Of a DNA stretch of 64,000 nt, positions 1 to 64,000 are shown piece after piece (position 1 is the stretch's first letter; each line of letters begins with the position of its first letter). The stretch is from positions 1 through 64,000 of the forward strand of contig JACRPN010000014.1 of NCBI GenBank assembly GCA_016223145.1, in the 5' to 3' direction. The notes beneath the pieces were generated by a model that ran no database searches, was not told where the DNA came from, and worked only from the letters and a program-made list of their open reading frames with translations. The DNA is from Armatimonadota bacterium (GTDB taxonomy: Bacteria; Armatimonadota; Fimbriimonadia; Fimbriimonadales; Fimbriimonadaceae). A program made the translations under genes and the position numbers.

Positions 1-8
1 GTTAGGAA

Positions 9-380
9 TAGCGAGGGGGAGGGACAGGGTGGGGGTGACTCCCAATCTCCGGTTTGGTTCCCTCTCCTTCGCGGGGTCTGAGCTTGGGTGTTTTCTGGTT
101 TGGAGTAGCGAGGGGGAGGGACAGGGTGGGGGAGTCTTCTTCGGCCTTCTCGCCCTTCACCCTGCGCCCTGCACCCTTCGCCCTGCACTCCCACCCGGCC
201 TAAAGGCCACCCTCCCCCGCGTCGAGAAGGTCTGGGGTGGTTGGGGGGTTGGGTGGACGCAGGAGAGGGGAGAGCCTCCTCACCCCGCACCCTGCACCCC
301 CACCCGGCCTAAAGGCCACCCTCCCCCGCGTCGAGAAGGTCTGGGGTGGCCAGGGGTTGGGTGGACGCAGGAGAGGGGAG
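9..380. repeat. Composite of two GC-rich direct-repeat pairs
   Basis: A 27-nt unit at 9-35 recurs exactly at 106-132 (core AGGGACAGGGTGGGGG). A second unit of about 83 nt at 190-273 recurs at 299-380; it contains the small palindrome GGCCTAAAGGCC. Between them lie short phrases such as CACCCTGCGCCCTGCACCC. Open frames through this stretch are low-complexity and not believable as genes. The copies resemble the other dispersed intergenic repeats of this window. Confidence 0.8.
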
Positions 381-390
381 TGCCCAAGCT

Positions 391-1671
391 TCACGACCCC
401 AGACCCCAGACCCCAGACCTCCCCCAATTGCGAACCAAAACGGGGGAGGGGCACACCCAGCATCGCTTCATCTCTTCACCGCTCGGCTCTGTTTCGGACA
501 CTTCCGGTTTGGACTCCTTGCTGGCCCCCTTGCCGCTGCCGCCGATGCGGTAGGTCAGCCCGATGAAGAGTTTGGGCCTCTCATACGACTCGTAAGTTGA
601 GAGTTGATCCGTGAAAATCTCCTGCCCCTTCTTCAGTCCCTTCAGCCGCATGACCGGGATCCAGGATAGGCCGGCCGTGAGCACCACAGAATCCTGATCC
701 CCCAGGAACAGCGAGACGCCCGCGTAAGGCGAGAGATTGAATGTCCCTGAGGTCGAACTGCCGAACCCTGCGCCGAGCGTGAACCCCCAAGCATTGATCG
801 GCTTGATCTTGTCTCTGAAAACTCCTGTGATCGGCATCGCGATGCTGATCATGCCTGAGAGTTGGGTGCTGACGGTCTGCTGGCCGTTCTTGATGCCGAC
901 GACGTACACCTGCTTGTTGTCGATGACCACGGGGTTGCCGTTCTCATCGAGCTTGGCCGAAGTGTAGTAGTCGGCCCGCGCTTGACTGCTCCAACCGAAG
1001 CCCGCGGCGAGCTGGGTGTAGATCGAGACGTTGCTGCTCTTGACCGGTTCAAGCCCGCTGATTTCGGTCTTCGGAGCGCCAAGTGGAACCTGGTTGCCGT
1101 CCTTGTCAAAGGTGTATTCCGAAGTCGTCGTTAGGGTTTGGCCGTTGGGCAGCTTCTTGGTCTCGACGGTCTTGCGGTACTGGTTCTTCCCGTCTGCGAT
1201 TCTGCGCAGTTCGGACCACGTTGCCGTGGGCTTTCCGTCCTCGCCGAGGTTTGCCTGCTTGGAGTTGATGGCGTAGGCCTGGGCGCTTGAGACGACGACG
1301 GCCAGTTCTCCCTCGGCGACCTTCTTCTGTTTGGCGTCGGTCTCTGTGAATGTGGCGTCAAATCGGTCGAACGCGTCCAGGCTCGCGAGGTTCTTCGCAC
1401 CCTTCTTTACGGAGACCTTGAGCGTCACCTGGATCTTGTGGCCCGCGCCGAGGTCGCGTGTCTGTTCGAGCGAAACCGCGCCGCCAGTGTCTGCCAGGGC
1501 CGTGAGCGTGTCCGAGCTGAAGGCCTTGACGAACAGGGTCATGATTTGGGCCGATGTGTCTTTCAAGCCCAGGGCGAGGGGTCCGGGACCTTGCGCCGGG
1601 ACGGTTTGGTGGCCAATGCAAACGAGGATGCCGAGCGTGAATAGGGCTCGAAGCTTGTGGTGATGAAACAT
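391..1671 (-). CDS. Exported protein, possible outer-membrane beta-barrel end
   Basis: A 426-residue protein starting MFHHHKLRALFTLGILVCIG, a plausible signal peptide ending near the AQG at residues 26-28. The body has many alternating polar/hydrophobic stretches and ends near residue 380 with an LFIGLTYRIGG segment typical of a last outer-membrane strand, so surface or outer-membrane location is inferred. I do not recognise a named family. After the barrel-like end the frame runs on for about 50 residues through intergenic-type repeat DNA (ending GVWGLGS), so the natural C-terminus has probably been extended by repeat sequence. It stands alone, transcribed away from the repeat array at 1853-2158. 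Confidence 0.75.
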   Translation of the reverse strand: MFHHHKLRALFTLGILVCIGHQTVPAQGPGPLALGLKDTSAQIMTLFVKAFSSDTLTALADTGGAVSLEQTRDLGAGHKIQVTLKVSVKKGAKNLASLDAFDRFDATFTETDAKQKKVAEGELAVVVSSAQAYAINSKQANLGEDGKPTATWSELRRIADGKNQYRKTVETKKLPNGQTLTTTSEYTFDKDGNQVPLGAPKTEISGLEPVKSSNVSIYTQLAAGFGWSSQARADYYTSAKLDENGNPVVIDNKQVYVVGIKNGQQTVSTQLSGMISIAMPITGVFRDKIKPINAWGFTLGAGFGSSTSGTFNLSPYAGVSLFLGDQDSVVLTAGLSWIPVMRLKGLKKGQEIFTDQLSTYESYERPKLFIGLTYRIGGSGKGASKESKPEVSETEPSGEEMKRCWVCPSPVLVRNWGRSGVWGLGS

Positions 1672-1852
1672 AGGGTCCTCCCATTGCCGCCCTCAGGCGC
1701 TTTTGGCACGCGGCGTCGGCGTCCTGACCGGCATTGAAGAGCAGTATGGAGATGCCGGAAAGAGGTAAGTCAATGGGAATAAACTGTAATGTTTGAGGTG
1801 GAGTGGAAAGAGTTGTGCTGGGGAAAGGAGAGTAGGGGAGAAGTGAACGCGC

Positions 1853-2158
1853 TGCGCGATGTGCGATACGCGATGGGGGAAGCCCCCACCTCGCCCCAAC
1901 GGGGAGAGGACGGTAAGCGAAGCGAACCGGGTGAGGGGGTGATTTCCACCTCGCCCCAACGGGGAGAGGTCGGTAAGCGAAGCGGACCGGGTGAGGGGGA
2001 ATCCACCACCTCGCCCCAACGGGGAGAGGACGGTAAGCGCAGTGAACCGGGTGAGGGGGAGGATGGCGCGACACGCGATGTGCGATACGCGACGGGGGAA
2101 TCCACCACCTCGCCCCAACGGGGAGAGGACGGTAAGCGTAGCGAACCGGGTGAGGGGG
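1853..2158. repeat. 53-nt hairpin repeat array, four copies
   Basis: Copies of a 53-nt unit (CACCTCGCCCCAACGGGGAG...CCGGGTGAGGGGG) begin at 1887, 1947, 2007 and 2106. The first three are spaced exactly 60 nt apart. The core ACCTCTCCCC-GTT-GGGGCGAGGT (other strand) forms a stem of about 10 bp with one mismatch. A second segment containing GATGTGCGATACGCGA precedes copy 1 (about 1858) and copy 4 (about 2077), so a larger block was duplicated. One further copy lies inverted at 35569-35622 and a degraded one near 14361-14408. The 7-nt 'spacers' are too short and too alike for CRISPR. Confidence 0.9.
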
Positions 2159-2164
2159 TTCCTC

Positions 2165-2202
2165 CCCAAATCGTAAATCGTAAATCTTCAATCGTCAATC
2201 CC
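2165..2202. repeat. Degenerate 9-10-bp repeat (AAATCGT phrase)
   Basis: Four imperfect copies of a phrase like AAATCGTAAATC lie between the 53-nt repeat array and the exonuclease remnant. A related phrase (AATCTCAAATCTGAAAACTC) occurs inside the N-terminal linker of the fucosidase gene near 32685-32720. Confidence 0.6.
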
Positions 2203-2766
2203 CCCGGCTCCCTCTCCCGCTATATCCTGCCGGACCACCTGATGGAGCTCTGCTTCGACCTGGAGGGCATCTCCACGCTGATCACCTTCAACGGCGACCG
2301 CTTCGATATCCCGTTCCTGCTGGCGATCCCCGAGGTCCGGGCGGTGTTCCCGCGCTATTCGCTGGACCTTTATCGCCTGGCGGCCGAGGTGGACCTAAAG
2401 CGCAGCCAGGCCTCGATGGAGGCGCTGCTGGGCATCCGGCGGGAGGCGGCAGCCGAGGCGGTCTCGGGCAAAGACGCCCCAGGGCTCTTCGAGGCTTGGA
2501 TGGAGTTGGAGGGGAGAGGATATGACCCGGGTGCTCAGGTATTCGGGTGCTCAGGTGTTCAGGTCTTCGGGGGTTCAGGTGATCAAGACCGGCTTACCTC
2601 CGCCCATCATCCCTTCACCCCATCATCTCTTCACTCCGCGTCGCCCCACCCCGGCCAAACGCTGCTGGACTACCACAAAGCCGACATGCTCTCCATGCCC
2701 GCGATCCACGGGTTCCTGTTGGGAGAGGTTGGGAGGAGGTTGAGGAAGGTGGTGTTGGGAGTATGA
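2203..2766 (+). pseudogene. Remnant of YprB-like RNase H-fold exonuclease
   Basis: The frame encodes the middle and C-terminal part of a RNase H-like 3'-5' exonuclease of the YprB type (RNase_H_2 family): LITFNGDRFDIPFLL, then SLDLYRLAAE, and after an interruption LLDYHKADMLSMPAIHGFL, which resembles the last acidic motif of the DEDD fold. The first catalytic motif (normally DIETTGL-like) is absent; upstream sequence is repeat DNA. A stretch at 2531-2640 made of GTTCAGGT and CTTCACCCC phrases interrupts the domain in frame. The frame stays open through both repeats, but missing the first catalytic acid argues for a dead gene. A shorter product from the ATG at 2242 cannot be excluded. Confidence 0.65.
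2531..2586. repeat. Degenerate GTGTTCAGG-phrase repeat inside exonuclease remnant
   Basis: Five imperfect copies of a 9-10-bp phrase (GTGCTCAGGT, GTGTTCAGGT, GGTTCAGGTG) lie within the reading frame of the exonuclease remnant. The same phrase family flanks recO at 22236-22384. Confidence 0.8.
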
Positions 2767-2799
2767 GGGGGTAGAGGTAGAGGCATACTTACGCAGATC

Positions 2800-3819
2800 A
2801 TGAAACTCGTTTTGTTGTTTGGAGCTGGAGCCTCTCACGACTGCGCAGACGATAGAATGGCCGACGTCAAGGAGGCCTTCCGACCTCCCTTAGTTGGAGG
2901 CCTCTTCGGCAATACACCGGAATTCGGAGGCCTCTTGGCGAAGTACCCCGGCGCTGAGGCGCTCGCCCCTGACATTCGGGCCGCTCTGTCAGATACGATC
3001 GGCATTGAGGCGCTCTTCGCGAAGTACGCGACTCATCAGAACGAGATCATTAGGCGACTCTTTATTGAGGTCCCTTTCTATCTCTCCGACCTTCTCTTGG
3101 AGGTCAGTAATAGCTTCGTCGCTCACGGGGCGACCCGTTACGACCAACTCTTGGTGCAGATAGAAGAAGCTAACATATCTGATGCGCTATTGCTTACCGT
3201 GAATTACGACGAGCTCATAGAGCGCGCATATCGTCGACTGTACCGCACTGACTTTCCCACTGTTGACAGTTGCCTAACCGCGAACCGCAACAAGCCATTG
3301 ATAAAGCTCCATGGCTCGGTTTCCTGGGCCCGAATGCTCGCACACCAAGTAGGGGGCGGAAGCATTATGGAGGCCATTGAGAAGGTTGAGGTCCCCCTTG
3401 CGTTTGACCAAAGTTTCTTGCGTATTGCGCCCAGCGACAGGAAGTACTGGAGACAGGGTTCTCGCTTCTGCTACCCGGCAATCGCTCCGCCCGTACAAGG
3501 GAAGACTGATTTTAGGTGCCCGGACACTCACCTAACACTCGCAAGGCGGCAACTCAAAGAGGCCACTCATCTGATCGTCGTTGGCTTCAGCGGGCTCGAT
3601 CCCCATGTTGTGGGCTTGTTTTCTGAGTGCGAACAGCTTGAGCGGGCTTTCTTTATCAGCTTGAACTCTGCTGAGGCGCAAAAGACCATCGACCGATTCT
3701 CGCAATATTGTCCGGATACCTTCGGGAAGTCCTCCCCTGTAAAGCTGGAGGCCTTTGATACAACCTTTGCACGGGCTCTTAGGAGCCGAGAGCTCTCAAA
3801 CTTCTTAGGCCCTTCTTAG
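2800..3819 (+). CDS. SIR2-like (NAD-hydrolase-type) domain protein
   Basis: A 339-residue protein with the marks of the SIR2-like family: FGAGAS at residues 7-12 (nucleotide loop), NYDEL at 135-139 with Asn135 and Asp137, KLHGS at 169-173 with the catalytic-type His171, and IVVGFSGLDPHV near 268-279. Stand-alone SIR2-like proteins of this architecture are often NAD-depleting effectors in phage defence (Thoeris, DSR and Avs systems); that role here is inferred. There is no second domain beyond the fold and no partner gene beside it. The gene is richer in A and T than its neighbours and sits between repeat-damaged DNA and a pair of palindromic repeats, suggesting acquisition. Confidence 0.85.
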   Translation: MKLVLLFGAGASHDCADDRMADVKEAFRPPLVGGLFGNTPEFGGLLAKYPGAEALAPDIRAALSDTIGIEALFAKYATHQNEIIRRLFIEVPFYLSDLLLEVSNSFVAHGATRYDQLLVQIEEANISDALLLTVNYDELIERAYRRLYRTDFPTVDSCLTANRNKPLIKLHGSVSWARMLAHQVGGGSIMEAIEKVEVPLAFDQSFLRIAPSDRKYWRQGSRFCYPAIAPPVQGKTDFRCPDTHLTLARRQLKEATHLIVVGFSGLDPHVVGLFSECEQLERAFFISLNSAEAQKTIDRFSQYCPDTFGKSSPVKLEAFDTTFARALRSRELSNFLGPS

Positions 3820-3894
3820 CCTCTCGTCATCGTCCCACCCCCAGGCACGTAATTCGGGATGACGCTAAGGGGAGGGATAGAGGATGGGAGAGGA
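3820..3894. repeat. CGTCATC...GATGACG palindromic-end repeat
   Basis: Unit beginning CTCTCGTCATCGTCCCACCC and ending GATGACGCTAAGGGGAGGG. The ends CGTCATC and GATGACG are inverted and could pair across about 26 nt. A second copy lies at 4212-4284, and a variant forms a tandem pair at 8487-8645. It immediately follows the SIR2 stop codon and could serve as a transcript-end structure. Confidence 0.85.
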
Positions 3895-3986
3895 AAGGGG
3901 ATGAGGAAGGATAGGGATTAGGACCCCAATGCCTGGGACCCAGTCCCGGCAGGATCGACAACCAGGGGCATAATGGTTGCAAGGCC

Positions 3987-4190
3987 GTGGGACGCTATCT
4001 TGAGCCCGATCAGTTTCAGCGGATGAAGAGCATGCTCTTTTGCCTCGCCTTCGTGACCCTGAGCTTCATCGTCTATGAAGTGTTCGGGAAAACGGCCTGG
4101 CTTATTGGGCTGGCGATCTGCAGCGCCCCCTTCGCCATCTTCCTGATCTGGAGGCTGGCCGTGTACTTCCAGCGACGGCGAAGGTGCTGA
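3987..4190 (+). CDS. Small two-helix membrane protein
   Basis: A 67-residue frame (or 55 residues from the in-frame ATG at 4023) encoding two hydrophobic helices, about LFCLAFVTLSFIVYEVF and WLIGLAICSAPFAIFLIW, followed by a basic tail QRRRRC. No family recognised. It lies alone between two copies of the CGTCATC/GATGACG repeat. The lack of a clear ribosome site keeps confidence moderate. Confidence 0.45.
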   Translation: MGRYLEPDQFQRMKSMLFCLAFVTLSFIVYEVFGKTAWLIGLAICSAPFAIFLIWRLAVYFQRRRRC

Positions 4191-4211
4191 GGCAAGCAAG
4201 AGGGGACCAAA

Positions 4212-4284
4212 CCCTTCGTCATCGTCCCACCCCCAGGCACGTGATTTGTGATGACGCTAAGGGGAGGGATAGAGGATAACGGAT
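4212..4284. repeat. Second CGTCATC...GATGACG repeat
   Basis: Near-identical to the unit at 3820-3894, including the trailing CTAAGGGGAGGGATAGAGGAT, in the same orientation. The two copies bracket the small membrane protein gene at 3987-4190. Confidence 0.85.
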
Positions 4285-4308
4285 AAGGGATAGCCGGACC
4301 AGATTCCC

Positions 4309-4716
4309 CTATCCGCTTTCTTTCTCCGCCAGCCATTCCCCGACCTTGGGGCCAAGCCACATGCCGAGATAGGGAAAGGCCTCGATGATCGCAATGCTCG
4401 CCCGGTCGGCAAGCACGGGGTCACGGGTCAGCGCCATCACCACCGGGCGGGAGACATACACCCCCACAACCCCCATCAGCAGCGAACCGACCCACGCCGC
4501 GAGTTTTCTTGGCTTCCACCCAAAGATCAGTCCAAAAACGACGCCCGAGGCCATCCCGGCCATCAGGTGCAGCGTGAGAATCCAGACCTGGTCCGGCTCG
4601 CTGAGCCCCGTCCGCCCCGCCCAGACCAGGTTGAACCGGACACCGCCCAACAAGATGCCGTAGGTGCCGCCATAGAGCAGCGCCGCCGCAACCCTCAGTT
4701 GCCTCTTCTCAAACAT
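4309..4716 (-). CDS. Four-helix membrane protein of unknown function
   Basis: A 135-residue protein with about four hydrophobic segments (AALLYGGTYGILLGGV, LTLHLMAGMASGVVFGLIFG, AWVGSLLMGVVGVYV and a weaker one near IIEAFPYLGMWL), ending in a charged tail. Family not recognised. Its ATG overlaps the TGA of the upstream gene (4716-5270) by one base (TGATG), so the two are probably translated from one mRNA with coupling. Inner-membrane location inferred from hydrophobicity. Confidence 0.75.
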   Translation of the reverse strand: MFEKRQLRVAAALLYGGTYGILLGGVRFNLVWAGRTGLSEPDQVWILTLHLMAGMASGVVFGLIFGWKPRKLAAWVGSLLMGVVGVYVSRPVVMALTRDPVLADRASIAIIEAFPYLGMWLGPKVGEWLAEKESG

Positions 4717-5270
4717 CAGGGGTTGCCCTTGATCGGCTTGCCGTCGAGCAGGATTTGGTTCACGGCGGTGACCGACGACACACCCCGCCAGCCCTTGGGT
4801 GTGGAGGTCCAGACCCAGTCGGAGGTCCTGAGCGATTCGAACATGTGCTCCTTGCCGTCGGGGTTGTTGAACCCCCCGGTGGCCTTCATCATGTAGCGAA
4901 TCTGCACCATGCCCTTCCCGCCGGAGACCGAAAGCTTGGTGATCTGTGCCTTGAAGCCCACGAGTTTGCTGATTGAGCGAACCTGCTGGGCATAGGTGGC
5001 GAGGATGTCCTTGCGGCTCACCGGCTTGTCTTCTCGGGAGTCTTTGGCGGTGTAGGTGGCGAGCGTGTAGGTTTCAAAGACCTTGGCCGCCGCGTTGACA
5101 TCGAGCTTCTTCCAAGCGGCGATGTATTCGTTCATGAACTTGTTGACCGTGGCCCTCAGAGCGCGCTCTTTGGGGCCTTCTGGCGTTGGCAAAGCAGCAG
5201 CGGCCATCGCGAGCAACATCGGGATGGCGATGAGGAACTTGAGAGGGCGGTGGAGGGTGAAGGACCGCAT
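4716..5270 (-). CDS. Exported NTF2/SnoaL-like fold protein
   Basis: A 184-residue protein with an N-terminal signal peptide (LKFLIAIPMLLAMAAAALP). The mature part matches the pattern of the SnoaL/DUF4440 branch of the NTF2-like fold: VNKFMNEYIAAWKKLDVNAAAKVF, a middle ITKLSVSGGKGMVQIRYMM strand, and SDWVWTSTPKGWRGVSSV near the end. Members of this fold are ligand-binding proteins or small enzymes; no catalytic residues can be named here. It is first in a two-gene unit with the membrane protein at 4309-4716. Confidence 0.75.
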   Translation of the reverse strand: MRSFTLHRPLKFLIAIPMLLAMAAAALPTPEGPKERALRATVNKFMNEYIAAWKKLDVNAAAKVFETYTLATYTAKDSREDKPVSRKDILATYAQQVRSISKLVGFKAQITKLSVSGGKGMVQIRYMMKATGGFNNPDGKEHMFESLRTSDWVWTSTPKGWRGVSSVTAVNQILLDGKPIKGNP

Positions 5271-5307
5271 GGAACTTCGGGAATGCTACCCGTCCGGCAG
5301 GATCGGC

Positions 5308-5313
5308 TATAGT
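5308..5313 (+). promoter_or_regulatory. Likely -10 box (TATAGT) of the PhyH gene
   Basis: TATAGT lies 14 nt before the ATG at 5328, giving a very short predicted leader of about 8 nt without a Shine-Dalgarno sequence. Confidence 0.45.
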
Positions 5314-5327
5314 ACGTCCCAACCGCC

Positions 5328-6146
5328 ATGGAACCCTCAACCCTTCCCGATTTGTCGGGCGATTACGTTCTCGTTGCCGACGCCGTCGCAGCCTATCGCC
5401 GCGAAGGCCACGTCACTCTGCGCGGACTCTGCGCGCCAGGGGAGATCGCACCCTATGCCGAGGCGATCCGGAGCGCAGTCAGACGACTCAACAGCGAGAG
5501 CAGGCCCCTTGCAGAGCGGGACACCTATGGCAAGGCGTTTCTGCAGACCATGAACCTTTGGCGGGACGATGCTGCCGTGGCGCGGTTCACGCTTGCGCGG
5601 CGGTTCGCCAAGGTCGCGGCGGAGTTGATGGGGGTCCCGGCGGTCCGGCTCTACCACGATCAGGCGCTGTTCAAGGAGGCCGGTGGTGGCCACACACCCT
5701 GGCACCAGGACCAGTTCTATTGGCCCTTGGAATGCAAGGCGGTCACGATGTGGATGCCCCTGGTGGACGCCGACACAGCGATGGGGACGATGAGCTTCGC
5801 GAGCGGTTCACAGGTCGAGGGCTATATGAAGGCGCTCAAGATTTCTGATGAGTCGGAGCAGTTCTTCGCGGACTTCATCCATGCGAAGGGCTATCAGGTA
5901 CAGCCGAGCGGTCTGCTAAAGGCCGGGGATGCCACGTTTCACGATGGCTGGGTGCTTCACGCCGCCGGACCCAACACCTCGGACCGAGCCCGCGAGGCGA
6001 TGACGATCATCTACTTCGAGGATGGGGCCAAGGTCATTACGCCCGACCATCCGAACAGAGAGAACGACCTGAAGACCTGGTTCCCTGGGCTCGCGCCGGG
6101 GGACTTTGCCGCAAGCGATCTGAATCCGGTCGTCTACTCAAGATAA
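5328..6146 (+). CDS. Phytanoyl-CoA dioxygenase (PhyH) family protein
   Basis: A 272-residue Fe(II)/2-oxoglutarate-dependent oxygenase of the PhyH family. The iron ligands are visible: the HxD pair in TPWHQDQFYWP (His126, Asp128) and the distal histidine in FHDGWVLHAAGPN (His211). YHDQALFKEAGGGHTPWHQD and MGTMSFASGSQ are typical family stretches. Members hydroxylate varied small molecules; the substrate cannot be told. Length is normal for the family. It reads in the same direction as the acylase at 6179 but with 32 nt between them. Confidence 0.9.
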   Translation: MEPSTLPDLSGDYVLVADAVAAYRREGHVTLRGLCAPGEIAPYAEAIRSAVRRLNSESRPLAERDTYGKAFLQTMNLWRDDAAVARFTLARRFAKVAAELMGVPAVRLYHDQALFKEAGGGHTPWHQDQFYWPLECKAVTMWMPLVDADTAMGTMSFASGSQVEGYMKALKISDESEQFFADFIHAKGYQVQPSGLLKAGDATFHDGWVLHAAGPNTSDRAREAMTIIYFEDGAKVITPDHPNRENDLKTWFPGLAPGDFAASDLNPVVYSR

Positions 6147-6178
6147 TTGCCGGGCTGGCGGGTCAGAATAGGGCCGCG

Positions 6179-8425
6179 ATGCTCGCGACCTTAGCCCTTG
6201 CCGTTGCAACGCTGCTTAGTCAGCAGACACAAGCCCCAGCCCCGATCGAGCGGGATGAGTTCGGGGTCCCGCACATCTTCGCCAACTCCTGGGAGGATGG
6301 GTTCTATCATGCCGGATACGCGGTGGCGGAGGACCGCCTCTGGCAGATGGAGCAGAGCCGCAGGCTGGCGCGGGGCAAGCTCGCCGAGGTGTTTGGCAAG
6401 GACTTTGCGGCCTCCGACCGCGACATTCTGAAGACCGCCTACACCGACCAGGAGCTTCAGCAGCAGTTCGACAAGCTCGCGCCAAGGGCCAAACTCGCGT
6501 TCGATTCCTATGCCAAGGGGGTAAACGCCTATATAGACGCGGCGACAAAGAAAGGCTCGCTGCCCCCAGGCTATGCCGCTGCTGGGTTCAGGCCTGAGAA
6601 GTGGACAGTACTCGATTCTGCCGCCATCACGATCCGTCTGTTTCAGCTCTTCGGGCGGCGGGATGCCGGAGAGATTCGCAACTGGGCACTGCTCACCTAC
6701 TTGAGCTCCCAACCGGTCAAGGAGCAAGCGCTGGACGCCTTCGACGACTTCCTTTGGCAGAACGACCCCGCCTCGCCGACGACGGTGCTTCCGGAGGACG
6801 ACCTCGGGGCAGATGCACGGCCCCGGTTCCCCAAGCTGACTCGGGCAATCACGGAAAAGCACTTGACGGCGCTGCCAAAGGTGGGGCTCTTCGACCTGCT
6901 TCCCGCGCTCAAGCTGGCGCAGGCCGAGAGGACCAGCACGCTGGTCGCGCAAAAACTCGGCGCGCCCTTTAAGGCCGGAAGCTACGCGATCGTGGTGGGC
7001 AAGGAGCGCTCTGCGACCGGTTGGCCGATGCTCTTGAACGGGCCGCAGATGGGCTTTTTCAACCCGGCGATCGTTCACGAGTTGTCGATGGCGGGACCGG
7101 GGCTGAACGTCGTGGGGATGGACGTTCCCGGGGCGCCAGGCGTGGCCATTGGGCACACCGCGGAGCTGGCCTGGGGGCTGACGTCCGGGGTGGCGGACAC
7201 CGACGACGTGTTCCTTTTCAAGGCCTCTGGAGCGGATGGGTACCTGGACGGGGAGCAGACGAAGAAGCTCACGGTGGTTCGCCGAACGCTCAAGATCAAG
7301 GGCCAGCCGGATGAAACCGTGGAGCAGAAGAGGACGGACGTTGGACCGGTCATCCACACCGCCAAAGGCTTCTTGTTTTCGAACCGCTCGGCCTCCTGGA
7401 TGCGCGAGTTGGACTCAATCCAGTCCATCTATGGACTCCTCGATGCGCGTGAGCCGAAGGACCTCGATGGGGCGCTCTCGCACGCGACGATGAACTTCAA
7501 CTTCTTCTTCGCCTTCCACGGCGGCCCGATCGGGTATCGCTATTTGGGCCTCATTCCAGATAGGGCGGAGGGTTGGGACCCCCGGCTGCCGGTGATGGGG
7601 AGTCCGGAGAGCGCTTGGAAAGGGTTTATCTCCTCGGCGCAGATGCCAAGGGTGGACAACCCCAAGGGCGGCCTGATCACCAACTGGAACAACAAGCCGG
7701 CAAGCTGGTTCCCAAACTTCGATTCGCCGGCTTGGGGCAGGCTGTTCCGGGTGGACGCCCTGAACCAGGCGCTCGACAAGCCAAAGCTCTCCCTTCAGGA
7801 CCTCGAATCGGCGATCTGGACCATCGCGCGGACCGAGGCGACGGCCTATGCCTTCATGCCGCTCATCAAGCAGCAACTCAAGGAATCGGACGGGGAGGGC
7901 GCTGTAGGGGACGCGATCCAGTACCTGCGTGCATTTGATGGCAGGCAGTTTGAAGGGAGCGTTTCGGCGACCGTATTCGACGCCTTCATCGACGCCCTTC
8001 GCAATGAGGTCTTCCTTGGCACGACCGGCAATTTCCTTTCGCCCGGCGTGTTCCGTCTCGCCGCCCAACCGAGCGTGATTTTGAACGCGCTGCAGGGCAA
8101 CACTGAAGTCAAATACCTGAAGGGTAGGTCCGTCGCCGAGGTGTTCAAGGCCGCCGCGACGAAGGCGGCGTCGACACTCGAACAGAGGCTCGGCGCCGAT
8201 GCGGCGCTTTGGCGATTCCGCCCGGGGTCGATTCCGGTGCCTGGCGAGCCGCCCATCCCCTACAACAATAGGGGGTCGTATATTCAGGTGGTGGAGCTGC
8301 GGGCGACGGTCCGGGGCAGGAACGTGCTTCCTCCAGGCGTCGCCGAATCGGGTCCGCACAGCAAAGATCAGGCGCCGCTCAGTCGGGCGTGGCAGTTCAA
8401 GCCGATGAAGATGCGGCCGTTCTAG
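6179..8425 (+). CDS. Penicillin acylase family N-terminal nucleophile hydrolase
   Basis: A 748-residue exported protein of the penicillin acylase (S45) family, which cleaves amide bonds, often of acyl-homoserine lactones or acylated amino compounds, in the periplasm. A signal peptide (MLATLALAVATLLSQQ) precedes the alpha chain with VPHIFANSWEDGFYHAGYAVAEDRLWQMEQ. The self-cleavage site before the nucleophile is AGSYAIVVG, placing the catalytic Ser at residue 268, followed by SATGWPMLLNGPQMG and the oxyanion-region SGVADTDDVF. NWNNKPA near residue 501 fits the family Asn. Length is normal. The substrate is unknown. Confidence 0.92.
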   Translation: MLATLALAVATLLSQQTQAPAPIERDEFGVPHIFANSWEDGFYHAGYAVAEDRLWQMEQSRRLARGKLAEVFGKDFAASDRDILKTAYTDQELQQQFDKLAPRAKLAFDSYAKGVNAYIDAATKKGSLPPGYAAAGFRPEKWTVLDSAAITIRLFQLFGRRDAGEIRNWALLTYLSSQPVKEQALDAFDDFLWQNDPASPTTVLPEDDLGADARPRFPKLTRAITEKHLTALPKVGLFDLLPALKLAQAERTSTLVAQKLGAPFKAGSYAIVVGKERSATGWPMLLNGPQMGFFNPAIVHELSMAGPGLNVVGMDVPGAPGVAIGHTAELAWGLTSGVADTDDVFLFKASGADGYLDGEQTKKLTVVRRTLKIKGQPDETVEQKRTDVGPVIHTAKGFLFSNRSASWMRELDSIQSIYGLLDAREPKDLDGALSHATMNFNFFFAFHGGPIGYRYLGLIPDRAEGWDPRLPVMGSPESAWKGFISSAQMPRVDNPKGGLITNWNNKPASWFPNFDSPAWGRLFRVDALNQALDKPKLSLQDLESAIWTIARTEATAYAFMPLIKQQLKESDGEGAVGDAIQYLRAFDGRQFEGSVSATVFDAFIDALRNEVFLGTTGNFLSPGVFRLAAQPSVILNALQGNTEVKYLKGRSVAEVFKAAATKAASTLEQRLGADAALWRFRPGSIPVPGEPPIPYNNRGSYIQVVELRATVRGRNVLPPGVAESGPHSKDQAPLSRAWQFKPMKMRPF

Positions 8426-8486
8426 GGGAGGGTGCGTGGTGCGTAGTCCGTGGTCTCTAGTCTGCGGCGTCATGGAACTGCGCCCC

Positions 8487-8645
8487 AAAAGCCTCTCGTC
8501 ATCGTCCCACGCCTAGGCACGTGATTTGTGATGACGAATGGAAAGGCCCATGTGGGATGCCAAGCCCCAAAAGCCTCTCGTCATCGTCCCACGCCTAGGC
8601 ACGTGATTTGTGATGACGAATGGAAAGGCCCCTGTGGGATGCCAA
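8487..8645. repeat. 82-bp tandem duplication carrying the CGTCATC palindrome
   Basis: Two nearly identical 82-nt units start at 8491 and 8573. Each contains CTCTCGTCATCGTCCCACGC, CTAGGCACGTGATTTGTGATGACG and a tail GAATGGAAAGGCCC. They are a variant of the repeats at 3820 and 4212. The rest of 8426-8764 holds phrase-type repeats (GTGCGTGGTGCGTAGTCCGTGG) and no gene. Confidence 0.9.
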
Positions 8646-8764
8646 AAGTGGCCCACACGGAGCCTGCGGCCCCTTCACCCGGTTCACTGCTTTCACAGAC
8701 CTTGCCCACGGGTTGTGAGGTGGTTCGCCAGACCACGAACCACGGACCACTTGCCTTCTTCCTC

Positions 8765-10051
8765 TCACTTCCCAGCCAAACTCTTCTTCCCGACAAATAG
8801 CTCCCCTGAGAACCCCCAGCCCTCGGTTTGGCCGGGGTTTTCGGTCCAGGTGATCCAGACGCTGTTGCCATCGGAACAGCATCCGATGAAGTCGAGCGGC
8901 GGTCTTTCGCAGGCCCAATCGTGGCTCACCCTCTCGCTTGCCGAAAACGAAGCATCGGAAACAGTCCAAGAGGCGTAGCGCGTTTGCCAGAGACCGACGC
9001 GCTTGTTGTTGGTGTTCTTCTGCCCACTTCGGTTATCGATAAACGCCAGGTGGACCCGCCCTTTGGGGTCGGCGGAAACCCAAGGAAGGGTCTGAACGTA
9101 GTTGGAGACCGTCGAGTTCCGGTCCCGGCTCATCCGAAAGGACCGGATGGCCGATTCGAGCTCCTTGCCGGAAAGGCACGGCTTGCTCTCCCCCCAGGTC
9201 TTGCCGCCGTCTTTGCTGACCCTGAAATAGGCCAGAAGAGGGTGTTCTGTGGCCCCGTCCACTTCGACCTCGGCATAGTCCTGATAGATCGCCATGACGG
9301 TGTCCTTGCCCACCGCCACCACGCTGCCCAGCATCCAACGCTCTTGAGTGTCCCCGAGCGAAGGATGGGTCGCGCCGATCATGGCGTGGTTGCCCCAGGT
9401 CTTGCCGCCATCGTCGCTCGAGGCGAACATGTACTTGTCGATGTGCTCGTAATCGAAGCTCACAGCCCAAGCCGCGTAGATTCGCCCTCCAGTCCCCACC
9501 GTCAGGTAGGGATCCACCGCGTATTCGCCCTCGGAACCCTTGTCCACGCGCGCGATGGTCTTGAATGATTCGCCTTGGTTGCTTGACGAGGCGTAGAAGA
9601 TGCCTTTGGACTTCGGCCCGCCGATGTAGCCGTCCGAGTAGTTAAACCCGATCTCGCCGGTGATTGGGTTCACGACGATCCACTCCCGGTCATAGGGCCC
9701 GTCGATCCTCCCGACCTTGCGGATGGTTTTCCCATAGTCGGACGACCTCACCACCTGAATGCCCTTGACCCCCGGCACCAGGTAGGTGATGTAGAGCTTC
9801 CCGTCGGGGCCGATCGCCGAGGTGACGTCGCAGAAAGAGTCTGGCAGGTCGTGGCTCATACCGAAAGTCGCGCCGAAATCTCCGCTGACGTAGAGTTTGC
9901 AGGGCTGGTGGGCCGTGGCGTAGACGTTTCCCCTGCCGTCGGTCGAGACGAAGGACTCGCCCCCCTGCCCAAGTTTCTTGATGTCGGACCACTGGGCAGG
10001 GGCGGTAGCGGCAACGAAGATCGAGGCGACAATGGACGCGGTTCGTGTCAT
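8765..10051 (-). CDS. Exported BNR/Asp-box sialidase-like protein
   Basis: A 428-residue protein with a signal peptide (TRTASIVASIFVAATAPAQ) and several Asp-box (BNR) motifs that mark beta-propeller blades: SGDFGATF, SSDYGKTI, SSNQGESF, SSDDGGKTWG and SKDGGKTWG. These occur in sialidases and in non-enzymatic propellers. The arginine triad of true sialidases cannot be placed with confidence, so 'sialidase-like propeller' is as far as the evidence goes. Stands alone, with the thioredoxin-like gene upstream on the same strand (47 nt apart). Confidence 0.82.
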   Translation of the reverse strand: MTRTASIVASIFVAATAPAQWSDIKKLGQGGESFVSTDGRGNVYATAHQPCKLYVSGDFGATFGMSHDLPDSFCDVTSAIGPDGKLYITYLVPGVKGIQVVRSSDYGKTIRKVGRIDGPYDREWIVVNPITGEIGFNYSDGYIGGPKSKGIFYASSSNQGESFKTIARVDKGSEGEYAVDPYLTVGTGGRIYAAWAVSFDYEHIDKYMFASSDDGGKTWGNHAMIGATHPSLGDTQERWMLGSVVAVGKDTVMAIYQDYAEVEVDGATEHPLLAYFRVSKDGGKTWGESKPCLSGKELESAIRSFRMSRDRNSTVSNYVQTLPWVSADPKGRVHLAFIDNRSGQKNTNNKRVGLWQTRYASWTVSDASFSASERVSHDWACERPPLDFIGCCSDGNSVWITWTENPGQTEGWGFSGELFVGKKSLAGK

Positions 10052-10098
10052 GGTTCACTCACTTTCTGCCAGGACACTCCGGGTCCCGCAGAGCCCGC

Positions 10099-11178
10099 TT
10101 ACTTCTTGTACATCGCCAGCCGGTCGGTCAGCTCTTTGAGCACGGAGGCTTCGAAGCCTTTGGTTGCCTTGGCTGCGGCGACGGCTTTGGTGCCGCTCGC
10201 GATTGCGGCCTGCTTGTTGCCGGACTTGAATTGGGCTAGCGCGAGCGTATCGAGCGAATAAGCGTCGTTGCCACCCATCTCGGCCACGGCTTTTTGGGCG
10301 ATCCGCGCTGCCAGCGCGTAGTCCGGCTTCTTTAGGGGGGCATCGGGGTCGACGATGCTCCAGGCAATGCTGTTGAGCGCCACGCCGTTCTCCTTGTAGG
10401 CCCCGTTGGAGAGCTTCTCGCCATAGGCTTGGGCGGCGGCTTCGTCGTAGCGGAGCATGTACGAAAACTTGGCCATGCCTAGCTGCTCCTCCATTGCGGG
10501 ATCGTCCGCCAGTGCCTTGTCCAGTATGGAGACGGCTCCTCGATAGTCCTTCTTCTGGAGCGCATCGCTTAGCGAATTGCTGAGCGCCATCTGCTTCTTC
10601 ATGGCGCGCTGCTTGTCCGCCTCAGCCTGCTTGGCAGCAGCCATGTCGTACTTGCCTGCGAGTACTTTGTCGAGCACCTTGTCGAGTCCGTCCATCGGGT
10701 GGCCGATCCACACGATCTTCTGGTTCTTGTCCACGACGAAGGCCGCAGGGATGCCGTTCTGATTGGCGGCGGCCATCCAGGTCTTGGCCATCGTGCCCTC
10801 GAAGCCATCGGCGGCGACGTTGTAGTCCATCTTTGCGCCAAACTCCTTGACGAACTTGGCGACTTTGGAAAGGTGGGAGTTGCTCTTGAGCTTCTGCTCC
10901 TCCCAGACACTGACGCCCACGAAGTCCACCTTGCCCTTGTACTTGTGGGCAAGCTCGGTCAGGTGGGGGATGCTTTCCTTGCATGGGCCGCACCATGTGG
11001 CCCAGAATTCGACGACGTGGACCTTCCCGTCGGCCAGGCTCACGGGGCCACCCTTGATCCACTTGGCCACCTTGAGGGCCGGCGCAGACGATCCCACGCC
11101 GAGGTCGCCGGCGAGCACGGACGAGGAAATCGCGGCAGCGAGAATTGCGAGCGAAAGCAGTTTAGAAAGCGGTCTCAT
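10099..11178 (-). CDS. TlpA-like thioredoxin with C-terminal TPR region
   Basis: A 359-residue exported protein. I chose the ATG at 11178, which has an AAGAGGTG ribosome site and is followed by a signal peptide (LSLAILAAAISSSVLAG). Residues about 28-180 are a TlpA/redoxin domain with the active-site pair in WATWCGPC (Cys63, Cys66) and IPAAFVVDKNQKIVWIG (cis-proline). Residues about 200-355 are helical and repeat-like (AVSILDKALADDP, DYALAARIAQKAVAEMGG), consistent with TPRs. Family members reduce periplasmic disulfides or haem-maturation proteins; the partner is unknown. Confidence 0.9.
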   Translation of the reverse strand: MRPLSKLLSLAILAAAISSSVLAGDLGVGSSAPALKVAKWIKGGPVSLADGKVHVVEFWATWCGPCKESIPHLTELAHKYKGKVDFVGVSVWEEQKLKSNSHLSKVAKFVKEFGAKMDYNVAADGFEGTMAKTWMAAANQNGIPAAFVVDKNQKIVWIGHPMDGLDKVLDKVLAGKYDMAAAKQAEADKQRAMKKQMALSNSLSDALQKKDYRGAVSILDKALADDPAMEEQLGMAKFSYMLRYDEAAAQAYGEKLSNGAYKENGVALNSIAWSIVDPDAPLKKPDYALAARIAQKAVAEMGGNDAYSLDTLALAQFKSGNKQAAIASGTKAVAAAKATKGFEASVLKELTDRLAMYKK

Positions 11179-11346
11179 GGTGTCACCTCTTGGGGCGCGC
11201 CCAACGCGGGCGCTTCTGCCAGTTAGTACGAATCTGAGGCGAGATTCGTTACGTTTGGAGGGCTCGGCTAAAATACGACTTGGCGGCCAGGTTGAGCTCA
11301 TTTCCAAGGGCCCATCTGACCGCTTGCCGAACCTCAGGATAGAACC

Positions 11347-12396
11347 ATGTTCACGACCCTCTTGTGCGCAATCGCTCTTCAGCCGCTTGGCGGCCCCGTC
11401 CCAACCCCGACGCAAGGCAACGACGTGAAGGGCCAGGGCCAGCTCGTAGGGATCAACGGGGACTTTGGCGCGATCTACAGCCTCAAAAACGGCTTCAACG
11501 TGGCCATCTTGAGCGCAAGGTACACCGTCGAGCCGTTCGACTGCTACGCGTTGCCGGTCCTTCAGGGCGACCAAAAGTTCGTCGTCCTCGACATTGCCGT
11601 CAAGAACGCCAAACCGGAGGACAACTTCCTGGATACTTCCGGGTTCATCAAGGTGATCGACACGACGGGGAAGATCTACGACAGCACGAACTACCGGTTG
11701 GAGAGCAAGGGCGCCGAAGCTCCCGACACAACCCTCAGGCCTGGCCAAGGCCTCGGGCAAAAGGAGCTCAAGGATCCGTTTAGGGTGGCTTTCCCGGTGG
11801 ATGCCAAGGCCGTGATCAACAAGATCATGATCAACCAGGGCAGGCTGAACACGAACGAGCAGGTGGTTCGGTTCATGATGTCGGAGCCGCCCAAACCGGA
11901 CGCCACCACCAAGCCCAAGAACTTCATTGCCGCCCTCCCAGACGGCGTCCGAGAGAGCGGCGACGCCTGGGGCGCCATCGCAATGGCAGAAGGGAAGGGC
12001 GCAATCGGGGTGAGCGTTCCCAGCGGTGCGTTTGGGCTCAAGCTTGAATCGCTTGCGGCCTCCGATGCCGCGAAGTTCAACGGTGAGCCTCCCGCGGAGG
12101 GGAAGAAGTTCTGGGTGGCCACTTTTGTTGTGACTGGGCTCGTGACCCAGAACTTAACGATGTACGAGGTCACTGGGGGAGATCAACCCAGTTTTGAGCT
12201 CAGCGACGCCGACGGCGAGCGATACAAGCCGCTCGGCTACCGTAAGGCCAAGGCGGATGAGGAACCTGAGCATGAGTTCAGAAAGGGCGACCAATACACT
12301 TTCCGCGTGTTATTCGAGGTCCCCGCAGACGCGAAGTTCAAGAAGTTCGTGTATGGGACTTGGAATAGCCAAAAGTGGGCCGTCCATCTGAACTGA
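11347..12396 (+). CDS. Exported DUF4352-like beta-sandwich protein
   Basis: A 349-residue protein with a short signal peptide (MFTTLLCAIALQPLGG). Two similar halves each show an Ig-like pattern resembling DUF4352 (telobox/TRF2-like) proteins: FVVLDIAVKNAKPEDNFLDTSGFIKVIDTTGKIYDS in the first, KFWVATFVVTGLVTQNLTMYEVTGG with a later YKPLGYRKAKADEE in the second, each followed by LFEVP/VAFPV-type strands. Function unknown; probably periplasmic or surface. TAAAAT at about 11270 is a possible -10 box. Monocistronic. Confidence 0.78.
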   Translation: MFTTLLCAIALQPLGGPVPTPTQGNDVKGQGQLVGINGDFGAIYSLKNGFNVAILSARYTVEPFDCYALPVLQGDQKFVVLDIAVKNAKPEDNFLDTSGFIKVIDTTGKIYDSTNYRLESKGAEAPDTTLRPGQGLGQKELKDPFRVAFPVDAKAVINKIMINQGRLNTNEQVVRFMMSEPPKPDATTKPKNFIAALPDGVRESGDAWGAIAMAEGKGAIGVSVPSGAFGLKLESLAASDAAKFNGEPPAEGKKFWVATFVVTGLVTQNLTMYEVTGGDQPSFELSDADGERYKPLGYRKAKADEEPEHEFRKGDQYTFRVLFEVPADAKFKKFVYGTWNSQKWAVHLN

Positions 12397-12461
12397 GAGT
12401 CCTCCGACGGTGCCGTGGTTCCAGAAGCCCGTGGGTTTGTTTCGGGCGGCGAAATGGGCTA

Positions 12462-12467
12462 AAGTAT
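12462..12467 (+). promoter_or_regulatory. Possible -10 box TAAAGT upstream of haem lipoprotein
   Basis: GGGCTAAAGTATCGG around 12457-12471 resembles the -10 sites seen at 28057 and 30148 (GGNCTAAAGT-like). It would start a leader of about 50 nt before the ATG at 12523. No -35 match is clear. Confidence 0.35.
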
Positions 12468-12522
12468 CGGCTCTGGGTTCATCGCCCGCGGGGCGTGAAC
12501 CCGAGATCGGAGACTTGTTCAG

Positions 12523-12981
12523 ATGACTAGATTCTTCTTGTTTGCCGCCTGCCTGGCGGTTCTTTGTGTCGGCTGCTCGGGCGGTGCCACGTCTGAAGCC
12601 CAAGACGAAAAGCCCGTCTCCCAATCGGGAGAGGGTGCGACGCCGAAGCCCGATGAAGGGACGAGCGGAGGGGCTGAGGCAGCAGCAGGAGGCGGTGAAT
12701 CCTCCTTCGCTGAGGTGGCAGCCATCTTCAATGAGTCCTGCGTTAAGTGCCACTCCGGGCCGGGCGCAAAGGGCGCCATCGACCTCTCGACCTACGACGG
12801 GGTAATGAAGGGCGGAGAGGACGGGGCCATCGTGACGGCGGGCGACGTCGAGAAGAGCAAGCTTTCGATGGCGCTTCGGGGCAAAGGCGCCAAGCAGATG
12901 CCGATGATGGCGGAGCCGCTCCCTGAAGAGAAGATCGCCAAGGTCGAGGCCTGGATCAAAGCAGGGGCGAAGAAGGAATAG
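12523..12981 (+). CDS. One-haem cytochrome c lipoprotein, planctomycete type
   Basis: A 152-residue lipoprotein: signal peptide ending VLCVGC (Cys18 lipidation), a Gly/Ala/Glu-rich linker, then a single cytochrome c domain with CVKCH (Cys73, Cys76, His77). MPMMAEPLPEEKIAKVEAWIKAGAK carries a likely axial methionine followed by the final helix. This looks like the planctomycete-type PSC1 cytochrome domain usually found fused to larger proteins; here it stands alone. Role in electron transfer at the outer side of the membrane is inferred. Confidence 0.88.
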   Translation: MTRFFLFAACLAVLCVGCSGGATSEAQDEKPVSQSGEGATPKPDEGTSGGAEAAAGGGESSFAEVAAIFNESCVKCHSGPGAKGAIDLSTYDGVMKGGEDGAIVTAGDVEKSKLSMALRGKGAKQMPMMAEPLPEEKIAKVEAWIKAGAKKE

Positions 12982-12992
12982 GACAAAGGGAC

Positions 12993-13212
12993 AGATGAAC
13001 CGTAGCCGCAGGTTCCGCGCCTGCGTACCTTCTACCAGATGAACCGTAGCCGCAGGTTCCGTGCCTGCGTCTCTTCTACCAGATGAACCGTAGCCGCAGG
13101 TTCTGTGCCTGCGTCTCTTCTACCAGATGAACCGTAGCCGCAGGTTCCGAGCCTGCGTGTCTTCTACCAGATGAACCGTAGCCGCAGGTTCCGTGCCTGC
13201 GTGTCTTCTTGA
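12993..13212. repeat. 44-bp tandem repeat, five copies
   Basis: Units start at 12993, 13037, 13081, 13125 and 13169 (exact 44-nt period; AGATGAACCGTAGCCGCAGG and onward). Each contains CGCAGG-N7-CCTGCG, a 6-bp hairpin. Copies differ at only a few positions, indicating recent expansion. It fills the gap between the convergent haem lipoprotein and cupin genes, so it may end both transcripts. Confidence 0.95.
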
Positions 13213-13217
13213 AACAG

Positions 13218-13574
13218 TCAACCCTGCCTGTCGACGCCCATCATCCCAACCGGTGACAGAACGTCCAGGATGAGCGTGTCCTCAATCGCTCGGACCCCAT
13301 GCTGAAAGTTGGGGGGCAATACGATCACCGTGTGGCCCCCCACTTCCCGCTCTTCATAGTCCCCGCTTCCCAGCTCGCCGAGCTGCCAAAGCACTCGTCC
13401 CGAGATCACGAAGGCGATTTGCTCGCTCTCGTGCCGGTGCGGCTCAACCACGCACCCCTCTTTTAGCTCCACGCAGGCCCAGAGCATGTTCTCTCCTTGG
13501 ATCTTGCGACGGAAAAGGTTGACGATCGGATTGTCCTCGGGGAGCTCAGAAAGCGAGCGAACGGTCGCGGGCAT
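13218..13574 (-). CDS. Cupin-domain protein
   Basis: A 118-residue single cupin. The metal motif is visible as PHRHESEQIAFVISG, followed by a second-strand FQHGVRA. I chose the ATG at 13574 (MPATVRSLSEL) because TAGACT lies 7 nt before it, a leaderless layout seen elsewhere here; the longer frame starting upstream overlaps the divergent gene. Function unassigned; small cupins bind metal and act as isomerases, dioxygenases or ligand sensors. Confidence 0.88.
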   Translation of the reverse strand: MPATVRSLSELPEDNPIVNLFRRKIQGENMLWACVELKEGCVVEPHRHESEQIAFVISGRVLWQLGELGSGDYEEREVGGHTVIVLPPNFQHGVRAIEDTLILDVLSPVGMMGVDRQG

Positions 13575-13633
13575 GGGTGGGAGTCTATCCCATCGAGCCT
13601 TGCACAACCCAGTCGGAAACCTCCCGGCGGGCC

Positions 13634-14341
13634 ATGGGCGTATCAACCATCACGAAGATGGGCTTTCTCCTTTCGCTGGCATTTCTGGTTGGCGCGCAAG
13701 ACCGCATCTCGGCGGTTTCGCCGTCGATTGACCTGGTGTCGATCAAAGGGCACGGGGCTGTCAAAGACTTCAAGATCGGCAGATTCGAGGTCACGATGAA
13801 GCAGTTCGAGGCCTTCGTGAGGGACGCAGGTTACGACGGTAGGGCGCATCCGAGCAGCAAGTCCTCCGAGCCGTTCCTGTTGGGATGGAGTGCCGGGAAA
13901 CCTCCTGTCGGAAAGGACCGCTACCCGGTGTGCTATGTGAACTGGCACCACGCCAAAGCCTTCTGCGTTTGGCTTTCGATGAAGTCGGGCCTGAACGTTC
14001 ACCTCCCGACGGATGCCCAATGGACGCTGGCAGCCTCGGGCGTGCAGGGCAGAACCTACCCCTGGGGCAACGCTTGGGATCCCAAGCGCTGCAACTGGGG
14101 CGATGAGGGCAAAGTGGATGGCTACATGGAGTCCGCGCCGGTCGGCAGCTTTCCCAGGGGCGCGACGCCCGAAGGCGTGCTCGATATGGCTGGAAACATC
14201 TGGGAGTGGTCTGCGGAAGGCCACTTGCGCGGCGGGCCGTGGTGCATGGACAAGAGCACCGTTCTCTGTACGTTCGTCGCTCACGAAAACACGGAGCGCT
14301 GCGACGACAAGTTCGGGCTGAGGATTGCTGTGGGCGGGTAG
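13634..14341 (+). CDS. Formylglycine-generating-enzyme-like (SUMF1) protein
   Basis: About 235 residues from the ATG at 13634 (an ATG at 13658 gives a shorter signal peptide). After the signal peptide (MGFLLSLAFLVGAQ) the sulfatase-modifying-factor domain follows: FKIGRFEVTMKQFEAFVRDAGY, PVCYVNWHHAKAFCVWLS, LPTDAQWTLAASGVQGRTYPWGN, LDMAGNIWEWSAEG, and FGLRIAV at the end. True formylglycine-generating enzymes need two copper-binding cysteines near the C-terminus; Cys residues occur here (GGPWCMDKS, VLCTF) but the pattern is not the canonical one. No sulfatase gene is nearby. Confidence 0.85.
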   Translation: MGVSTITKMGFLLSLAFLVGAQDRISAVSPSIDLVSIKGHGAVKDFKIGRFEVTMKQFEAFVRDAGYDGRAHPSSKSSEPFLLGWSAGKPPVGKDRYPVCYVNWHHAKAFCVWLSMKSGLNVHLPTDAQWTLAASGVQGRTYPWGNAWDPKRCNWGDEGKVDGYMESAPVGSFPRGATPEGVLDMAGNIWEWSAEGHLRGGPWCMDKSTVLCTFVAHENTERCDDKFGLRIAVGG

Positions 14342-14360
14342 CCCTGGACTTCTGCCTCTC

Positions 14361-14470
14361 ACCCCTGTTCGCTTCGCTCACGGTCCCTCTCCCCATGGGG
14401 GCAAGGTGTTGTTTTCGCTACGGCGCCAGACCCTCGACCCTAAGCCCCGGACCCCAGACCCCAAATCCGA
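14361..14470. repeat. Degraded 53-nt repeat plus CCCCAGACC phrase
   Basis: 14361-14408 (CTCACCCCTGTTCGCTTCGCTC...CCCCATGGGGGCAAGG) is a diverged relative of the 53-nt hairpin repeat at 1887. It is followed by GGACCCCAGACCCCAAATC, a phrase repeat also seen at about 400-418. The region lies between convergent genes. Confidence 0.6.
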
Positions 14471-14476
14471 TTCACC

Positions 14477-15097
14477 CTACATCGTCCCATAGAGCCGGTC
14501 GCCGAAATCCCCGAGGCCGGGGAGGATGTACTTCCGGTCGTTGAGGCCACGGTCGAGCGCCGCCGTAACGATATCCACATCTGGGTGGTCGGCATTGAGC
14601 TTGGCGACGCCTTCGGGCGCTGAAACCACGCTGACCATGGTCACGGACGCGGCCCCATTGGCCTTCAGCAGGGAAATCGCCTGGGAGGCTGAGCCCCCGG
14701 TGGCAAGCATTGGGTCCACGCAGAGCGTGTAGCGTCCCGCCAACTTCGGAAGCTTGCAGTAGTAGCTATGCGCGATCGCCGTGTCTTCGTGGCGCTCAAG
14801 CCCGATGTAGCCAATCGAAACGTCGGGGAACATCTCGACGATTGGGTCGAGCATCCCTAGCCCCGCGCGAAGGACTGGAACTACCGCCAACCCGGCTCCC
14901 AATGTGGACGCCTCGGCCGTTTCGAGCGGCGTTTCGACCGATCCTGCAGTCCTTGGCATCGCACGAGTCGCCTCGATCACCAGAAGCCGCGTGAGGTTGG
15001 CGCAGAGGGTCCTGAACTTCTCCGGTGGCGTTTTCTTGTCGCGAAGACCGGCGAGCAAATGGTTCGCCAGAGGGTGGTCGAGCACGAGGAGCGACAT
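14477..15097 (-). CDS. upp: Uracil phosphoribosyltransferase
   Basis: A 206-residue enzyme that makes UMP from uracil and PRPP in pyrimidine salvage. Family motifs are clear: VVPVLRAGLGMLDPIVEMFP, YIGLERHEDT, the PRPP loop VDPMLATGGSASQAI and the C-terminal uracil-binding LPGLGDFGDRLYGT. The ATG at 15097 gives the normal length; CACAAT lies 6 nt before it, so it may be leaderless. Its substrate PRPP is produced by prs at 16657, encoded divergently nearby. Confidence 0.95.
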   Translation of the reverse strand: MSLLVLDHPLANHLLAGLRDKKTPPEKFRTLCANLTRLLVIEATRAMPRTAGSVETPLETAEASTLGAGLAVVPVLRAGLGMLDPIVEMFPDVSIGYIGLERHEDTAIAHSYYCKLPKLAGRYTLCVDPMLATGGSASQAISLLKANGAASVTMVSVVSAPEGVAKLNADHPDVDIVTAALDRGLNDRKYILPGLGDFGDRLYGTM

Positions 15098-15103
15098 GGA
15101 TTG

Positions 15104-15109
15104 ATTGTG
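15104..15109 (-). promoter_or_regulatory. -10-like CACAAT, 6 nt before upp start
   Basis: Read on the minus strand, CACAAT-N6-ATG; no Shine-Dalgarno site fits in the gap. Part of the window-wide leaderless pattern. Confidence 0.5.
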
Positions 15110-15188
15110 CCCTGTTTGCAGGCTCTTTGCCTTTGCCGGCACACAATCGCAAATGCGCCAAGGCTTTTCCACAGACCCCTTCCTTAAG

Positions 15189-15217
15189 ATAGGGTGAACG
15201 TGCTACAAATAGGGTGA
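15189..15217. promoter_or_regulatory. Direct repeat ATAGGGTGA, 20-bp spacing, upstream of glmU
   Basis: ATAGGGTGA occurs at 15189-15197 and 15209-15217, about two helical turns apart, in the divergent upp/glmU intergenic region with TACAAAT between them. The geometry suits a dimeric regulator or a promoter duplication; the regulator is unknown. Confidence 0.35.
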
Positions 15218-15259
15218 GCCTTTGGGACGGCCCGTCCGCCTGCTTGGAGGTCTGCAGCC

Positions 15260-16657
15260 ATGTTAACCGCGAACGCCCACGGGATCATTTTGGCAACGGG
15301 TCAAGCCGAAGCCGCCACCGGTGGCATCGCCCCACCGTTGCTGAATGCCTGCGGCACGCCGTTGGTCGAACTGGTGGTTTCGGCCTTTCGGGGCGTCGGC
15401 GTTGCGACGCCGACCGTCGTGGTCGAGGAGCCATCGGGACAGGCGATACGTGAGGCGTTGGGAACGGGCGTCCAGATAGCTTGGGCGGACAGGCCCCTTG
15501 CCGATGCCGCCGCCCTCAATGCTGCAAGCAGCCTGTTTGAGGAGGCGCGCGGACCTGTCCTCGTCGCGTGCGCGACCACCGGCTTGCTGACCTCCGCAGA
15601 GTTGCGGGCCCTTCTGGTTCAGCACGCCGACGCCCGCGCCGCCGCCACGATTGCGACCATGCGGCTTCAGGAACCCTCAGGGCATGGGCGCGTCGTCCGA
15701 GACCCTCATGGCAAGGTTGCGCGGGTCGTTCAGGAGCAGGACGCCAACCCTCGAGTGCGCGCCATCCAAGAGATCTGCGCTGAGGTCTACTGTTTCGATG
15801 CGCAGGTGCTGTTCGCCATGCTCCCACGGCTGATTGCCGAGCGCGGCGCCGCACCTACGCCTCTGGCCGATATTTTCGAACTCATTTATGAGGCCGGGGG
15901 GACGATCGAGACGCACGTCTTCGACGATTCCGGGACGTTCCAGCGTGCAAAGGGCCTCTGGGACCTTGCGGTTCTCACCGGTGTGCTCCGCCAGCGCATC
16001 TTGAAGAAGCATTGCGGCCAGGGCGTGCTCATTACAGACTTGGACACAACCTTCATCTGCCACGACGTCGAAATCGGCTCTGGAACGCGCATCGAGCCCA
16101 TGACCTCGATCCTGGCCGGCACAAAAGTGGGCGCAAGCTGCCACGTCGGCCCGCAGTCGTTCGTCTCACAATCGGTAATCGAGGACGGCGCATCCGTGTT
16201 CATGAGCCAGGTGAGCGGCGCGACGGTTAAGAAGGGGGCCAGGGTCGGCCCGTTTGCCAACCTTCGGCCCGGAGCCGTCATCGGCGAGGGCGCGAAGGTC
16301 GGAAACTTTGTCGAGGTGAAGAACGCTTCCCTTGGCAAAAAGGCCAGCGTTTCGCACCTGGCCTATATAGGCGATGGAACCGTCGGCGACGAGACCAACA
16401 TCGGCGCGGGCGTGATCTTCTGCAACTACGACGGGGTTCACAAGAACCGAACGGAAATCGGGGACAACGCATTCGTTGGCTCCAATTCGACATTGATCGC
16501 ACCGGTGACCATCGGCGATGGCGCGCTGGTTGCGGCTGGAAGTGTGGTGACCCACGACGTCCCGGCCGATGCCGGAGCGTTTGGGCGTTCTAGACAAGAA
16601 ACGAAAGAGGGGTGGGCCAAGAAATGGCGTCAGCGGAAACAGGTGGAGTCAACTTGA
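15260..16657 (+). CDS. glmU: GlmU-like protein: intact acetyltransferase, degenerate uridylyltransferase
   Basis: A 465-residue protein with the two-domain GlmU layout, which normally makes UDP-GlcNAc from GlcN-1-P. The left-handed beta-helix acetyltransferase half (residues about 260-455) is canonical: VGPFANLRPGAVIGEGAKVG, FVEVKNASLG, HLAYIGDGTVG, NIGAGVIFCNYDG and LIAPVTIGDGALVAAGS. In the N-terminal half the usual LAAGxGTRM...PKVLH loop reads LATGQAEAATGGIAPPLLNA, the Mg-binding GD of YGDVPL reads CATTG (residues 104-108), the GTGHA motif is gone and GVNDR reads DSGTFQ, although GHGRVVRDPHGKVARVVQEQDA still shows descent. Ribosome site GGAGG precedes the ATG; prs follows with a one-base overlap. 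Confidence 0.9.
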   Translation: MLTANAHGIILATGQAEAATGGIAPPLLNACGTPLVELVVSAFRGVGVATPTVVVEEPSGQAIREALGTGVQIAWADRPLADAAALNAASSLFEEARGPVLVACATTGLLTSAELRALLVQHADARAAATIATMRLQEPSGHGRVVRDPHGKVARVVQEQDANPRVRAIQEICAEVYCFDAQVLFAMLPRLIAERGAAPTPLADIFELIYEAGGTIETHVFDDSGTFQRAKGLWDLAVLTGVLRQRILKKHCGQGVLITDLDTTFICHDVEIGSGTRIEPMTSILAGTKVGASCHVGPQSFVSQSVIEDGASVFMSQVSGATVKKGARVGPFANLRPGAVIGEGAKVGNFVEVKNASLGKKASVSHLAYIGDGTVGDETNIGAGVIFCNYDGVHKNRTEIGDNAFVGSNSTLIAPVTIGDGALVAAGSVVTHDVPADAGAFGRSRQETKEGWAKKWRQRKQVEST

Positions 16658-17625
16658 TGGAAGGTGTGAGCGAGCTTCATGACATGAAGCTCTTCGCAGG
16701 CAACGCGCATCGCGAATTGGGCGTCCGAGTGGCCGAGTATCTCGGCATCGACGTCGGCGCGATGACCGCCACACGGTTCAGCGACGGCGAGATCCGCGTG
16801 CTGGTCGATGAGAGCGCGCGCGGCAACGACGTGTTTCTCCTGCAGCCCACCTGCAACCCGGTGAACGACTCTCTGATGGAGCTCCTGATTCTTTTGGACG
16901 CCTTTCGTCGAGCCTCCGCGCGGCGCATCACCGTGGTCATCCCCTACTTCGGCTATGCCCGTCAGGACAAGAAGACCAAGCCGCGCGAACCTATCACCGC
17001 ACGGCTCGTGGCGGACTTGATCCAGGTTGCCGGCGCCCATCGCGTGGTGTGTGTGGACCTGCACGCCGAGCAGATCATGGGCTTCTTCGACATTCCGGTC
17101 GACCACCTCTATGCCGGGCCGATCATCGGGCGCTACATGCTGGATCACGGCATGGGCGAGGACGACGTGGCCGTCGTCAGCCCGGACGTTGCCGGCGTGA
17201 CCCGAGCGCGGGCCCTTGCCGAAATGCTCAAAGCGCCCCTGGCGATCGTCGCCAAACGCCGCCCCGAGCCGAACAAGGTCGACATCATGGAAATCGTCGG
17301 CGACGTGGCGGGCAAGAAGTGCATCATGATTGACGACATGATTGACACCGGCGGCTCGGTCATCCAGGGCGCGGAGGCCTTGCTCAAGCGCGGAGCGACC
17401 GACGTCATCGTGAGCTGCACCCACCCGGTCCTCTCGGGCAATGCGAGCCAGAGGCTGCAAGACAGCGTGATTTCGCGCGTCATCACCATGGACACGCTGC
17501 CGATCCCCAGCGAGAAGATGTTCCCGAAACTCACGGTGCTGCCAATTGCGCCACTGGTCGCCGAGGCGATCCGTCGCATCCACACCAACCGCTCGGTCAG
17601 CAGCCTGTTCAACTCCTGGCGCTGA
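16657..17625 (+). CDS. prs: Ribose-phosphate pyrophosphokinase (PRPP synthetase)
   Basis: A 322-residue enzyme making PRPP from ribose-5-phosphate and ATP. Motifs: LFAGNAHRELGVRVAEYLG, FSDGEIRV, PYFGYARQDKK, VDLHAEQIMGFFDIPVDHLYA and the PRPP loop MIDDMIDTGGSVIQGA. I chose the ATG at 16657 because it overlaps the glmU TGA (TGATG) and has AGGTGGAG nine nt upstream; an ATG at 16624 would extend it by 11 residues. glmU-prs adjacency is common in bacteria and links UDP-sugar and nucleotide synthesis. Confidence 0.95.
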   Translation: MEGVSELHDMKLFAGNAHRELGVRVAEYLGIDVGAMTATRFSDGEIRVLVDESARGNDVFLLQPTCNPVNDSLMELLILLDAFRRASARRITVVIPYFGYARQDKKTKPREPITARLVADLIQVAGAHRVVCVDLHAEQIMGFFDIPVDHLYAGPIIGRYMLDHGMGEDDVAVVSPDVAGVTRARALAEMLKAPLAIVAKRRPEPNKVDIMEIVGDVAGKKCIMIDDMIDTGGSVIQGAEALLKRGATDVIVSCTHPVLSGNASQRLQDSVISRVITMDTLPIPSEKMFPKLTVLPIAPLVAEAIRRIHTNRSVSSLFNSWR

Positions 17626-17634
17626 CGCCGAACG

Positions 17635-18057
17635 ATGAATTGGACCGTCCGCCTTTACGAATCGGCGCCATGGAAGCGATACGTCATCCTCTTATTCGCG
17701 GTGGCCGCCGGAGCCCTTGGCTATGCCATGGTCCCTCACCCGTTCTTCGCGGTCTTCGGGTTCATCGCGATCCTGGCCTCGACGGCGGAGTTCTGGATGC
17801 CCCTGAAATACCAAATGAACGAAAAGCGGGCGTCGGTGAAGGCGGGATTCAGCGTAACAGCTATCGAATGGTCGGAGATCAAGCGAGCGATTTGCGCCCC
17901 AGAAGCCGTCAAGCTCTCACCTCTGAAGGAAACCGGCAGACTGAGCGCGTTTCGCGGGGTCACGCTAAGGTATGCCGGGAACGCGGAAGAGGTCTTGGCC
18001 TATGTGAAGGAGCACCTGCCTGAAGATGCGAGAGTTGTGGAGTTCCGAGCTGACTGA
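17635..18057 (+). CDS. Two-helix membrane-anchored protein (DUF6754 operon gene 1)
   Basis: A 140-residue protein: two hydrophobic helices (YVILLFAVAAGALGYAMV and FFAVFGFIAILASTAEFWM, residues about 18-58) followed by a soluble domain of about 80 residues with alternating strands (VKAGFSVTAIEWSEIKRAI, GVTLRYAGNAEEVLAYVKEHL) that resembles a small PH-like or ferredoxin-like fold. Not recognised as a named family. It starts 9 nt after prs and its end overlaps the next gene by 32 nt, so it is the first of six tightly packed genes. Confidence 0.82.
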   Translation: MNWTVRLYESAPWKRYVILLFAVAAGALGYAMVPHPFFAVFGFIAILASTAEFWMPLKYQMNEKRASVKAGFSVTAIEWSEIKRAICAPEAVKLSPLKETGRLSAFRGVTLRYAGNAEEVLAYVKEHLPEDARVVEFRAD

Positions 18058-18418
18058 AGAGGAGACCGACAGGCTCCTGAAGAAGGCGGCGTCGGAGATC
18101 AAGAGGCGAAAGCTGGAGAGCCCGGCCATCTTGATGGCGGAGATGCACAAGCCGCTGGCGGGCATCGGCAGCCAGGCGGCGGTGATGCTCTCCCCGATTT
18201 TGGTCCCGTTTTTCGGATTCGAGAACGTGGACGATTACAGCCGACTGTTCTCAAAGCGTGAAAACTTCGAGCGGTTCATCCGTCTCTTAGAGCAAGACGC
18301 GCAGCCTGACGAAGGTCCTGAGTCCGTTCAGGCAGGTTCTGACGGTGAAAAGAAGGAACAGGACTCGGCAGCGCAGAACAGTTTGGAAATCGAGCCTGGC
18401 TCGAAGGCGGACAATTAG
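18026..18418 (+). CDS. Soluble helical protein (DUF6754 operon gene 2)
   Basis: A 130-residue protein, mostly helical in its first 90 residues (LTEEETDRLLKKAASEIKRRK, AGIGSQAAVMLSPILVPFFGFENVDDYSRLF, NFERFIRLLEQD) with an acidic, probably disordered tail. Family not recognised. It overlaps gene 1 in a different frame and its TAG directly abuts the ATG of the DUF6754 gene, so translation is likely coupled. It could be a cytoplasmic partner or regulator of the membrane complex; this is inference. Confidence 0.78.
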   Translation: MRELWSSELTEEETDRLLKKAASEIKRRKLESPAILMAEMHKPLAGIGSQAAVMLSPILVPFFGFENVDDYSRLFSKRENFERFIRLLEQDAQPDEGPESVQAGSDGEKKEQDSAAQNSLEIEPGSKADN

Positions 18419-19579
18419 ATGCAGTGGCATGACACCGGTTGGTTCCCCCTGGTCTTTGTCCTGTTGTTGGCGACCTTCGTCATCCTGAACATCGCTCGCG
18501 CGAAAGGCGCCAAGGAGCTCTTCCTAAGGAGAATTCCAGGCCTGAACGCGATCGATGAAGCGATCGGGCGTGCCACCGAAATGGGAAAACCCGTTTTGAT
18601 GGTGCCCGGCATTGGTGACGTTGAGACCGTCGGCGTGCAGGCGCAGGCCCTCACCATTTTTGGCTATATTTCGCGCACGGTCGCGAAGTTCGCCAGCCCC
18701 ATGCGGCTCTGCGTGGCGCAACCCGCCACCTACACGCTGGCCCAGGAGATCATTCGGGACAGCTACCAGGCCGAAGGGGTGCTCGACCGCTTCGATCCGG
18801 ACTCTGTCCAGTTCCTTACGGACCAGCAGTTTCCGTTTGCGGCGGGCGTGGCGGGCATCATCCACCGCGACCGAACGGCCGCCTGCTTCCTCATGGGACC
18901 CTTCTACGCGGAGTCGCTGATCTTCGCCGAAACGGCCAACTCGGTCGGCGCTATCCAGATCGCGGGCTCGACCCAGAACACGCAGACCCCCTTCTTCATC
19001 GCGGCCTGCGACTACGTTCTGATCGGCGACGAGTTCTATGCCGCGAGCGCCTATCTCAGCCGTCAGCCAGTTCACGTAGGGAGCTTGGTTGCTCAGGACT
19101 GGGGCAAGATGCTCATCGGGTTTACGATATTCGTCGGCCTGCTGCTCTCCTCTTTCCAGATGAGCTTCAACAAGACCACCAAGGAGCGGCTTGCAGACGG
19201 CACCTGGATGGACATCAAGGTTGGTGAGGCCACACAAACGGTTCCGCGAGCGTTCGAGGAAACCACGATCGGGCTGTTGTTGAACCCAACCACCCTGGTG
19301 AAAGGGGAACCGGCTCAAGGGACGTTTGCGAACATCGAGGCTTACACTTCGGCGCGCAAAGCTGAGCTTGGATCGAGCCAGGACCCGACCCCCGGTGAGA
19401 ACGCCACCATTGGCGGGGAAGACGGCCAATGGTACAAGTGGGACCTCACGAAAGATCAGAAGGACTACTTCATCGAGGACTTCGTGGTTTCGGGCGAACA
19501 AGAGACCAAGCTGACACGTACCTATCGCTCGCGAACCCAGAAGCCTGAAGAGAAACCCGCCGCGGGAGGTGGAAACTAA
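18419..19579 (+). CDS. DUF6754 domain membrane protein (operon gene 3)
   Basis: A 386-residue protein I assign to DUF6754. A hydrophobic N-terminal helix (LVFVLLLATFVILNIA) precedes the conserved block LMVPGIGDVETVGVQAQALTIFGYISRTVAKF, then a mixed alpha/beta domain with FLMGPFYAESLIFAETANSVGAIQIAGS and ACDYVLIGDEFYAASAYLS, a second helix near residues 232-250 (MLIGFTIFVGLLLSSFQM) and a C-terminal soluble region of about 130 residues. The function of the family is not established. It sits in the centre of six overlapping genes. Confidence 0.88.
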   Translation: MQWHDTGWFPLVFVLLLATFVILNIARAKGAKELFLRRIPGLNAIDEAIGRATEMGKPVLMVPGIGDVETVGVQAQALTIFGYISRTVAKFASPMRLCVAQPATYTLAQEIIRDSYQAEGVLDRFDPDSVQFLTDQQFPFAAGVAGIIHRDRTAACFLMGPFYAESLIFAETANSVGAIQIAGSTQNTQTPFFIAACDYVLIGDEFYAASAYLSRQPVHVGSLVAQDWGKMLIGFTIFVGLLLSSFQMSFNKTTKERLADGTWMDIKVGEATQTVPRAFEETTIGLLLNPTTLVKGEPAQGTFANIEAYTSARKAELGSSQDPTPGENATIGGEDGQWYKWDLTKDQKDYFIEDFVVSGEQETKLTRTYRSRTQKPEEKPAAGGGN

Positions 19580-20496
19580 TGTTCTTGGCTCAAGCTTCCC
19601 CGTTTTGGTCCAAACCGGTCGGCTCCCTGGAGCTAAAGATCTGGATTGCCGTTGGATTCATTCTCGGCATCGCGTTTCTCTTCTTCTGCATGCAGGCGCC
19701 GGTCCGCTCGCGAAAGTGGATTATTGCCAGCGTGACGTTTGTCGGTGGGGCCTTCTGGGTTTTGCGCGCGTACTGGCCCGAACCGGCCTTTCGCGGCCCC
19801 AACGACGTTCCTAGTGGGCTCGTCGAAGGGGTGGGGTTCTGGATTCAGGACGCCATCCCGAAGTTCAGCAACTTCGCGAACATCATTTCTGGCTTCCTGC
19901 TGGGTCTGGGAACCTACTCTTTGGTCCGCATCCACCTCAAGCGGATTGGCGGCGGGCACAAGGACCGGGTGTTCAGCGTGGTGTTGCTTGTTTCGGCGCT
20001 CGCGATGTTCATCGTCCACACCTGGGATTGGAAGATCCGCAAGTTCGAGGATGAGCAGAACCTGCTCGGCGACGTGGCGAACTGGGGGTTCTGGCAATAC
20101 GCCAAGGACTTGCTCTTCGACGGGATGAACCAAGTCATGGAGGCGGCGATGTTCTCCATGATCGCGTTCTTCATCTTGAGCGCGGCGTACAGAGCCTTCC
20201 GGCTGCGCTCGATCGAAGCAACGATCCTGCTGACAGCGGCAGTCATCATGATCTTCAGCCTGATGGGCCACCTGTGGGCCTTTGGCGGCGATCAGGTGAT
20301 GCTCTATGCCCGCGACCACGGCCTCGATCCAACGGGTTTTGTCTCCAACTTGAAGCCAAAGTCGTGGACCGACTGGCTCACGTCGAACCTGCAGACCCCA
20401 GGCATCCGGGCGGTTGACCTGGGTCTGGGAGTCGGCGTCCTTGCGATGGGTCTTCGCCTGTGGCTCAGTCTTGAGAAGGGGGTCGGAAACAGCTAA
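19579..20496 (+). CDS. Seven-helix membrane protein (DUF6754 operon gene 4)
   Basis: A 305-residue polytopic membrane protein with about seven hydrophobic helices (near residues 22-40, 48-67, 98-118, 130-148, 195-213, 220-242 and 280-298). Charged loops such as RIHLKRIGGGHKDR and FEDEQNLLGD lie between them. Family not recognised. Its ATG overlaps the preceding TAA by one base and its own TAA overlaps the next ATG, so it is translated as part of one unit. Confidence 0.85.
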   Translation: MFLAQASPFWSKPVGSLELKIWIAVGFILGIAFLFFCMQAPVRSRKWIIASVTFVGGAFWVLRAYWPEPAFRGPNDVPSGLVEGVGFWIQDAIPKFSNFANIISGFLLGLGTYSLVRIHLKRIGGGHKDRVFSVVLLVSALAMFIVHTWDWKIRKFEDEQNLLGDVANWGFWQYAKDLLFDGMNQVMEAAMFSMIAFFILSAAYRAFRLRSIEATILLTAAVIMIFSLMGHLWAFGGDQVMLYARDHGLDPTGFVSNLKPKSWTDWLTSNLQTPGIRAVDLGLGVGVLAMGLRLWLSLEKGVGNS

Positions 20497-21473
20497 TGGC
20501 TACCAATGAACCCACCGTGAAGCCGGACTTCTGGGAAAAGCTGAACAAGCTGCCCAGCTTCTGGTTGTATCTGATCCTGATGGCGACTTTGAGCCTTGCG
20601 CTGCTTCCAACGGCCAAGCTCAAGAACGCCCCAAAGAAGCCCAACATCGCGCTTTTCACGACGCTGATGTCCATCCCTGAGGGCAGCACAGTCCTGATCC
20701 ACTCCGATTGGACGAACTCCACGCGGGGAGAGAACGCGGGCCAAATGGAGGCTCTGCTGCGGCTCCTGATGCGAAGGAAAATCAAGTTCGCCGTCGCCTC
20801 GATCGGTGACGCGCGTGCCCCGCAGGTGGCCAAGGACACGATCCGGCGCATCAACGAAGAGAGGCAGAAGAACGGCGAGCAGCCCTACCGGAAATGGGAG
20901 GACTATGTAGAGGCAGGGTTCTTCGCCAACGTCGAAGGCACGCTCAACGCGATGTCGTCGAACCTGCAAACGGCCTGGGCCGGCAAGACCGACATAAAGC
21001 CGGGAAGCGGACCCACGAACATCTTCGAGTCGCCGGTTCTGAGGAACGTCAAGAAAATCGAAAACGCGGCGCTGGTAATCGACGTTCATGCCTCCGACGT
21101 GGCTTACAAGATGATCGAGCGGCTGAACGGCAAGGTCCCGCTGGCATCGATGTGTACCGGCGTTATGGGGCCCGAAACCCTCAACTACTTCGCCGCAGGG
21201 CAGCTCAAAGGAGTCTGCGTCGGCCTGGACGGGGTCGTGGGTTTTGAAACGATGATGGAGAACGGGATCGAACCCGATGAGTTCAAGGCCATCGACGAGG
21301 GCAAGGTGCCGGCGCCCGGCTTCAAAGCGATTGAAGGCTTCAAGGGCCAGAAGAACCTCGCGCGCGGGATGAACTACTACATGGCGCTCCACGCGGGCCT
21401 TGTGCTCCTTGTGCTTGCCGTCGCGCTTGGAAACATCGGCATGTTCATGGGCCGGAGGAAGAAGACTCAATGA
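20496..21473 (+). CDS. Rossmann-like domain between two TM helices (operon gene 5)
   Basis: A 325-residue protein with one TM helix near residues 23-40 (FWLYLILMATLSLALLPTA), a globular domain of about 240 residues with alternating strands and helices (GSTVLIHSDWTNSTRGENAG, MRRKIKFAVASIGDARAPQV, NAALVIDVHASDVAYKMIERL, PLASMCTGVMGPETLNYFA, KGVCVGLDGVVGFETMMENG) and a C-terminal TM helix (LHAGLVLLVLAVALGNIGMF). The domain looks like a two-lobed sensor or binding fold held at the membrane surface. Family not recognised. Overlaps the next gene by 4 nt (ATGA). Confidence 0.85.
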   Translation: MATNEPTVKPDFWEKLNKLPSFWLYLILMATLSLALLPTAKLKNAPKKPNIALFTTLMSIPEGSTVLIHSDWTNSTRGENAGQMEALLRLLMRRKIKFAVASIGDARAPQVAKDTIRRINEERQKNGEQPYRKWEDYVEAGFFANVEGTLNAMSSNLQTAWAGKTDIKPGSGPTNIFESPVLRNVKKIENAALVIDVHASDVAYKMIERLNGKVPLASMCTGVMGPETLNYFAAGQLKGVCVGLDGVVGFETMMENGIEPDEFKAIDEGKVPAPGFKAIEGFKGQKNLARGMNYYMALHAGLVLLVLAVALGNIGMFMGRRKKTQ

Positions 21474-22204
21474 GCTACACGTTCTGGAAGCTGACCATCG
21501 GTGTACTCTGCACCTTTGGCCTCTATAGCATGCTCTACCGCGAAACCCGGTTCTATCGGCTCTTTGAGCACCTCTTCCTGGGCCTCGCAGCCGGCTATGG
21601 CATGGCCGTCATGTGGACGGAAACCTTGCATCCGCAGTGGTGGACCCCAATGATGGGCGCTCAGGCCAAGGGCACCGATCCCGCGCAGCCTGGCTACTGG
21701 GTATGGGTCATCCTTTTCCCACTTTCGGCAATGGCCTACCTGGTGTACCACGAGAAGCACGGCTGGATGGCACGCGTCCCGATCGGCGCGATGCTCGGCC
21801 TTTGGGGCGGCCAACAGGTCCAGGTTTGGTGGAACCGGTATGGAGACCCGATCAAGGACTCGATTCGCCCCATTCTCCCAACGCATTGGTCGCCGTTTGT
21901 GCCCGGAACGGGCGGAATGTCGGATGAAGCCAAGCTCGAATTGGGCCGGAGCGTGTACATCTCGCAGGCTGTGAACAACATCATCTTCGTGTCTGTGCTG
22001 CTCTGCGTGCTGACCTACTTCATCTTCAGCGTGGACTTCAAGAGCCGGTTCGTGAAGGGCATGGCCACCACAGGAAGATGGGCACTGATGATCGGCTTTG
22101 GCGCGATTTTCGGCTCAACGGTAATGACTCGCTTCGCGCTCCTCATCGACCGCATGTACTTCGTTTGGATTGAGTGGTTCAAGGGGCAGATTCTGCATAT
22201 GTGA
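21470..22204 (+). CDS. Six-helix membrane protein (DUF6754 operon gene 6)
   Basis: A 244-residue protein with about six hydrophobic segments (LTIGVLCTFGLYSMLY, LFLGLAAGYGMAVMW, WVILFPLSAMAYLVYH, IGAMLGLWGGQQV, IIFVSVLLCVLTYFIFSV, WALMIGFGAIFGSTVMTRFALL). Family not recognised. It is the last gene of the operon; 22236-22384 downstream is an inverted-repeat region that could end transcription. Confidence 0.85.
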   Translation: MSYTFWKLTIGVLCTFGLYSMLYRETRFYRLFEHLFLGLAAGYGMAVMWTETLHPQWWTPMMGAQAKGTDPAQPGYWVWVILFPLSAMAYLVYHEKHGWMARVPIGAMLGLWGGQQVQVWWNRYGDPIKDSIRPILPTHWSPFVPGTGGMSDEAKLELGRSVYISQAVNNIIFVSVLLCVLTYFIFSVDFKSRFVKGMATTGRWALMIGFGAIFGSTVMTRFALLIDRMYFVWIEWFKGQILHM

Positions 22205-22235
22205 GGGGAGGGCAGGAGAGACGGGTTTTCCGGTT

Positions 22236-22384
22236 CTCAGGTGTTCAGGTGTTCGGGTTTCCTTTGCCAAAGCGAAGGGCGGCTAAGTCGAGGTTGGACC
22301 TGCTGTGTTTCAGCGCATTTCCCAGAGATCCTGAACACCTGATCACCTGAACACCTGATCACCTGAACACCTGACAACCCGAAG
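22236..22384. repeat. Inverted pair of GTGTTCAGG-phrase repeats
   Basis: 22236-22260 reads TCTCAGGTGTTCAGGTGTTCG; 22329-22384 carries the opposite-strand phrase five times (CCTGAACACCTGATCACCTG and onward). The two arms can pair into a long hairpin enclosing about 70 nt. Same phrase family as 2531-2586. It lies between the DUF6754 operon and recO. Confidence 0.85.
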
Positions 22385-22408
22385 ACCGTAACACCTCTTC
22401 CCCCGTGC

Positions 22409-22414
22409 TACCCT
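22409..22414 (+). promoter_or_regulatory. -10-like TACCCT, 6 nt before recO GTG
   Basis: TACCCT-N6-GTG with no Shine-Dalgarno sequence; fits the leaderless pattern and supports the GTG at 22421 as the true start. Confidence 0.45.
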
Positions 22415-22420
22415 TAATCC

Positions 22421-23149
22421 GTGTCCACCCGGGCCATCACCGTCCATGCCGTCGTGCTTCGCCGCCATGACCTTGGCGAGTCGGACCGCAGGCTGACGCT
22501 CCTGACCGAGGAGCTTGGCGTCTTTGATGCCATCGCCAAGGGCGCCCGAAAGGGCGGGTCGAGGCTGGCCGGAGCTTCCGAACCCCTTTCCGTGAGCGCC
22601 CTGCACCTGGCCATCGGCAAGAGGCAATGGTACGTGACCCAGGCCCAGGCCATCACCTCTTATCCGGGCCTGAGGCTGGACTATGAACGGCTCAGCTTCG
22701 CCCTTGCGCTCTGCGAGATCGCTTCCTGGATCTTTCCGCACGAGCAGCCCGCGCCAGAGGCCTTCCGGTTCTTTGTCGAGTCGGTGAAATACCTTGAGGT
22801 CCACCCGGAGCCGCTGGCTGCGGCGGTGTGGGCGGAAGTACGGATGCTCGAACTCGCCGGGTTCGGGCCCCAGTTCGTAAGTTGCGTCGCTTGTGGACGG
22901 CAACTGTCTGGGGTCGAGGGAGTGCTGAGCCCGAAAGCGGGCGGCCTGGTCTGCCCAGAGCACGAGGAAGGGCACCACGACACGTTTCGTGTCCGGGCCG
23001 AGGCCGCGATCGGGCTGGAGAGGATTGGCGAGCTCGACGCCCCGCCCGAGCACTTTCGCTTCGGAGGCGAGGCCTATCGGGCGCTGCTGCCGTTCTGGCT
23101 GCATGTGGTCGAGCGGGCCCTTCCGGCAAGGCAAGCCGCCACGCACTAG
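22421..23149 (+). CDS. recO: DNA repair protein RecO
   Basis: A 242-residue RecO, the recombination mediator that works with RecR to load RecA on gaps. The N-terminal OB fold shows TVHAVVLRRHDLGESDRRLTLLTEELGVFDAIAKGARK; the zinc finger is CVACG (two Cys) with a later GGLVCPEHEE; helical C-terminus has FGGEAYRALLPFWLHVVE. Starts with GTG and lacks a ribosome site. RecO is normally a single-copy housekeeping gene; no other repair gene adjoins it. Confidence 0.93.
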   Translation: MSTRAITVHAVVLRRHDLGESDRRLTLLTEELGVFDAIAKGARKGGSRLAGASEPLSVSALHLAIGKRQWYVTQAQAITSYPGLRLDYERLSFALALCEIASWIFPHEQPAPEAFRFFVESVKYLEVHPEPLAAAVWAEVRMLELAGFGPQFVSCVACGRQLSGVEGVLSPKAGGLVCPEHEEGHHDTFRVRAEAAIGLERIGELDAPPEHFRFGGEAYRALLPFWLHVVERALPARQAATH

Positions 23150-23227
23150 CCTCAAAATCGGAGACAGTTGGAAAGACTCCCTCGCGCCCGCGCACGCGAG
23201 AATCCTCCATGGGGTAACTTGCCAGGA

Positions 23228-24889
23228 ATGATGAACCCCAGGACCTCGCTCACCTTCGGCGTCCTCGCCGTCTTTGCAGCATTGATGGCCGCAGGCTGTG
23301 GAAAAGGCGGCTTCTCCGAGCGCGTGAAAGCAGGCAAGGAGTCGGTCTTCCGCTACCCGATCGTGACCTCTCCGACCAGCCTAGATCCTGGCATCGTTCA
23401 GGACGGCGACACGATCGACCTCTTGCAGCAGGTCTATGAGGGCCTGGTGACCTGGAGCCCTGAAAACCGCCCTGTCGGCCTGATAGCGGAGAAGTGGGAG
23501 ATCAGCCCCGACGGCAAGGTTTATACCTTCCACCTCAAGCACGGCGTGAAGTTCCACAGCGGCAGGGAAGTCAAGGCCCAGGACTTCAAATGGACGATCG
23601 AGCGCAACACCGATCCGGCTTTCAAGTCTCCGACCGCCAAGACCTATCTGGGCGAGATTGTCGGGGTGAACGAAAAGGTTACCGGTGCAGCCAAGGAGGT
23701 CACCGGCTACCAGGCGATAGACGATTACACTGTCCAGATCACCGTCGACAAGCCGAGGCCCTATTTTCTTGGCAAGCTGACCTACATCGTGGGCGCCGTG
23801 GTGGACATGGATAAGGTTCCCCAAAAGGCTAAGCGCAAGGATGGCACCTGGGATTGGCCGGAGATCAAGTCGGCAGACCAGATGGTGGGCACGGGCCCGT
23901 TCAAATGCGACCGCTATGAACCGGACCAGATCGCCATCCTGAAGGCGAACAAGGAGTATCACGGCGGGGCGCCCAAAATCGAGACAATCGAGCGGCCCGT
24001 GATCAAGGACGCCGTGACCCGGCTGAACAAGTACAAAGCCGGAGAGCTAGACCTCGTGATGCTCGAGCGGCAGGACGTGCTGTCGCTTCAAAAGGAGCCC
24101 ACGCTTAAGGACCACCTGAAGTTCTTCGACCGGCCGTCACTCTGGTACATCGGCCTCAATGTGACCGACCCCCCGAAGGGCTACAGCCAGTTCAAGGACG
24201 TTCGAGTCCGGCAGGCCATTGCCATGGCGATCGACCGACAGAAGATCTGCAAGCAGGTGCTCGACGACATCAACCCGATTGCGGAGAGCATCGTGCCGCC
24301 GGGGGTGTTGGGGTACCGGCCTGAAGCGAGATTCCTTCCCTTCGACCTCGCCGGCGCCAAGAAGCTGCTTGCCGAGGCGGGCTATCCCGACGGAAAGGGC
24401 TTTCCGGAGCTGACGATGAGGTTCAGGGAGGCGCGTCCGGACATTCAGATCGTCGCGGAAGAGGTGGCAGGGCAACTGGCCCAAAACCTCGGCATCCACG
24501 TCAAGCTCCAAACGATGGAGTGGAGGGCTTACCTGGAAAAGCACAACGCCGACGGCGTGCCGTTCTTCCACATGCGCTGGGCCGCAGACTATCTGGACCC
24601 GGAGAACTTCCTCAGCTTCCTGCTGGCGGGATACGGGCCTGAGAACCACGTCAATTATCGCAACCCGCAATACGACGCCCTCTGCTCGCAAGCGGACTCG
24701 GAGATGGACGAAGCCAAGCGAAGGCAGCTCTATGCCCAGGCCGAGGACATCGTCCTGAAGGATGCGCCCTTCATTCCCATCTACTTCCAGCGAGACGCGG
24801 AGCTGATTCGGCCCAGGGTCAAAGGGCTTCGGGAATCGCTATTTGGACACTTGCCTCACACGACCGTGTATCTGGAGGGCGGACTCTGA
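23228..24889 (+). CDS. Peptide/nickel-type ABC transporter solute-binding lipoprotein
   Basis: A 553-residue lipoprotein of the SBP_bac_5 (OppA/DppA) family, which captures oligopeptides or oligosaccharides for an ABC importer. Lipobox ALMAAGC is followed by the family opening YPIVTSPTSLDPGIVQDGDTIDLLQQVYEGLV, then GKVYTFHLKHGVKFHSG, the signature VRVRQAIAMAIDRQKI and the closing YAQAEDIVLKDAPFIPIYF. I chose the ATG at 23228; TAACTT lies 7 nt before it. No permease or ATPase genes are adjacent, so its transporter is elsewhere. Confidence 0.92.
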   Translation: MMNPRTSLTFGVLAVFAALMAAGCGKGGFSERVKAGKESVFRYPIVTSPTSLDPGIVQDGDTIDLLQQVYEGLVTWSPENRPVGLIAEKWEISPDGKVYTFHLKHGVKFHSGREVKAQDFKWTIERNTDPAFKSPTAKTYLGEIVGVNEKVTGAAKEVTGYQAIDDYTVQITVDKPRPYFLGKLTYIVGAVVDMDKVPQKAKRKDGTWDWPEIKSADQMVGTGPFKCDRYEPDQIAILKANKEYHGGAPKIETIERPVIKDAVTRLNKYKAGELDLVMLERQDVLSLQKEPTLKDHLKFFDRPSLWYIGLNVTDPPKGYSQFKDVRVRQAIAMAIDRQKICKQVLDDINPIAESIVPPGVLGYRPEARFLPFDLAGAKKLLAEAGYPDGKGFPELTMRFREARPDIQIVAEEVAGQLAQNLGIHVKLQTMEWRAYLEKHNADGVPFFHMRWAADYLDPENFLSFLLAGYGPENHVNYRNPQYDALCSQADSEMDEAKRRQLYAQAEDIVLKDAPFIPIYFQRDAELIRPRVKGLRESLFGHLPHTTVYLEGGL

Positions 24890-24941
24890 AGCCCGCGGGT
24901 TTCGGCGTGTGTGCCGTGATTGGCAAACAAGGGGGTTTGGC

Positions 24942-26174
24942 GTGAAGCGGCAGGGCGTCCTTAGGGTCCCGGGCGAGCTTCCGAAGGTGCAGGGTGCCAG
25001 ACCGTGGAGCGTTTCCTACGGCGCTGGGGAGCGTCCGGTTGAGTCTGGTGCTTGGCAGAGCAACGGCGGGGATTACGACGGGCACCCGCTAAGGTCGTGC
25101 CCGTACACCCTTCATCTCGACGTGCCCGAGGCGCCCGGGCGGCTGAAGGAGGTGGAGCTGATCGGGATCTTCGCGATGCACGCCGAGCATGAGCCGGTTG
25201 GCGTTCACGGTGCGAGCGTGTTTCTGGGAGACAGTCATCGGTTCGACACCAAAGTGGACCTTCACAACGGCCGTCACTACATGGATGCCGCCCTGATGGA
25301 CGCCAAGCTCACTCCTAACGGCGACGGCACGCTGCTCAAGTCCATGGGTGTCGCCAGGCAGGGCGGATCCGTGTTCCGAGTGGACAGTCTATCCATAGGT
25401 GTGGGCTCGGCAACACGGCCCAAGAAGCTGCTCTTTCATGACCTGAACACCCCGGCCTCGTTTGTGGTGTTCGACGTGAACTGGGTCTATGAGCTTGCCA
25501 AGGGCTGCCCGTTTCATGCGAGCGGTGGCGGCGTTCCGCTCAGCGAACTGGCCTCGATCGTGCGCGTGGGGGACCGGGTCCGGCTTCACGCGGCGATTTC
25601 ACAGCTTGAGAAGGCCATTGCCGCCACGGAGGACCTCGACGAGGCGCGCGGCGAAGCGCTCACCTTCATCGCCATTGTGACCGCCGCTACGCTTGAGATG
25701 GGCGGATCGCGACGCATGCACCGCGTTCAGCTCGAAGCGGCACGCAAACTGGATTCCCTGACCGACCGGGAGGCCATCGCGAAGGAGGCGCTCCTAATCG
25801 TCGAAGACACGGCAAGTTCCTTGCTCCCGACGGAAGAGGGGCCAAACGACCCGATTATCGACCGCGCGCTGACGCTGGTGGACCGGCACTTTGCGCAGAA
25901 CCTAACCGATACGACGGTCGCGGAGCAATTGGGCCTGAGCACCTCGCACTTTCGGTTCCTGTTCCGAAAAGCCACGGGCCTGCCCTTTCACAAGTACGTG
26001 ATCGGCCTGAGGCTTGAGCGCGCGCGACAGATGCTCGTCAACGAGGATCTGCCCGTCTCCGAGGTCGCCGACGCCGTGGGCTTCTCGGGGCTGCCGCACT
26101 TCAGCAGGGCGTTTTCGCAGCGCTTCTCGGTGAACCCCTCCAGCTTGCGCCGAGCCAGGCAAGGAGAAGAGTGA
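24942..26174 (+). CDS. AraC-family regulator with large beta-rich N-terminal domain
   Basis: A 410-residue protein starting at GTG 24942 (GGGGGT eight nt upstream). Residues about 1-190 form a beta-rich domain (GRLKEVELIGIFAMHAEHEPVGVHG, VFRVDSLSIGVGSATRPKKLLFHDL) that I do not recognise; the middle is helical; residues about 305-405 are a standard AraC double helix-turn-helix: NLTDTTVAEQLGLSTSHFRFLFRKATGLPFHKYVIGLRLERARQML and SEVADAVGFSGLPHFSRAFSQRFSVNPSSLRR. Its stop overlaps the oxidoreductase start (GTGA), so they form one operon, probably for sugar use. Confidence 0.88.
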   Translation: MKRQGVLRVPGELPKVQGARPWSVSYGAGERPVESGAWQSNGGDYDGHPLRSCPYTLHLDVPEAPGRLKEVELIGIFAMHAEHEPVGVHGASVFLGDSHRFDTKVDLHNGRHYMDAALMDAKLTPNGDGTLLKSMGVARQGGSVFRVDSLSIGVGSATRPKKLLFHDLNTPASFVVFDVNWVYELAKGCPFHASGGGVPLSELASIVRVGDRVRLHAAISQLEKAIAATEDLDEARGEALTFIAIVTAATLEMGGSRRMHRVQLEAARKLDSLTDREAIAKEALLIVEDTASSLLPTEEGPNDPIIDRALTLVDRHFAQNLTDTTVAEQLGLSTSHFRFLFRKATGLPFHKYVIGLRLERARQMLVNEDLPVSEVADAVGFSGLPHFSRAFSQRFSVNPSSLRRARQGEE

Positions 26175-27205
26175 GTCTCATGGGTTCCGATCCTCCGCGC
26201 GCAATCCTCGTTGGGGCGGGCGGCATGGGGCAGACCTGGGCCAAGCTCCTGCGAGATACCGGGCTCGCGGAGCACGCGGCGTGGGTGGACCTGGACCTTG
26301 CCAGGTTGGAGCAGGCACAGATCGAACTTGGTGTTCGGCCGGTCCATGTTGGCGATGACCTTGCCAAGGCCATCGCAGTGAGTGGGGCCGATTTCGTCAT
26401 CGACGTGACCGTGCCGGAAGCTCACTGCGAGGTCACGCTTGCCTCCTTGAAGGCGGGACTCCCCGTGCTTGGGGAGAAGCCGATGGCGGCGAGCATGGAG
26501 CAGGCGCGCAAGATGGTTCGGGCCAGCGAGGAGTCCGGCAAGCTTTACATGGTCAGCCAGAGCCGAAGGTACGATTCGCGTCTTGCCGCTTATCGCGGCC
26601 TGATCGAGGAATTGGGCCCGCTCGGGATCCTGAATGCGGACTTCTTCATTGGCCCCCATTTCGGCGGCTTCCGGGACGAGATGCCGAGCCCCTTGGTGCT
26701 TGACATGGCGATCCACACGTTCGACCAGGCCCGGTTTCTCTCGGGTGCCAATCCGGTGAGCGTCTATTGCGAGGAGTTCAACCCCGGCTGGAGCTGGTAC
26801 AAGGGCGACGTATCGGCCACAGCCCTATTCCACATGTCGGACGGGCTCCGATTCACCTACCGGGGGAGCTGGTGCAGCGAGGGGCTGCCGACTTCTTGGG
26901 AATCCGAATGGCGGGCTGTCGGGCCGAAGGGGACCGCGCTCTGGGATGGGCACCGGTCGATCCGAGCTGAGACCGTGAAGAGCGCCGGCGGCTTCTTTAG
27001 CGAGGTTGAGCCGGCTTCGGCAGCACCGGGTGAAGGACCTCACGGGATCGAGGGCGCCCTCCGCGAGTTCCTCGATGCGGTCCAGACCGGCCGCACACCC
27101 ATGGGTGAGTGCCACGACAACATCATGAGCCTGGCGATGGTGTTTGGGGCCATTGAGAGCAGCCGAGAGGGCAAGCGCGTTGCGATTGAGCCGCTGATCG
27201 GTTAG
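26171..27205 (+). CDS. Gfo/Idh/MocA family NAD(P)-dependent oxidoreductase
   Basis: A 344-residue dehydrogenase of the Gfo/Idh/MocA family, which oxidises or reduces sugars and inositol-like compounds. Rossmann motif ILVGAGGMGQTWAKLL, VLGEKPMAASMEQARKMV (EKP motif), MVSQSRRYDSRLAAY and LDMAIHTFDQARFL (catalytic-type His). Starts at GTG 26171, overlapping the AraC gene stop, with AAGGAGAAGA just upstream. An in-frame ATG at 26180 is a less favoured start. Together with the AraC regulator it suggests a small carbohydrate operon. Confidence 0.92.
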   Translation: MSLMGSDPPRAILVGAGGMGQTWAKLLRDTGLAEHAAWVDLDLARLEQAQIELGVRPVHVGDDLAKAIAVSGADFVIDVTVPEAHCEVTLASLKAGLPVLGEKPMAASMEQARKMVRASEESGKLYMVSQSRRYDSRLAAYRGLIEELGPLGILNADFFIGPHFGGFRDEMPSPLVLDMAIHTFDQARFLSGANPVSVYCEEFNPGWSWYKGDVSATALFHMSDGLRFTYRGSWCSEGLPTSWESEWRAVGPKGTALWDGHRSIRAETVKSAGGFFSEVEPASAAPGEGPHGIEGALREFLDAVQTGRTPMGECHDNIMSLAMVFGAIESSREGKRVAIEPLIG

Positions 27206-27213
27206 CGGGACGC

Positions 27214-27219
27214 TATACT
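27214..27219 (+). promoter_or_regulatory. -10 box TATACT, 6 nt before start
   Basis: TATACT-N6-ATG: one of the clearest leaderless-type promoters of the window. No -35 match is evident. Confidence 0.6.
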
Positions 27220-27225
27220 GGGCCC

Positions 27226-27951
27226 ATGATCGTCGTCCGCCAGCTCACCAAGAGGTTCGGGGAGAAGGTGGTTCTGGAAGACATCGACCTCCACGTTGAG
27301 AAGGGCGAGATCGTCGCGCTGATGGGGTCGAGCGGCGGCGGCAAGACCACGTTGCTCAAGTGCATCACCGGGCTCATTCCGCCCTCCTCGGGGACCATCG
27401 AAGTGGCGGGGGTCTCGGTACTCGATAGCGGCGAGGCGGCGCGCCACAAGATGGGCCTCGTGTTTCAGTCGGCGGCGCTCTTTGACTTCATGAACGTGCG
27501 CGACAACGTGCTCTTCGGTCCGCGCCGCTGGATGAAGCTGACGCGAGGGCAAGAGGAGGAGCTGCTGACGGAGACGCTCGACGCGGTCGGCATGGCGGAC
27601 AGCGCCGAGCTCATGCCGAGCGAGCTTAGCGGAGGCATGAAGAAGCGCGTGGGCATCGCGCGTGCCATCGCGCTGAAGCCAGAGGTCATGCTCTACGATG
27701 AGCCGACCACGGGCCTTGACCCGGTTACCGCTTACACCATCGACAGCCTGATCGCTGAGGTGAACCGGCGCTTTGAGGTCACAAGCTTGGTGGTCAGCCA
27801 CGACGTCACGTCGGTGATGCGGGTCGCCGATCGGGTGGTGTTTTTGGAGGGCGGGAAGATCCGGTTCGACGGGCCGCCGAGCGCGTTCAAGGCTTCGGAC
27901 TACCCGGCGGTAGCGGAGTTGGTGTCCAAGTCGCGCGCAGAGAGCCTCTAG
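27226..27951 (+). CDS. MlaF-like ABC transporter ATP-binding protein
   Basis: A 241-residue ABC ATPase of the MlaF/Mkl branch, which powers phospholipid transport between membranes. Walker A is MGSSGGGKTTL, the Q-loop region LVFQSAALFDFMNVRDNVLFG is typical of MlaF, signature LSGGMKKRVGIARAIAL, Walker B VMLYDEPTTGLDP, and the switch His in VVSHDVTSVMRVADRVVFL. The usual partners MlaE (permease) and MlaD (MCE domain) are not next to it. Own promoter with TATACT 6 nt before the ATG, no leader. Confidence 0.92.
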   Translation: MIVVRQLTKRFGEKVVLEDIDLHVEKGEIVALMGSSGGGKTTLLKCITGLIPPSSGTIEVAGVSVLDSGEAARHKMGLVFQSAALFDFMNVRDNVLFGPRRWMKLTRGQEEELLTETLDAVGMADSAELMPSELSGGMKKRVGIARAIALKPEVMLYDEPTTGLDPVTAYTIDSLIAEVNRRFEVTSLVVSHDVTSVMRVADRVVFLEGGKIRFDGPPSAFKASDYPAVAELVSKSRAESL

Positions 27952-28065
27952 CGAAGTTGCGTGGGTTGTGGTCCGTGGCGGCCAGTCTGTTTTCCTGCGC
28001 CGGGGGCTCTCCCGCAGCGGGCGCGGAGCGGGCGCGTGTTCGCCCCGCGCAGGGCCTAAAGTCCC

Positions 28066-28222
28066 ACATCGATGAACCACCTGCTCCGTATGGCGTTTGG
28101 GCTGGTGTCGGACGCGCCAGGCCCCACCAAGGCAGTCCGACAACCTATCGCTCGTTTGACGCTGCAACCTGTACCTCCAGGTCCTCAGCAGGGCCGGGAC
28201 CCCCACTCTCCCGGCCCTTTTC
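28066..28222 (+). ncRNA. Candidate structured small RNA with terminator
   Basis: The 476-nt gap between 27952 and 28427 has no convincing gene. TAAAGT at 28057-28062 could be a -10 box. Downstream, GGTGTCGGAC (about 28113-28122) can pair with GTCCGACAACC (about 28134-28144) leaving one bulged A, ACCT-N8-AGGT forms a second small hairpin near 28168, and a strong terminator follows at 28191. The sequence lacks the GGAAG tetraloop of SRP RNA and does not resemble tmRNA or RNase P RNA. Strand, ends and existence are inference. Confidence 0.4.
28191..28222 (+). terminator. Rho-independent terminator
   Basis: GGGCCGGGA (28191-28199) pairs perfectly with TCCCGGCCC (28209-28217) around a 9-nt loop, followed by TTTTCTGTCTTT. 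It ends plus-strand transcription where no protein gene ends, hence the candidate RNA upstream. Confidence 0.85.
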
Positions 28223-28427
28223 TGTCTTTAGCGACGCCACTGGCGAGCGTTGCACGATGACTTAGCACGGCTTCCAGCCGATGGGCAACGTGGCCACCCT
28301 CGCCGTGCGTTGGTTCACGCGGAGCCAGAGAGGAGTGTCCGAATCCGAGAAGATGCAATCGCGCAACACCCATGCAACGGCTTGCCGGAGGTTGATCCTC
28401 AACGTCGCCGCGAGAGACCCGTTCCGC

Positions 28428-28958
28428 TCAGAGATCGATCACGAGCCCCCATTCGGGGCTTTGGTCCGGATCGTCGAGAATACGGTCGGCAACGGCTCTG
28501 GCGCCAAGCTTGCCATAGAGCCGGTGCGCATCTTCAAAGCGCTTGTCGCTCCAAATCTCCATTCGCGTGCGGCCCTGCCCCCGCGCATCCATCAGCACGC
28601 GGCCAGCGAGCGCGCGGCCAATGCCGTTCCTCCGCGCGGACGGCAACACATAGAGCCGGTCGAGCGAGCAATCACAGCCGACGAGCCGCAGCTTGCCTCG
28701 TGAGTCTTCGGCGGCCCGCCCCGCCCCTTGCACATGTGAAAAGACCTTAAGGGCCACAGTTCCCACGATCGCTCCATCCTCCGATTCGGCGACATAGAAA
28801 GTGTGCCCGTGGGCGGAGTAGTGCCCCTCGACGTCGTAAAGGTCCGCGTGATAGCCGTCCTCCTCCCAGGTGAATCCGTACTCCTCGAACACCGCCCGGA
28901 TCACGCAGACGATCCCGGGCCCGTCTGCATTGGTGGCTGGACGAATGGAGAAGCGCAC
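28428..28958 (-). CDS. GNAT-family N-acetyltransferase
   Basis: A 176-residue acetyltransferase. Strands FSIRPATNADGPGIV and HTFYVAESEDGAIVGTVALKV lead to the acetyl-CoA motif A LDRLYVLPSARRNGIGRALAGRVL (R/Q-x-x-G-x-G/A), then AHRLYGKLGARAVADR. Substrate unknown. GTG start at 28958 with TAGAAT five nt before it. Convergent with nothing nearby; divergent from the TfoX-domain gene. Confidence 0.9.
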   Translation of the reverse strand: MRFSIRPATNADGPGIVCVIRAVFEEYGFTWEEDGYHADLYDVEGHYSAHGHTFYVAESEDGAIVGTVALKVFSHVQGAGRAAEDSRGKLRLVGCDCSLDRLYVLPSARRNGIGRALAGRVLMDARGQGRTRMEIWSDKRFEDAHRLYGKLGARAVADRILDDPDQSPEWGLVIDL

Positions 28959-28963
28959 GGTGG

Positions 28964-28969
28964 ATTCTA
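28964..28969 (-). promoter_or_regulatory. -10-like TAGAAT, 5 nt before GNAT GTG start
   Basis: Minus-strand TAGAAT-N5-GTG; leaderless layout. The divergent -10 box for the TfoX gene lies about 30 nt away at 29000. Confidence 0.5.
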
Positions 28970-28999
28970 GCGCGGGATCGGCCTCCCTGAATAGTGCGC

Positions 29000-29005
29000 T
29001 ACACT
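29000..29005 (+). promoter_or_regulatory. -10-like TACACT, 6 nt before start
   Basis: TACACT-N6-ATG (start 29012); no room for a ribosome site. Confidence 0.55.
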
Positions 29006-29011
29006 GGCTGA

Positions 29012-29353
29012 ATGCCCATTACCCAGGCGTTTCTCGAAGCGACGTTGGCCAAGCTCGGCGCCGCCCGACCGGTGACCTACCGCAAGATGTTTGGTGGCGC
29101 GGGGGTGTATCTCGACGGCTTCATGTTTGCCGTGCTCGATGACGATCGTGTCTACTTCAAGGTGGACGACGTTAACGAAGGAAGGTATGTCGAGGCGGGA
29201 ATGGACCTGTTCGTCTACGACCCCTCGAAGGGCGCCACGATGCCCTACCGCGAAGTGCCAAACAATGTCTGGGAGTCTTCCGAGACGCTTGGCGAATGGA
29301 TAGATGCGTCCGTCGAGGTCGTGAAGCGAAAGAAAGGCGGGAAGAAGCGGTAG
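29012..29353 (+). CDS. TfoX N-terminal domain protein
   Basis: A 113-residue protein matching the N-terminal domain of TfoX/Sxy: VTYRKMFGGAGVYLDGFMFAVLDDDRVYFKVDD, then MPYREVPNNVWESSETLGEWIDASVE and a basic tail KRKKGGKKR. In Proteobacteria TfoX controls competence genes, but many stand-alone N-terminal-domain proteins in other phyla have unknown roles. TACACT lies 6 nt before the ATG. Confidence 0.9.
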   Translation: MPITQAFLEATLAKLGAARPVTYRKMFGGAGVYLDGFMFAVLDDDRVYFKVDDVNEGRYVEAGMDLFVYDPSKGATMPYREVPNNVWESSETLGEWIDASVEVVKRKKGGKKR

Positions 29354-29436
29354 TCCTTTGCCCTTGAACCCTCCGCCGATGCGCCGAATGTCCCACTTGT
29401 GGGCATAGGTGCCTTGCTGCCTGGTAAAACGCGGAC

Positions 29437-30135
29437 ATGAAGAGCAAGAAGTTCCTTCTTTTGAGCGCGATCGCCCTGTGCACACTGGCTTCGGCCTCGG
29501 TCGACAGCGTCAAGATCGCTTGGGCTCCGAAGGTTGGTGGTGTCACCAAGCATCGCGTCGACATCGCGCCGGACGTTCCGGGCATGGAGATCAAGATCGC
29601 CATCGAGGTCTCGGGCAAGTGCCTCAAGGTGGAAAACGGCGAGATCACGATGGAGGAGTCGATCCTCAGCACCAAGATGTCGTTCAACGGGCAGGAGATG
29701 GACCCGCCAGCCGAGCTGGGTAGCCAGGGCAAACAGGTGATCGTGTATGCCGCAAACGGCGAGGTGAAGAAGGGTCCCGAGACCCAGCCGATGCCTCGAA
29801 TCGACGAGTCGAACAAATTCATCTTCCCAACGGCCGAGTTGAACGTCGGCGACACTTGGAAGCGGAGCGGCAAGGGCGACGAGAAGAAGGGGACGGTCGA
29901 CTCCACGACCACCTTCACCTATGAGGGCGCCGAGAAGGTCGGCAAGTGGGACTGCCACAAGATCCGCGTGGCGTTCAGGGAGCTTGTCGGCCAGCGACCC
30001 ATGGCGAACTCGGGCTACGTCTGGGTTGAAGTGGGCACTGGTGAGCTAGTCAAAGCCGAATACACCGCGGTGGACGTGGAGTTTCAGCCGGGGATGTTTG
30101 CGAACTCCAAGACCGTGGTGACTCGCCTCGAATAG
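29437..30135 (+). CDS. Exported protein, DUF6263-like
   Basis: A 232-residue protein with a signal peptide (MKSKKFLLLSAIALCTLASA). The mature part shows repeated beta hairpins: VTKHRVDIAPDVPGMEIKIAIEVSGKCLKV, FPTAELNVGDTWKRSG and YVWVEVGTGELVKAEYTAVDVEFQPG. The pattern (VGDTW followed later by a strand ending in a motif on conversion) resembles DUF6263-type periplasmic proteins and the exported protein at 40498-41199, a likely distant paralogue. TAAAAC lies 6 nt before the ATG. Confidence 0.78.
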   Translation: MKSKKFLLLSAIALCTLASASVDSVKIAWAPKVGGVTKHRVDIAPDVPGMEIKIAIEVSGKCLKVENGEITMEESILSTKMSFNGQEMDPPAELGSQGKQVIVYAANGEVKKGPETQPMPRIDESNKFIFPTAELNVGDTWKRSGKGDEKKGTVDSTTTFTYEGAEKVGKWDCHKIRVAFRELVGQRPMANSGYVWVEVGTGELVKAEYTAVDVEFQPGMFANSKTVVTRLE

Positions 30136-30155
30136 TCCCCATTGGCGTAAAGTCG

Positions 30156-30190
30156 CAGCCCCTGGCGGTTGATCCGGCTGGGGCTGCTTG
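30156..30190 (+). terminator. Hairpin, weak terminator
   Basis: CAGCCCC (30156-30162) pairs with GGGGCTG (30180-30186) and is followed by CTTGTCCTTT. The loop is long and the T-run poor. TAAAGT at 30148-30153 lies just before it, so the element could instead belong to the start of the next transcript. Confidence 0.4.
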
Positions 30191-30334
30191 TCCTTTGGGG
30201 GAGATGCGTTAGCGTATGCAAGGGACTTGCGTTGTGATGTAGCCGGGCTAAAGCGGGAAACGGGTCTTGGCCGCGTATCTAGAAAGCAATTCGAGTCCCT
30301 ATCGCTCAGAATGAGAAGAAAGAGGACCCCGTTC

Positions 30335-31147
30335 GTGGCACGCATCGCCATCCTGACCCACAGAACCGACGCCTTCGAACAAATCCCGTATTTCCTCCGC
30401 GAGATTGGGAAGGTCTGGCTGGAAATGGGGATCGAGGTCCTTGTGCCTAAAGCGCCGTGCACCCCGATCGCCGCCGATCTTGCCATTCTCCATGTGGATC
30501 GCACGGTGGTGCCATCCGAGTATTTGGCCTGGGGCCGCCAGTTCCCCCGCTGCCTGAACCTCTACACCGCAGACATCTCCAAGCGCGTCATCAGCCGGCA
30601 CCTGGTCTCCAGAACGGGATCCTATAAAGGCCCAGTCATCGTCAAGTCGAACCTGAATTGCGGTGGGCTGAAGGAACACGAGGAAAGGGCCCTCAGAGCG
30701 AAAACGGCAGTACCACCCAACGGCCAATACATGATCTATCCTTCCGTAAGCGAGGTACCCGCGATAGGCTGGACCAGCCCGGACTGGGTGGTCGAGGAGT
30801 TCCTTCCAGAGATGAGTGACGGCCAATACTGCCTACGCACCTGGGTCTTCTTGGGCGACGGGGAAACGAACTCCCTCTCCTTTGCCGTAGAGCCCATCAT
30901 CAAGTCGGCCAACGTGCTCAGAAGGGTGCCGATCGACAACGAGATTCCCGAAGAACTGCGTGCGAAGCGGGAGGAACTCGGGTTCGACTTCGGGAAATTC
31001 GATTACGTACTTCACAATGGGGAAGTGGTGCTCTTTGACGTAAACCGCACTCCAAGTGTCGGCGCGTTCACGCCGGAGCAGTTCCTACCCCGGGTTCGCA
31101 AGTACGCCGAGGGAATCTGGAGCTTCTTGCCCAAAGGTCGGGGATGA
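30335..31147 (+). CDS. ATP-grasp-type ligase
   Basis: About 270 residues from the GTG at 30335 (AGAGGA eight nt upstream; an ATG at 30311 would add 8 residues). Opens with ARIAILTHR; the ATP-grasp fold is indicated by KGPVIVKSNLNCGGLKE (nucleotide-binding Lys and Gly-rich loop), WVVEEFLPEM, the strand YCLRTWVFLGDGE, and LFDVNRTPSVG, carrying the D-x-N metal-binding pair. ATP-grasp enzymes join a carboxylate to an amine or thiol. The substrate is unknown. Its stop overlaps the methyltransferase start (ATGA), so the two act together. Confidence 0.8.
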   Translation: MARIAILTHRTDAFEQIPYFLREIGKVWLEMGIEVLVPKAPCTPIAADLAILHVDRTVVPSEYLAWGRQFPRCLNLYTADISKRVISRHLVSRTGSYKGPVIVKSNLNCGGLKEHEERALRAKTAVPPNGQYMIYPSVSEVPAIGWTSPDWVVEEFLPEMSDGQYCLRTWVFLGDGETNSLSFAVEPIIKSANVLRRVPIDNEIPEELRAKREELGFDFGKFDYVLHNGEVVLFDVNRTPSVGAFTPEQFLPRVRKYAEGIWSFLPKGRG

Positions 31148-31968
31148 ACAGGGCACAGGATCATTGGTACGAGATCGCAAGGCTGTGGAGCGAGATTTCT
31201 CCACCGCTGCGGCCCTCCCGCGAGGAACTCGACATCCATGAAGACTTGATTCGCGGTTATGCCGTGGAGTGTGGTTGCGCGCTTCGCGGGATCGTTCTAG
31301 GCTCAACCCAGGAGTTCTATCGGCTTGCCTGGCCGGCGGCGTCACAGGTGTTCGCGCTCGACATGAACGAGGCGATGCTTGTCGCGCTTTGGCCCGGGCC
31401 GCCCGGATCGCAGATCAAAGGCAACTGGCTGAGCGCCCCGCTTCAGCCGAACAGCTTCGATGTGGCGATGACCGACGGCGGTATCAGCACCCTCGAGTAT
31501 CCGGGCGAAGTGGGCCGCTTCGCTGCCTCGATCGGCGACGTCTTGAAAGATGGCGGCCTCGCGATTCTACGGCTTTACGTGCTGCCCAGGGACCCCCTGA
31601 GCCCCGAGGAAGTTTGGGATGAACTGCTCGATGGGCGCATCCGCGACTTGAGCCACCTCAAGCTTCGGCTCTGGACGGCGCTTCATCGCCGCGAGGACGA
31701 GGGCGTCTGCGTCGCCGACGTTTGGGATGCGCTCAACGAGGCGTTTCCCGATCTGGACGACCTTGCCCTAAGGATCGGGTGGGAGCCCTCTCACCTTGCG
31801 GCGATCAACACCTACAAGGGCGCTCAGAATCGGTACTACTTCCCGTCCATCGACCGAGTGGTCGACGCTATGTCCGCGGCCTTCACGCTCGATTCGGTTC
31901 ATAGGGCCGACGAACCCTGGGCCGACACTTGCCCGATTCTGGTGTTCAAGCGGCTACCGAGGGCCTGA
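31144..31968 (+). CDS. Class I SAM-dependent methyltransferase
   Basis: A 274-residue protein. Motif I is a variant: LRGIVLGSTQEFYRLAWP instead of the usual GxGxG, followed by VFALDMNEAMLVAL (acidic motif II), NSFDVAMTDGGISTLEYPGE and LKDGGLAILRLYVL (post-motifs). The rest is a helical cap with KGAQNRYYFPSID near the end. Overlaps the ATP-grasp gene by 4 nt. The pair may modify the same molecule by ligation and methylation. The diverged motif I lowers confidence in the activity slightly. Confidence 0.82.
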   Translation: MNRAQDHWYEIARLWSEISPPLRPSREELDIHEDLIRGYAVECGCALRGIVLGSTQEFYRLAWPAASQVFALDMNEAMLVALWPGPPGSQIKGNWLSAPLQPNSFDVAMTDGGISTLEYPGEVGRFAASIGDVLKDGGLAILRLYVLPRDPLSPEEVWDELLDGRIRDLSHLKLRLWTALHRREDEGVCVADVWDALNEAFPDLDDLALRIGWEPSHLAAINTYKGAQNRYYFPSIDRVVDAMSAAFTLDSVHRADEPWADTCPILVFKRLPRA

Positions 31969-32022
31969 GGTCATCATCCCTTCAGGCCCACGGCGCCGCG
32001 AGCCGGATTGAAACGGGCCTCC

Positions 32023-32427
32023 CTACTTTTGAGGTTCGAAGAGCCAGATATGGGCGCCCTGGGGGTCGGAGATCAGCGCCATGCGGCCAACGTTGGGCAC
32101 GGTGATGATCCCGACGACCATGGTGGCGCCTTTGGCCTGAACCGCGGCCAGACTCTCGTCGAGGTTCGGGACGGATGTGTAGCAGGCCCAGTGCGTGGGT
32201 ACTCCCTGCATCTGCTCCGAACTGGTGGACATGAGGCCTGCGACGGGCGTTCCATCCCGGGTCAGCATATGGTAGGTGCCTCCGTCGCCCATGGGCATAG
32301 AGTCCGTGCCGAAGCCAAGTGTCCCTGTGTAGAAGGCGAGCGCGGCGTCGACATCGGGCACATAGAGCTCGTGCCAAGGAAAGGCCCTGCCGGCGGCGAG
32401 TGCGAAATGATTCGCTTGATCTGACAT
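32023..32427 (-). CDS. VOC-superfamily (glyoxalase/bleomycin-resistance fold) protein
   Basis: A 134-residue protein with two beta-alpha-beta-beta-beta modules: AFPWHELYVPDVDAALAFYTGTLGFG and HWACYTSVPNLDESLAAVQAKGATMVVG, ending VGRMALISDPQGAHIWLFEP. Metal-binding residues of the VOC fold are plausible (His in PWHELY, Glu/His in AHIWLFEP), but the reaction is unknown. TAATCT lies 6 nt before the ATG. Confidence 0.92.
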   Translation of the reverse strand: MSDQANHFALAAGRAFPWHELYVPDVDAALAFYTGTLGFGTDSMPMGDGGTYHMLTRDGTPVAGLMSTSSEQMQGVPTHWACYTSVPNLDESLAAVQAKGATMVVGIITVPNVGRMALISDPQGAHIWLFEPQK

Positions 32428-32433
32428 GCGCCG

Positions 32434-32439
32434 AGATTA
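32434..32439 (-). promoter_or_regulatory. -10-like TAATCT, 6 nt before VOC gene
   Basis: Minus-strand TAATCT-N6-ATG (start 32427). Confidence 0.45.
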
Positions 32440-32615
32440 CTCCGGCAGGCGCAACCAAGGCGTTTCGCTGGGACCATTTTCGCCCGCTGCGGTTATCCAC
32501 ATGATCTTGCAGAGGGAAACACCCATGAGTTGCGCTCGCCGCAAGGGGCAAGCTCGGGAATTGCACTTGACATTGGGAAGGGAAAGAGCGTTTGGGAATC
32601 GAATCGGAAGAGCAC

Positions 32616-34757
32616 ATGGTCACATTCCTTGCTGCGATCGCACTCACATCGACCCTTCATCCCAACCACCCGAACATGCCGCAGCCCAATCTCAAATCTG
32701 AAAACTCAAATCTCAGACCGGCCACCACAAGCCCGACTTCCAGGGGGCAGAGCCGAAAACCGGGCCGGATGGATTGGTGGCGCGAGGCAAGATTCGGGAT
32801 GTTCATCCATTGGGGCCTCTATTCGGTGCTTGCTGGCGAGTGGAACGGCTCCAAGGGCCACGCGGAGTGGATCCGCGAGACCGCGCACATCCCGATCAAC
32901 GAATATGAAAAGCTGCTCGGGCAGTTCAACCCGGTCAAGTTTGACGCCGACGCTTGGGCGAAGATGGCCAAAGACGCGGGGATGAAGTACCTGGTCATCA
33001 CCAGCAAGCACCACGACGGCTTCAACCTTTTCGATTCGCCCTACACCGATTGGGACGTGATGAACACCCCCTTCAAGCGCGACATCATGAAGGAGCTCTC
33101 GGCCGCCTGCAAGCGCCAGGGCATCGTGTTCTGCATGTACCACTCCATTATGGATTGGCATCACCCGGACTACCTGCCCAAGCGGAGTTGGGAGGGCGAG
33201 ACTTGGCGGAACTCGACCATCGAAAAGATTCCGACGGGCTTCAAGCCGGACTTCGACCGCTTCAACAAGTACCTGCAAAACGAGGTACGCCACATCATCC
33301 AGGCCTATGATCCCGGGGTCCTCTGGTTTGACGGCGAGTGGGAGAGCACCTGGAACCACGGCTATGGCCAGCCGCTCTATGACCTCTGCCTGGCGGCCAA
33401 GCCGAGCATCATCGTCAACAATCGGGTGGACGTGAGCCGAGGCGGAATGGAGGGCATGAGCCAGGACAACAAGTCGGCGGGCGACTTCGGCACTCCCGAG
33501 CAGACAATTCCAGCTACCGGTATGCCAGGCGTGGACTGGGAAACGTGCATGACGATGAACGGCAACTGGGGCTACAACGCCGCAGACAAGAACTTCAAAA
33601 GCACAAAGTCGATGGTTCAGATGCTGGTGGACATCGCCAGCAAGGGCGGCAACTACCTGATGAACATCGGCCCCAAAGCGGACGGCACCTTCCCAGATGA
33701 GTCCATTCAGCGGCTGAAAGAGATCGGAGTCTGGATGCGGCAGAACGGCGAATCGATTTATGGCTCCTCGGCGAGCCCGTTCAAAAAGCTTCCCTGGGGA
33801 CGTGCCACCACCAAGAAACTTGGGAACAACACCCGAATCTACCTTCACGTGTTCGATTGGCCCTCGGGCGGCAAGCTGGTGGTGCCGGGCTTGGGCAACT
33901 TCCCGCTGGGCGCGGAAGCGGTCGGGATGAAGGGCAAGGCTGCGGCGCTGAAGGTCGAGCGAGTGGGCAGCGACCTCGTGATCGGGCTCCCCGCCAAACC
34001 CACCAACGATATCGACACCGTGGTCGCGCTGACGGTTCGCGGCGCACCGATCGTCTATGAGGCGCCGGAGATCCTCGCCGATGCAGGGGAGTTCGTTTCC
34101 TCGATCAAGGTGACGCTGAAGGCTGGTGAGGGGCAAGCAGTGGTGTACACGACGGATGGTTCGGAGCCCCTTCCCGCCAATAAGTCCAATAGGACCTACA
34201 AGTCCGATTTGGTTCTCTCTGAAACCACTAGGATCCGCGCCCGGACCTTCCACAACGGCAAGCCCGTGAGCGGTGTCGTGGAGCGGCGTTTCGAGAAGGT
34301 CAAGCCTTGGCCCGCCAAGAACACGGGTGTGGTTGCGCCCAAGGCGGGAGTCGAGGTGATGTTCTTGGAGGGGAGCATGGACAAGCTGCCGCCGATTCCG
34401 GCAGGCGTTGGCGGCCAGCTCAAGGTCATGCCGAACTTCTCGATCGCCGATGACCCCAAGAAAGAGAATTGCGCCAGGTTCTTCATGGGCTGGATAAATG
34501 TCCCGGCGGACGACATGTACCTGTTCGGGGTGACCTCAGACGACGGCTCGAAGCTCTGGATCGACGGCAAGGTGGTTGTGGACAACGATGGGCTCCACTC
34601 CTCCTTCGCTAAGTCCGGAGCGGTCCCCTTGGCGGCGGGCCACCATCAAATCGTGGTCGGTTGGTTCAACAAGACAGGTGGCGCGGAGTTGAGCGTGGGT
34701 GTGGCTCGCCTCGGCGAAAAGCTAAAGCCGATCCCGGACGGCTGGCTGAAACACTAG
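32616..34757 (+). CDS. Alpha-L-fucosidase, GH29, with C-terminal PA14-like domain
   Basis: A 713-residue exported glycosidase. I chose the ATG at 32616 (GGAAG just upstream; signal peptide VTFLAAIALTSTLHP). After a linker derived from repeat DNA (NLKSENSNLRP) the GH29 barrel begins: WWREARFGMFIHWGLYSVLAGEW, KYLVITSKHHDGFNLFDS, GVLWFDGEWE with the nucleophile-type Asp, and MVQMLVDIASKGGNYLMNIGPKADG. The C-terminal region (residues about 495-715) holds a chitobiase/Big-type module (GEGQAVVYTTDGSEPLPANKS) and a PA14-like domain (YLFGVTSDDGSKLWIDGKVVVDNDG). Likely removes fucose from external glycans. Confidence 0.93.
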   Translation: MVTFLAAIALTSTLHPNHPNMPQPNLKSENSNLRPATTSPTSRGQSRKPGRMDWWREARFGMFIHWGLYSVLAGEWNGSKGHAEWIRETAHIPINEYEKLLGQFNPVKFDADAWAKMAKDAGMKYLVITSKHHDGFNLFDSPYTDWDVMNTPFKRDIMKELSAACKRQGIVFCMYHSIMDWHHPDYLPKRSWEGETWRNSTIEKIPTGFKPDFDRFNKYLQNEVRHIIQAYDPGVLWFDGEWESTWNHGYGQPLYDLCLAAKPSIIVNNRVDVSRGGMEGMSQDNKSAGDFGTPEQTIPATGMPGVDWETCMTMNGNWGYNAADKNFKSTKSMVQMLVDIASKGGNYLMNIGPKADGTFPDESIQRLKEIGVWMRQNGESIYGSSASPFKKLPWGRATTKKLGNNTRIYLHVFDWPSGGKLVVPGLGNFPLGAEAVGMKGKAAALKVERVGSDLVIGLPAKPTNDIDTVVALTVRGAPIVYEAPEILADAGEFVSSIKVTLKAGEGQAVVYTTDGSEPLPANKSNRTYKSDLVLSETTRIRARTFHNGKPVSGVVERRFEKVKPWPAKNTGVVAPKAGVEVMFLEGSMDKLPPIPAGVGGQLKVMPNFSIADDPKKENCARFFMGWINVPADDMYLFGVTSDDGSKLWIDGKVVVDNDGLHSSFAKSGAVPLAAGHHQIVVGWFNKTGGAELSVGVARLGEKLKPIPDGWLKH

Positions 34758-34849
34758 GGAGAGGGACCAAGGGACGGAGCGCAAGCATCCTTGCCTGGCC
34801 CGACAGGGAGCCCGCATCGAGTCGAGATGAGGCGATGATTGGCCTCCGG

Positions 34850-34903
34850 AACAGGGGACTGAGGGACGAGGGAACAAGGGGACAAAGGGACAAAGGGACC
34901 TGA
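34850..34903. repeat. Degenerate GGGACAAAG-phrase repeat
   Basis: GGGACTGAGGGACGAGGGAACAAGGGGACAAAGGG-type phrases repeat with a period of about 10. The same phrase occurs near 47221-47280 (GACGGAGCGACAGAGGACC) and inverted near 56018-56040 (TTTGTCCC). No gene. Confidence 0.75.
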
Positions 34904-34909
34904 GCCCCT

Positions 34910-35485
34910 TTATTCCAACACCCGCACGTTCCCTGTCTCCATCTCATAGACCGCGGCCATCAAGTGCGTCTTGCCGGAGTTGACCGCTTGCTCGAGCGAC
35001 GGGGTGGCGCGCTTCAATTGGCCGCAAGCGTGCTTGGAGTTGGCTTCGATCGCAAGGACCGGATTCGCCATTAGGTCAGTCGAGCGAAACTCGGAGAGTC
35101 CCGCCTGGAGCTCCATCCGGAGCATCCCTGACAACCCCCAGCCGCCACCTTGAAGCACGCGGCTGACGGCAAGACAGCCGGTATGCCCCATCACGACCAC
35201 CAGGGGCACTTTGAATTCTGAGACCGCCATATCGACCACCCAAGTCGAGCTTTCTGAGGCCACGTTGCCGGGCACCCGACAGGCAAAAATGGTGCCAAGC
35301 GGTTGGTCGAATACGATCTCAGGAGCGCACCGACTATCAGAACAGGCGATGACGGCAGCCAAGGGCTTCTGGGCTTTGGAGAGCTCGAGCAGGTCTTCCG
35401 GACGGTACTCCCAGGCATGGCTCTGGCCCGTGCGGAAACGCAGGTTGCCGTCGAGCAGTTCCTGGAGCGCTTGTTCGGGAGACAT
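34910..35485 (-). CDS. Beta-class carbonic anhydrase
   Basis: A 191-residue enzyme interconverting CO2 and bicarbonate. Zinc ligands are visible: Cys48 in ACSDSR (with the Asp50-Arg52 dyad) and His101/Cys104 in VMGHTGC. RVPGNVASESS is another family block. I chose the ATG at 35485, which has CATAAT 6 nt before it; the longer frame runs into repeat DNA. Length is normal for the family. Confidence 0.93.
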   Translation of the reverse strand: MSPEQALQELLDGNLRFRTGQSHAWEYRPEDLLELSKAQKPLAAVIACSDSRCAPEIVFDQPLGTIFACRVPGNVASESSTWVVDMAVSEFKVPLVVVMGHTGCLAVSRVLQGGGWGLSGMLRMELQAGLSEFRSTDLMANPVLAIEANSKHACGQLKRATPSLEQAVNSGKTHLMAAVYEMETGNVRVLE

Positions 35486-35491
35486 TGGTTG

Positions 35492-35497
35492 ATTATG
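35492..35497 (-). promoter_or_regulatory. -10 box CATAAT, 6 nt before carbonic anhydrase start
   Basis: Minus-strand CATAAT-N6-ATG; the same hexamer and spacing occur before the genes at 38736 and 39839. Confidence 0.6.
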
Positions 35498-35568
35498 CAA
35501 GGGAAGGGGCCGCTGGTAGGGCCGGGATGACAGATGGTGAACGGTCCACACTTCCGCCCCCCCATTCG

Positions 35569-35725
35569 CCCCCTCACCCGGTTCGCTACGCTTACCGACC
35601 TCTCCCCGTTGGGGCGAGGTGGTTTTCTCAGCACCCACCCGCGAAGGGCGAAGTGCGAAGGGCGACGTATCGGCCTACTTCAGGCCTCGGACCTGAGACC
35701 TCAGACCTCGGACCTCGGACCTTTC
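35569..35725. repeat. Inverted 53-nt hairpin repeat plus GACCTCGGACC phrase
   Basis: 35569-35622 is a full copy of the 53-nt repeat at 1887-2158 in opposite orientation. 35683-35725 repeats a 10-nt phrase (CTCGGACCTGAGACCTCAGACC) also seen on the other strand at 59603-59665. The remainder to 35886 holds no convincing gene. Confidence 0.85.
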
Positions 35726-35886
35726 CCCCGCAATTCCCCCATCAGCAAGCCTACTAACGGCAACCCTGACGGTTTTCGTCAAAAACCGCAACGCAGACCG
35801 TTTCCTATGGGGGAAAGCATGGCAAGAGATCAGCGGGCAAGCAGGGCGAACGCCAAGCGTGCCCCGATGAGGGGGAGTTGCTTCTA

Positions 35887-35979
35887 ATGTTTCAGTACGT
35901 TGCGATAGCGCTGTGCGCCGCATCGGCTCTTGGAGCCTTTTGGCTCTTCAGAGACGCGACGGCGAAGACGGCCGAGTAG
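35887..35979 (+). CDS. Tiny single-helix membrane protein
   Basis: A 30-residue frame, MFQYVAIALCAASALGAFWL then a charged tail ending TAKTAE. GGGGAG lies about 9 nt before the ATG. One TM helix predicted. It ends 16 nt before the ABC exporter start and may be its small partner or a leader peptide. Short length limits confidence. Confidence 0.4.
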   Translation: MFQYVAIALCAASALGAFWLFRDATAKTAE

Positions 35980-35995
35980 GGATCAAAATGGAGGG

Positions 35996-37852
35996 ATGCG
36001 CTCGTTCAAGCGCACCCTCCATTTCCTGAAGCCGTACCGCCTTCGAGTCATCGTAGCGGTGCTGCTGACGCTTGGCGTCACCGTACTCCAGATCCTACCT
36101 CCCCGAATCTTCCAGCTTGCGATCGACCAGGCAATCGCTCCTGCCGTCAGGGCCAACCGTGCGCTCGCCGACCTCGACAAGAAGGTCCTGGCCGAGAAGA
36201 TCACCCCCGTCCAGCGCGAAGCTCAGCAGCCGGCGCTCAAGAAGACGCGCGATCAAGACGCACCCCGAATCCTTCTGCTGATTGCTGCCGGGCTCGCCGT
36301 CGTGATCGTGCTGCGGAACGTACTGAGCTTCTTCCTTCATACATCGCTCACCTGGATCGGCCATCGCTTCTGTTTCGACCTTCGGTTCGCCACTTGGCGG
36401 CACCTCCATCGACTCTCCCTGGCCTATCACAACCAAACCCAGGTCGGCAAGATCATGTCGCGCGTCACGGGCGACATCGAGATGATCCAGAACCTGATCC
36501 AGGGCCAGTTGGTGACCTTCTTGAGCGATTTGGTCACGCTCACCGCCGTTCTTGGCATGTTGTTCACGATCGAATGGCGGCTGGCGGCGATCATCATCGG
36601 TCTTGTGCCGTTCTATGTCGTTGCCTACCTGATGTTCCTCAAACACATCCGCGAGGTGAGCCAGGAACAGAGGCGGCTCTGGGACGAAATGCTCGGCAAG
36701 CTCGCTGAGAAGATCGCCGGAATCGGTGTTGTCAAGGCGTTCGTGCGAGAGCGGGCCGAAACCGAGAACTTCATGGTCAGCGTTCGCGCCAAGTTCAACG
36801 TGGACATGCGCCAGGTCCATCTGAACCGCCGTTTGGGCCTCGTCTCGGGCACGATCAGCGCGCTCGGCACAGGCGCGGTCTATGCCTATGGCGGGCATCT
36901 GGTGCAGGTGGGCGAGTTGACCACCGGCATGCTGGTCGCGATCACCTTCTACATCGGCTATATCTTCAACCCGGCGGTTCGAGTGGTGGACTTCAACAAC
37001 GGGCTTCAGTGGGCCGTGGCCGCGATGGACCGGGTCTTCGAGACGCTCGACACGAGGCCGGAGATTGAGGACAAGCCCGGCGCGCCGGACCTGCCGCCCT
37101 TCGAGCGCGAGGTCGTGTTCGAAAACGTTTCCTTCGCCTATGTGGAGGAGAAGCCCATCGTGGAGGGCTTCACGCTGCGAGTGAGAGCCGGCGAGACGAT
37201 CGCCCTCGTGGGTCACAGCGGAGCGGGAAAGACCACGCTCATGAACCTGCTGATGCGCTTTTATGACCCAACGCGAGGCCGGATCACGTTGGACGGCCAC
37301 GACCTTAGGGACATCCGGTTGGAATCGCTCAGGCGTCAGGTGAGCATGGTGGCCCAGGAGTCGGTGATCTTCTCGGTCAGCATCCTGGAGAACGTCAAGT
37401 ACGGCAAGAAGGACGCCGGGGACGCGGAGGCCATTGCCGCCTGCAAAGCCGCCGATCTCGACGAATTTGTGATGGAGCTGCCCGACGGCTACGAGACGAT
37501 GATCGGCGAGGACGGAATCAAGCTTTCGGGCGGCCAGAAGCAGCGGCTGGCGCTTGCGCGCGCCCTGGTGACGAACCCACGGGTGCTGATCCTCGACGAC
37601 GTGACCAGCGCGCTCGATGGTGAGACCGAGGCGCGGGTCCAGGAATCGCTCAAGCAGGTGATGAGCGGGCGGACCACGTTCATCATTTCGCACCGGCTCT
37701 CGTCCGTGGTGGAAGCCGATCGGATCGTGGTGTTCGACGAGGGGCGAATCGCGGATATCGGGACTCATGCCGAGCTGGTAAGCCGCCCCGGACTCTATCG
37801 CGATATCTACGAAGAGCAGTTCCGGAGCGCGCTGGAGGGGGTTGGGGGGTAG
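35996..37852 (+). CDS. ABC exporter, fused TM and ATPase domains
   Basis: A 618-residue half-transporter of the MsbA/multidrug type. TM helices span residues about 17-300 (VIVAVLLTLGVTVLQILPP, ILLLIAAGLAVVIVLRNVLSFFL, LVTLTAVLGMLF, AAIIIGLVPFYVVAYLMF and others), with a long soluble insert between helices 1 and 2. The ATPase has Walker A GHSGAGKTT, signature LSGGQKQRLALARAL, Walker B VLILDDVTSALDG and switch IISHRLSS. It probably works as a homodimer exporting lipid or drug. A degraded copy of a paralogue's last 20 codons lies at 42520-42582. Confidence 0.95.
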   Translation: MRSFKRTLHFLKPYRLRVIVAVLLTLGVTVLQILPPRIFQLAIDQAIAPAVRANRALADLDKKVLAEKITPVQREAQQPALKKTRDQDAPRILLLIAAGLAVVIVLRNVLSFFLHTSLTWIGHRFCFDLRFATWRHLHRLSLAYHNQTQVGKIMSRVTGDIEMIQNLIQGQLVTFLSDLVTLTAVLGMLFTIEWRLAAIIIGLVPFYVVAYLMFLKHIREVSQEQRRLWDEMLGKLAEKIAGIGVVKAFVRERAETENFMVSVRAKFNVDMRQVHLNRRLGLVSGTISALGTGAVYAYGGHLVQVGELTTGMLVAITFYIGYIFNPAVRVVDFNNGLQWAVAAMDRVFETLDTRPEIEDKPGAPDLPPFEREVVFENVSFAYVEEKPIVEGFTLRVRAGETIALVGHSGAGKTTLMNLLMRFYDPTRGRITLDGHDLRDIRLESLRRQVSMVAQESVIFSVSILENVKYGKKDAGDAEAIAACKAADLDEFVMELPDGYETMIGEDGIKLSGGQKQRLALARALVTNPRVLILDDVTSALDGETEARVQESLKQVMSGRTTFIISHRLSSVVEADRIVVFDEGRIADIGTHAELVSRPGLYRDIYEEQFRSALEGVGG

Positions 37853-37956
37853 GCGCATCTGCAACGCCTGGCCGATTTCGGCTCTCTTGAGTGCTTGCGG
37901 CTTCTTCCGGAATCTCCACCCCCTCCTCCATCGGTGAAGCAGGAGGGGAGAGTGGC

Positions 37957-38736
37957 TCAGGGTAGGAACCCTTTCGCTTCCAGCTCCGTGCGGATCCTCT
38001 CAGAGCACTCCTGGAAGTAGACAGGGTCGTATTTGATCTCGCTGGTGTAGAACTGGGCCAGCGTCGTGATGCCGAGCTCCTTCGCCATCCGCTCGAGTTC
38101 AGGATAGGCCATATAGCGCTCCCAACCTTTGACCTCGCGCTCGGCGTAGACGTCGTCGATCTCGGCGGTGTCGGGCTTTCGGTAGGTTTCGTGATGAACG
38201 AACGCGCGCAAGGGTAGGCGGTCACGTTTGGGCGGGTCCTCGTCCGGGTGGCCCACGACAATTGTCGTTACCGGGATGACGGTCTCGGGGAGTTCCAGAA
38301 GCTCGCCAATGTCCTTGAGATGGAACAGGGTCGTGCCCATATAGCAGATTCCCAGTCCAGCGTTTTCAAAGCCCAGACACACATTCTGCGCGAGGATCAT
38401 GGCGTCATAGGCTGCGACGTGGTAGCCCAGGAAGTTGTTGAAGTTGTCCTTCGCGCCGCGCAACCGCAGCCACTCTCGGGTCCGCCACCAGTCCGCGCAG
38501 AAGGTGATTAGCAGCGGAGCCTGCCGGATCATCTCTTGCTCGGAATGAAGTTCGTACAGCCTTTGCTTGCGCGTCCCGTCTGTGGTGAGAACCATCGAGA
38601 CGGAGTTCAGGTTGCCCGAGGACGATGCCCCGATGATCGCCTCATGGCAGACCTTTTCGATCAAGTCTGGCGGAACGGGGGTCGGTTTGTACTTTCGGAT
38701 CGAGCGGTGGCCGGCGAGCAGCGCAGAGAGTTCCAC
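37957..38736 (-). CDS. Nitroreductase-family flavoenzyme
   Basis: A 259-residue FMN-dependent oxidoreductase of the NfsA/nitroreductase type: HRSIRKYKPTPVPPDLIEKVCHEAIIGASSSGNLNSVSM, then AAYDAMILAQNVCLGFENAGLGICYMGT and PVTTIVVGHPDEDPPKRDRLPL. It reduces nitro compounds, quinones or flavins with NAD(P)H. Starts with GTG at 38736; CATAAT lies 6 nt before it. Confidence 0.92.
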   Translation of the reverse strand: MELSALLAGHRSIRKYKPTPVPPDLIEKVCHEAIIGASSSGNLNSVSMVLTTDGTRKQRLYELHSEQEMIRQAPLLITFCADWWRTREWLRLRGAKDNFNNFLGYHVAAYDAMILAQNVCLGFENAGLGICYMGTTLFHLKDIGELLELPETVIPVTTIVVGHPDEDPPKRDRLPLRAFVHHETYRKPDTAEIDDVYAEREVKGWERYMAYPELERMAKELGITTLAQFYTSEIKYDPVYFQECSERIRTELEAKGFLP

Positions 38737-38742
38737 ACGACG

Positions 38743-38748
38743 ATTATG
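38743..38748 (-). promoter_or_regulatory. -10 box CATAAT, 6 nt before nitroreductase GTG
   Basis: Minus-strand CATAAT-N6-GTG. Confidence 0.6.
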
Positions 38749-38804
38749 GAACTGCGCCTCCGTCCCTGCCTGTCGGCAAGGATGGAGGCACAGCGAATCA
38801 GCCG

Positions 38805-39839
38805 CTACTCACCTCTTGGCAGCACAAAAACCGAGTCGTTCACGGTCTCGGACGCCTTACCCGACTTGAATTTCATCTCCCAGACCTCGCCCCCGGCAAA
38901 GGTCACGCTCAGGTTCATGGGGACCTTGGCGCCGCCGACCGTCTTGTAGTTCGAATAGTCGTAAACCGAAATCACCATCCCGATCGTGCTTCTGGTGACG
39001 CTGACGAACCGGGATAGAAGGCCCGACTTCGCGTCGAAATAAAGCTCTTCGTTCGAGCCCGTTGCCGTCCTCAGGCCGCGCAACACGATGGTGTCGGCCT
39101 TGCCGAGCTTCTCCTTGCCGGCGACGCTGATGCGGTCGAGCCCCGCGAAGGCGTTGTCTCCTCGCCAGGAGCGGCCAATCCGGGCGTAGATGGCAGCGGG
39201 CTCGTCCATCAGGGGGTAGGCGTCGCGCCAGACCTGTTTGCCGTCGAACCCGAATTTGGCGCTCGGCGAGGCCACGCGGAACCGTCCGTCCGCCGCCATG
39301 ATGTACTCGACGGTCTCCGTCGTCGGCTTTTCGCCTTCTGAGGGCGCCGTCTGAGTGCCCGTGAAGGTCAAGAGGGGTGGCGCTTTGCCGACGGCTTTGA
39401 GGTATTTCTGCAAGACATCTTGCGGTGCGGGAGGGTTCTCCAGCCTGGGGTGTCGCATGTTCACCTGGGCCGGAATCGGGGTGCCGGCCGGGTGCTCCGC
39501 GCCGCCGTGACAGCTGTTGCACGTCACCTCGAGGCGGTTGTTGAAGTACTTGGCGTTGATGTCGCGCTGAATCGTGATCATCTTCCGCGTGACGGTTTTG
39601 TTCTTGTGCGGGGCAGCGTAATCCTTGGGGTCGTGACAGAACGTACACTTGACCTTGAGCGAGGCCGCCATGAACTGCATCGCCGGGATCAAGTCCTTGG
39701 CGGGCACGCCCTTAAAGGACTCGATATCTTTGAAAACTTGATCGGCTGTCGGGTTTTGAGCCTGCTGGGGTTGGCTGATCGTGGTGAAAGAGAGGCTTGC
39801 GACGGCCAGCGCGGTCCAGGAGATGGTCCTCGTGAGCAT
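38805..39839 (-). CDS. Two-haem cytochrome like photosynthetic reaction-centre cytochrome c, exported
   Basis: A 344-residue exported protein. After the signal peptide (TISWTALAVASLSFTTIS) the N-terminal domain carries two CxxCH sites, KCTFCH and TCNSCHGG, with methionines (LIPAMQFMAASLKV, KMITIQRDIN) at the positions of axial ligands, as in the reaction-centre cytochrome c subunit family. That family is common in non-photosynthetic Acidobacteria and relatives. The C-terminal 200 residues (GRFRVASPSAKFGFDGKQVWRD, FDAKSGLLSRFVSV) resemble lipoprotein-localisation-type beta sheets. CATAAT lies 6 nt before the ATG. Confidence 0.88.
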   Translation of the reverse strand: MLTRTISWTALAVASLSFTTISQPQQAQNPTADQVFKDIESFKGVPAKDLIPAMQFMAASLKVKCTFCHDPKDYAAPHKNKTVTRKMITIQRDINAKYFNNRLEVTCNSCHGGAEHPAGTPIPAQVNMRHPRLENPPAPQDVLQKYLKAVGKAPPLLTFTGTQTAPSEGEKPTTETVEYIMAADGRFRVASPSAKFGFDGKQVWRDAYPLMDEPAAIYARIGRSWRGDNAFAGLDRISVAGKEKLGKADTIVLRGLRTATGSNEELYFDAKSGLLSRFVSVTRSTIGMVISVYDYSNYKTVGGAKVPMNLSVTFAGGEVWEMKFKSGKASETVNDSVFVLPRGE

Positions 39840-39845
39840 TTGGCT

Positions 39846-39851
39846 ATTATG
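39846..39851 (-). promoter_or_regulatory. -10 box CATAAT, 6 nt before cytochrome start
   Basis: Minus-strand CATAAT-N6-ATG. Confidence 0.6.
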
Positions 39852-39914
39852 CTTCAGGTCGGTGGGGCCGCTTGGGTGAGACGCCTGGGCTACAAGGTCT
39901 TGGGGCTATAGGGG

Positions 39915-40424
39915 TTAGGGCAGCCGCTTCCAGCGGTCTGGCTGCTGCTGGAACGCCCAGTACAGATAGTCTGTGTCTACCGGTTCGCCGCCGAGCTGCT
40001 GGACAAGAAGCGCGATCTGGCCACGGTGGTAGAAGCCGTGCCCAACCATCTGCATGATCTGGCCCTCGATATTCCAGCGGTACGCCCCGCCTTGCACCGG
40101 AAATTCGAAGTCCATGTCCAATCGGTCGTCGGCCAGGTCCTTCAAATAGATGGACCAAGCTTCCTCAAGGACCTCAAAACGGCCGGGCAAGCTCTCAATG
40201 TCCACGCTCTCCGGCCACCAATCTCCTTGGTTCGTGCCGTCCCCTAACATTCGGTCCAGCCAGTTCTCCCTACATGCGGCAAGGTGCCCCGCGAGCTGCA
40301 ACGCTTGGGAGAACCTCGCGTCGGACCGCGCCGATACCGGCACCGACCGGATCATCGACAGCATCTTCTGGTTCGAGTCGCGCTCCTGCTCAAACCAATC
40401 GCGATAGCGCTGAATGGCCGACAT
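39915..40424 (-). CDS. DinB/YfiT-family metal-binding four-helix protein
   Basis: A 169-residue protein of the DinB superfamily, which covers thiol-dependent S-transferases and unknowns. The three metal histidines are plausible: AGHLAACREN (His about 47) and MVGHGFYHRGQIALLVQQLGG (two His). GGEPVDTDYLYWAFQQ ends it. Function unknown. TAGCTT lies 6 nt before the ATG. Another DinB protein lies at 46713-47180. Confidence 0.9.
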   Translation of the reverse strand: MSAIQRYRDWFEQERDSNQKMLSMIRSVPVSARSDARFSQALQLAGHLAACRENWLDRMLGDGTNQGDWWPESVDIESLPGRFEVLEEAWSIYLKDLADDRLDMDFEFPVQGGAYRWNIEGQIMQMVGHGFYHRGQIALLVQQLGGEPVDTDYLYWAFQQQPDRWKRLP

Positions 40425-40430
40425 GCGTCC

Positions 40431-40436
40431 AAGCTA
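40431..40436 (-). promoter_or_regulatory. -10-like TAGCTT, 6 nt before DinB start
   Basis: Minus-strand TAGCTT-N6-ATG. Confidence 0.45.
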
Positions 40437-40497
40437 CCACGTCGGCACATCCTAGGACCTGTTGCGTGGGGCCCTCTTCTGGCGGCAAAGTGTCGAC

Positions 40498-41199
40498 ATG
40501 AAACCCAATTCCTTGGTCTTCGCCGTGCTTGCGCTCGTCTCGATGGGCTCGGCCACATCGGTGGCGCAGCGCCACTCCCTGTTGCCCCACCTGAGGGTCG
40601 GCGACGTGTTCAAGTACCAATTCAAGGGAACCTACGCGGTCGCAGACAAGGAGTCCATCTATACGGCATCGTTTGAGATGGCGATCGGGGCCATCGCGCG
40701 CAATGGGGAGCTGACCTTCAAGAACAAGCAGGTCGGCGGCGAGATCAGCCAGGGCGGACAAGTTCGGAAGCTCCCTGAGTCTGCGACGACCTCGATCCTC
40801 AAGCCAAACGGCGAGATTGTCTCCGTCGATCCTCCCTATGCCAGCCCTGAGCAGGCACGGTTCAGCCGCCTGATGCAGATCATCGTTAGCGACAAGCCCG
40901 TGAAAGTCGGCGACATTTGGACTTGGTCCCAAGAGCCTTCGACGGTAAACGGGAACATCGGCTACGATGGCAAAGTGGAGTGCGTGGCTTTTGAAACGAG
41001 AGGCGGAGCCGGCTGCGCTCGGATCCGGCTGACCGGCAAGGAGAGGTCCGGCCTGAAGCCGGCCACAGGGACTATGGAGGTTTGGGTGAACCTGAAGGAC
41101 GGCCTGCCGATGGAGATGAGTATGGTGTTCACAGACGTCCCTTTGGCGCCGGGATTAACCGCAACGTATCGCGCGGAGAACAAGCGAATCGGCTCCTGA
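40498..41199 (+). CDS. Exported protein, DUF6263-like
   Basis: A 233-residue protein from the ATG at 40498 with a signal peptide (VFAVLALVSMGSATSVAQ). It shows LRVGDVFKYQFKGTY, SDKPVKVGDIWTWSQEP and TGTMEVWVNLKDGLPMEMSMVFTDV, the same arrangement as the protein at 29437-30135 (VGDTW, then a strand with a WVEVGTGEL-like turn), so the two are probably distant paralogues. Periplasmic role unknown. Confidence 0.78.
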   Translation: MKPNSLVFAVLALVSMGSATSVAQRHSLLPHLRVGDVFKYQFKGTYAVADKESIYTASFEMAIGAIARNGELTFKNKQVGGEISQGGQVRKLPESATTSILKPNGEIVSVDPPYASPEQARFSRLMQIIVSDKPVKVGDIWTWSQEPSTVNGNIGYDGKVECVAFETRGGAGCARIRLTGKERSGLKPATGTMEVWVNLKDGLPMEMSMVFTDVPLAPGLTATYRAENKRIGS

Positions 41200-41224
41200 A
41201 GCGCAATCTCAGCGGCCCAATTGA

Positions 41225-41230
41225 TAGAAT
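41225..41230 (+). promoter_or_regulatory. -10 box TAGAAT, 6 nt before URO-D family gene
   Basis: TAGAAT-N6-ATG (start 41237). Confidence 0.6.
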
Positions 41231-41236
41231 CAGAGA

Positions 41237-42496
41237 ATGACCCAGCGCGAGCGGTTTCTCACCCTGATCCAGGGCAAGTCGCCGGATCGAATGCCGTACT
41301 GGTTTGGGGGCCCGCGCACCTCCACCTTCGCGGCGTGGCGACGACAAGGGCTCTCCGAGGATCAGCAGAATGCGTGGTCCCGCTGGCTCGGCGAAGAGGG
41401 CTTCACGGGCATCGGCAAGCTGAGCTTTGAGCCGTGGCCCAGGTTCGAAGAGGTGATCCTGGAGGAGCATGGGAACGAGCGAACCTGGATCGACCATTAC
41501 GGGGTCAAGCGGGTCGATGCCATCCACCAGCCGACCGCCGGTTTCGCGACGCGAAGATATCTGGAGTTTCCGGTCAAAGATCGGGCCAGCTTTGAGGCCT
41601 ATGCGGAGCGCTACAATCCAGCTTCGCCCGAACGCACGACCCCGATGCCGGGCGAGAACGAGCGCGATACCGCCAATCCCGACGGCTATCGCGTGTTCCA
41701 CTCCACAGTCGCGTGGAAGGATCGCGTGGCAACCTGCAACCAGGGCGAAGTACCTGTCAGCTTGACGATTCCAGGGCTCTGGTGGACGTTGAGAGACTGG
41801 TGCGGCTTCGAAGGGCTGTGCATGATGTGCGCCGAAGAGCCGGCACTGGTGCGCGACATGATGGACTTCTGGACCGATTTCATTCTGAGGATGGTCGATG
41901 AGCCGCTGAAGGCGATCCGGGTGGACCACATCATGATGAACGAGGATATGGCGTACAAGACCGCTGCCATGCTCTCGCCCGACATGATGCGCGCCTACAT
42001 GCTGCCCAACTACGAACGGTTGATGGCGCGGTTCCGGGAGCTGGGCGTTCGGAGCGTGATGATGGACACCGACGGCCATTGCGGGCAGGTGATCGACGTG
42101 TTCTTTCCGACGGGGTTCGACGGCACGGCGCCGCTGGAGATCGCCGCTTATAACGACCCAGGCGCCTATCTGTCCAAGACCCCCAAGCTCACCCTTTTCG
42201 GCGGCATCGACAAGCGGGAACTGATGCACGACAAGAGGCGCGTGAGGGAAGAGGTGGTGCGCCGGTACCGGCTCGCCAGGCGGTATTCCAACTACGTGCC
42301 GATGGTGGACCACGGCGTTCCGCCAGACGTGCCGATCAGGAACTTCCTCTACATGGCGGAACTGCTTCGGGGCTTTGCCGACGGGGAGGACCTGGATCGG
42401 TTCGAGCCTTCGGGGAGGTTTGAGGCCGAACTGGGTCCGATCGAAGAGTTGTTCGACCCAAATGCGGCCTACGCGGCGGCTTACGGCTCAGACTAG
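41237..42496 (+). CDS. Uroporphyrinogen decarboxylase-superfamily protein
   Basis: A 419-residue TIM-barrel protein of the URO-D superfamily. It begins TQRERFLTLIQGKSPDRMPYWFGG, contains LWWTLRDWCGFEGLCMMCAEEPALVRDMMDFWTDF, HIMMNEDMAYKTAAMLSPDMMRAYMLPNYERLM and MMDTDGHCGQVID, and ends with LFGGIDKRELMHD. It is not the haem-pathway HemE (arginine-rich porphyrin motif absent); relatives include corrinoid methyltransferases and sugar-operon proteins of unknown role. TAGAAT lies 6 nt before the ATG. Confidence 0.9.
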   Translation: MTQRERFLTLIQGKSPDRMPYWFGGPRTSTFAAWRRQGLSEDQQNAWSRWLGEEGFTGIGKLSFEPWPRFEEVILEEHGNERTWIDHYGVKRVDAIHQPTAGFATRRYLEFPVKDRASFEAYAERYNPASPERTTPMPGENERDTANPDGYRVFHSTVAWKDRVATCNQGEVPVSLTIPGLWWTLRDWCGFEGLCMMCAEEPALVRDMMDFWTDFILRMVDEPLKAIRVDHIMMNEDMAYKTAAMLSPDMMRAYMLPNYERLMARFRELGVRSVMMDTDGHCGQVIDVFFPTGFDGTAPLEIAAYNDPGAYLSKTPKLTLFGGIDKRELMHDKRRVREEVVRRYRLARRYSNYVPMVDHGVPPDVPIRNFLYMAELLRGFADGEDLDRFEPSGRFEAELGPIEELFDPNAAYAAAYGSD

Positions 42497-42519
42497 AGCG
42501 CATCCATTTGTCCCCCACG

Positions 42520-42582
42520 CCGGGCTCGTGCCGGGATATCTACGAGGAGCAGTTCAGAAGCGCTCTGGAGAGCCTGGGGTAG
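42520..42582 (+). pseudogene. 3'-end remnant of an ABC exporter gene
   Basis: In one frame this stretch reads CRDIYEEQFRSALESLG followed by TAG, matching the last codons of the exporter at 35996-37852 (YRDIYEEQFRSALEGVGG). The match covers about 20 codons and then stops on both sides. The DNA differs at many third positions, so the source was probably another paralogue rather than that gene. It marks a deletion or insertion boundary at the edge of the AT-richer island. Confidence 0.75.
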
Positions 42583-42607
42583 CAGGGGGATACCGCCCAG
42601 CCATTTC

Positions 42608-42952
42608 TCAAACTGAAGGGTTCGGAGAAAGGAGCTCAGCGTCTTGATACTTCGCGTGGAATACTCGCCCGTCTCTAGTGAACTCGTATCCTCCCTCCAC
42701 TTCCCGGGCTGTCGTTACATGTCCCGGAAGGACCAACCAGCTGAAAGCACAGGGTAGGGGTGGGTCGAAAACTCGGGGATTGACGGCGCGAGTCTCTACA
42801 TTGGGCGAGGCAACAAGGCGTTTTAGCTTGATGCGAACTTTATCCATGATTGCAATAGACTCGCGATAACGTACGACCGACTCAAGATTCGACTCCACGG
42901 CCGAGAACCTACAAACCCAGCCCTCGGCGAACTTCATCTGGCAAGAGATCAC
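42608..42952 (-). CDS. Small soluble protein of unknown function
   Basis: A 114-residue protein (or 109 from the ATG at 42937). The end reads EVEGGYEFTRDGRVFHAKYQDAELL, a beta-hairpin-like pattern; the start has ESNLESVVRYRESIAIMDKVRIKLKRL. No family recognised. Its 5' end overlaps the 3' end of the membrane protein gene 42909-43412 in another frame, and codon use is less GC-rich than most of the window. Confidence 0.55.
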   Translation of the reverse strand: MISCQMKFAEGWVCRFSAVESNLESVVRYRESIAIMDKVRIKLKRLVASPNVETRAVNPRVFDPPLPCAFSWLVLPGHVTTAREVEGGYEFTRDGRVFHAKYQDAELLSPNPSV

Positions 42953-43412
42953 GTTTTTCTTTATCCCAGGTTGCTACCGAAATGTCCGTGACCTCGCCCT
43001 CAGCATCAACTAAATACTCCCTCTTCGTCGCTCTGTCCCAGATCTCTATTGCGTCTGTCTTGCCCTTGGCGATTTCTGTGGCTCGTGAGACGGCCAGTTC
43101 TAGTGTCGAGTACGCTTCTTCGCTAGGCCCGATTCCTACGGTGAACCTCTTCGCATCATTGAAAATCTCCCATTCAATCTTGAGCCTTATCAGCGCGCAC
43201 AGGGGCCAAAGCACAAACATGGGAATCCATCGAGCAATTGATCGGCTGGACATCCACATCGGCTTCAGGTCGAAGCTTCGCCGCTCGTCAATCACAACCG
43301 ACAAGATGCCACAACCAACAAAGATCAGAGTTCCTAGAAGGACAAACCCGGCGAGGACAAGGGCTATGCACCCGATGAAGCCAAAGATCGTGATTACCGT
43401 CGCAATACGCAT
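42909..43412 (-). CDS. Membrane-anchored protein of unknown function
   Basis: A 167-residue protein. N-terminal hydrophobic stretches (IATVITIFGFIGCIALVLAGFVLLGTLIFVGCGILSVV) form two helices, a further one is possible at IPMFVLWPLCALIRL, and a soluble C-terminal domain has FTVGIGPSEEAYSTLELAVSRATEIAKGKTDAIEIWDRATKREYLVDAEG. No family recognised. Base composition is lower in GC than flanking core genes. No leaderless -10 or clear ribosome site. Confidence 0.72.
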   Translation of the reverse strand: MRIATVITIFGFIGCIALVLAGFVLLGTLIFVGCGILSVVIDERRSFDLKPMWMSSRSIARWIPMFVLWPLCALIRLKIEWEIFNDAKRFTVGIGPSEEAYSTLELAVSRATEIAKGKTDAIEIWDRATKREYLVDAEGEVTDISVATWDKEKRDLLPDEVRRGLGL

Positions 43413-43424
43413 ACCATTTAAGGG

Positions 43425-43907
43425 CTACACCGGAGCTACGCGCGTCGCAGGGTCGGACCATTCCGCCGTTTGGCTGCCGCGGTAAGGGCGAACTCTTGCC
43501 CCATACTGCGTCCTGGGCGTTAGGCCCCCGATGATGAATTCCGACACCCCGGCGGTCGTCATCGAGCCCAGCACCGTCGCAGAATTGGAGGTCGCGGACC
43601 ACTGCACCTCATGCGAAGCCCCCTCGACGCTCTCCCAATCGAAAAACAGCGAGCCGGGCACGGACCCGTCGCGCAGTACGATCTCGATCAGCTTGTGGAT
43701 CGCGGCGCTGTCCGCGCCCTTTGGGGCCAGTCCGAAAGCCGCCGCCGGCGCCGCGCCGACGCCATAGAGCAGGTCCACAGCCTCGCTCACCTTATTCATC
43801 AGCGGCTCGCCCTCATTGCGCCCCGAGTTCCGGGTCTGGTTGTTCACCTTCCAGGTGGCTTCGGAGGCATACGCCGCCGGATTACTGCTGACTCTTGAAG
43901 CTGGCAT
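43425..43907 (-). CDS. Fibronectin type III-like domain protein
   Basis: A 160-residue protein; the ATG at 43907 has GGGGAG about 7 nt upstream. The first 70 residues are mixed (NEGEPLMNKVSEAVDLLYGVG); the last 85 form an FN3-like strand pattern: GSLFFDWESVEGASHEVQWSATSN, VSEFIIGGLTPRTQYGARVRPYRGSQTAEWSDPATRV. It has no signal peptide. Proteins of this shape occur in environmental genomes with no known function. Here it lies between two membrane protein genes of the island. Confidence 0.75.
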   Translation of the reverse strand: MPASRVSSNPAAYASEATWKVNNQTRNSGRNEGEPLMNKVSEAVDLLYGVGAAPAAAFGLAPKGADSAAIHKLIEIVLRDGSVPGSLFFDWESVEGASHEVQWSATSNSATVLGSMTTAGVSEFIIGGLTPRTQYGARVRPYRGSQTAEWSDPATRVAPV

Positions 43908-44128
43908 GAGTTTTCTCCCCATCGAGCCGAGGTTACCCAAGCCAGACCTTGAAGGCACGCTCCCATCCCTCAGAGCACCTCTCCAACTGCACAAAGAAGC
44001 TCTCCAGCGGTCTAAAGAAACTCACCGAGGGGCTGAAGAAGCTCTCTATGCGACGAAAGCGTCTCTGGAGACGACGATAAGGACCATACATCGCCCGGAA
44101 GGGGCAAGTGCAACGGAAACTCCAGTCC

Positions 44129-45217
44129 CTACGAAGCGCCGTCAACCTTGCTTGCATTGCCGAGCAAACCTGTGGCTAATTGGTGAACTTCGATGGGGGC
44201 CTTGCTGTAGCCGGAAGGTTGTGGCGTGAAGATAGCGGTCCCAGCCTGCACGAGGAGGGCGTTCTTGGCAGTCTCTTGAGTTGCGCCTTCCAGCAGTGTG
44301 TTGAACGTGGAGAGCGCCGCCTGCCGATGCCGATTTACGACGTAGTTATGTCTCTCTGAAGAAAAGAGCCGAATACTTATGATCATCAGGAATAGAGCGA
44401 AGACCGGCCAAGCAAGACTTGGCAGCAAGCTCGGCAGATAAGAGAGAAACGTCGCGTCCTCTTTTGGGTTCTCGAAGTGGCTATTGCTAAGCAGAGACGT
44501 AAACACAATAGCCGCGACGATGGCACAACCTAAGAGAACATAGCTTCGACGAGCGTTCGAATCAGCCAGATCCTTGAAATGCTTGGCCTCGCTAATGACG
44601 CCTGCCTTCTTTGCCGCGTCAGCAGCAGCTTTCGATGCAGCGTCCGCCTTTCCAGCCGCTTCAGATGCCGCATTCACATGCCCGGTTGCGATCCTCTGAA
44701 TCTCTTCGAGAGAGGCCCGATAATCCGCATCAATCTCGGCTCTCACCTTCTCGACGGCCGTCGCAATCTCCATTTGCGTTCGTGCCTCTGACTCTGGATT
44801 GGACGTATCTTCAGCGAATGGTGACTCTAGCGCAAGAGTTGTTGCAATGAGCCGGGCGAGGCTCGATTCGATCGTCTGAAGTCGAGTAGTCAGGGTGTTG
44901 ATTCGGTTCTGTCGATCTTGCGCGGGGTTTTGCTGATTGATATCAAACGCAGCTATTTCCTGATGACAATTCGCCAAGTCACTTATCCCTTGTTCAATCT
45001 CCCTGAGATCCCGATCGGGTGTATTCTCAAGCGATAGCTTATCGACCCGAAGAACCAGGGTATGTACACGTTCAAAGACTGGCATTATAGGCTCGAAATC
45101 CAAGTGGATTCCGAGGTCTTTTCTAGCTACGTGATCTCTATCAAACTTCCTTGACGACTCTATCAGAGATTGAATATTCGCGATCAATCCTCGCCTTGGA
45201 TCATCGGCTGCTGGCAT
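44129..45217 (-). CDS. Coiled-coil membrane protein with two C-terminal-half TM helices
   Basis: A 362-residue protein. Residues about 1-220 are helical and coiled-coil-like (LREIEQGISDLANCHQEIAAF, NRINTLTTRLQTIESSLARLI, AASEAAGKADAASKAAADAAKKAG). Two hydrophobic stretches follow (SYVLLGCAIVAAIVFTSLL, LAWPVFALFLMIISIRLF), then a cytoplasmic tail with NYVVNRHRQAALSTFNTLLEG. That motif occurs in uncharacterised proteins of accessory islands as I recall them. A sensor or structural role is possible. GC is lower than neighbours. TAAGAT lies 6 nt before the ATG. Confidence 0.8.
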   Translation of the reverse strand: MPAADDPRRGLIANIQSLIESSRKFDRDHVARKDLGIHLDFEPIMPVFERVHTLVLRVDKLSLENTPDRDLREIEQGISDLANCHQEIAAFDINQQNPAQDRQNRINTLTTRLQTIESSLARLIATTLALESPFAEDTSNPESEARTQMEIATAVEKVRAEIDADYRASLEEIQRIATGHVNAASEAAGKADAASKAAADAAKKAGVISEAKHFKDLADSNARRSYVLLGCAIVAAIVFTSLLSNSHFENPKEDATFLSYLPSLLPSLAWPVFALFLMIISIRLFSSERHNYVVNRHRQAALSTFNTLLEGATQETAKNALLVQAGTAIFTPQPSGYSKAPIEVHQLATGLLGNASKVDGAS

Positions 45218-45223
45218 GTATTG

Positions 45224-45229
45224 ATCTTA
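45224..45229 (-). promoter_or_regulatory. -10-like TAAGAT, 6 nt before coiled-coil protein start
   Basis: Minus-strand TAAGAT-N6-ATG. Confidence 0.5.
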
Positions 45230-45302
45230 CTGCATCGTTGTGAACCCCGTGACCTCTTAAGCGAACCTCCTAAACTCCTCTAGCGCCGCCCTATCCTCCC
45301 GT

Positions 45303-45479
45303 TCACATGCCTGAGGGGTCCGAGTTTGCCTGCAGGGGTTCATTGGGGGACCGCATATAGGCGCGTCTCAGCTCTCTCTCGGCCTCGGCCCAGCCTTTGG
45401 GGGTCAAGATGCGGGCGTGGCCATCGCAATCGGCGACGACCCGGAGCCATCGGGCCTCGTCGGGATCAAATGTCCACAC
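45303..45479 (-). CDS. Small unknown protein, GTG start
   Basis: A 58-residue frame: WTFDPDEARWLRVVADCDGH, then ARILTPKGWAEAERELRRAY and a polar tail. Composition and codon use look coding (high GC third positions), it is bounded by stops, and TAAGAC lies 6 nt before the GTG, the local leaderless layout. The rest of 45218-45565 is intergenic. It could also be a fragment of a lost gene. Confidence 0.4.
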   Translation of the reverse strand: MWTFDPDEARWLRVVADCDGHARILTPKGWAEAERELRRAYMRSPNEPLQANSDPSGM

Positions 45480-45565
45480 CCGGGCGTCTTACCCCCAACG
45501 CCCCCTAGCGAAATGGCTTGGGAAATCGGAAAAGGCGTGATATACCAATAGCGGAGGAACACTCT

Positions 45566-46171
45566 ATGCAAAAGAACAAGGACGGGCCACTGGGCAAAGC
45601 TCCAGGCGGCTCCCTTTCTCGCAGACAGATGCTCGCTGGGGCAGCGGTAGCGGTGATAGCAAGCCGAATACCGAGTGCGGTCGCATCTTCGTCCGTTGTG
45701 CCTCGTCAACGGTCGACGAGGTCCATGCCAACTTCGACTCCCATCGTTCGCTACATGGCGGCCTCCGCCGTGTTGGGTGACGGGAGGATCATGGTGATCG
45801 GGGGCTATGATCGCCCTTGGACCGCTGAAGCTTCGCCGACGCCCTTGGCCTCTGCAGTGATCTACGATCCAGGAAGCGGCACATGGAGCTCTGTGGAGCC
45901 AATGAAGGTCCCTAGGGCGCGCCATGCGGCAGTGACTCTTGCGGATGGCAGAGTTGCTGTTCTTGGCGGCGTCCACACGCGCCCCACGGCGTCGGTCGAG
46001 GTCTTCGATCCTGCGGCCGGAACCTGGACAGGCGGCGGCGAGATGGCGCTCCCGCGATACGACCACATGGCCGAAACCGACGGCTACTCGATCTTTGTGA
46101 TGGGCGGAAGCGCCCAAGGGATGATGTCCGGTGTCGAGACCTTCATGCTCGGCGCGCAACTGGACGAATAG
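45566..46171 (+). CDS. Kelch-repeat exported protein, Tat-type signal
   Basis: A 201-residue protein from the ATG at 45566 (GCGGAGGA upstream). A twin-arginine-like leader SLSRRQMLAGAAVAVIAS is followed by three Kelch blades: VRYMAASAVLGDGRIMVIGGYDRP, PRARHAAVTLADGRVAVLGGVHT and PRYDHMAETDGYSIFVMGGSA, each with the GG doublet, and Y/F-DPxxGTW spacers. Kelch blades form propellers that bind proteins or sugars. It ends 15 nt before the Hcp gene and probably shares its transcript. Confidence 0.85.
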   Translation: MQKNKDGPLGKAPGGSLSRRQMLAGAAVAVIASRIPSAVASSSVVPRQRSTRSMPTSTPIVRYMAASAVLGDGRIMVIGGYDRPWTAEASPTPLASAVIYDPGSGTWSSVEPMKVPRARHAAVTLADGRVAVLGGVHTRPTASVEVFDPAAGTWTGGGEMALPRYDHMAETDGYSIFVMGGSAQGMMSGVETFMLGAQLDE

Positions 46172-46186
46172 GAGTTAAGTGCAACG

Positions 46187-46657
46187 ATGCCGATTTATAT
46201 GAAATACGACGGAATTGACGGCGAAGTCATGGATCCCGTGATGCCAGGGGCGATCGACGTCATGTCCTTTAGCTGGGGTGTGAGCAACGCAGGATCTAGC
46301 GGCGGAGGAGGCGGTGGCGGCGCAGGCAAAGCGAGCTTCTCCGACCTGAGCATCATGTCCACAGTCAGCAAGGCCTCGCCGAAGCTGTTCCTGCACTGCT
46401 GTTCGGGAAAGCACATCAAGAATGCCGTGTTGTCGTGCAGGAAGGCCGGCGAAAGGCCCGTGGAGTACCTGCGCATCACGATGGAAGACGTCATGATCAC
46501 CGGTTTCCAAGAGGGCGGCGATGCGCATAGCATCCCCACAGAGTCCATCTCGATGAACTTCGCGAAGATCGAGATGAAGTACTTCTATCAGAAGCCGGAC
46601 GGCCAGACGGAAGTCCACCGTGCCGGTTGGGACCTAAAGCAGAACAAGGGATTCTAG
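46187..46657 (+). CDS. Hcp-family (type VI secretion tube) protein
   Basis: A 156-residue protein of the Hcp1 family: MPIYMKYDGIDGEVMDP, DVMSFSWGVSNAG, SDLSIMSTVSKASPKLFLHCCSGKHIKNAVLSCRKAG, YLRITMEDVMITGFQEGG and SISMNFAKIEMKYFYQKPDG all fit. The glycine run after SNAGS is a loop insertion often seen in these proteins. Hcp rings stack into the type VI tube; none of the other type VI components (TssB/C, ClpV, VgrG) is in this window. Paired with the Kelch protein upstream. Confidence 0.92.
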   Translation: MPIYMKYDGIDGEVMDPVMPGAIDVMSFSWGVSNAGSSGGGGGGGAGKASFSDLSIMSTVSKASPKLFLHCCSGKHIKNAVLSCRKAGERPVEYLRITMEDVMITGFQEGGDAHSIPTESISMNFAKIEMKYFYQKPDGQTEVHRAGWDLKQNKGF

Positions 46658-46670
46658 GTCCTCACAATTC

Positions 46671-46703
46671 GCGGGCCCGAACCATAAACGGGTTCGGGCC
46701 CGC
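46671..46703. terminator. Perfect 13-bp hairpin between convergent genes
   Basis: GCGGGCCCGAACC (46671-46683) pairs fully with GGTTCGGGCCCGC (46691-46703) around a 7-nt loop. It lies just after the Hcp stop and before the end of the opposing DinB gene, so it may end both transcripts. T-runs are weak on both sides. Confidence 0.7.
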
Positions 46704-46712
46704 AAAGGCGCC

Positions 46713-47180
46713 TTACTCGAGGCAGCCCAGCATCGAGGCGATGTAGTTGATCTGCCCCTCGTGGTAGCACATGTTCCAGTAGGGATAGGAAGCGATCTGC
46801 TCCACGGTCATCGGCCCCCAGGGCATGTTGACGGCTTGGCCGAGGTCCTCGGCATGAAGCTCGTTTACGGCGGCGATGGCTTTGGCCGTGTTCTCCTTCA
46901 GCATTTCGCAGATTCCGGGCCAACCTATGGCAACCACGTTGGCTTTGGCCTCGAAATACTCGCTCATGTCGAAATCCTCGGGCCAAGTCCTCGATCGCAT
47001 CAGGTCGGCCGTCGAACCGTTGAGCATGGCGCACTCAGCCACTTGATCAAGCGCCGTGCGAGCATCGCCCATCGGGCTCCAAGTTCGCTTTTCTTCTGGA
47101 ATGCGCTCGAACGCGGCGATGAGATCATCTGCGGCTTTGGATGTCGCGCGGGCCATGAACGCGGTAAAAGGGTTTGACAT
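46713..47180 (-). CDS. DinB-superfamily protein
   Basis: A 155-residue protein from the ATG at 47180 with AAGGAGG nine nt upstream. It has the four-helix DinB layout: FMARATSKAADDLIAAFERIPEEKRTWSPMG, ALDQVAECAMLNGSTADLM, and YPYWNMCYHEGQINYIASMLGCLE, which keeps one of the usual histidines (HEGQ). The first histidine position appears to be replaced (QVAECAML instead of HVA/HLA), so metal binding is uncertain. Function unknown. Confidence 0.85.
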   Translation of the reverse strand: MSNPFTAFMARATSKAADDLIAAFERIPEEKRTWSPMGDARTALDQVAECAMLNGSTADLMRSRTWPEDFDMSEYFEAKANVVAIGWPGICEMLKENTAKAIAAVNELHAEDLGQAVNMPWGPMTVEQIASYPYWNMCYHEGQINYIASMLGCLE

Positions 47181-47317
47181 CTGGGAATCCTCCTTATGGT
47201 AGACGAAACTATACCACAATGGGGACGGAGCGACAGAGGACCGAAGGAACAAAGGCACCATGGAACAAGGGGACGAATGCCCTTCAGCCGAGCGAGGTTG
47301 TGAGCGGCTCCTCCGGC

Positions 47318-47983
47318 CTACCAAAAGTGCCAGGCGTGCTGGGTGACCACATAGATTCCCAGCGCCAAGTTCGTCACAAGATGCGCGACGAAACAGGCGA
47401 ATACGCTCTTGGTCCTATGGATCAGCACCGTCATGGCGATCGAGAAGATGAGCGCCACGAGCCATTCGGGGTGTGCGAGGGCAAAGATGCCGCAGGTCAT
47501 CACGGCGCCGGTCTGGTTGAAAAATCCGACAGGCTGGTTCTGCCAATCGGGAACGCTGGCATAGCGAAGGCCGAACGACCGCCAGAAGAGCTCCTCCATA
47601 AAGGGGACCAGCAGAACCAGGCCGAAGAAGCGAACCGCAAAGAACGCCGACCGGAGCCCGTCATCCTCGATCTTCTCCCAGGGGTTGTAACCGGTGCGCT
47701 CGCCCATATGGGAGTAGTTGACCGTGTTCTCGATGCCAACCCACATACCGAACATCACCAGGCCGGTAACGATGGCCACGGGCAGCACTTTGGGATCCCA
47801 GCGGATGTCCTTCCAGGTGGCCTTGGCGTAGATCAATGCCAGGACCACAAGGGCCATCTTGATGAAATAGACCGTGACGTAGTCCTTCTCAAACGAGCCT
47901 TCGAGAAACGTGATGCCCAAGAAAAGCCCCATGGGCAACACGTAAGGAAACCACTCCGGAATGGCGATGCGCTTTGTGCTCAA
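47318..47983 (-). CDS. CAAX prenyl protease-related membrane protein
   Basis: About 221 residues. A polytopic membrane protein of the CPBP/CAAX protease superfamily, closest in pattern to the PEP-CTERM-associated 'CAAX prenyl protease-related' family: LLVPFMEELFWRSFGLRYAS (EE-R motif), ALAHPEWLVALIFSIAMTVLIHRTKSVFACFVAHLVTNLALG with two conserved His. The frame has an ATG at 47992, but TAGAAT at 47991-47996 overlaps it, so I prefer the in-frame TTG at 47983, 7 nt after that -10. No exosortase is nearby. Confidence 0.85.
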   Translation of the reverse strand: MSTKRIAIPEWFPYVLPMGLFLGITFLEGSFEKDYVTVYFIKMALVVLALIYAKATWKDIRWDPKVLPVAIVTGLVMFGMWVGIENTVNYSHMGERTGYNPWEKIEDDGLRSAFFAVRFFGLVLLVPFMEELFWRSFGLRYASVPDWQNQPVGFFNQTGAVMTCGIFALAHPEWLVALIFSIAMTVLIHRTKSVFACFVAHLVTNLALGIYVVTQHAWHFW

Positions 47984-48085
47984 GTTGTCCATTCTAGCCC
48001 GTGGCTCCAGGGATTTCTACGGGGGATTGCCGTTGTTCGAAGCACCACGGCATTCCCATCCTGCAAGTACGGGCGCCCCACCGTA

Positions 48086-48853
48086 TCATCGGTCATTCAG
48101 TTCCAGCTCTTCAGTCGCGGTTTCGATACGCTCAAGCTCCTCACGGGCGTTTCTCAGGCCGGACAGGGCGTCGTGCTCCGAGCCCGTCAGCGCGGCGAGC
48201 CGCGCGTTCTCGGCATGCTGCTCCAGCGCCCGATCCAGCTCAACCATCTCTTGAAGGAGCTTTCGAACCCACGCCTTTGATAGGAGCAGCTCCTGACCTT
48301 GAGGCGTTTCGGGCTCGCTGAGTTCGAGCATTTGGGCCATCGCGTCCTCCATGGCGTGCACGGCACGGCCCTGCGCCTCTGCCCAAAGGCCCGATTGGAC
48401 CACCTTTTCACGCCCCGCTGAGGCCTTCATATAGATGCGCGCCGCCTCCTCCAATACCGAACCGACCGGTTTGGAGAGCGCCGGTTCGACGCCCAAAATG
48501 GACTTGAGCCCGGACATCCGCTCAAGGAGCTTGCGCGATCTCCGCCGAAGCAGCACTTGGGAGGGCGAAATCGACTTCACGATTTTGCGAAGCACGAGTC
48601 CGACAACGAGGCCCACGCTCGCAAGTCCAAGGGTTCCGTAATAGAACGCAGGAAGCACGAACAGCCCGAGCGGGACGAATACGCAGACTCCTATCCCAGC
48701 CAAGATTAGGGGCGTCAGCCAACTGGCGAGCTGGAGGTCGTCGCCCGGTTTCTGTCCCTCTGCCTCGATTAGAGCTTCAAGATTGGGAAGCTCCTGCCCC
48801 TTCTGCATCCCCGGCACTTTGCGCGAGAGCCGCAGCCACGTCAACGTCGCCAT
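48086..48853 (-). CDS. Membrane protein with long coiled C-terminal half
   Basis: About 255 residues from the ATG at 48853 (an earlier start near 48976 is possible). Two hydrophobic stretches (LASWLTPLILAGIGVCVFVPLGLFVLPAFYYGTLGLASVGLVVGLVL) lie at residues about 40-85, followed by a helical domain with VLLRRRSRKLLERMSGLK, AWVRKLLQEMVELDRALEQHAENARLAAL and NAREELERIETATEELEL. Family not recognised. Divergent from the gene at 48956. Confidence 0.75.
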   Translation of the reverse strand: MATLTWLRLSRKVPGMQKGQELPNLEALIEAEGQKPGDDLQLASWLTPLILAGIGVCVFVPLGLFVLPAFYYGTLGLASVGLVVGLVLRKIVKSISPSQVLLRRRSRKLLERMSGLKSILGVEPALSKPVGSVLEEAARIYMKASAGREKVVQSGLWAEAQGRAVHAMEDAMAQMLELSEPETPQGQELLLSKAWVRKLLQEMVELDRALEQHAENARLAALTGSEHDALSGLRNAREELERIETATEELELNDR

Positions 48854-48943
48854 ATAGAGGTCTACGGTACCACGGGTGATCAGGTTGAGTGCTTGGAGGG
48901 AAGTCCTCCGGGACCCTCTTGAGCCGGGACTCATCAAAGCCGG

Positions 48944-48949
48944 TAGCAT
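48944..48949 (+). promoter_or_regulatory. -10-like TAGCAT, 6 nt before start
   Basis: TAGCAT-N6-ATG (start 48956). Confidence 0.5.
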
Positions 48950-48955
48950 CAGGCA

Positions 48956-49600
48956 ATGATCGAGTCTGGAGCGCAAGAGGGTTCGCGAGCGGCCTTGGCG
49001 CCAAGGTTCAAGGCGGGCCTCGAAACGCCGCTGGAGGGACGCTTCGGCAAAGAAGGGAAGCGTCTGGTCTTCGCGCCGCCGCTTTGGTACGACGTTCTCG
49101 TGTTCGCCCTCTTCTTTGGCGGCATCTTGCTCGTCGCGCTCAGTTTCCTTTCGGTGCTGTACGCGCCAAACCCGATGTACGGGATGTTCTTGGGCGGAAT
49201 GCTCGGTTTCGCGGGCCTGTGGGGGGCGCTCTCGAACGAACGGATGACCTGCAACCTAACAACTCGAACCTACACCCGGCTGGAGGGCCAGGGCCTGAGA
49301 AAGCGCCTGGTGCAGGGCAGACTGGAAGAGCTGGACGCCCTGGTGTTGGTAACTGAGGACTACTCTCTGCCGCTCAGCATGGGCAGAACGGTCCGGTACC
49401 GTCTGGTGCTGCACTGGAAAGGGAACCAGCACCCGCTGCTCATCGTGGAGCGGGAGGCGCACACGCTGCCCGCCGGTGCGCCGATCAACGCGAGCGCTGG
49501 TCCGCTGCTGCAGAAGGGCCAGAGGTACGCGCAGGCGTTGGGGGTGCGCTACTTCGACAACTCGCACTTTGCGAGCCCATGCCCATTGCCGTTCGCCTGA
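48956..49600 (+). CDS. Two-helix membrane protein of unknown function
   Basis: A 214-residue protein with a hydrophilic start, two TM helices (YDVLVFALFFGGILLVALSFLSVLY and MYGMFLGGMLGFAGLWGAL, residues about 45-90) and a C-terminal domain with beta-like strands (CNLTTRTYTRLEGQGLRKRLVQGRLEELDALVLVTEDY, RTVRYRLVLHWKGNQHPLLIVERE). That topology suggests a PH-like domain held at the membrane. No family recognised. TAGCAT lies 6 nt before the ATG. Confidence 0.78.
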   Translation: MIESGAQEGSRAALAPRFKAGLETPLEGRFGKEGKRLVFAPPLWYDVLVFALFFGGILLVALSFLSVLYAPNPMYGMFLGGMLGFAGLWGALSNERMTCNLTTRTYTRLEGQGLRKRLVQGRLEELDALVLVTEDYSLPLSMGRTVRYRLVLHWKGNQHPLLIVEREAHTLPAGAPINASAGPLLQKGQRYAQALGVRYFDNSHFASPCPLPFA

Positions 49601-49627
49601 ACCGCGGGGCGCAAGGCGGTAAGGAGG

Positions 49628-50641
49628 CTACTTGGAGCGCGCCTTCAGCCAGCTCACGACCTTCTCGATGGCCAACGGCGCGACGGGCCCGGTGAACCCA
49701 GGCTCCACGTTTTCGTTGTTGACTTGCTTCAGGTTGTGGCTTGCGCTCGGCACAACGAACGCCTCGACATGGCCCTTCTTTCGAGCCTTGAGCGCCGCCA
49801 GCAATCTCGGCGTGTCCTTTTTCGCAAGCACCTGGATGTCTTTCTGCCCCTGCACGATCAATACGGGTCCGCTGAAAGCCGACGCGATCATGGCGGGATC
49901 GTTGGTGAAGTACGACTGCATGAGCTTGATCGCGCTGGGAGGAAAGAGCGCGGCCATGCCGAGCGGCGGGTTCGGCGGCGGGTTCTTTCCCTGGCTGACG
50001 AGTGTGATCGCCTCATCCAGGAAGCTCACATAGGGTTTTTGAGCCTCGGCTGACATCTTGGCCCGGTTCAAACTCGCCAGAACCTGCTCGCGAATGACGG
50101 GCCCCAGCGGCCTGCCCGGAGCGCCCATCAGGACAAGCCCTGCGGGGCAGCCGGATTTGCCGTTCAAATCGTGGCCGATCTGCCCCGCGATCATGCTGCC
50201 CTCGCTGTGGCCGATGATGAACAGCCTTTTGGGATCGACGCCCTTCTGAGCCGAAAGGAACCTCAGCGCGCCTTTCGCATCACCAACGAACTTGTCCCAG
50301 GCAAAGAAGTCGTTCTGTGCCTTGACGTCCTTCGGGAAGAATGCCGCATAGGCTTTGGTGGCTCGCTTGTCAAACCGAATAGTGGCAAAGCCGTTCGACG
50401 CAAGGGTTTCGGCGAACTCCTTGAGCAGGTTCGTCGCCACCGTCGGCAACTGATTGCCGTCGCGATCGGTCGGGCCCGATCCAGGGAGGAGAAGCACAGC
50501 AGGGGTCGAGCCCTTCTTGTTTTCAGGCCGAAGTAGCGTGCCTTGCAGGACAAGCCCGTCGGCGCCCTTGAACGTGACTTCCGTTCTGGAGCCGACGGGC
50601 ATCGAGGCCAATGCAAGTACAGCCAGAAGGAGACTCGCCAT
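49628..50641 (-). CDS. Exported alpha/beta hydrolase
   Basis: A 337-residue esterase/peptidase-like protein with a signal peptide (ASLLLAVLALASMPVG). Catalytic features: PAVLLLPGSGPTDRDGN (oxyanion region), IRFDKRATK, nucleophile elbow IIGHSEGSMIAGQI, an acid-bearing strand SGPVLIVQGQKDIQV and a final His in VPSASHNLKQVN. Resembles the family of periplasmic 'alpha/beta hydrolase, DUF3887-like' esterases. Substrate unknown. CATACT lies 7 nt before the ATG. Confidence 0.9.
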   Translation of the reverse strand: MASLLLAVLALASMPVGSRTEVTFKGADGLVLQGTLLRPENKKGSTPAVLLLPGSGPTDRDGNQLPTVATNLLKEFAETLASNGFATIRFDKRATKAYAAFFPKDVKAQNDFFAWDKFVGDAKGALRFLSAQKGVDPKRLFIIGHSEGSMIAGQIGHDLNGKSGCPAGLVLMGAPGRPLGPVIREQVLASLNRAKMSAEAQKPYVSFLDEAITLVSQGKNPPPNPPLGMAALFPPSAIKLMQSYFTNDPAMIASAFSGPVLIVQGQKDIQVLAKKDTPRLLAALKARKKGHVEAFVVPSASHNLKQVNNENVEPGFTGPVAPLAIEKVVSWLKARSK

Positions 50642-50658
50642 CGCCTTTAGTATGCGCC

Positions 50659-51741
50659 TTACCGCACGGTAATGGGGCCCACCCAAAGGGTGTTGGTCTG
50701 CTCCTTCGCTTCGAGAAGGCCGCTGATGTCGAGCAGGATCACCTGCTTAACGTCGGCGAGGTCGAGCTTGCCGTTGTCGTCGCGCGAGTCCTGGGCTTCC
50801 TGGAACGTGGAGTAGTCCAGAGCGACCTCTTTGGCCGCCGATCCGCCTGCAAGCTCGATGACGGTGTTGTACTTGCCGCCTCCCCGTTCCTCAAGCTGGA
50901 ACACGATCTTCGTGGGAATGGTGGTGGCGCACTGGAACGACAGCCCCTTGGAGGAAGCTAGCAGCCCCGCCGGGATTGCTCGAAAGATGCCGGCGAGGGT
51001 CTTCGGCGAGACCGAGTAGTCCATCTGCAGCGCGTTGGAGCGAACCGGATTCGATGCGCTCACCTGGACCGAGCCGTTGCCCACGCACAGCCAAGAGACA
51101 TAGCCCCTGCCAAACGCATCCAGAAGCTTGGCGCCTGCCGGAGGCTTGGGCATTTCGATGGCTGTTTCCGCCGCCACAAAGGGTCCGACATAGAGTTTGT
51201 GTGGCCCCGTCTGGACCCCGAAGAGCGCGATGAGCCCCTCGTCGGCTTGGGCGATGAACTGCTTGAAGTCGGAAATGCCGATACCGGCGACCTTCTGCAG
51301 GTCGAGTTTGCCGTTGGAATCTTTCGGATCGTTTGGACCCTCGGTAAGGATGAAGTCCTGGGGTGTCAGCGTTGCCATCTGCCAAGTGTCTTTCTTGGCG
51401 GCAACCAGCGCGATATAGCGGCCTCCTTCCTTCTCTTCGAGCACCACGCCGATCGTTGTGTTGTAGTCAGACCTCAAGGAGAAGCTCACGGACTTCATCT
51501 TTTCCAGGCTGCCCTCGGCGAGCGGCAAGATCAGGGCGTCCATGGCGCCTTTGGCCACAGAGTATTCGTAGAGCATGGAGCCGACGCTCTTGCCGAACAC
51601 GACGTCGTGGGTGACGCTGACCTTGCCGGCGCCCGCGATGGACATCCAGCCACCCGTGTCTTGCTCGAATCGGGTCGCCGGGAGTTGCGATTGAGTGCAG
51701 AGGAGGAGCCCTGCGGCTCCAAAAACGACGTTGAACATCAT
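50659..51741 (-). CDS. Exported protein with two repeated carbohydrate-binding-like modules
   Basis: A 360-residue protein with a signal peptide (MFNVVFGAAGLLLCTQSQ) and AGGAGG before the ATG. Two related modules of about 160 residues follow; each has a stretch like SFSLRSDYNTTIGVVLEEKEGGRYIALVAA (first) and SFQCATTIPTKIVFQLEERGGGKYNTVIEL (second) and an ending KLYVGPFVAAE or NTLWVGPITV. The pattern resembles CBM11/CIA30-type beta-sandwich domains. A tandem-duplicated ligand-binding protein, probably for sugars; no enzyme domain. Confidence 0.82.
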   Translation of the reverse strand: MMFNVVFGAAGLLLCTQSQLPATRFEQDTGGWMSIAGAGKVSVTHDVVFGKSVGSMLYEYSVAKGAMDALILPLAEGSLEKMKSVSFSLRSDYNTTIGVVLEEKEGGRYIALVAAKKDTWQMATLTPQDFILTEGPNDPKDSNGKLDLQKVAGIGISDFKQFIAQADEGLIALFGVQTGPHKLYVGPFVAAETAIEMPKPPAGAKLLDAFGRGYVSWLCVGNGSVQVSASNPVRSNALQMDYSVSPKTLAGIFRAIPAGLLASSKGLSFQCATTIPTKIVFQLEERGGGKYNTVIELAGGSAAKEVALDYSTFQEAQDSRDDNGKLDLADVKQVILLDISGLLEAKEQTNTLWVGPITVR

Positions 51742-51815
51742 ACGCCTCCTAAAGCGGTTCTATGGGGCGTGGCGTGACTTGGTTTCGGGCCAGGGACTTT
51801 GGGCCCTGGCCGTCC

Positions 51816-52523
51816 TCAGGCGCTTGTGTGTGGGGCGTAGAGCAGCTCTTCATCCCCTTTGGATTCAGAGAGCCTCTCCGAGAGCGAGTATCCGAAGGTG
51901 GCGAGCTTCTCTCGCGTCCGGGCCTCTATTTCGGGGCTATGGACGGCGAGCAACAGCAGGGGCTTGCGCTTCGATAGCGTGTCCGTCATGCCGTCCAATA
52001 CGCTCTCTTCAAATCCCTCGACGTCAATCTTGATGAAGCTGGGCGCGGGCTTGCCCTTGGCGATCAGGCCGTCCACGGAGTCCACGGCCACCACCGTGTC
52101 GCCCTCCTCCGTGATGTGATGGGTCCCGCGGCCGGTGCTGGTGTCCAAGCGCAGGCGGTCTTGCTTTGGGCCTGCCGCCATCGGAAGAAGGTCCACATTC
52201 CTGCAGCGATTGAGCTTGAGGTTTCTTCGAAGGAAGGCCAGGTTAACCGGGCTTGGCTCGAGCGTTACCACTTTGCCCTTGTCCCCGACGGCTTTGGAGG
52301 CGATCACCGTGAAATAGCCCACGTTGCCTCCGATGTCCCAAAACACGTCGCCGGGATGGAGGTTGCCGACAACCGCGGCCGTCTTCCTGGGCTCAAAATC
52401 GCCCCGCACGAACCGAATGCCGCTGAACAATGTCCAGCGACAGCCTTCCAGGGGGCCGGCCTTGACACGCGTCGCGAATCGCGACAATCCGACATAGAGT
52501 GCTTTCTTGAGCCTGCGTTTCAC
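51816..52523 (-). CDS. FkbM-family methyltransferase
   Basis: A 235-residue SAM-dependent O-methyltransferase of the FkbM family. GDVFWDIGGNVGYFTVIASKAVGDKGKVVTLEPSPVNLAFLRRNLKLN is the SAM site, and PSFIKIDVEGFEESVLDGM is the family hallmark (KIDVEG-E). Members methylate sugars or polyketides. GTG start at 52523. No glycosyltransferases adjoin it. Confidence 0.93.
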   Translation of the reverse strand: MKRRLKKALYVGLSRFATRVKAGPLEGCRWTLFSGIRFVRGDFEPRKTAAVVGNLHPGDVFWDIGGNVGYFTVIASKAVGDKGKVVTLEPSPVNLAFLRRNLKLNRCRNVDLLPMAAGPKQDRLRLDTSTGRGTHHITEEGDTVVAVDSVDGLIAKGKPAPSFIKIDVEGFEESVLDGMTDTLSKRKPLLLLAVHSPEIEARTREKLATFGYSLSERLSESKGDEELLYAPHTSA

Positions 52524-52998
52524 GGGGTGGGTGCGAGACTACACCACGCGAAAGCCGGAATGCTCGTGGCTGTTGCGGGTCTTGGTGGCGTGGCCGATCG
52601 GGCATCTGCACTCTGGGTTCTTTGGGGAGCTTCGTGCTTTCACACTGAGAACGCAGAGAGGATTCATGCCTGAGACCTTCTGCCAGAGCACGCAGGGAAG
52701 GGCAGAGAACGCCGAGGGCCTTTTGTGGTGCTTGGGGTGTTCGAAGCCCTGGAACCCGTTGCCTGGGATACCTCAAGGCCTGAAACGTCGCTCTATGGAC
52801 ACTCGAAGCGGCGTTAGCTCAATCCCTCAAATTCTTGGCCCACCGAAGCAGCGCAAGGACGCCCACGGTTGCCACCAAATCCACCAATGCTCCCCAGAAG
52901 CCGTCCATGAATTCCCACTCGCAGATACAAAGAACCTATTCCATGTGCTTGGCTGCCTGCGCGCTTGCCGCGACTTCCGTCAAGATGAGAACAGGCTT
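52524..52998. other. Intergenic, 475 nt, no secure gene
   Basis: Between the divergent FkbM and GH36 genes. Frames through the region are poor; the only candidate is the tiny minus-strand frame at 52819-52908. No clear repeat, terminator or RNA structure was seen. Confidence 0.6.
52819..52908 (-). CDS. Possible tiny membrane protein
   Basis: A 29-residue frame, DGFWGALVDLVATVGVLALL followed by RWAKNLRD, one hydrophobic helix with a basic end. No ribosome site or leaderless -10 at the usual distance, so it may be chance. Confidence 0.25.
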   Translation of the reverse strand: MDGFWGALVDLVATVGVLALLRWAKNLRD

Positions 52999-54873
52999 AT
53001 GTGGTGCTTTGCGATCTCTGCGGCCTTGACTTCGGTGGCAATGATGGAGCAGCCGGATCTCATCTGGATGGTGATGGCCGACGGGCTGGCCGTGGTGAAG
53101 GCCAAGACCTCGGACGCTCGATCCGTGAAGGTCGTCCGAGAAGCTATCGACCGCCCCGGCGAGCCGGTGTTCCTCGGCTATCCCCACGGCCCCAAGATGG
53201 CCGAATACGTGCCCAAGGACCGGCGGGCTCTGGGGGAGTTCTGCCTAATCGAATCGGACGGCGCAAAGACGATCTCATTCGACTTCCAGACCTCTGACGA
53301 CGCGTTCGCGTGCGATACGGGCGAGTCCGCCGTCATGCGGGCCTCGCTCAGCGATGCGCCCAACCCCCTGGATCGCGCGGTCTATGACCGCGCTTCCGAT
53401 CGTCTCCTGAGAATCGGCCAGGCAGACTCGATCCAGATCGAACGAGTCGCGAGCGGATGGAGGATCTCCGCCACCGGCGCCAAGGTCCGAGCCACCGTTC
53501 TGCACCACTACTATCGCGACCACTTGGGCTATTTTCAATACTCTCCGAAGAGCCGTCTATGGCCTAAGCCGGTCGCGGGATGGTGCTCCTGGGCGGCCTA
53601 CGGGCAAGGGATCACTGAAGACCAGATGGTCCACGCCGCGCGGTTTTTCGGCGCCAACCTGAGGGACTATGGCTATTCGGTCATCCAGATGGACGACGGC
53701 TTTCAACGGGTCCCCCAGATGGGAGATCAAGGCCCGCGCACCGACGAGCGGATCGCGGACCTTTGGTCCAAAGCGATCCCCGAGAAGTTCCCCCACGGCC
53801 TTGGCGTGAAGTCCGCTTATCTGGATTCCATCAAGGACCTCAAGAAGCTAGGTTGGGACTACTTCAAGCTCGACACCCTGCGCCACATCCTTTACGACAA
53901 CTACCGGATTTGCCCCGACCATTTTGGCTCGAGGGGGCGGGACGCGAACGAGGTGTTTCGGCAGCTCATTGGGGATTTCAAAAAGGCGGTCGGCGCCAAC
54001 ACCTATTTCTTGGCCTGCTGGGGAACGATTCCCGAACTCGCTGGGATTCCCGACGGGTGCCGCATCGGCGAGGACGTTGGACCGAACTGGCGGTCCATTG
54101 AACTGGTGGGAAGGTACGTCTCCCAGTTCCAATATTTGAACAACGTGGTCTGGAGAAACGACCCGGATTACATGTGCTTCCGGGCGTCGCTCGATCATTG
54201 CCGGTTTTGGGCGTCGCTGCTCTCGCTCGCGGGGGTGCAGCTCATGGTGAGCGACCCGATCGAGACCTATGACGCCGAGCGCCTGGACATCTTGCGGCGT
54301 GTTGGGCCACCCATGGTTTCACGGCCCAAGGTGCTGAGTCCGCAAAAGGAAGGTAAAGAACTCTGGAGCCTCCAGGTCTTGAAAGGCGGCGAGAGTTGGG
54401 ATGTGGTGGGGCGTTTCGCCTGGAAGGCGCTGCCGACTTCCAAGGTGAGCCTTGCGAAGCTCGGCTTGAGCCCCGTTGAGACTTACTTGGCATTCGATTT
54501 CTGGAACTCGAAGTTTCTGGGTGAAGCGCGCGGAGTGCTTAAGTTCCCCGCACTGGAACAGGGGCAATGTACGGTTGTTGGGTTCAGAAAAAGGACGGGC
54601 TTTCCTCAGGTCCTGGGGACGGATCGCCACCTCGCTCAGGGCTATGTCGAACTGGAGCAGGTTGGCTGGAGAGATGGGAAGTTGAGCGGCGCGATGCGGC
54701 TCGAACCTGGAAAGGAATGGAGCCTTTACGTATACGTTCCTGAGGGTTACACGCTGAGCAGAAAGCTCGGTCCCGGTTGGTGGGCGGCGCAGAACGGCAA
54801 GGTTGTTCGTGTTCAGTTCAAAGAAGGGAAGGGGCTGAAGAGGTTCAGCATTCCGGTCACCAGCGTCAACTAG
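52999..54873 (+). CDS. GH36-like alpha-galactosidase with internal deletion
   Basis: A 624-residue exported protein from the ATG at 52999 (signal peptide WCFAISAALTSVAM). The GH36/melibiase core is clear: GWCSWAAYGQGITEDQMVHAARFF, YSVIQMDDGFQRVPQMGDQ, KLGWDYFKLDTLRHILYDN with the nucleophile-type Asp and RIGEDVGPNW with the acid/base-type Asp. Between EKFPHGL and the KLD strand about 60-70 residues of the usual barrel (the WxxP and DPTxP parts) are missing; the frame continues through. Other parts are of normal length. Function as an active galactosidase is therefore uncertain. Confidence 0.88.
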   Translation: MWCFAISAALTSVAMMEQPDLIWMVMADGLAVVKAKTSDARSVKVVREAIDRPGEPVFLGYPHGPKMAEYVPKDRRALGEFCLIESDGAKTISFDFQTSDDAFACDTGESAVMRASLSDAPNPLDRAVYDRASDRLLRIGQADSIQIERVASGWRISATGAKVRATVLHHYYRDHLGYFQYSPKSRLWPKPVAGWCSWAAYGQGITEDQMVHAARFFGANLRDYGYSVIQMDDGFQRVPQMGDQGPRTDERIADLWSKAIPEKFPHGLGVKSAYLDSIKDLKKLGWDYFKLDTLRHILYDNYRICPDHFGSRGRDANEVFRQLIGDFKKAVGANTYFLACWGTIPELAGIPDGCRIGEDVGPNWRSIELVGRYVSQFQYLNNVVWRNDPDYMCFRASLDHCRFWASLLSLAGVQLMVSDPIETYDAERLDILRRVGPPMVSRPKVLSPQKEGKELWSLQVLKGGESWDVVGRFAWKALPTSKVSLAKLGLSPVETYLAFDFWNSKFLGEARGVLKFPALEQGQCTVVGFRKRTGFPQVLGTDRHLAQGYVELEQVGWRDGKLSGAMRLEPGKEWSLYVYVPEGYTLSRKLGPGWWAAQNGKVVRVQFKEGKGLKRFSIPVTSVN

Positions 54874-55408
54874 TTCCGAACTCTCCCGCCAGCGCCAACA
54901 CCCGCGCTGCAACCTCTTCCGGAAGGACGTCCCGGTTGTCGACGACCATCCAGCCCGCGGGCGGGTCCTCGGCCATGCGCGGGTTCAGGTACTCGATCGT
55001 TTCGGTGAGCAGGCTATGGTGGAAGTCCTTATGGGTCCGTTCCCGGTTTCGCCGAAGGTTGGACTCGAGGTCGCACGTGAGGCACACTTTCAACACGGGA
55101 AGCTCGTCAAGATGCTCGGCGATCACCGCGTCGAGGCGCGGCAAGTTGCGGCAATGGTCGACGGCCACGGTGAACCCAGCCGACCAATAGCGCTTCGCGA
55201 CGTCGCTGGCGGCGGCTTCGGCGATCTGGAATTGGCGCTCCGTTTCCTCGGTCCATGGAACCGAATCGGCAAGGCCGGCGGCAACCCAAGTCCTCAGGTC
55301 GTCAACCGGGATATGGACCCCTCGATCGAGGCGTTCGAGAATGGCCTTGCAGACCGTCGACTTGCCGGCAGCCGGCGCGCCGGTCACGAAGACGATGAAG
55401 GGCTTCAT
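54866..55408 (-). CDS. P-loop kinase-like (zeta-toxin/AAA-type) protein
   Basis: About 180 residues from the ATG at 55408, which has TAGCCT five nt before it. FIVFVTGAPAAGKSTVCKAILERL is a P-loop (Lys and Ser/Thr for ATP), HIPVDDLRTWVAAGL follows, FTVAVDHCRNLPRLDAVIAEHLDELP is Walker-B-like, and LRRNRERTHKDFHHSLLTETIEYLNP has the lid arginines. This is the pattern of small-molecule or nucleotide kinases of the zeta/AAA_33 type. No antitoxin partner is seen, so a toxin role is unsupported. Its 3' end overlaps the GH36 gene end by 8 nt (convergent). Confidence 0.85.
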   Translation of the reverse strand: MKPFIVFVTGAPAAGKSTVCKAILERLDRGVHIPVDDLRTWVAAGLADSVPWTEETERQFQIAEAAASDVAKRYWSAGFTVAVDHCRNLPRLDAVIAEHLDELPVLKVCLTCDLESNLRRNRERTHKDFHHSLLTETIEYLNPRMAEDPPAGWMVVDNRDVLPEEVAARVLALAGEFGTS

Positions 55409-55440
55409 CGAGGAGGCTAGGGGCGATCTGGACCCCGACA

Positions 55441-55968
55441 CTACATTCGGATCATGATGCCGACCGACCAGCCTCGCAGTTCGGCACGCGAGCCCTGATG
55501 GTTAATGATCTCGACCGAAGTGCTCGGCATCGAGGGCAGGCCCAGGTTCAGCGCAAGAGGGATTCCCACGCCGATGTCCAGCCCGACACCGTTGACCTCG
55601 CCAAACGACCCGCCTCGGCCCGAGCCAAAGGCCATGTACGGCCCGCCGATGAAATACATGCCGTTAGGCCCTGCGCCAGGAGACTTGCCTCGGGCGAAGA
55701 CTCGGAACACGTTGCCGTCGGTGTCGCCGCCGTTTTGGAGCACCCCGCCCAAAAAGGCGCTGACGCCGATCGAAGCCTCACCGAGCAGGGGAACATTCAG
55801 GAGCTTCTGCTGAATCGTGAGTTCCGGGCCCGTCAGGCGTCCGTAGCCGCCGCTATCTCTGGCGAATCGAGCGGAGCTTGCGTAGCCGATCCCGAATTCT
55901 GCGGGCAAGACTTGGGCTGCGCCGAGGGTCGAAAGGGCGGCCAAAGGAAGCAGGAATGGAGCGCGCAT
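55441..55968 (-). CDS. Exported outer-membrane beta-barrel-like protein
   Basis: About 175 residues from the ATG at 55968 (a TTG at 55986 is an alternative). Signal peptide MRAPFLLPLAALSTLGAAQ, then alternating strands: GELTIQ-type LTGPELTIQQKLLNVPLLGEASIGVSAFLGGVL, MYFIGGPYMAFGSG, VNGVGLDIGVGIPLALNLG and the end RGWSVGIMIRM, with a final aromatic/hydrophobic strand typical of small barrels. Family not recognised. Confidence 0.75.
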   Translation of the reverse strand: MRAPFLLPLAALSTLGAAQVLPAEFGIGYASSARFARDSGGYGRLTGPELTIQQKLLNVPLLGEASIGVSAFLGGVLQNGGDTDGNVFRVFARGKSPGAGPNGMYFIGGPYMAFGSGRGGSFGEVNGVGLDIGVGIPLALNLGLPSMPSTSVEIINHQGSRAELRGWSVGIMIRM

Positions 55969-56206
55969 AGCCAAAGGACGCGCCAAACCCTGATTCGACG
56001 CGGCGCATTATCCCCTTTGTCCCTTCAACCCTTTGTCCCCCTCATCTCATCACTTCACGATCCCCGCGGTTCGGCACACTGAGAGTCTGCCCCACGGGCC
56101 CACCCATCATTTCCCCACAAATGCATTCGATCCGGCGTTGTAAGGATTCTCATGGCTCACGCGCGCGTACTATGTAGTAGGAGCCACGCTCCCATGGAGG
56201 CTTGCG

Positions 56207-57340
56207 ATGCGTCATCATGATCGGCTTTCCCAAGCGGATCTCGCCGAGCTGATCGCCATTCGTAACGTTCCTTGCGTTTCCCTCTACCTCCCGTGTGACG
56301 ACACCGGGCCGCAGCGCCAGCAAATCCCTCTTCGACTGAAGAACATGCTGGCGCGCGCGGAGGCGGCACTCAAAGCCCAGGGACAGCGCTGGAATTCGAT
56401 CGAGGACCTGCTAAGGCCCTTCCGAGACCCTCTCGGGCCCGAGAAGAACGGGAAGCTCAGGCCCAAAACAGTAGCTCTCTTCAGCGCTGAGGGGTTAGCG
56501 GCTTCCTTCGAGCTTCCCACGGCGCTCCCCGAGTCGGTCCATGTCTGGGACCGGTTCTATGTGGGCCCTCTTTGCGGCCTTGCTGCCGAGAACGCCGGAT
56601 ATTACGCCTTGGCCGTCAGCGACAACCACCCTCGGCTCTACCGGGGAGACCGGTACGCACTGACCCCAGTGGACGTCCCGAACATGCCTCGAAACATGGA
56701 GTCGGCGCTTTGGGCCGACACCCACGAAAAGGAGCTTCAGCGGCACGGCGCGGGCTCCTTGGGCGGCAGAACCTCGGGCAGCCACAGCTTTGTTCACTCT
56801 ACGGGGCCAGGAACGGACATGGAGCGGCGCAAAACGGACCTGAAGCGCTACTTCGACGTTCTCGACGCCGCGGTCACTCCCTTCATCAAACATTCGCCGC
56901 TGCCGGTCATTCTGTTCGGGGTTGCCTACGAGCTTCCCATTCTCCGCCAGGCGCTGTCTGCTCCGGGTGTCTGCTCGGAAGAGGTGCACGGGAATTTCGA
57001 TCGGCGCTCCGTGGATGAGATCCGCGCGGAGGCCTGGCGGGTGATGCAGGTTCGGTTCGATTCCGACCAGGCCCGGTTGCTCGAGCTGTGCGGAGCCATG
57101 CGTGCCAAGCACAGAACCGCCGATTCTTTGGAGCCAGCCCTGATGTACGCGCGGGCCGGCAAGGTTGAGGAACTCCTGGTGGATCCTGGGGCTTGGCCCA
57201 ATGGAAGCGCCGACGAGGCGCTTGTTCGGGGGATGAATGAAGCAGCGAGCGAGGTGATCCGCCACAAGGGGCGGGTTCACTCGGTGCGCCCTGCCCCGGG
57301 GATTTTTGAAGGTCCGATCTCGGCCCTTCTGCGATACTGA
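56207..57340 (+). CDS. baeRF (bacterial archaeo-eukaryotic release-factor-like) protein
   Basis: A 377-residue protein of the bacterial family related to the archaeo-eukaryotic release factor aRF1/Pelota domain 2: VPCVSLYLPCDDTGPQRQQIPLRLKNMLARAEAAL, KTVALFSAEGLAASFELP, FYVGPLCGLAAENAGYYALAVSDNHPRLYRGDRYAL and KRYFDVLDAAVTPFIKHSPLPVILFGVAYELPILRQA. In other phyla baeRF proteins lie near stress or translation-rescue genes and might act on stalled ribosomes; here no such neighbour is present. Function unproven for the family. Confidence 0.88.
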   Translation: MRHHDRLSQADLAELIAIRNVPCVSLYLPCDDTGPQRQQIPLRLKNMLARAEAALKAQGQRWNSIEDLLRPFRDPLGPEKNGKLRPKTVALFSAEGLAASFELPTALPESVHVWDRFYVGPLCGLAAENAGYYALAVSDNHPRLYRGDRYALTPVDVPNMPRNMESALWADTHEKELQRHGAGSLGGRTSGSHSFVHSTGPGTDMERRKTDLKRYFDVLDAAVTPFIKHSPLPVILFGVAYELPILRQALSAPGVCSEEVHGNFDRRSVDEIRAEAWRVMQVRFDSDQARLLELCGAMRAKHRTADSLEPALMYARAGKVEELLVDPGAWPNGSADEALVRGMNEAASEVIRHKGRVHSVRPAPGIFEGPISALLRY

Positions 57341-57484
57341 GCCGAGGAGCCGGCCCGCGCAAGGGGGAGATACCGGCGCAATTGCGGTCAATATTCGTGA
57401 AAAACCCCTTGGATCAGGGTGAATGTTGTGTTATCATAGCGTTCACCGGACAATGGACCGGTTTTACTTTTGGAGGTATTGAAC

Positions 57485-58468
57485 ATGACGAGACGAGCAT
57501 TTACGCTCATCGAGCTCTTGGTCGTCATTGCGATCATCGCGATTCTCGCTGCCATCCTGTTCCCCGTCTTCGCTCAAGCCAAGGACGCCGCTAAAAAGGC
57601 TGCCTGTATTAGCAACACGAAGCAGGTCGGTCTAGCGGCAATCATGTATGCCGGCGATTACGACGACACGCTCCCCCGCCACGACAACAACGGCTCCTGC
57701 CTTTACACGGGCCAGGCTGCTGGTGGCGGTATCTGCGACTATCCCGACTGGGGCGATTTCCGCTTCCCGGTCGTGGGTAACACGTCGACTGCCGGCCGAG
57801 GCGTGATGTACTTCGGCGCGATCGAGCCCTATCACAAGAACACTCAGATTTCGATCTGCCCCAAGCTCGGCAACACCGACTGGGCGACCGTGTTCTCGCC
57901 CGCCGGTTCCGGTTCGTTGGGTATCACCCCTCCGACCGCCGGCTACGTGACGGTTGACGAACCCTACTACTACAACACGATGGGCCAGATGGCCATCAAC
58001 CTGTTGGTCATCGACTACGGCCCCACGGCTTCGTCGACCAACAACCGCCCCACGGCGCCGAAGGGCAACCTGACGCTCGTGGCGCGACCCGCAGACGTGA
58101 TCATGCTCGTCGCGGAATCCTCATGGGACTGGCACTACGGCGTCAGCACCAACCTCGGAAACGGTTCGGTGTGGCCCAGCTGGCCCCTGAACAGCAACTG
58201 CTATTCGTACACGGTTGAGGGCTGGACCCGATACCCGCACAATGGCAAGAGCGGCGCCTACCCCGAGTATTCGGTGGACCGCGCGACCAACAACCCCAAC
58301 ATGCAAGGCATGGCCGTGTTCGCAATGTGCGATGGCCACGCCAAGGCAATGAAGTTCACGCAGGCTGAAAAGTGCGTTCCGACGCCCGCCGGCCAGACGT
58401 GGAACCGTGGTACGACTGGTTCGATCCAGCACACGTACTACTATCCGAACTGGGTGCCGGACCTCTAA
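57485..58468 (+). CDS. Type IV pilin/pseudopilin-like protein, H-x-DGHA C-terminus
   Basis: A 327-residue protein from the ATG at 57485 with GGAGGT eight nt upstream. The N-terminus [20 protein letters not shown] is a prepilin signal (cleavage between Ala5 and Phe6, mature Glu5 = Glu10), followed by [39 protein letters not shown], typical of Armatimonadota and Planctomycetes relatives, and near the end [16 protein letters not shown]. Such proteins are abundant in these phyla; whether they form pili or a type II-like pseudopilus is open. Confidence 0.92.
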
Positions 58469-58490
58469 GGTTCAGCTTCCAGAAAGATCA

Positions 58491-58529
58491 AGATGTGGGC
58501 GTCTCTTTTCGGGGCGCCCACGTCTCTTT
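58491..58529 (+). terminator. Rho-independent terminator after pseudopilin
   Basis: 58491-58501 pairs with 58515-58525 (GTGGGCG with CGCCCAC at the core, about 11 bp with one T-G pair), followed by CTCTTTC. It separates the pseudopilin gene from the lipoprotein. Confidence 0.75.
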
Positions 58530-58555
58530 CACTTGACAGGAGGTCACTCAACAAC

Positions 58556-58789
58556 ATGAAGAAATACGCAACGCTGATGTGTGCGATCGCGGCTTTTGGC
58601 ATCGTCGGTTTCGGTGTCGTTGGCTGCGGAGGCGAAGACAACACTGCTGAGGTCGAGAAGCTGAAGACGCCCGAGGCCAGCAACAACCCCGAGGTGGCAA
58701 CCCCGGACAAGGCCGACATGAACATGGCCGACGATCCGAAGGCGATGAAGGGCAAGGGCCCGGCTGCCGGTGGCGGCGGTCCGGACTAA
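58556..58789 (+). CDS. Small lipoprotein
   Basis: A 77-residue lipoprotein: signal peptide KKYATLMCAIAAFGIVGFGV with lipobox VVGCGG, then a polar tail NTAEVEKLKTPEASNNPEVATPDKADM and a Gly-rich end. GGAGGT lies 12 nt before the ATG. A strong promoter-independent terminator pair flanks it. Function unknown; it follows the pseudopilin in this window and may be co-expressed. Confidence 0.8.
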   Translation: MKKYATLMCAIAAFGIVGFGVVGCGGEDNTAEVEKLKTPEASNNPEVATPDKADMNMADDPKAMKGKGPAAGGGGPD

Positions 58790-58833
58790 GCGGACTCCTT
58801 ACCCACTAGTTGTTTCAAATTCACGGTTTTTGA

Positions 58834-58870
58834 GGCCGCGCCTTTACGAATAGGCGCGGCCTTTTGTGTT
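58834..58870 (+). terminator. Strong rho-independent terminator
   Basis: GGCCGCGCC (58834-58842) pairs perfectly with GGCGCGGCC (58853-58861) around a 10-nt loop and is followed by TTTTGTGTT. It ends the lipoprotein transcript. Confidence 0.92.
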
Positions 58871-59021
58871 TTCTTGCGCGGCTAACGAGTCTGGGTGTGC
58901 CCGAGGATGCGTTTTGCCATGCGAAATGTCCGAGGCGACGTATAATGAGCCACATGCGCCTTACCTGCAACGGCCCGAAGGGGTTCGGCTGTGGGCGCAG
59001 AGGCTTGAGGGTGACCTGGCT

Positions 59022-59600
59022 ATGGGAAAAGTTGTCGGTGCGATCATCGCTGTTGTGGTCCTGGGCGTGGGGATCTTTCTGTTCACGTCGATGAAGTCTC
59101 CAAACTCGGCGGCGGATCAGAAGCTCCTTCTGGCCGCTCAGAACAATGATCTGGCCACGGTGCAAGAGGCGCTAACGGAAGGGGCCAACGTCAACGCCAA
59201 GATGGAGAGCAGCAAGTTCAACCAAATGATGGGCAAGATCGATCAGGCCTACGAAGGCTACACGGCCCTCCACTTCGCCGTCCAAAAGCACAACTTGGAC
59301 ATGGTGAAGCTTCTGGTCGAAAAAAAGGCTGAGATCAACGTGCAGGACTATCACAAGAATACGCCCCTGATGGTCGGCGCGGCCTTCCTCAATCGTGAAG
59401 CGGTGGTCTTTCTGCTTGAAAAGAAAGCGGACCCGAATGTTCGCAACGACCGTGGCGACACGGCGATCAACCTCTCGCGCAAACGAATGGGCGGCGCGAA
59501 AGAGGGGCAGGAGATCGAGCAGCTTTTGAAAGACGCGGGCGGCCAGCCGGGCGTGGGTTCGGGCGACGGCCCGCCTCCACCGGCGGGCGGCGGCGGTTAG
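59022..59600 (+). CDS. Membrane-anchored ankyrin-repeat protein
   Basis: A 192-residue protein from the ATG at 59022. One TM helix (VVGAIIAVVVLGVGIFLFTS, residues about 4-23) anchors a soluble part with three to four ankyrin repeats: KLLLAAQNNDLATVQEALTEGANVNAK, YTALHFAVQKHNLDMVKLLVEKKAEINVQ, NTPLMVGAAFLNREAVVFLLEKKADPNV and GDTAINLSRKRMGG. The end is Gly/Pro-rich. A protein-binding role is likely; the partner is unknown. Confidence 0.88.
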   Translation: MGKVVGAIIAVVVLGVGIFLFTSMKSPNSAADQKLLLAAQNNDLATVQEALTEGANVNAKMESSKFNQMMGKIDQAYEGYTALHFAVQKHNLDMVKLLVEKKAEINVQDYHKNTPLMVGAAFLNREAVVFLLEKKADPNVRNDRGDTAINLSRKRMGGAKEGQEIEQLLKDAGGQPGVGSGDGPPPPAGGGG

Positions 59601-59602
59601 GG

Positions 59603-59665
59603 GAAGAGGTCCGAGGTCTGAGGTCCGAGGTCTGAGGTCTGAGGTCTGAGATCTGAGGTTCGAGG
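59603..59665. repeat. Degenerate GAGGTCCGAGGTCTG repeat
   Basis: Six imperfect copies of the 10-nt phrase GAGGTCTGAG. The opposite-strand form is at 35683-35725. The rest of 59666-59997 holds a possible -10 box TATACT at about 59869 and a short leader for the giant surface protein; no other gene seen. Confidence 0.8.
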
Positions 59666-59997
59666 TGCGCGGAGCGTGTTGCGGGGTCCCGGATCGCCTC
59701 GCTCGGCGCTCTTCGCCCGTCGCATGTTTGTGGTGCGTGGTTCCGGAGAGCATCGCCCTTCGCTCGTTGCCCATCGCCTCGCAGAGGCCGGGGACGCCAA
59801 AGAGCGGGATGATATTCAAATTCATTGGAACCTGCGCAGCAGCCAAACCTTTTGGGGCTATACTAACGTCTAAGTCGGTGTGTGGGCAGTCGTTCGGCTG
59901 CGTTTGAACCTGCCTGTTTTGGGCAACGTCAAACATAGGTCGAACCCTGTCATCGGACGATTCAGGGTGTGAACTCTTGAATAGAGGTGTGTCAGTC

Positions 59998-62900
59998 GTG
60001 TTGAACCTGATTAAGCGTGGTTTTCGGGGCGCAATCTATCTTACATTCGTACTAACTGCGTTCCTTGTCGCTGCCGTGTCGTTTGGCGAAAAGTCGGCGA
60101 TCCAGCCTAACGATGCCCAAGCAGAGAAGCTCAGAGCGGCCCGCCGCTCCGGCTTCCTGGAGAACAAGGGCCAGTGGAAGAAGGAAGCGCGGTTCCTCGC
60201 GCAGTCCAAGGGCGTCAATGTGTGGTTTGGCGACAGTGCCATCCGATTCGACCTTCGGGGCCCCGCTGCGAAGAACCCGAAGAAGGGCGCGGGCCATGCC
60301 GTCGACATGAGTTTCGTCGGCGCAAGGCGCGGCGTCAAGGCCGTTTCGAGCCAACCACGCAACTCTCGAAACGACTTCATGATCGGCGGTAAGAAGTCGA
60401 TTCGTGGGGCTCGTAAGTACGGCTCGATCGATTACGTTTCCCTCTATGACGGTATCGATCTAAAGTGGCACGACGACAACGGCATGCCTCGGTTCGACTT
60501 CATCGTCGCGCCTGGCGCCAACCCGAACCAGATCCAGATGCGCTTCACCGGCGCGAACGGCGTCGACACCAATTTTGCCGGCCAACTCGAGGTCAAGACC
60601 TCGATCGGCACCCTCTATCAGACCGACCTCAAGGCCTATCAGGTGGTCAACGGCGAGACCAAGCAGATTCCTGCGACCTTCCGATTCGTGGACGACAACA
60701 CGGTTGGGTTTGTGCTTGGCAAGTACGACACGAGCCGTCCGCTGGTCATCGACCCGCTCGTCTATGGCAGCTACTACGGCGGCGACAGCGGCCCGGACGA
60801 AGTCCGTTCGGTCGTAGCGGACACCGACAAGTCGGTGGTCATGACTGGCTGGACCCAGGCACCCGACTATCCCGCGATCGCCGGACCGTTCGGCTACAAC
60901 ATCCTTGGTGCGCGCGCCATGTTCGTGTCGAAGTTCCAGGGCGACGCCTACAGCCACGACTACTCGTGTCTGGTGACGGGCGATGGCGAAGACGAGGGCT
61001 GGTTCGTGAGCGTATCGCCCGATGGCCAGTACATCTGGCTCGCCGGGACCACGACGTCGACCAACTTCCCCGGAATTGACGGCGATTCGCTCTTCAACAC
61101 GATGGCGGGCACCGAAGACATTACGCTGATGCGCTTCAAGATCGATGCTACGGAGCTCTTGATTCCGGATTATTCAACTTATTACGGCACGGCTAACATC
61201 GAGACGCTCCGCGGTCTGACGGTTGACCCGCTAAACGGTGAAGTGTCGATCTGCGGTGAGACCGACGGCGGCCTGCCCAACATGAACAACGCCATGGCGG
61301 GCGCTGCGAATGCGTTCTTGACTCGATTCACCGTGGACAGCACGGGAATCACCGGTGTCAAGTGGGGTTACTATCTGGGTGGCGATGGCCCGACCCTGAT
61401 GCGCATCACGTCTCAGGTGAATCCCTACGATTCCCACAACAGAGCGATCGCAAGCGACTCGACTGGCAACGTGATTGTCGTCGGCTGGGTCGGTAATGAA
61501 GGCGAGAACATTGATACGGCTCTCGACTCCACGGTGTTCGAGACCACGGCCGGTGTGTTTGCAAACGGGCGGCTTCTTCGCTATCGAGATGGCTTCGTCA
61601 AGAAGTACACGCCCGATGGAACGCTGGTCTTTTCTACCCTTCTTGGTGGTAACGACAACGATGAGGCCACTGGCGTAGCCTGCGACGGCGCAGACAACAT
61701 TTACATCACCGGCCTCAGCCGCTCGTTCAACTTCCCGCGCACTCGCGGCGTGTATGGGGAGAACTTCACGGCCAAGGAACTGGTCTTCGCAACCAAGATT
61801 TCGGCCGACGGCGCGACGATCCTGTATTCCACGCACTTGGGCACCAACGCGCCGGTTTATCCTCGCGGCATCGCGGTGGATGGCAGCGGCAACGCGTACA
61901 TATCCGGGATCGTGGACTACACGCACTCGTTCCCGTTCCCGCCGGCAGATCCTAACGAGCCCAACGGGACCTCGACAGGTAATGTGCCTATCACGGGCAA
62001 CCCGCTCGATCCCACTTACGCCTTCCCAGCGACCCCGATGCTCGGCACGACCGAAGGATTTCTGCTCGGGCTCTCTCCAACGGCTTCGACCCTTTTCTAT
62101 GGGACCTATCTGGGTGGGGACCTTGATGAAGAGGTCTTCGCTCCCTACGTCGACCGATTTGGAGACGTATGGACCGTTGGGTCCTCCGATAGCCTGCGGT
62201 TCTATCGCCGAGTTTCCTCCGGTGGTGTGATCTTCAATAGGATCTATCCCACCAGTGGGCCTCCCTACACACTGCTTCCTGCATCGCTCCTCTCCGAGTT
62301 CGCCTTCAAGACGGTTGGCGACCAGGGCGTTGGCGACCCGTGGGGCGTCGGCGGCGTTTGGTATGGCTTGAAGGAAAGCCCGTTCACGGGTCCGTCGACC
62401 ATTACGGTTCTCGCCTATCAGCGTGATGGCTTCGTCGTGAAGCAGAGACTTGCGCTGCCCACGATTACCACAATGACTTTGGCGCCGTCCTCGATCGCGG
62501 GCGGCTTGGGAGCATCCACGACCGGCACGGTCACGTTGAGTGCGCCTGTTCCTGCAGGCGGCCTGGACATGACCGTTGAACTCGACAACGACGCGGCATC
62601 GTTCGATCCGAACGTGTCTCAGAAGGTGTTGACGATCTCGCTGCCGGGCGGCGCGACAACGGCGACCTTTACGGTCTACTCGAACCCGGTGGACTTCCCG
62701 ACGGGCGTCAATGTGCGCGCAACCCTCATCGGGAACTTCATGATCCGCGTGCTCAACGTGCTGCCGTGGCTCCAAGACCTGACGGTCACCCCGAACCAGG
62801 TGGTCGGCGGCAATGGCCTTACGGGCCGGGTCACGCTCTTCCAGAACGCGATCACAGACATCACGATCGACCTCTCGACCGACGCCAGCGGCCTCGTGGA

Positions 62901-64000
62901 CTTTCCAGGCGGCAACACGGTGACGGTTCCTGCAGGCCTCGATTCCATCACCTTTACGGTCGGAACCCATGGTGTGGAGTTCCAGACCGATGTTCCTGTC
63001 ACGGCGACGCTGCTCGGCGTTGGCAAAACCAATTTCGTGCGGCTCCTGTCGGCGAACCTGCTTCGGATGACGTTCAACCCGACGAAGGTGACCAGCGGCG
63101 CTGCGTCGACAGGAACGGTGTTCTTGGATGGCGAGGCAGGTTCTGCGTTCACTGTGGATCTGTCGATCAACGCCGGAACGGCGGGATATGTGTTAAACCC
63201 GACGACCCTCTCCTTTGCCAAAGGTGAGAAGTCGAAGGACTTCACGCTGACCACGGCCTTTGAGCCCATCAACACGCAGCGCATCGTTACGGCGACGCGT
63301 ACGGCCCAGGGTGGCTACAAGGCAGGCTCGGTGAGCGGCACTCTCTTTGTGGATGGTTCCTCACTGGTTTCGTTTACGCTAGACAAGACCTCTGTCGATC
63401 CTGGCGAAGACGTCAACGGAACCGTCACGGTCAGTGTCCCGGCGAATCCCGGTGGAACGCCGGTGAACATGTCGAGCGACAGTGCGCTTGTCACGGTGGC
63501 CACCCCGGCCGTCGTGCCGCAGGGCGCTACGTCCACGACATTCCCGCTAACGGTTGCGGGCCAGGCTCTGACGAACGACACGACCGTGCACATCACGGCG
63601 CAGCGTGGACCGGTGGTCATCATTCGCGACCTGGTGGTCAAGAAGGCCAACGCGACCATCACGTTCAATCCGGCGACGGTCATTGGCGGCAACCCCAGCA
63701 CGGGCACGCTGTCCCTGACGGCAAATGCCCCGAGCGGCGGAATCGTGTTCAACCTGAGCAGCGGCAACGCCGCGGTGACGGTCCCGGCAACGGTTACCGT
63801 GCCGGAGGGCGCCAACTCGGCCACGTTCGGCGCTACGACGACCTTGGTCTCGGGCACCGTGGCGGTGACGGTGACAGGCACATCGGGCGGCATCACCGCC
63901 CAGGGAGTGCTGGTCGTCCGCGCGATCTCGGTGGCTTCACTCAGGTTCGTGCCGAGCCGCCAGAAGGGTGGCCGATCGGTTCAGCTCATCGTGACGCTCG
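59998..64000 (+). CDS. Giant secreted beta-propeller and Ig-like repeat protein, 3' end cut
   Basis: A single open frame from GTG 59998 (AGAGGTG upstream) to the window end, 1334 codons and no stop. Domains in order: signal segment (GAIYLTFVLTAFLVAAVSFG), a DUF7948-like domain with GFLENKGQWKKEARFLAQSKGVNVWFG, SBBP-type beta-propeller repeats (FVKKYTPDGTLVFSTLLGGNDNDEATGVACDGADNIYITG, YSTHLGTNAPVYPRGIAVDGSGNAYISG), then from about residue 820 several Ig-like repeats (TLAPSSIAGGLGASTTGTVTLSAPVPAGG, TFNPATVIGGNPSTGTLSLTANAP). Such proteins are surface or sheath components. Confidence 0.9.
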   Translation, partial: MLNLIKRGFRGAIYLTFVLTAFLVAAVSFGEKSAIQPNDAQAEKLRAARRSGFLENKGQWKKEARFLAQSKGVNVWFGDSAIRFDLRGPAAKNPKKGAGHAVDMSFVGARRGVKAVSSQPRNSRNDFMIGGKKSIRGARKYGSIDYVSLYDGIDLKWHDDNGMPRFDFIVAPGANPNQIQMRFTGANGVDTNFAGQLEVKTSIGTLYQTDLKAYQVVNGETKQIPATFRFVDDNTVGFVLGKYDTSRPLVIDPLVYGSYYGGDSGPDEVRSVVADTDKSVVMTGWTQAPDYPAIAGPFGYNILGARAMFVSKFQGDAYSHDYSCLVTGDGEDEGWFVSVSPDGQYIWLAGTTTSTNFPGIDGDSLFNTMAGTEDITLMRFKIDATELLIPDYSTYYGTANIETLRGLTVDPLNGEVSICGETDGGLPNMNNAMAGAANAFLTRFTVDSTGITGVKWGYYLGGDGPTLMRITSQVNPYDSHNRAIASDSTGNVIVVGWVGNEGENIDTALDSTVFETTAGVFANGRLLRYRDGFVKKYTPDGTLVFSTLLGGNDNDEATGVACDGADNIYITGLSRSFNFPRTRGVYGENFTAKELVFATKISADGATILYSTHLGTNAPVYPRGIAVDGSGNAYISGIVDYTHSFPFPPADPNEPNGTSTGNVPITGNPLDPTYAFPATPMLGTTEGFLLGLSPTASTLFYGTYLGGDLDEEVFAPYVDRFGDVWTVGSSDSLRFYRRVSSGGVIFNRIYPTSGPPYTLLPASLLSEFAFKTVGDQGVGDPWGVGGVWYGLKESPFTGPSTITVLAYQRDGFVVKQRLALPTITTMTLAPSSIAGGLGASTTGTVTLSAPVPAGGLDMTVELDNDAASFDPNVSQKVLTISLPGGATTATFTVYSNPVDFPTGVNVRATLIGNFMIRVLNVLPWLQDLTVTPNQVVGGNGLTGRVTLFQNAITDITIDLSTDASGLVDFPGGNTVTVPAGLDSITFTVGTHGVEFQTDVPVTATLLGVGKTNFVRLLSANLLRMTFNPTKVTSGAASTGTVFLDGEAGSAFTVDLSINAGTAGYVLNPTTLSFAKGEKSKDFTLTTAFEPINTQRIVTATRTAQGGYKAGSVSGTLFVDGSSLVSFTLDKTSVDPGEDVNGTVTVSVPANPGGTPVNMSSDSALVTVATPAVVPQGATSTTFPLTVAGQALTNDTTVHITAQRGPVVIIRDLVVKKANATITFNPATVIGGNPSTGTLSLTANAPSGGIVFNLSSGNAAVTVPATVTVPEGANSATFGATTTLVSGTVAVTVTGTSGGITAQGVLVVRAISVASLRFVPSRQKGGRSVQLIVTL

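Follow-up and report, generated by a model that had tools for sequence, protein, structure and literature searches.

A GlmU with a degenerate uridylyltransferase domain and an intact acetyltransferase domain in an Armatimonadota bacterium, and candidate enzymes for the missing step

GlmU, a drug target, is a textbook case of an essential cell-wall enzyme with two functions. Here, we asked how a bacterium of the Armatimonadota (family Fimbriimonadaceae) could obtain UDP-GlcNAc when the uridylyltransferase half of its GlmU appears to have lost its catalytic site. The gene lies in the window, that is, the whole stretch of 64,000 nucleotides that was analysed (GenBank assembly GCA_016223145.1, contig JACRPN010000014.1), at 15260..16657 on the forward strand (465 aa, with the stop codon included in the coordinates), and its ATG is preceded by a good ribosome-binding site, GGAGG at 15246-15250. 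The product matches the TIGR01173 profile over its full length (385.7 bits against a cut-off of 366.85; residues 9-456) and aligns almost without gaps, over residues 6-454, to Staphylococcus aureus GlmU (PDB 9dqf; E 1.4e-93), while falling below the threshold of the stricter profile NF010934 (403 vs 450). By sequence, the open reading frame is GlmU from end to end, with full-length homology to, and the two-domain fold of, bifunctional GlmUs (TIGR01173; S. aureus 9dqf, Escherichia coli 1hv9). It is followed by a prs-like gene (ribose-phosphate diphosphokinase; 16657..17625, +), the likely ATG of which shares one base with the glmU stop, and is flanked by a divergent uracil phosphoribosyltransferase-like gene (14477..15172, -), both names coming from reading the sequence alone. 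The glmU-prs order, also shared by relatives of the window GlmU, recurs in genomes G183, G121, G123, G189 and G113.

The uridylyltransferase (N) domain (residues 1-235; 15260..15964, +) is degenerate. In a comparison with GlmU of E. coli K-12, taken from its genome record, and 11 intact relatives, 15 of 38 invariant columns are retained, and PF00483 matches the domain at 36.7 bits. The GxGTRM...PK nucleotide-binding loop survives as the remnant LATGQAEAATGGIAPPLL (15290..15343, +; G16A, T17E, R18A and K25P in the alignment, E. coli numbering), and the LQAEQLGTGHA uracil-binding segment as QIAWADRPLADAAA (15473..15514, +; Q76A, Q79P, G81A, T82D); at the position of the Mg-binding YGD motif stands CAT (15569..15577, +; G104A, D105T), and at that of GVN stands RAK (15944..15952, +; G225R, N227K). 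The substitutions A13T, Y139H, E154Q and Y197P complete the set. Unlike bifunctional GlmUs, which have the uridylyltransferase catalytic residues, the window protein carries A, P, A, T and K in place of R18, K25, Q76, D105 and N227; K25, Q76 and D105 have been described as absolutely required in Haemophilus influenzae GlmU (PMC10128056). The absence of N169 means little, since this residue is also missing from several relatives with an intact GlmU. The two halves differ greatly in their divergence: nine intact GlmUs of the class share on average 30.8% identity with the N-domain and 52.1% with the C-domain, whereas the corresponding values for a species of the same genus, G070, are 49.1% and 51.9%. 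In both same-genus species, G070 and G071, GlmU is intact. We infer that the window GlmU has lost its uridylyltransferase activity.

The fold appears to have outlived the active site. The N-domain aligns end to end without a large gap, and retains its length as well as the GHGRVV and D157 segments, in keeping with the common descent from GlmU that the preliminary description of this DNA had proposed for it. An AlphaFold2 model built with five aligned sequences matches GlmU over the whole length, with block pLDDT mostly 76-94 in residues 21-220 and an unreliable C-terminal tail, and its N-domain superimposes on the nucleotidyltransferase 4ecm with Z 26.1 and 2.3 Å over 228 residues; a bias towards that fold is possible, because intact GlmUs were part of the underlying alignment. 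Catalytic residues at shifted positions, which the preliminary description had named as evidence against its reading, were looked for and are not there: the 9dqf alignment is nearly gapless, the first Lys or Arg of the protein is R44, residues 1-120 contain no Lys, and a stretch of 43 residues without Lys or Arg means that the catalytic basic residues have not merely moved. The other two reading frames over glmU contain stops, and GTRM was found in neither. A frameshift or a chimera can thus be set aside together with a shift of residues, given also that the glmU-prs order is kept. The end-to-end alignment and the predicted fold point instead to a pseudoenzyme domain, in which the fold is kept and the catalytic site is gone.

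By contrast, the left-handed beta-helix acetyltransferase (C) domain (residues 236-465; 15965..16654, +) keeps 39 of 40 invariant columns in the same comparison, and all 11 active-site residues that were checked are present (R333, K351, H363, Y366, N377, N386, Y387, K392, S405, A423 and R440), in common with bifunctional GlmUs; their roles are those assigned in GlmU structures. The replacement of the N-terminal motifs beside an intact acetyltransferase half, as first described, is therefore borne out by the column counts, and the window GlmU is most likely an acetyltransferase-only enzyme. The steps that precede it are encoded in the genome, GlmS being 44% identical to the E. coli protein (502 bits) and GlmM 43% (328 bits).

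Degenerate N-domains recur in the phylum. Among 113 genomes of the class, in which one GlmU per genome is the rule, the window protein is the only full-length GlmU with so low a score (385 bits against about 490-583 for other near-full-length GlmUs). Three further groups in the phylum have, like it, an intact acetyltransferase half joined to a degenerate N-domain and followed by a prs-like gene, but the residues and segments lost differ from those of the window GlmU. In the protein of G189 (L193 1486-2871, +), nearly every N-domain motif is lost. In G121 (L205 1459-2721, -) and G123 (L206 847-2094, +), which belong to group g54, the N-domain has about 199 aa and no recognisable site. In G183 (L201 1480-2721, -) the middle of the domain is lost, yet R18, K25 and D105 are kept, so that loss of function is less certain there. 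In G121, G123 and G183 the domain is shortened, whereas the window N-domain has kept its length. Two more genomes, G122 (with G121 and G123) and G184 (with G183), were assigned a degenerate GlmU by score only. Given that GlmU is intact in G070 and G071, on the one hand, and in G124 and others among the relatives of the g54 genomes, on the other hand, the window and g54 losses are independent, and the differing patterns of G189 and G183 raise the estimate, from these sequence comparisons, to at least three and probably four lineages in which the N-domain degenerated independently. In the open-access literature, we came across no earlier GlmU described as having a dead uridylyltransferase domain. 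In the same survey of the phylum, several members (loci L198, L202, L204, L207, L219 and others) encode GlmU-type N-domain proteins without a strong GlmU C-domain match, sometimes two per genome, and a strong GlmU match is lacking altogether in 20 of 237 genomes.

The dead domain is not drifting freely, at least in g54. Between G121 and G123, dN/dS is 0.038 in the degenerate N-domain, compared with 0.014 in the C-domain and 0.019 in prs, and the first of these values means that the g54 N-domain is maintained by purifying selection. The preliminary description had offered two ways out of the missing activity, a separate uridylyltransferase or a new role for the domain, and with this strong selection in g54 the second may hold as well as the first. 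A more specific proposal is that selection retains the dead N-domain for a task other than catalysis, such as sensing UTP or UDP-GlcNAc or, alternatively, bringing the replacement uridylyltransferase into contact with the acetyltransferase, and that GlmU has turned into such a pseudoenzyme-acetyltransferase more than once in the phylum; it is tentative, and we consider it less likely than not.

As to the enzyme that supplies UDP-GlcNAc, we infer that GlmU now probably acts as an acetyltransferase only and that a separate uridylyltransferase took over, most likely a nucleotidyltransferase encoded next to an N-acetylhexosamine kinase, with GlmR (YvcK) a close second and the joint action of both possible. 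GlmS and GlmM would yield GlcN-1-P, which the intact beta-helix half of GlmU would acetylate to GlcNAc-1-P, and the NahK-linked nucleotidyltransferase or GlmR, or the two together, would then form UDP-GlcNAc from GlcNAc-1-P and UTP. Such a redundant uridylyltransferase could have relaxed selection on the catalytic site of GlmU, while a structural or regulatory role would have kept the N-domain in place. The presence of both genes favours the separate-enzyme branch of the original proposal: the search of the genome for a stand-alone uridylyltransferase, which the preliminary description had recommended, turned up these two candidates and no second GlmU.

The first candidate comes from a pair of adjacent genes. 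A NahK-type N-acetylhexosamine-1-kinase (C5:114455-115640 of the genome), which matches NahK (LnpB) of Bifidobacterium longum (4ocu; E 1.1e-68 over 347 residues), adjoins a nucleotidyltransferase of 305 aa (C5:115543-116463; PDB 3pnn, E 1e-95), the motifs of which, GMGSR, K26, KPWGT, NADD, SMNFWG and EFYIP, are conserved in 19 aligned members; the kinase has a 3pnn-type nucleotidyltransferase for a partner, which may set it apart from LnpB. The pair is absent from G070 and G071, the same-genus species with intact GlmU. The same pair occurs, at about 38-48% identity, in each of the three g54 genomes and is missing from G124, their relative with intact GlmU; the link between the pair and GlmU loss accordingly spans two lineages, window and g54. 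Most of the class does without the nucleotidyltransferase, homologues of which occur in 10 of 113 genomes, the window genome included, and since nine class members have a related NahK pair alongside an intact GlmU, the pair permits but does not force the loss. NahK lies directly beside a nucleotidyltransferase of this type in 33 of 87 loci, that of the window genome among them, and the neighbours vary across the others, so that context supports, without proving, a HexNAc-1-P substrate. Judging solely by the adjacency of NahK, the enzyme would use UTP and GlcNAc-1-P. A role with Gal-1-P is possible, by analogy with GalY (Amuc_0031), a predicted hexose-1-P uridylyltransferase for which Gal-1-P is the predicted substrate (PMC5583593). 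Likened by description alone, GalY belongs to the NTP_transferase family and in some genomes, like the g54 pair, is clustered with an epimerase, but is predicted for Gal-1-P, whereas the window enzyme is a candidate for GlcNAc-1-P. In G121 (L264 29-2986, -), an NDP-sugar epimerase comes after the nucleotidyltransferase and NahK, in an order reminiscent of the lacto-N-biose pathway.

In the tree, the window copy of the nucleotidyltransferase falls with those of Verrucomicrobiota, Kiritimatiellota and Lentisphaerota, a placement that suggests horizontal gain. Its grouping with the other holders in the family was rejected (p-AU 0.02, for a group chosen after seeing the tree). A single group of the window and g54 copies was not rejected (p-AU 0.23), a value that falls short of proving that each lineage gained the pair on its own.

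The second candidate, GlmR (C9:43253-44182 of the genome; TIGR01826, 368 bits against a cut-off of 196), contains TDDGGSSG and CNVMTQPGE and hence keeps the catalytic D, D and N, the equivalents of D40, D41 and N198 being assigned by motif. GlmR makes UDP-GlcNAc in vitro (PMC10128056) and has been proposed as the sole source of UDP-GlcNAc in Bacillus subtilis on one medium (PMC13046274). In Listeria monocytogenes and B. subtilis it is an accessory uridyltransferase (PMC10128056, PMC13046274) and GlmU stays the main enzyme, which the window GlmU could not be. Within our overall picture, the narrower version in which UDP-GlcNAc is made mainly by GlmR, with no help from the NahK pair, and that pair only salvages HexNAc and is unrelated to the loss has a substantial, though clearly lesser, chance of being correct. 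The intact catalytic residues and the activity of homologues speak for it, as does the doubled dose in G183 and G184, each with two GlmR copies and a degenerate N-domain; the second copies are shorter (L261 1730-2842, -; L262 1-1112, -). G189, with its dead N-domain, speaks against our main reading, as it has only one GlmR and no NahK pair in an assembly that is 88% complete. However, GlmR was found in every relative tested, including G070, G071 and five other family members with intact GlmU, so that its presence does not discriminate and the difference between the species is left unexplained. The survey of GlmR, the pair, GlmM and GlmS used one concatenated query in 15 genomes. In G124, whose GlmU is intact, N replaces the second catalytic Asp of GlmR (TDNGGSSG; L250 1078-2505, +).

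If either candidate is correct, lineages with a dead uridylyltransferase site would show that this half of GlmU can be replaced; they indicate concrete, if putative, replacements in GlmR and the NahK-linked nucleotidyltransferase, and they are a natural setting in which to learn whether a cell can rely on GlmR as its main UDP-GlcNAc synthase.

The remaining explanations fare worse. The unassembled part of the genome could hide an intact GlmU or a GlmU-type N-domain that stands alone, given that the 23 contigs make up an assembly with a completeness of 97% and that stand-alone N-domains occur elsewhere in the phylum; this is improbable, however, as a single GlmU is the rule in the class and no second strong match was found in other degenerate cases with genomes that are 90-97% complete. 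No second GlmU and, in a scan of the contigs, no relative of the N-domain was found in the window genome; the alternative-type profile TIGR03991 gave no match there, its control scoring only below the cut-off, and neither did the UDPGP family, a weak negative with a weakly matching control.

Slightly less probable still is a takeover by another sugar nucleotidyltransferase, such as the protein at C6:193663 beside a GHMP kinase, which is intact and weakly matched by GlmU profiles and which G070 and G071 lack. It is not favoured, because it most closely resembles GalU, its operon partners indicate another sugar, and none of the 25 other class members with homologues has a low-scoring full-length GlmU. 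It is very unlikely that the N-domain remains active through unusual residues: the domain does retain its length and fold along with the GHGRVV and D157 segments, but it has lost the uracil-binding Gln, both basic residues and the Asp and Asn that bind Mg, and residues 1-43 offer no Lys or Arg. Equally remote is a cell that makes no UDP-GlcNAc de novo and lives on amino sugars salvaged by NahK and its partner nucleotidyltransferase, for although the pair is present, the conservation of GlmS, GlmM and the acetyltransferase residues speaks for a de novo route to GlcNAc-1-P that still works.

The RmlA, ManC, KdsB-like and XdhC-linked MobA-like paralogues of the genome were set aside as ordinary by their neighbours or profiles. 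A sugar operon of the same genome (L002 707-3137, +) encodes a xylose-isomerase-like TIM barrel, a GalU-like nucleotidyltransferase and a GHMP kinase.
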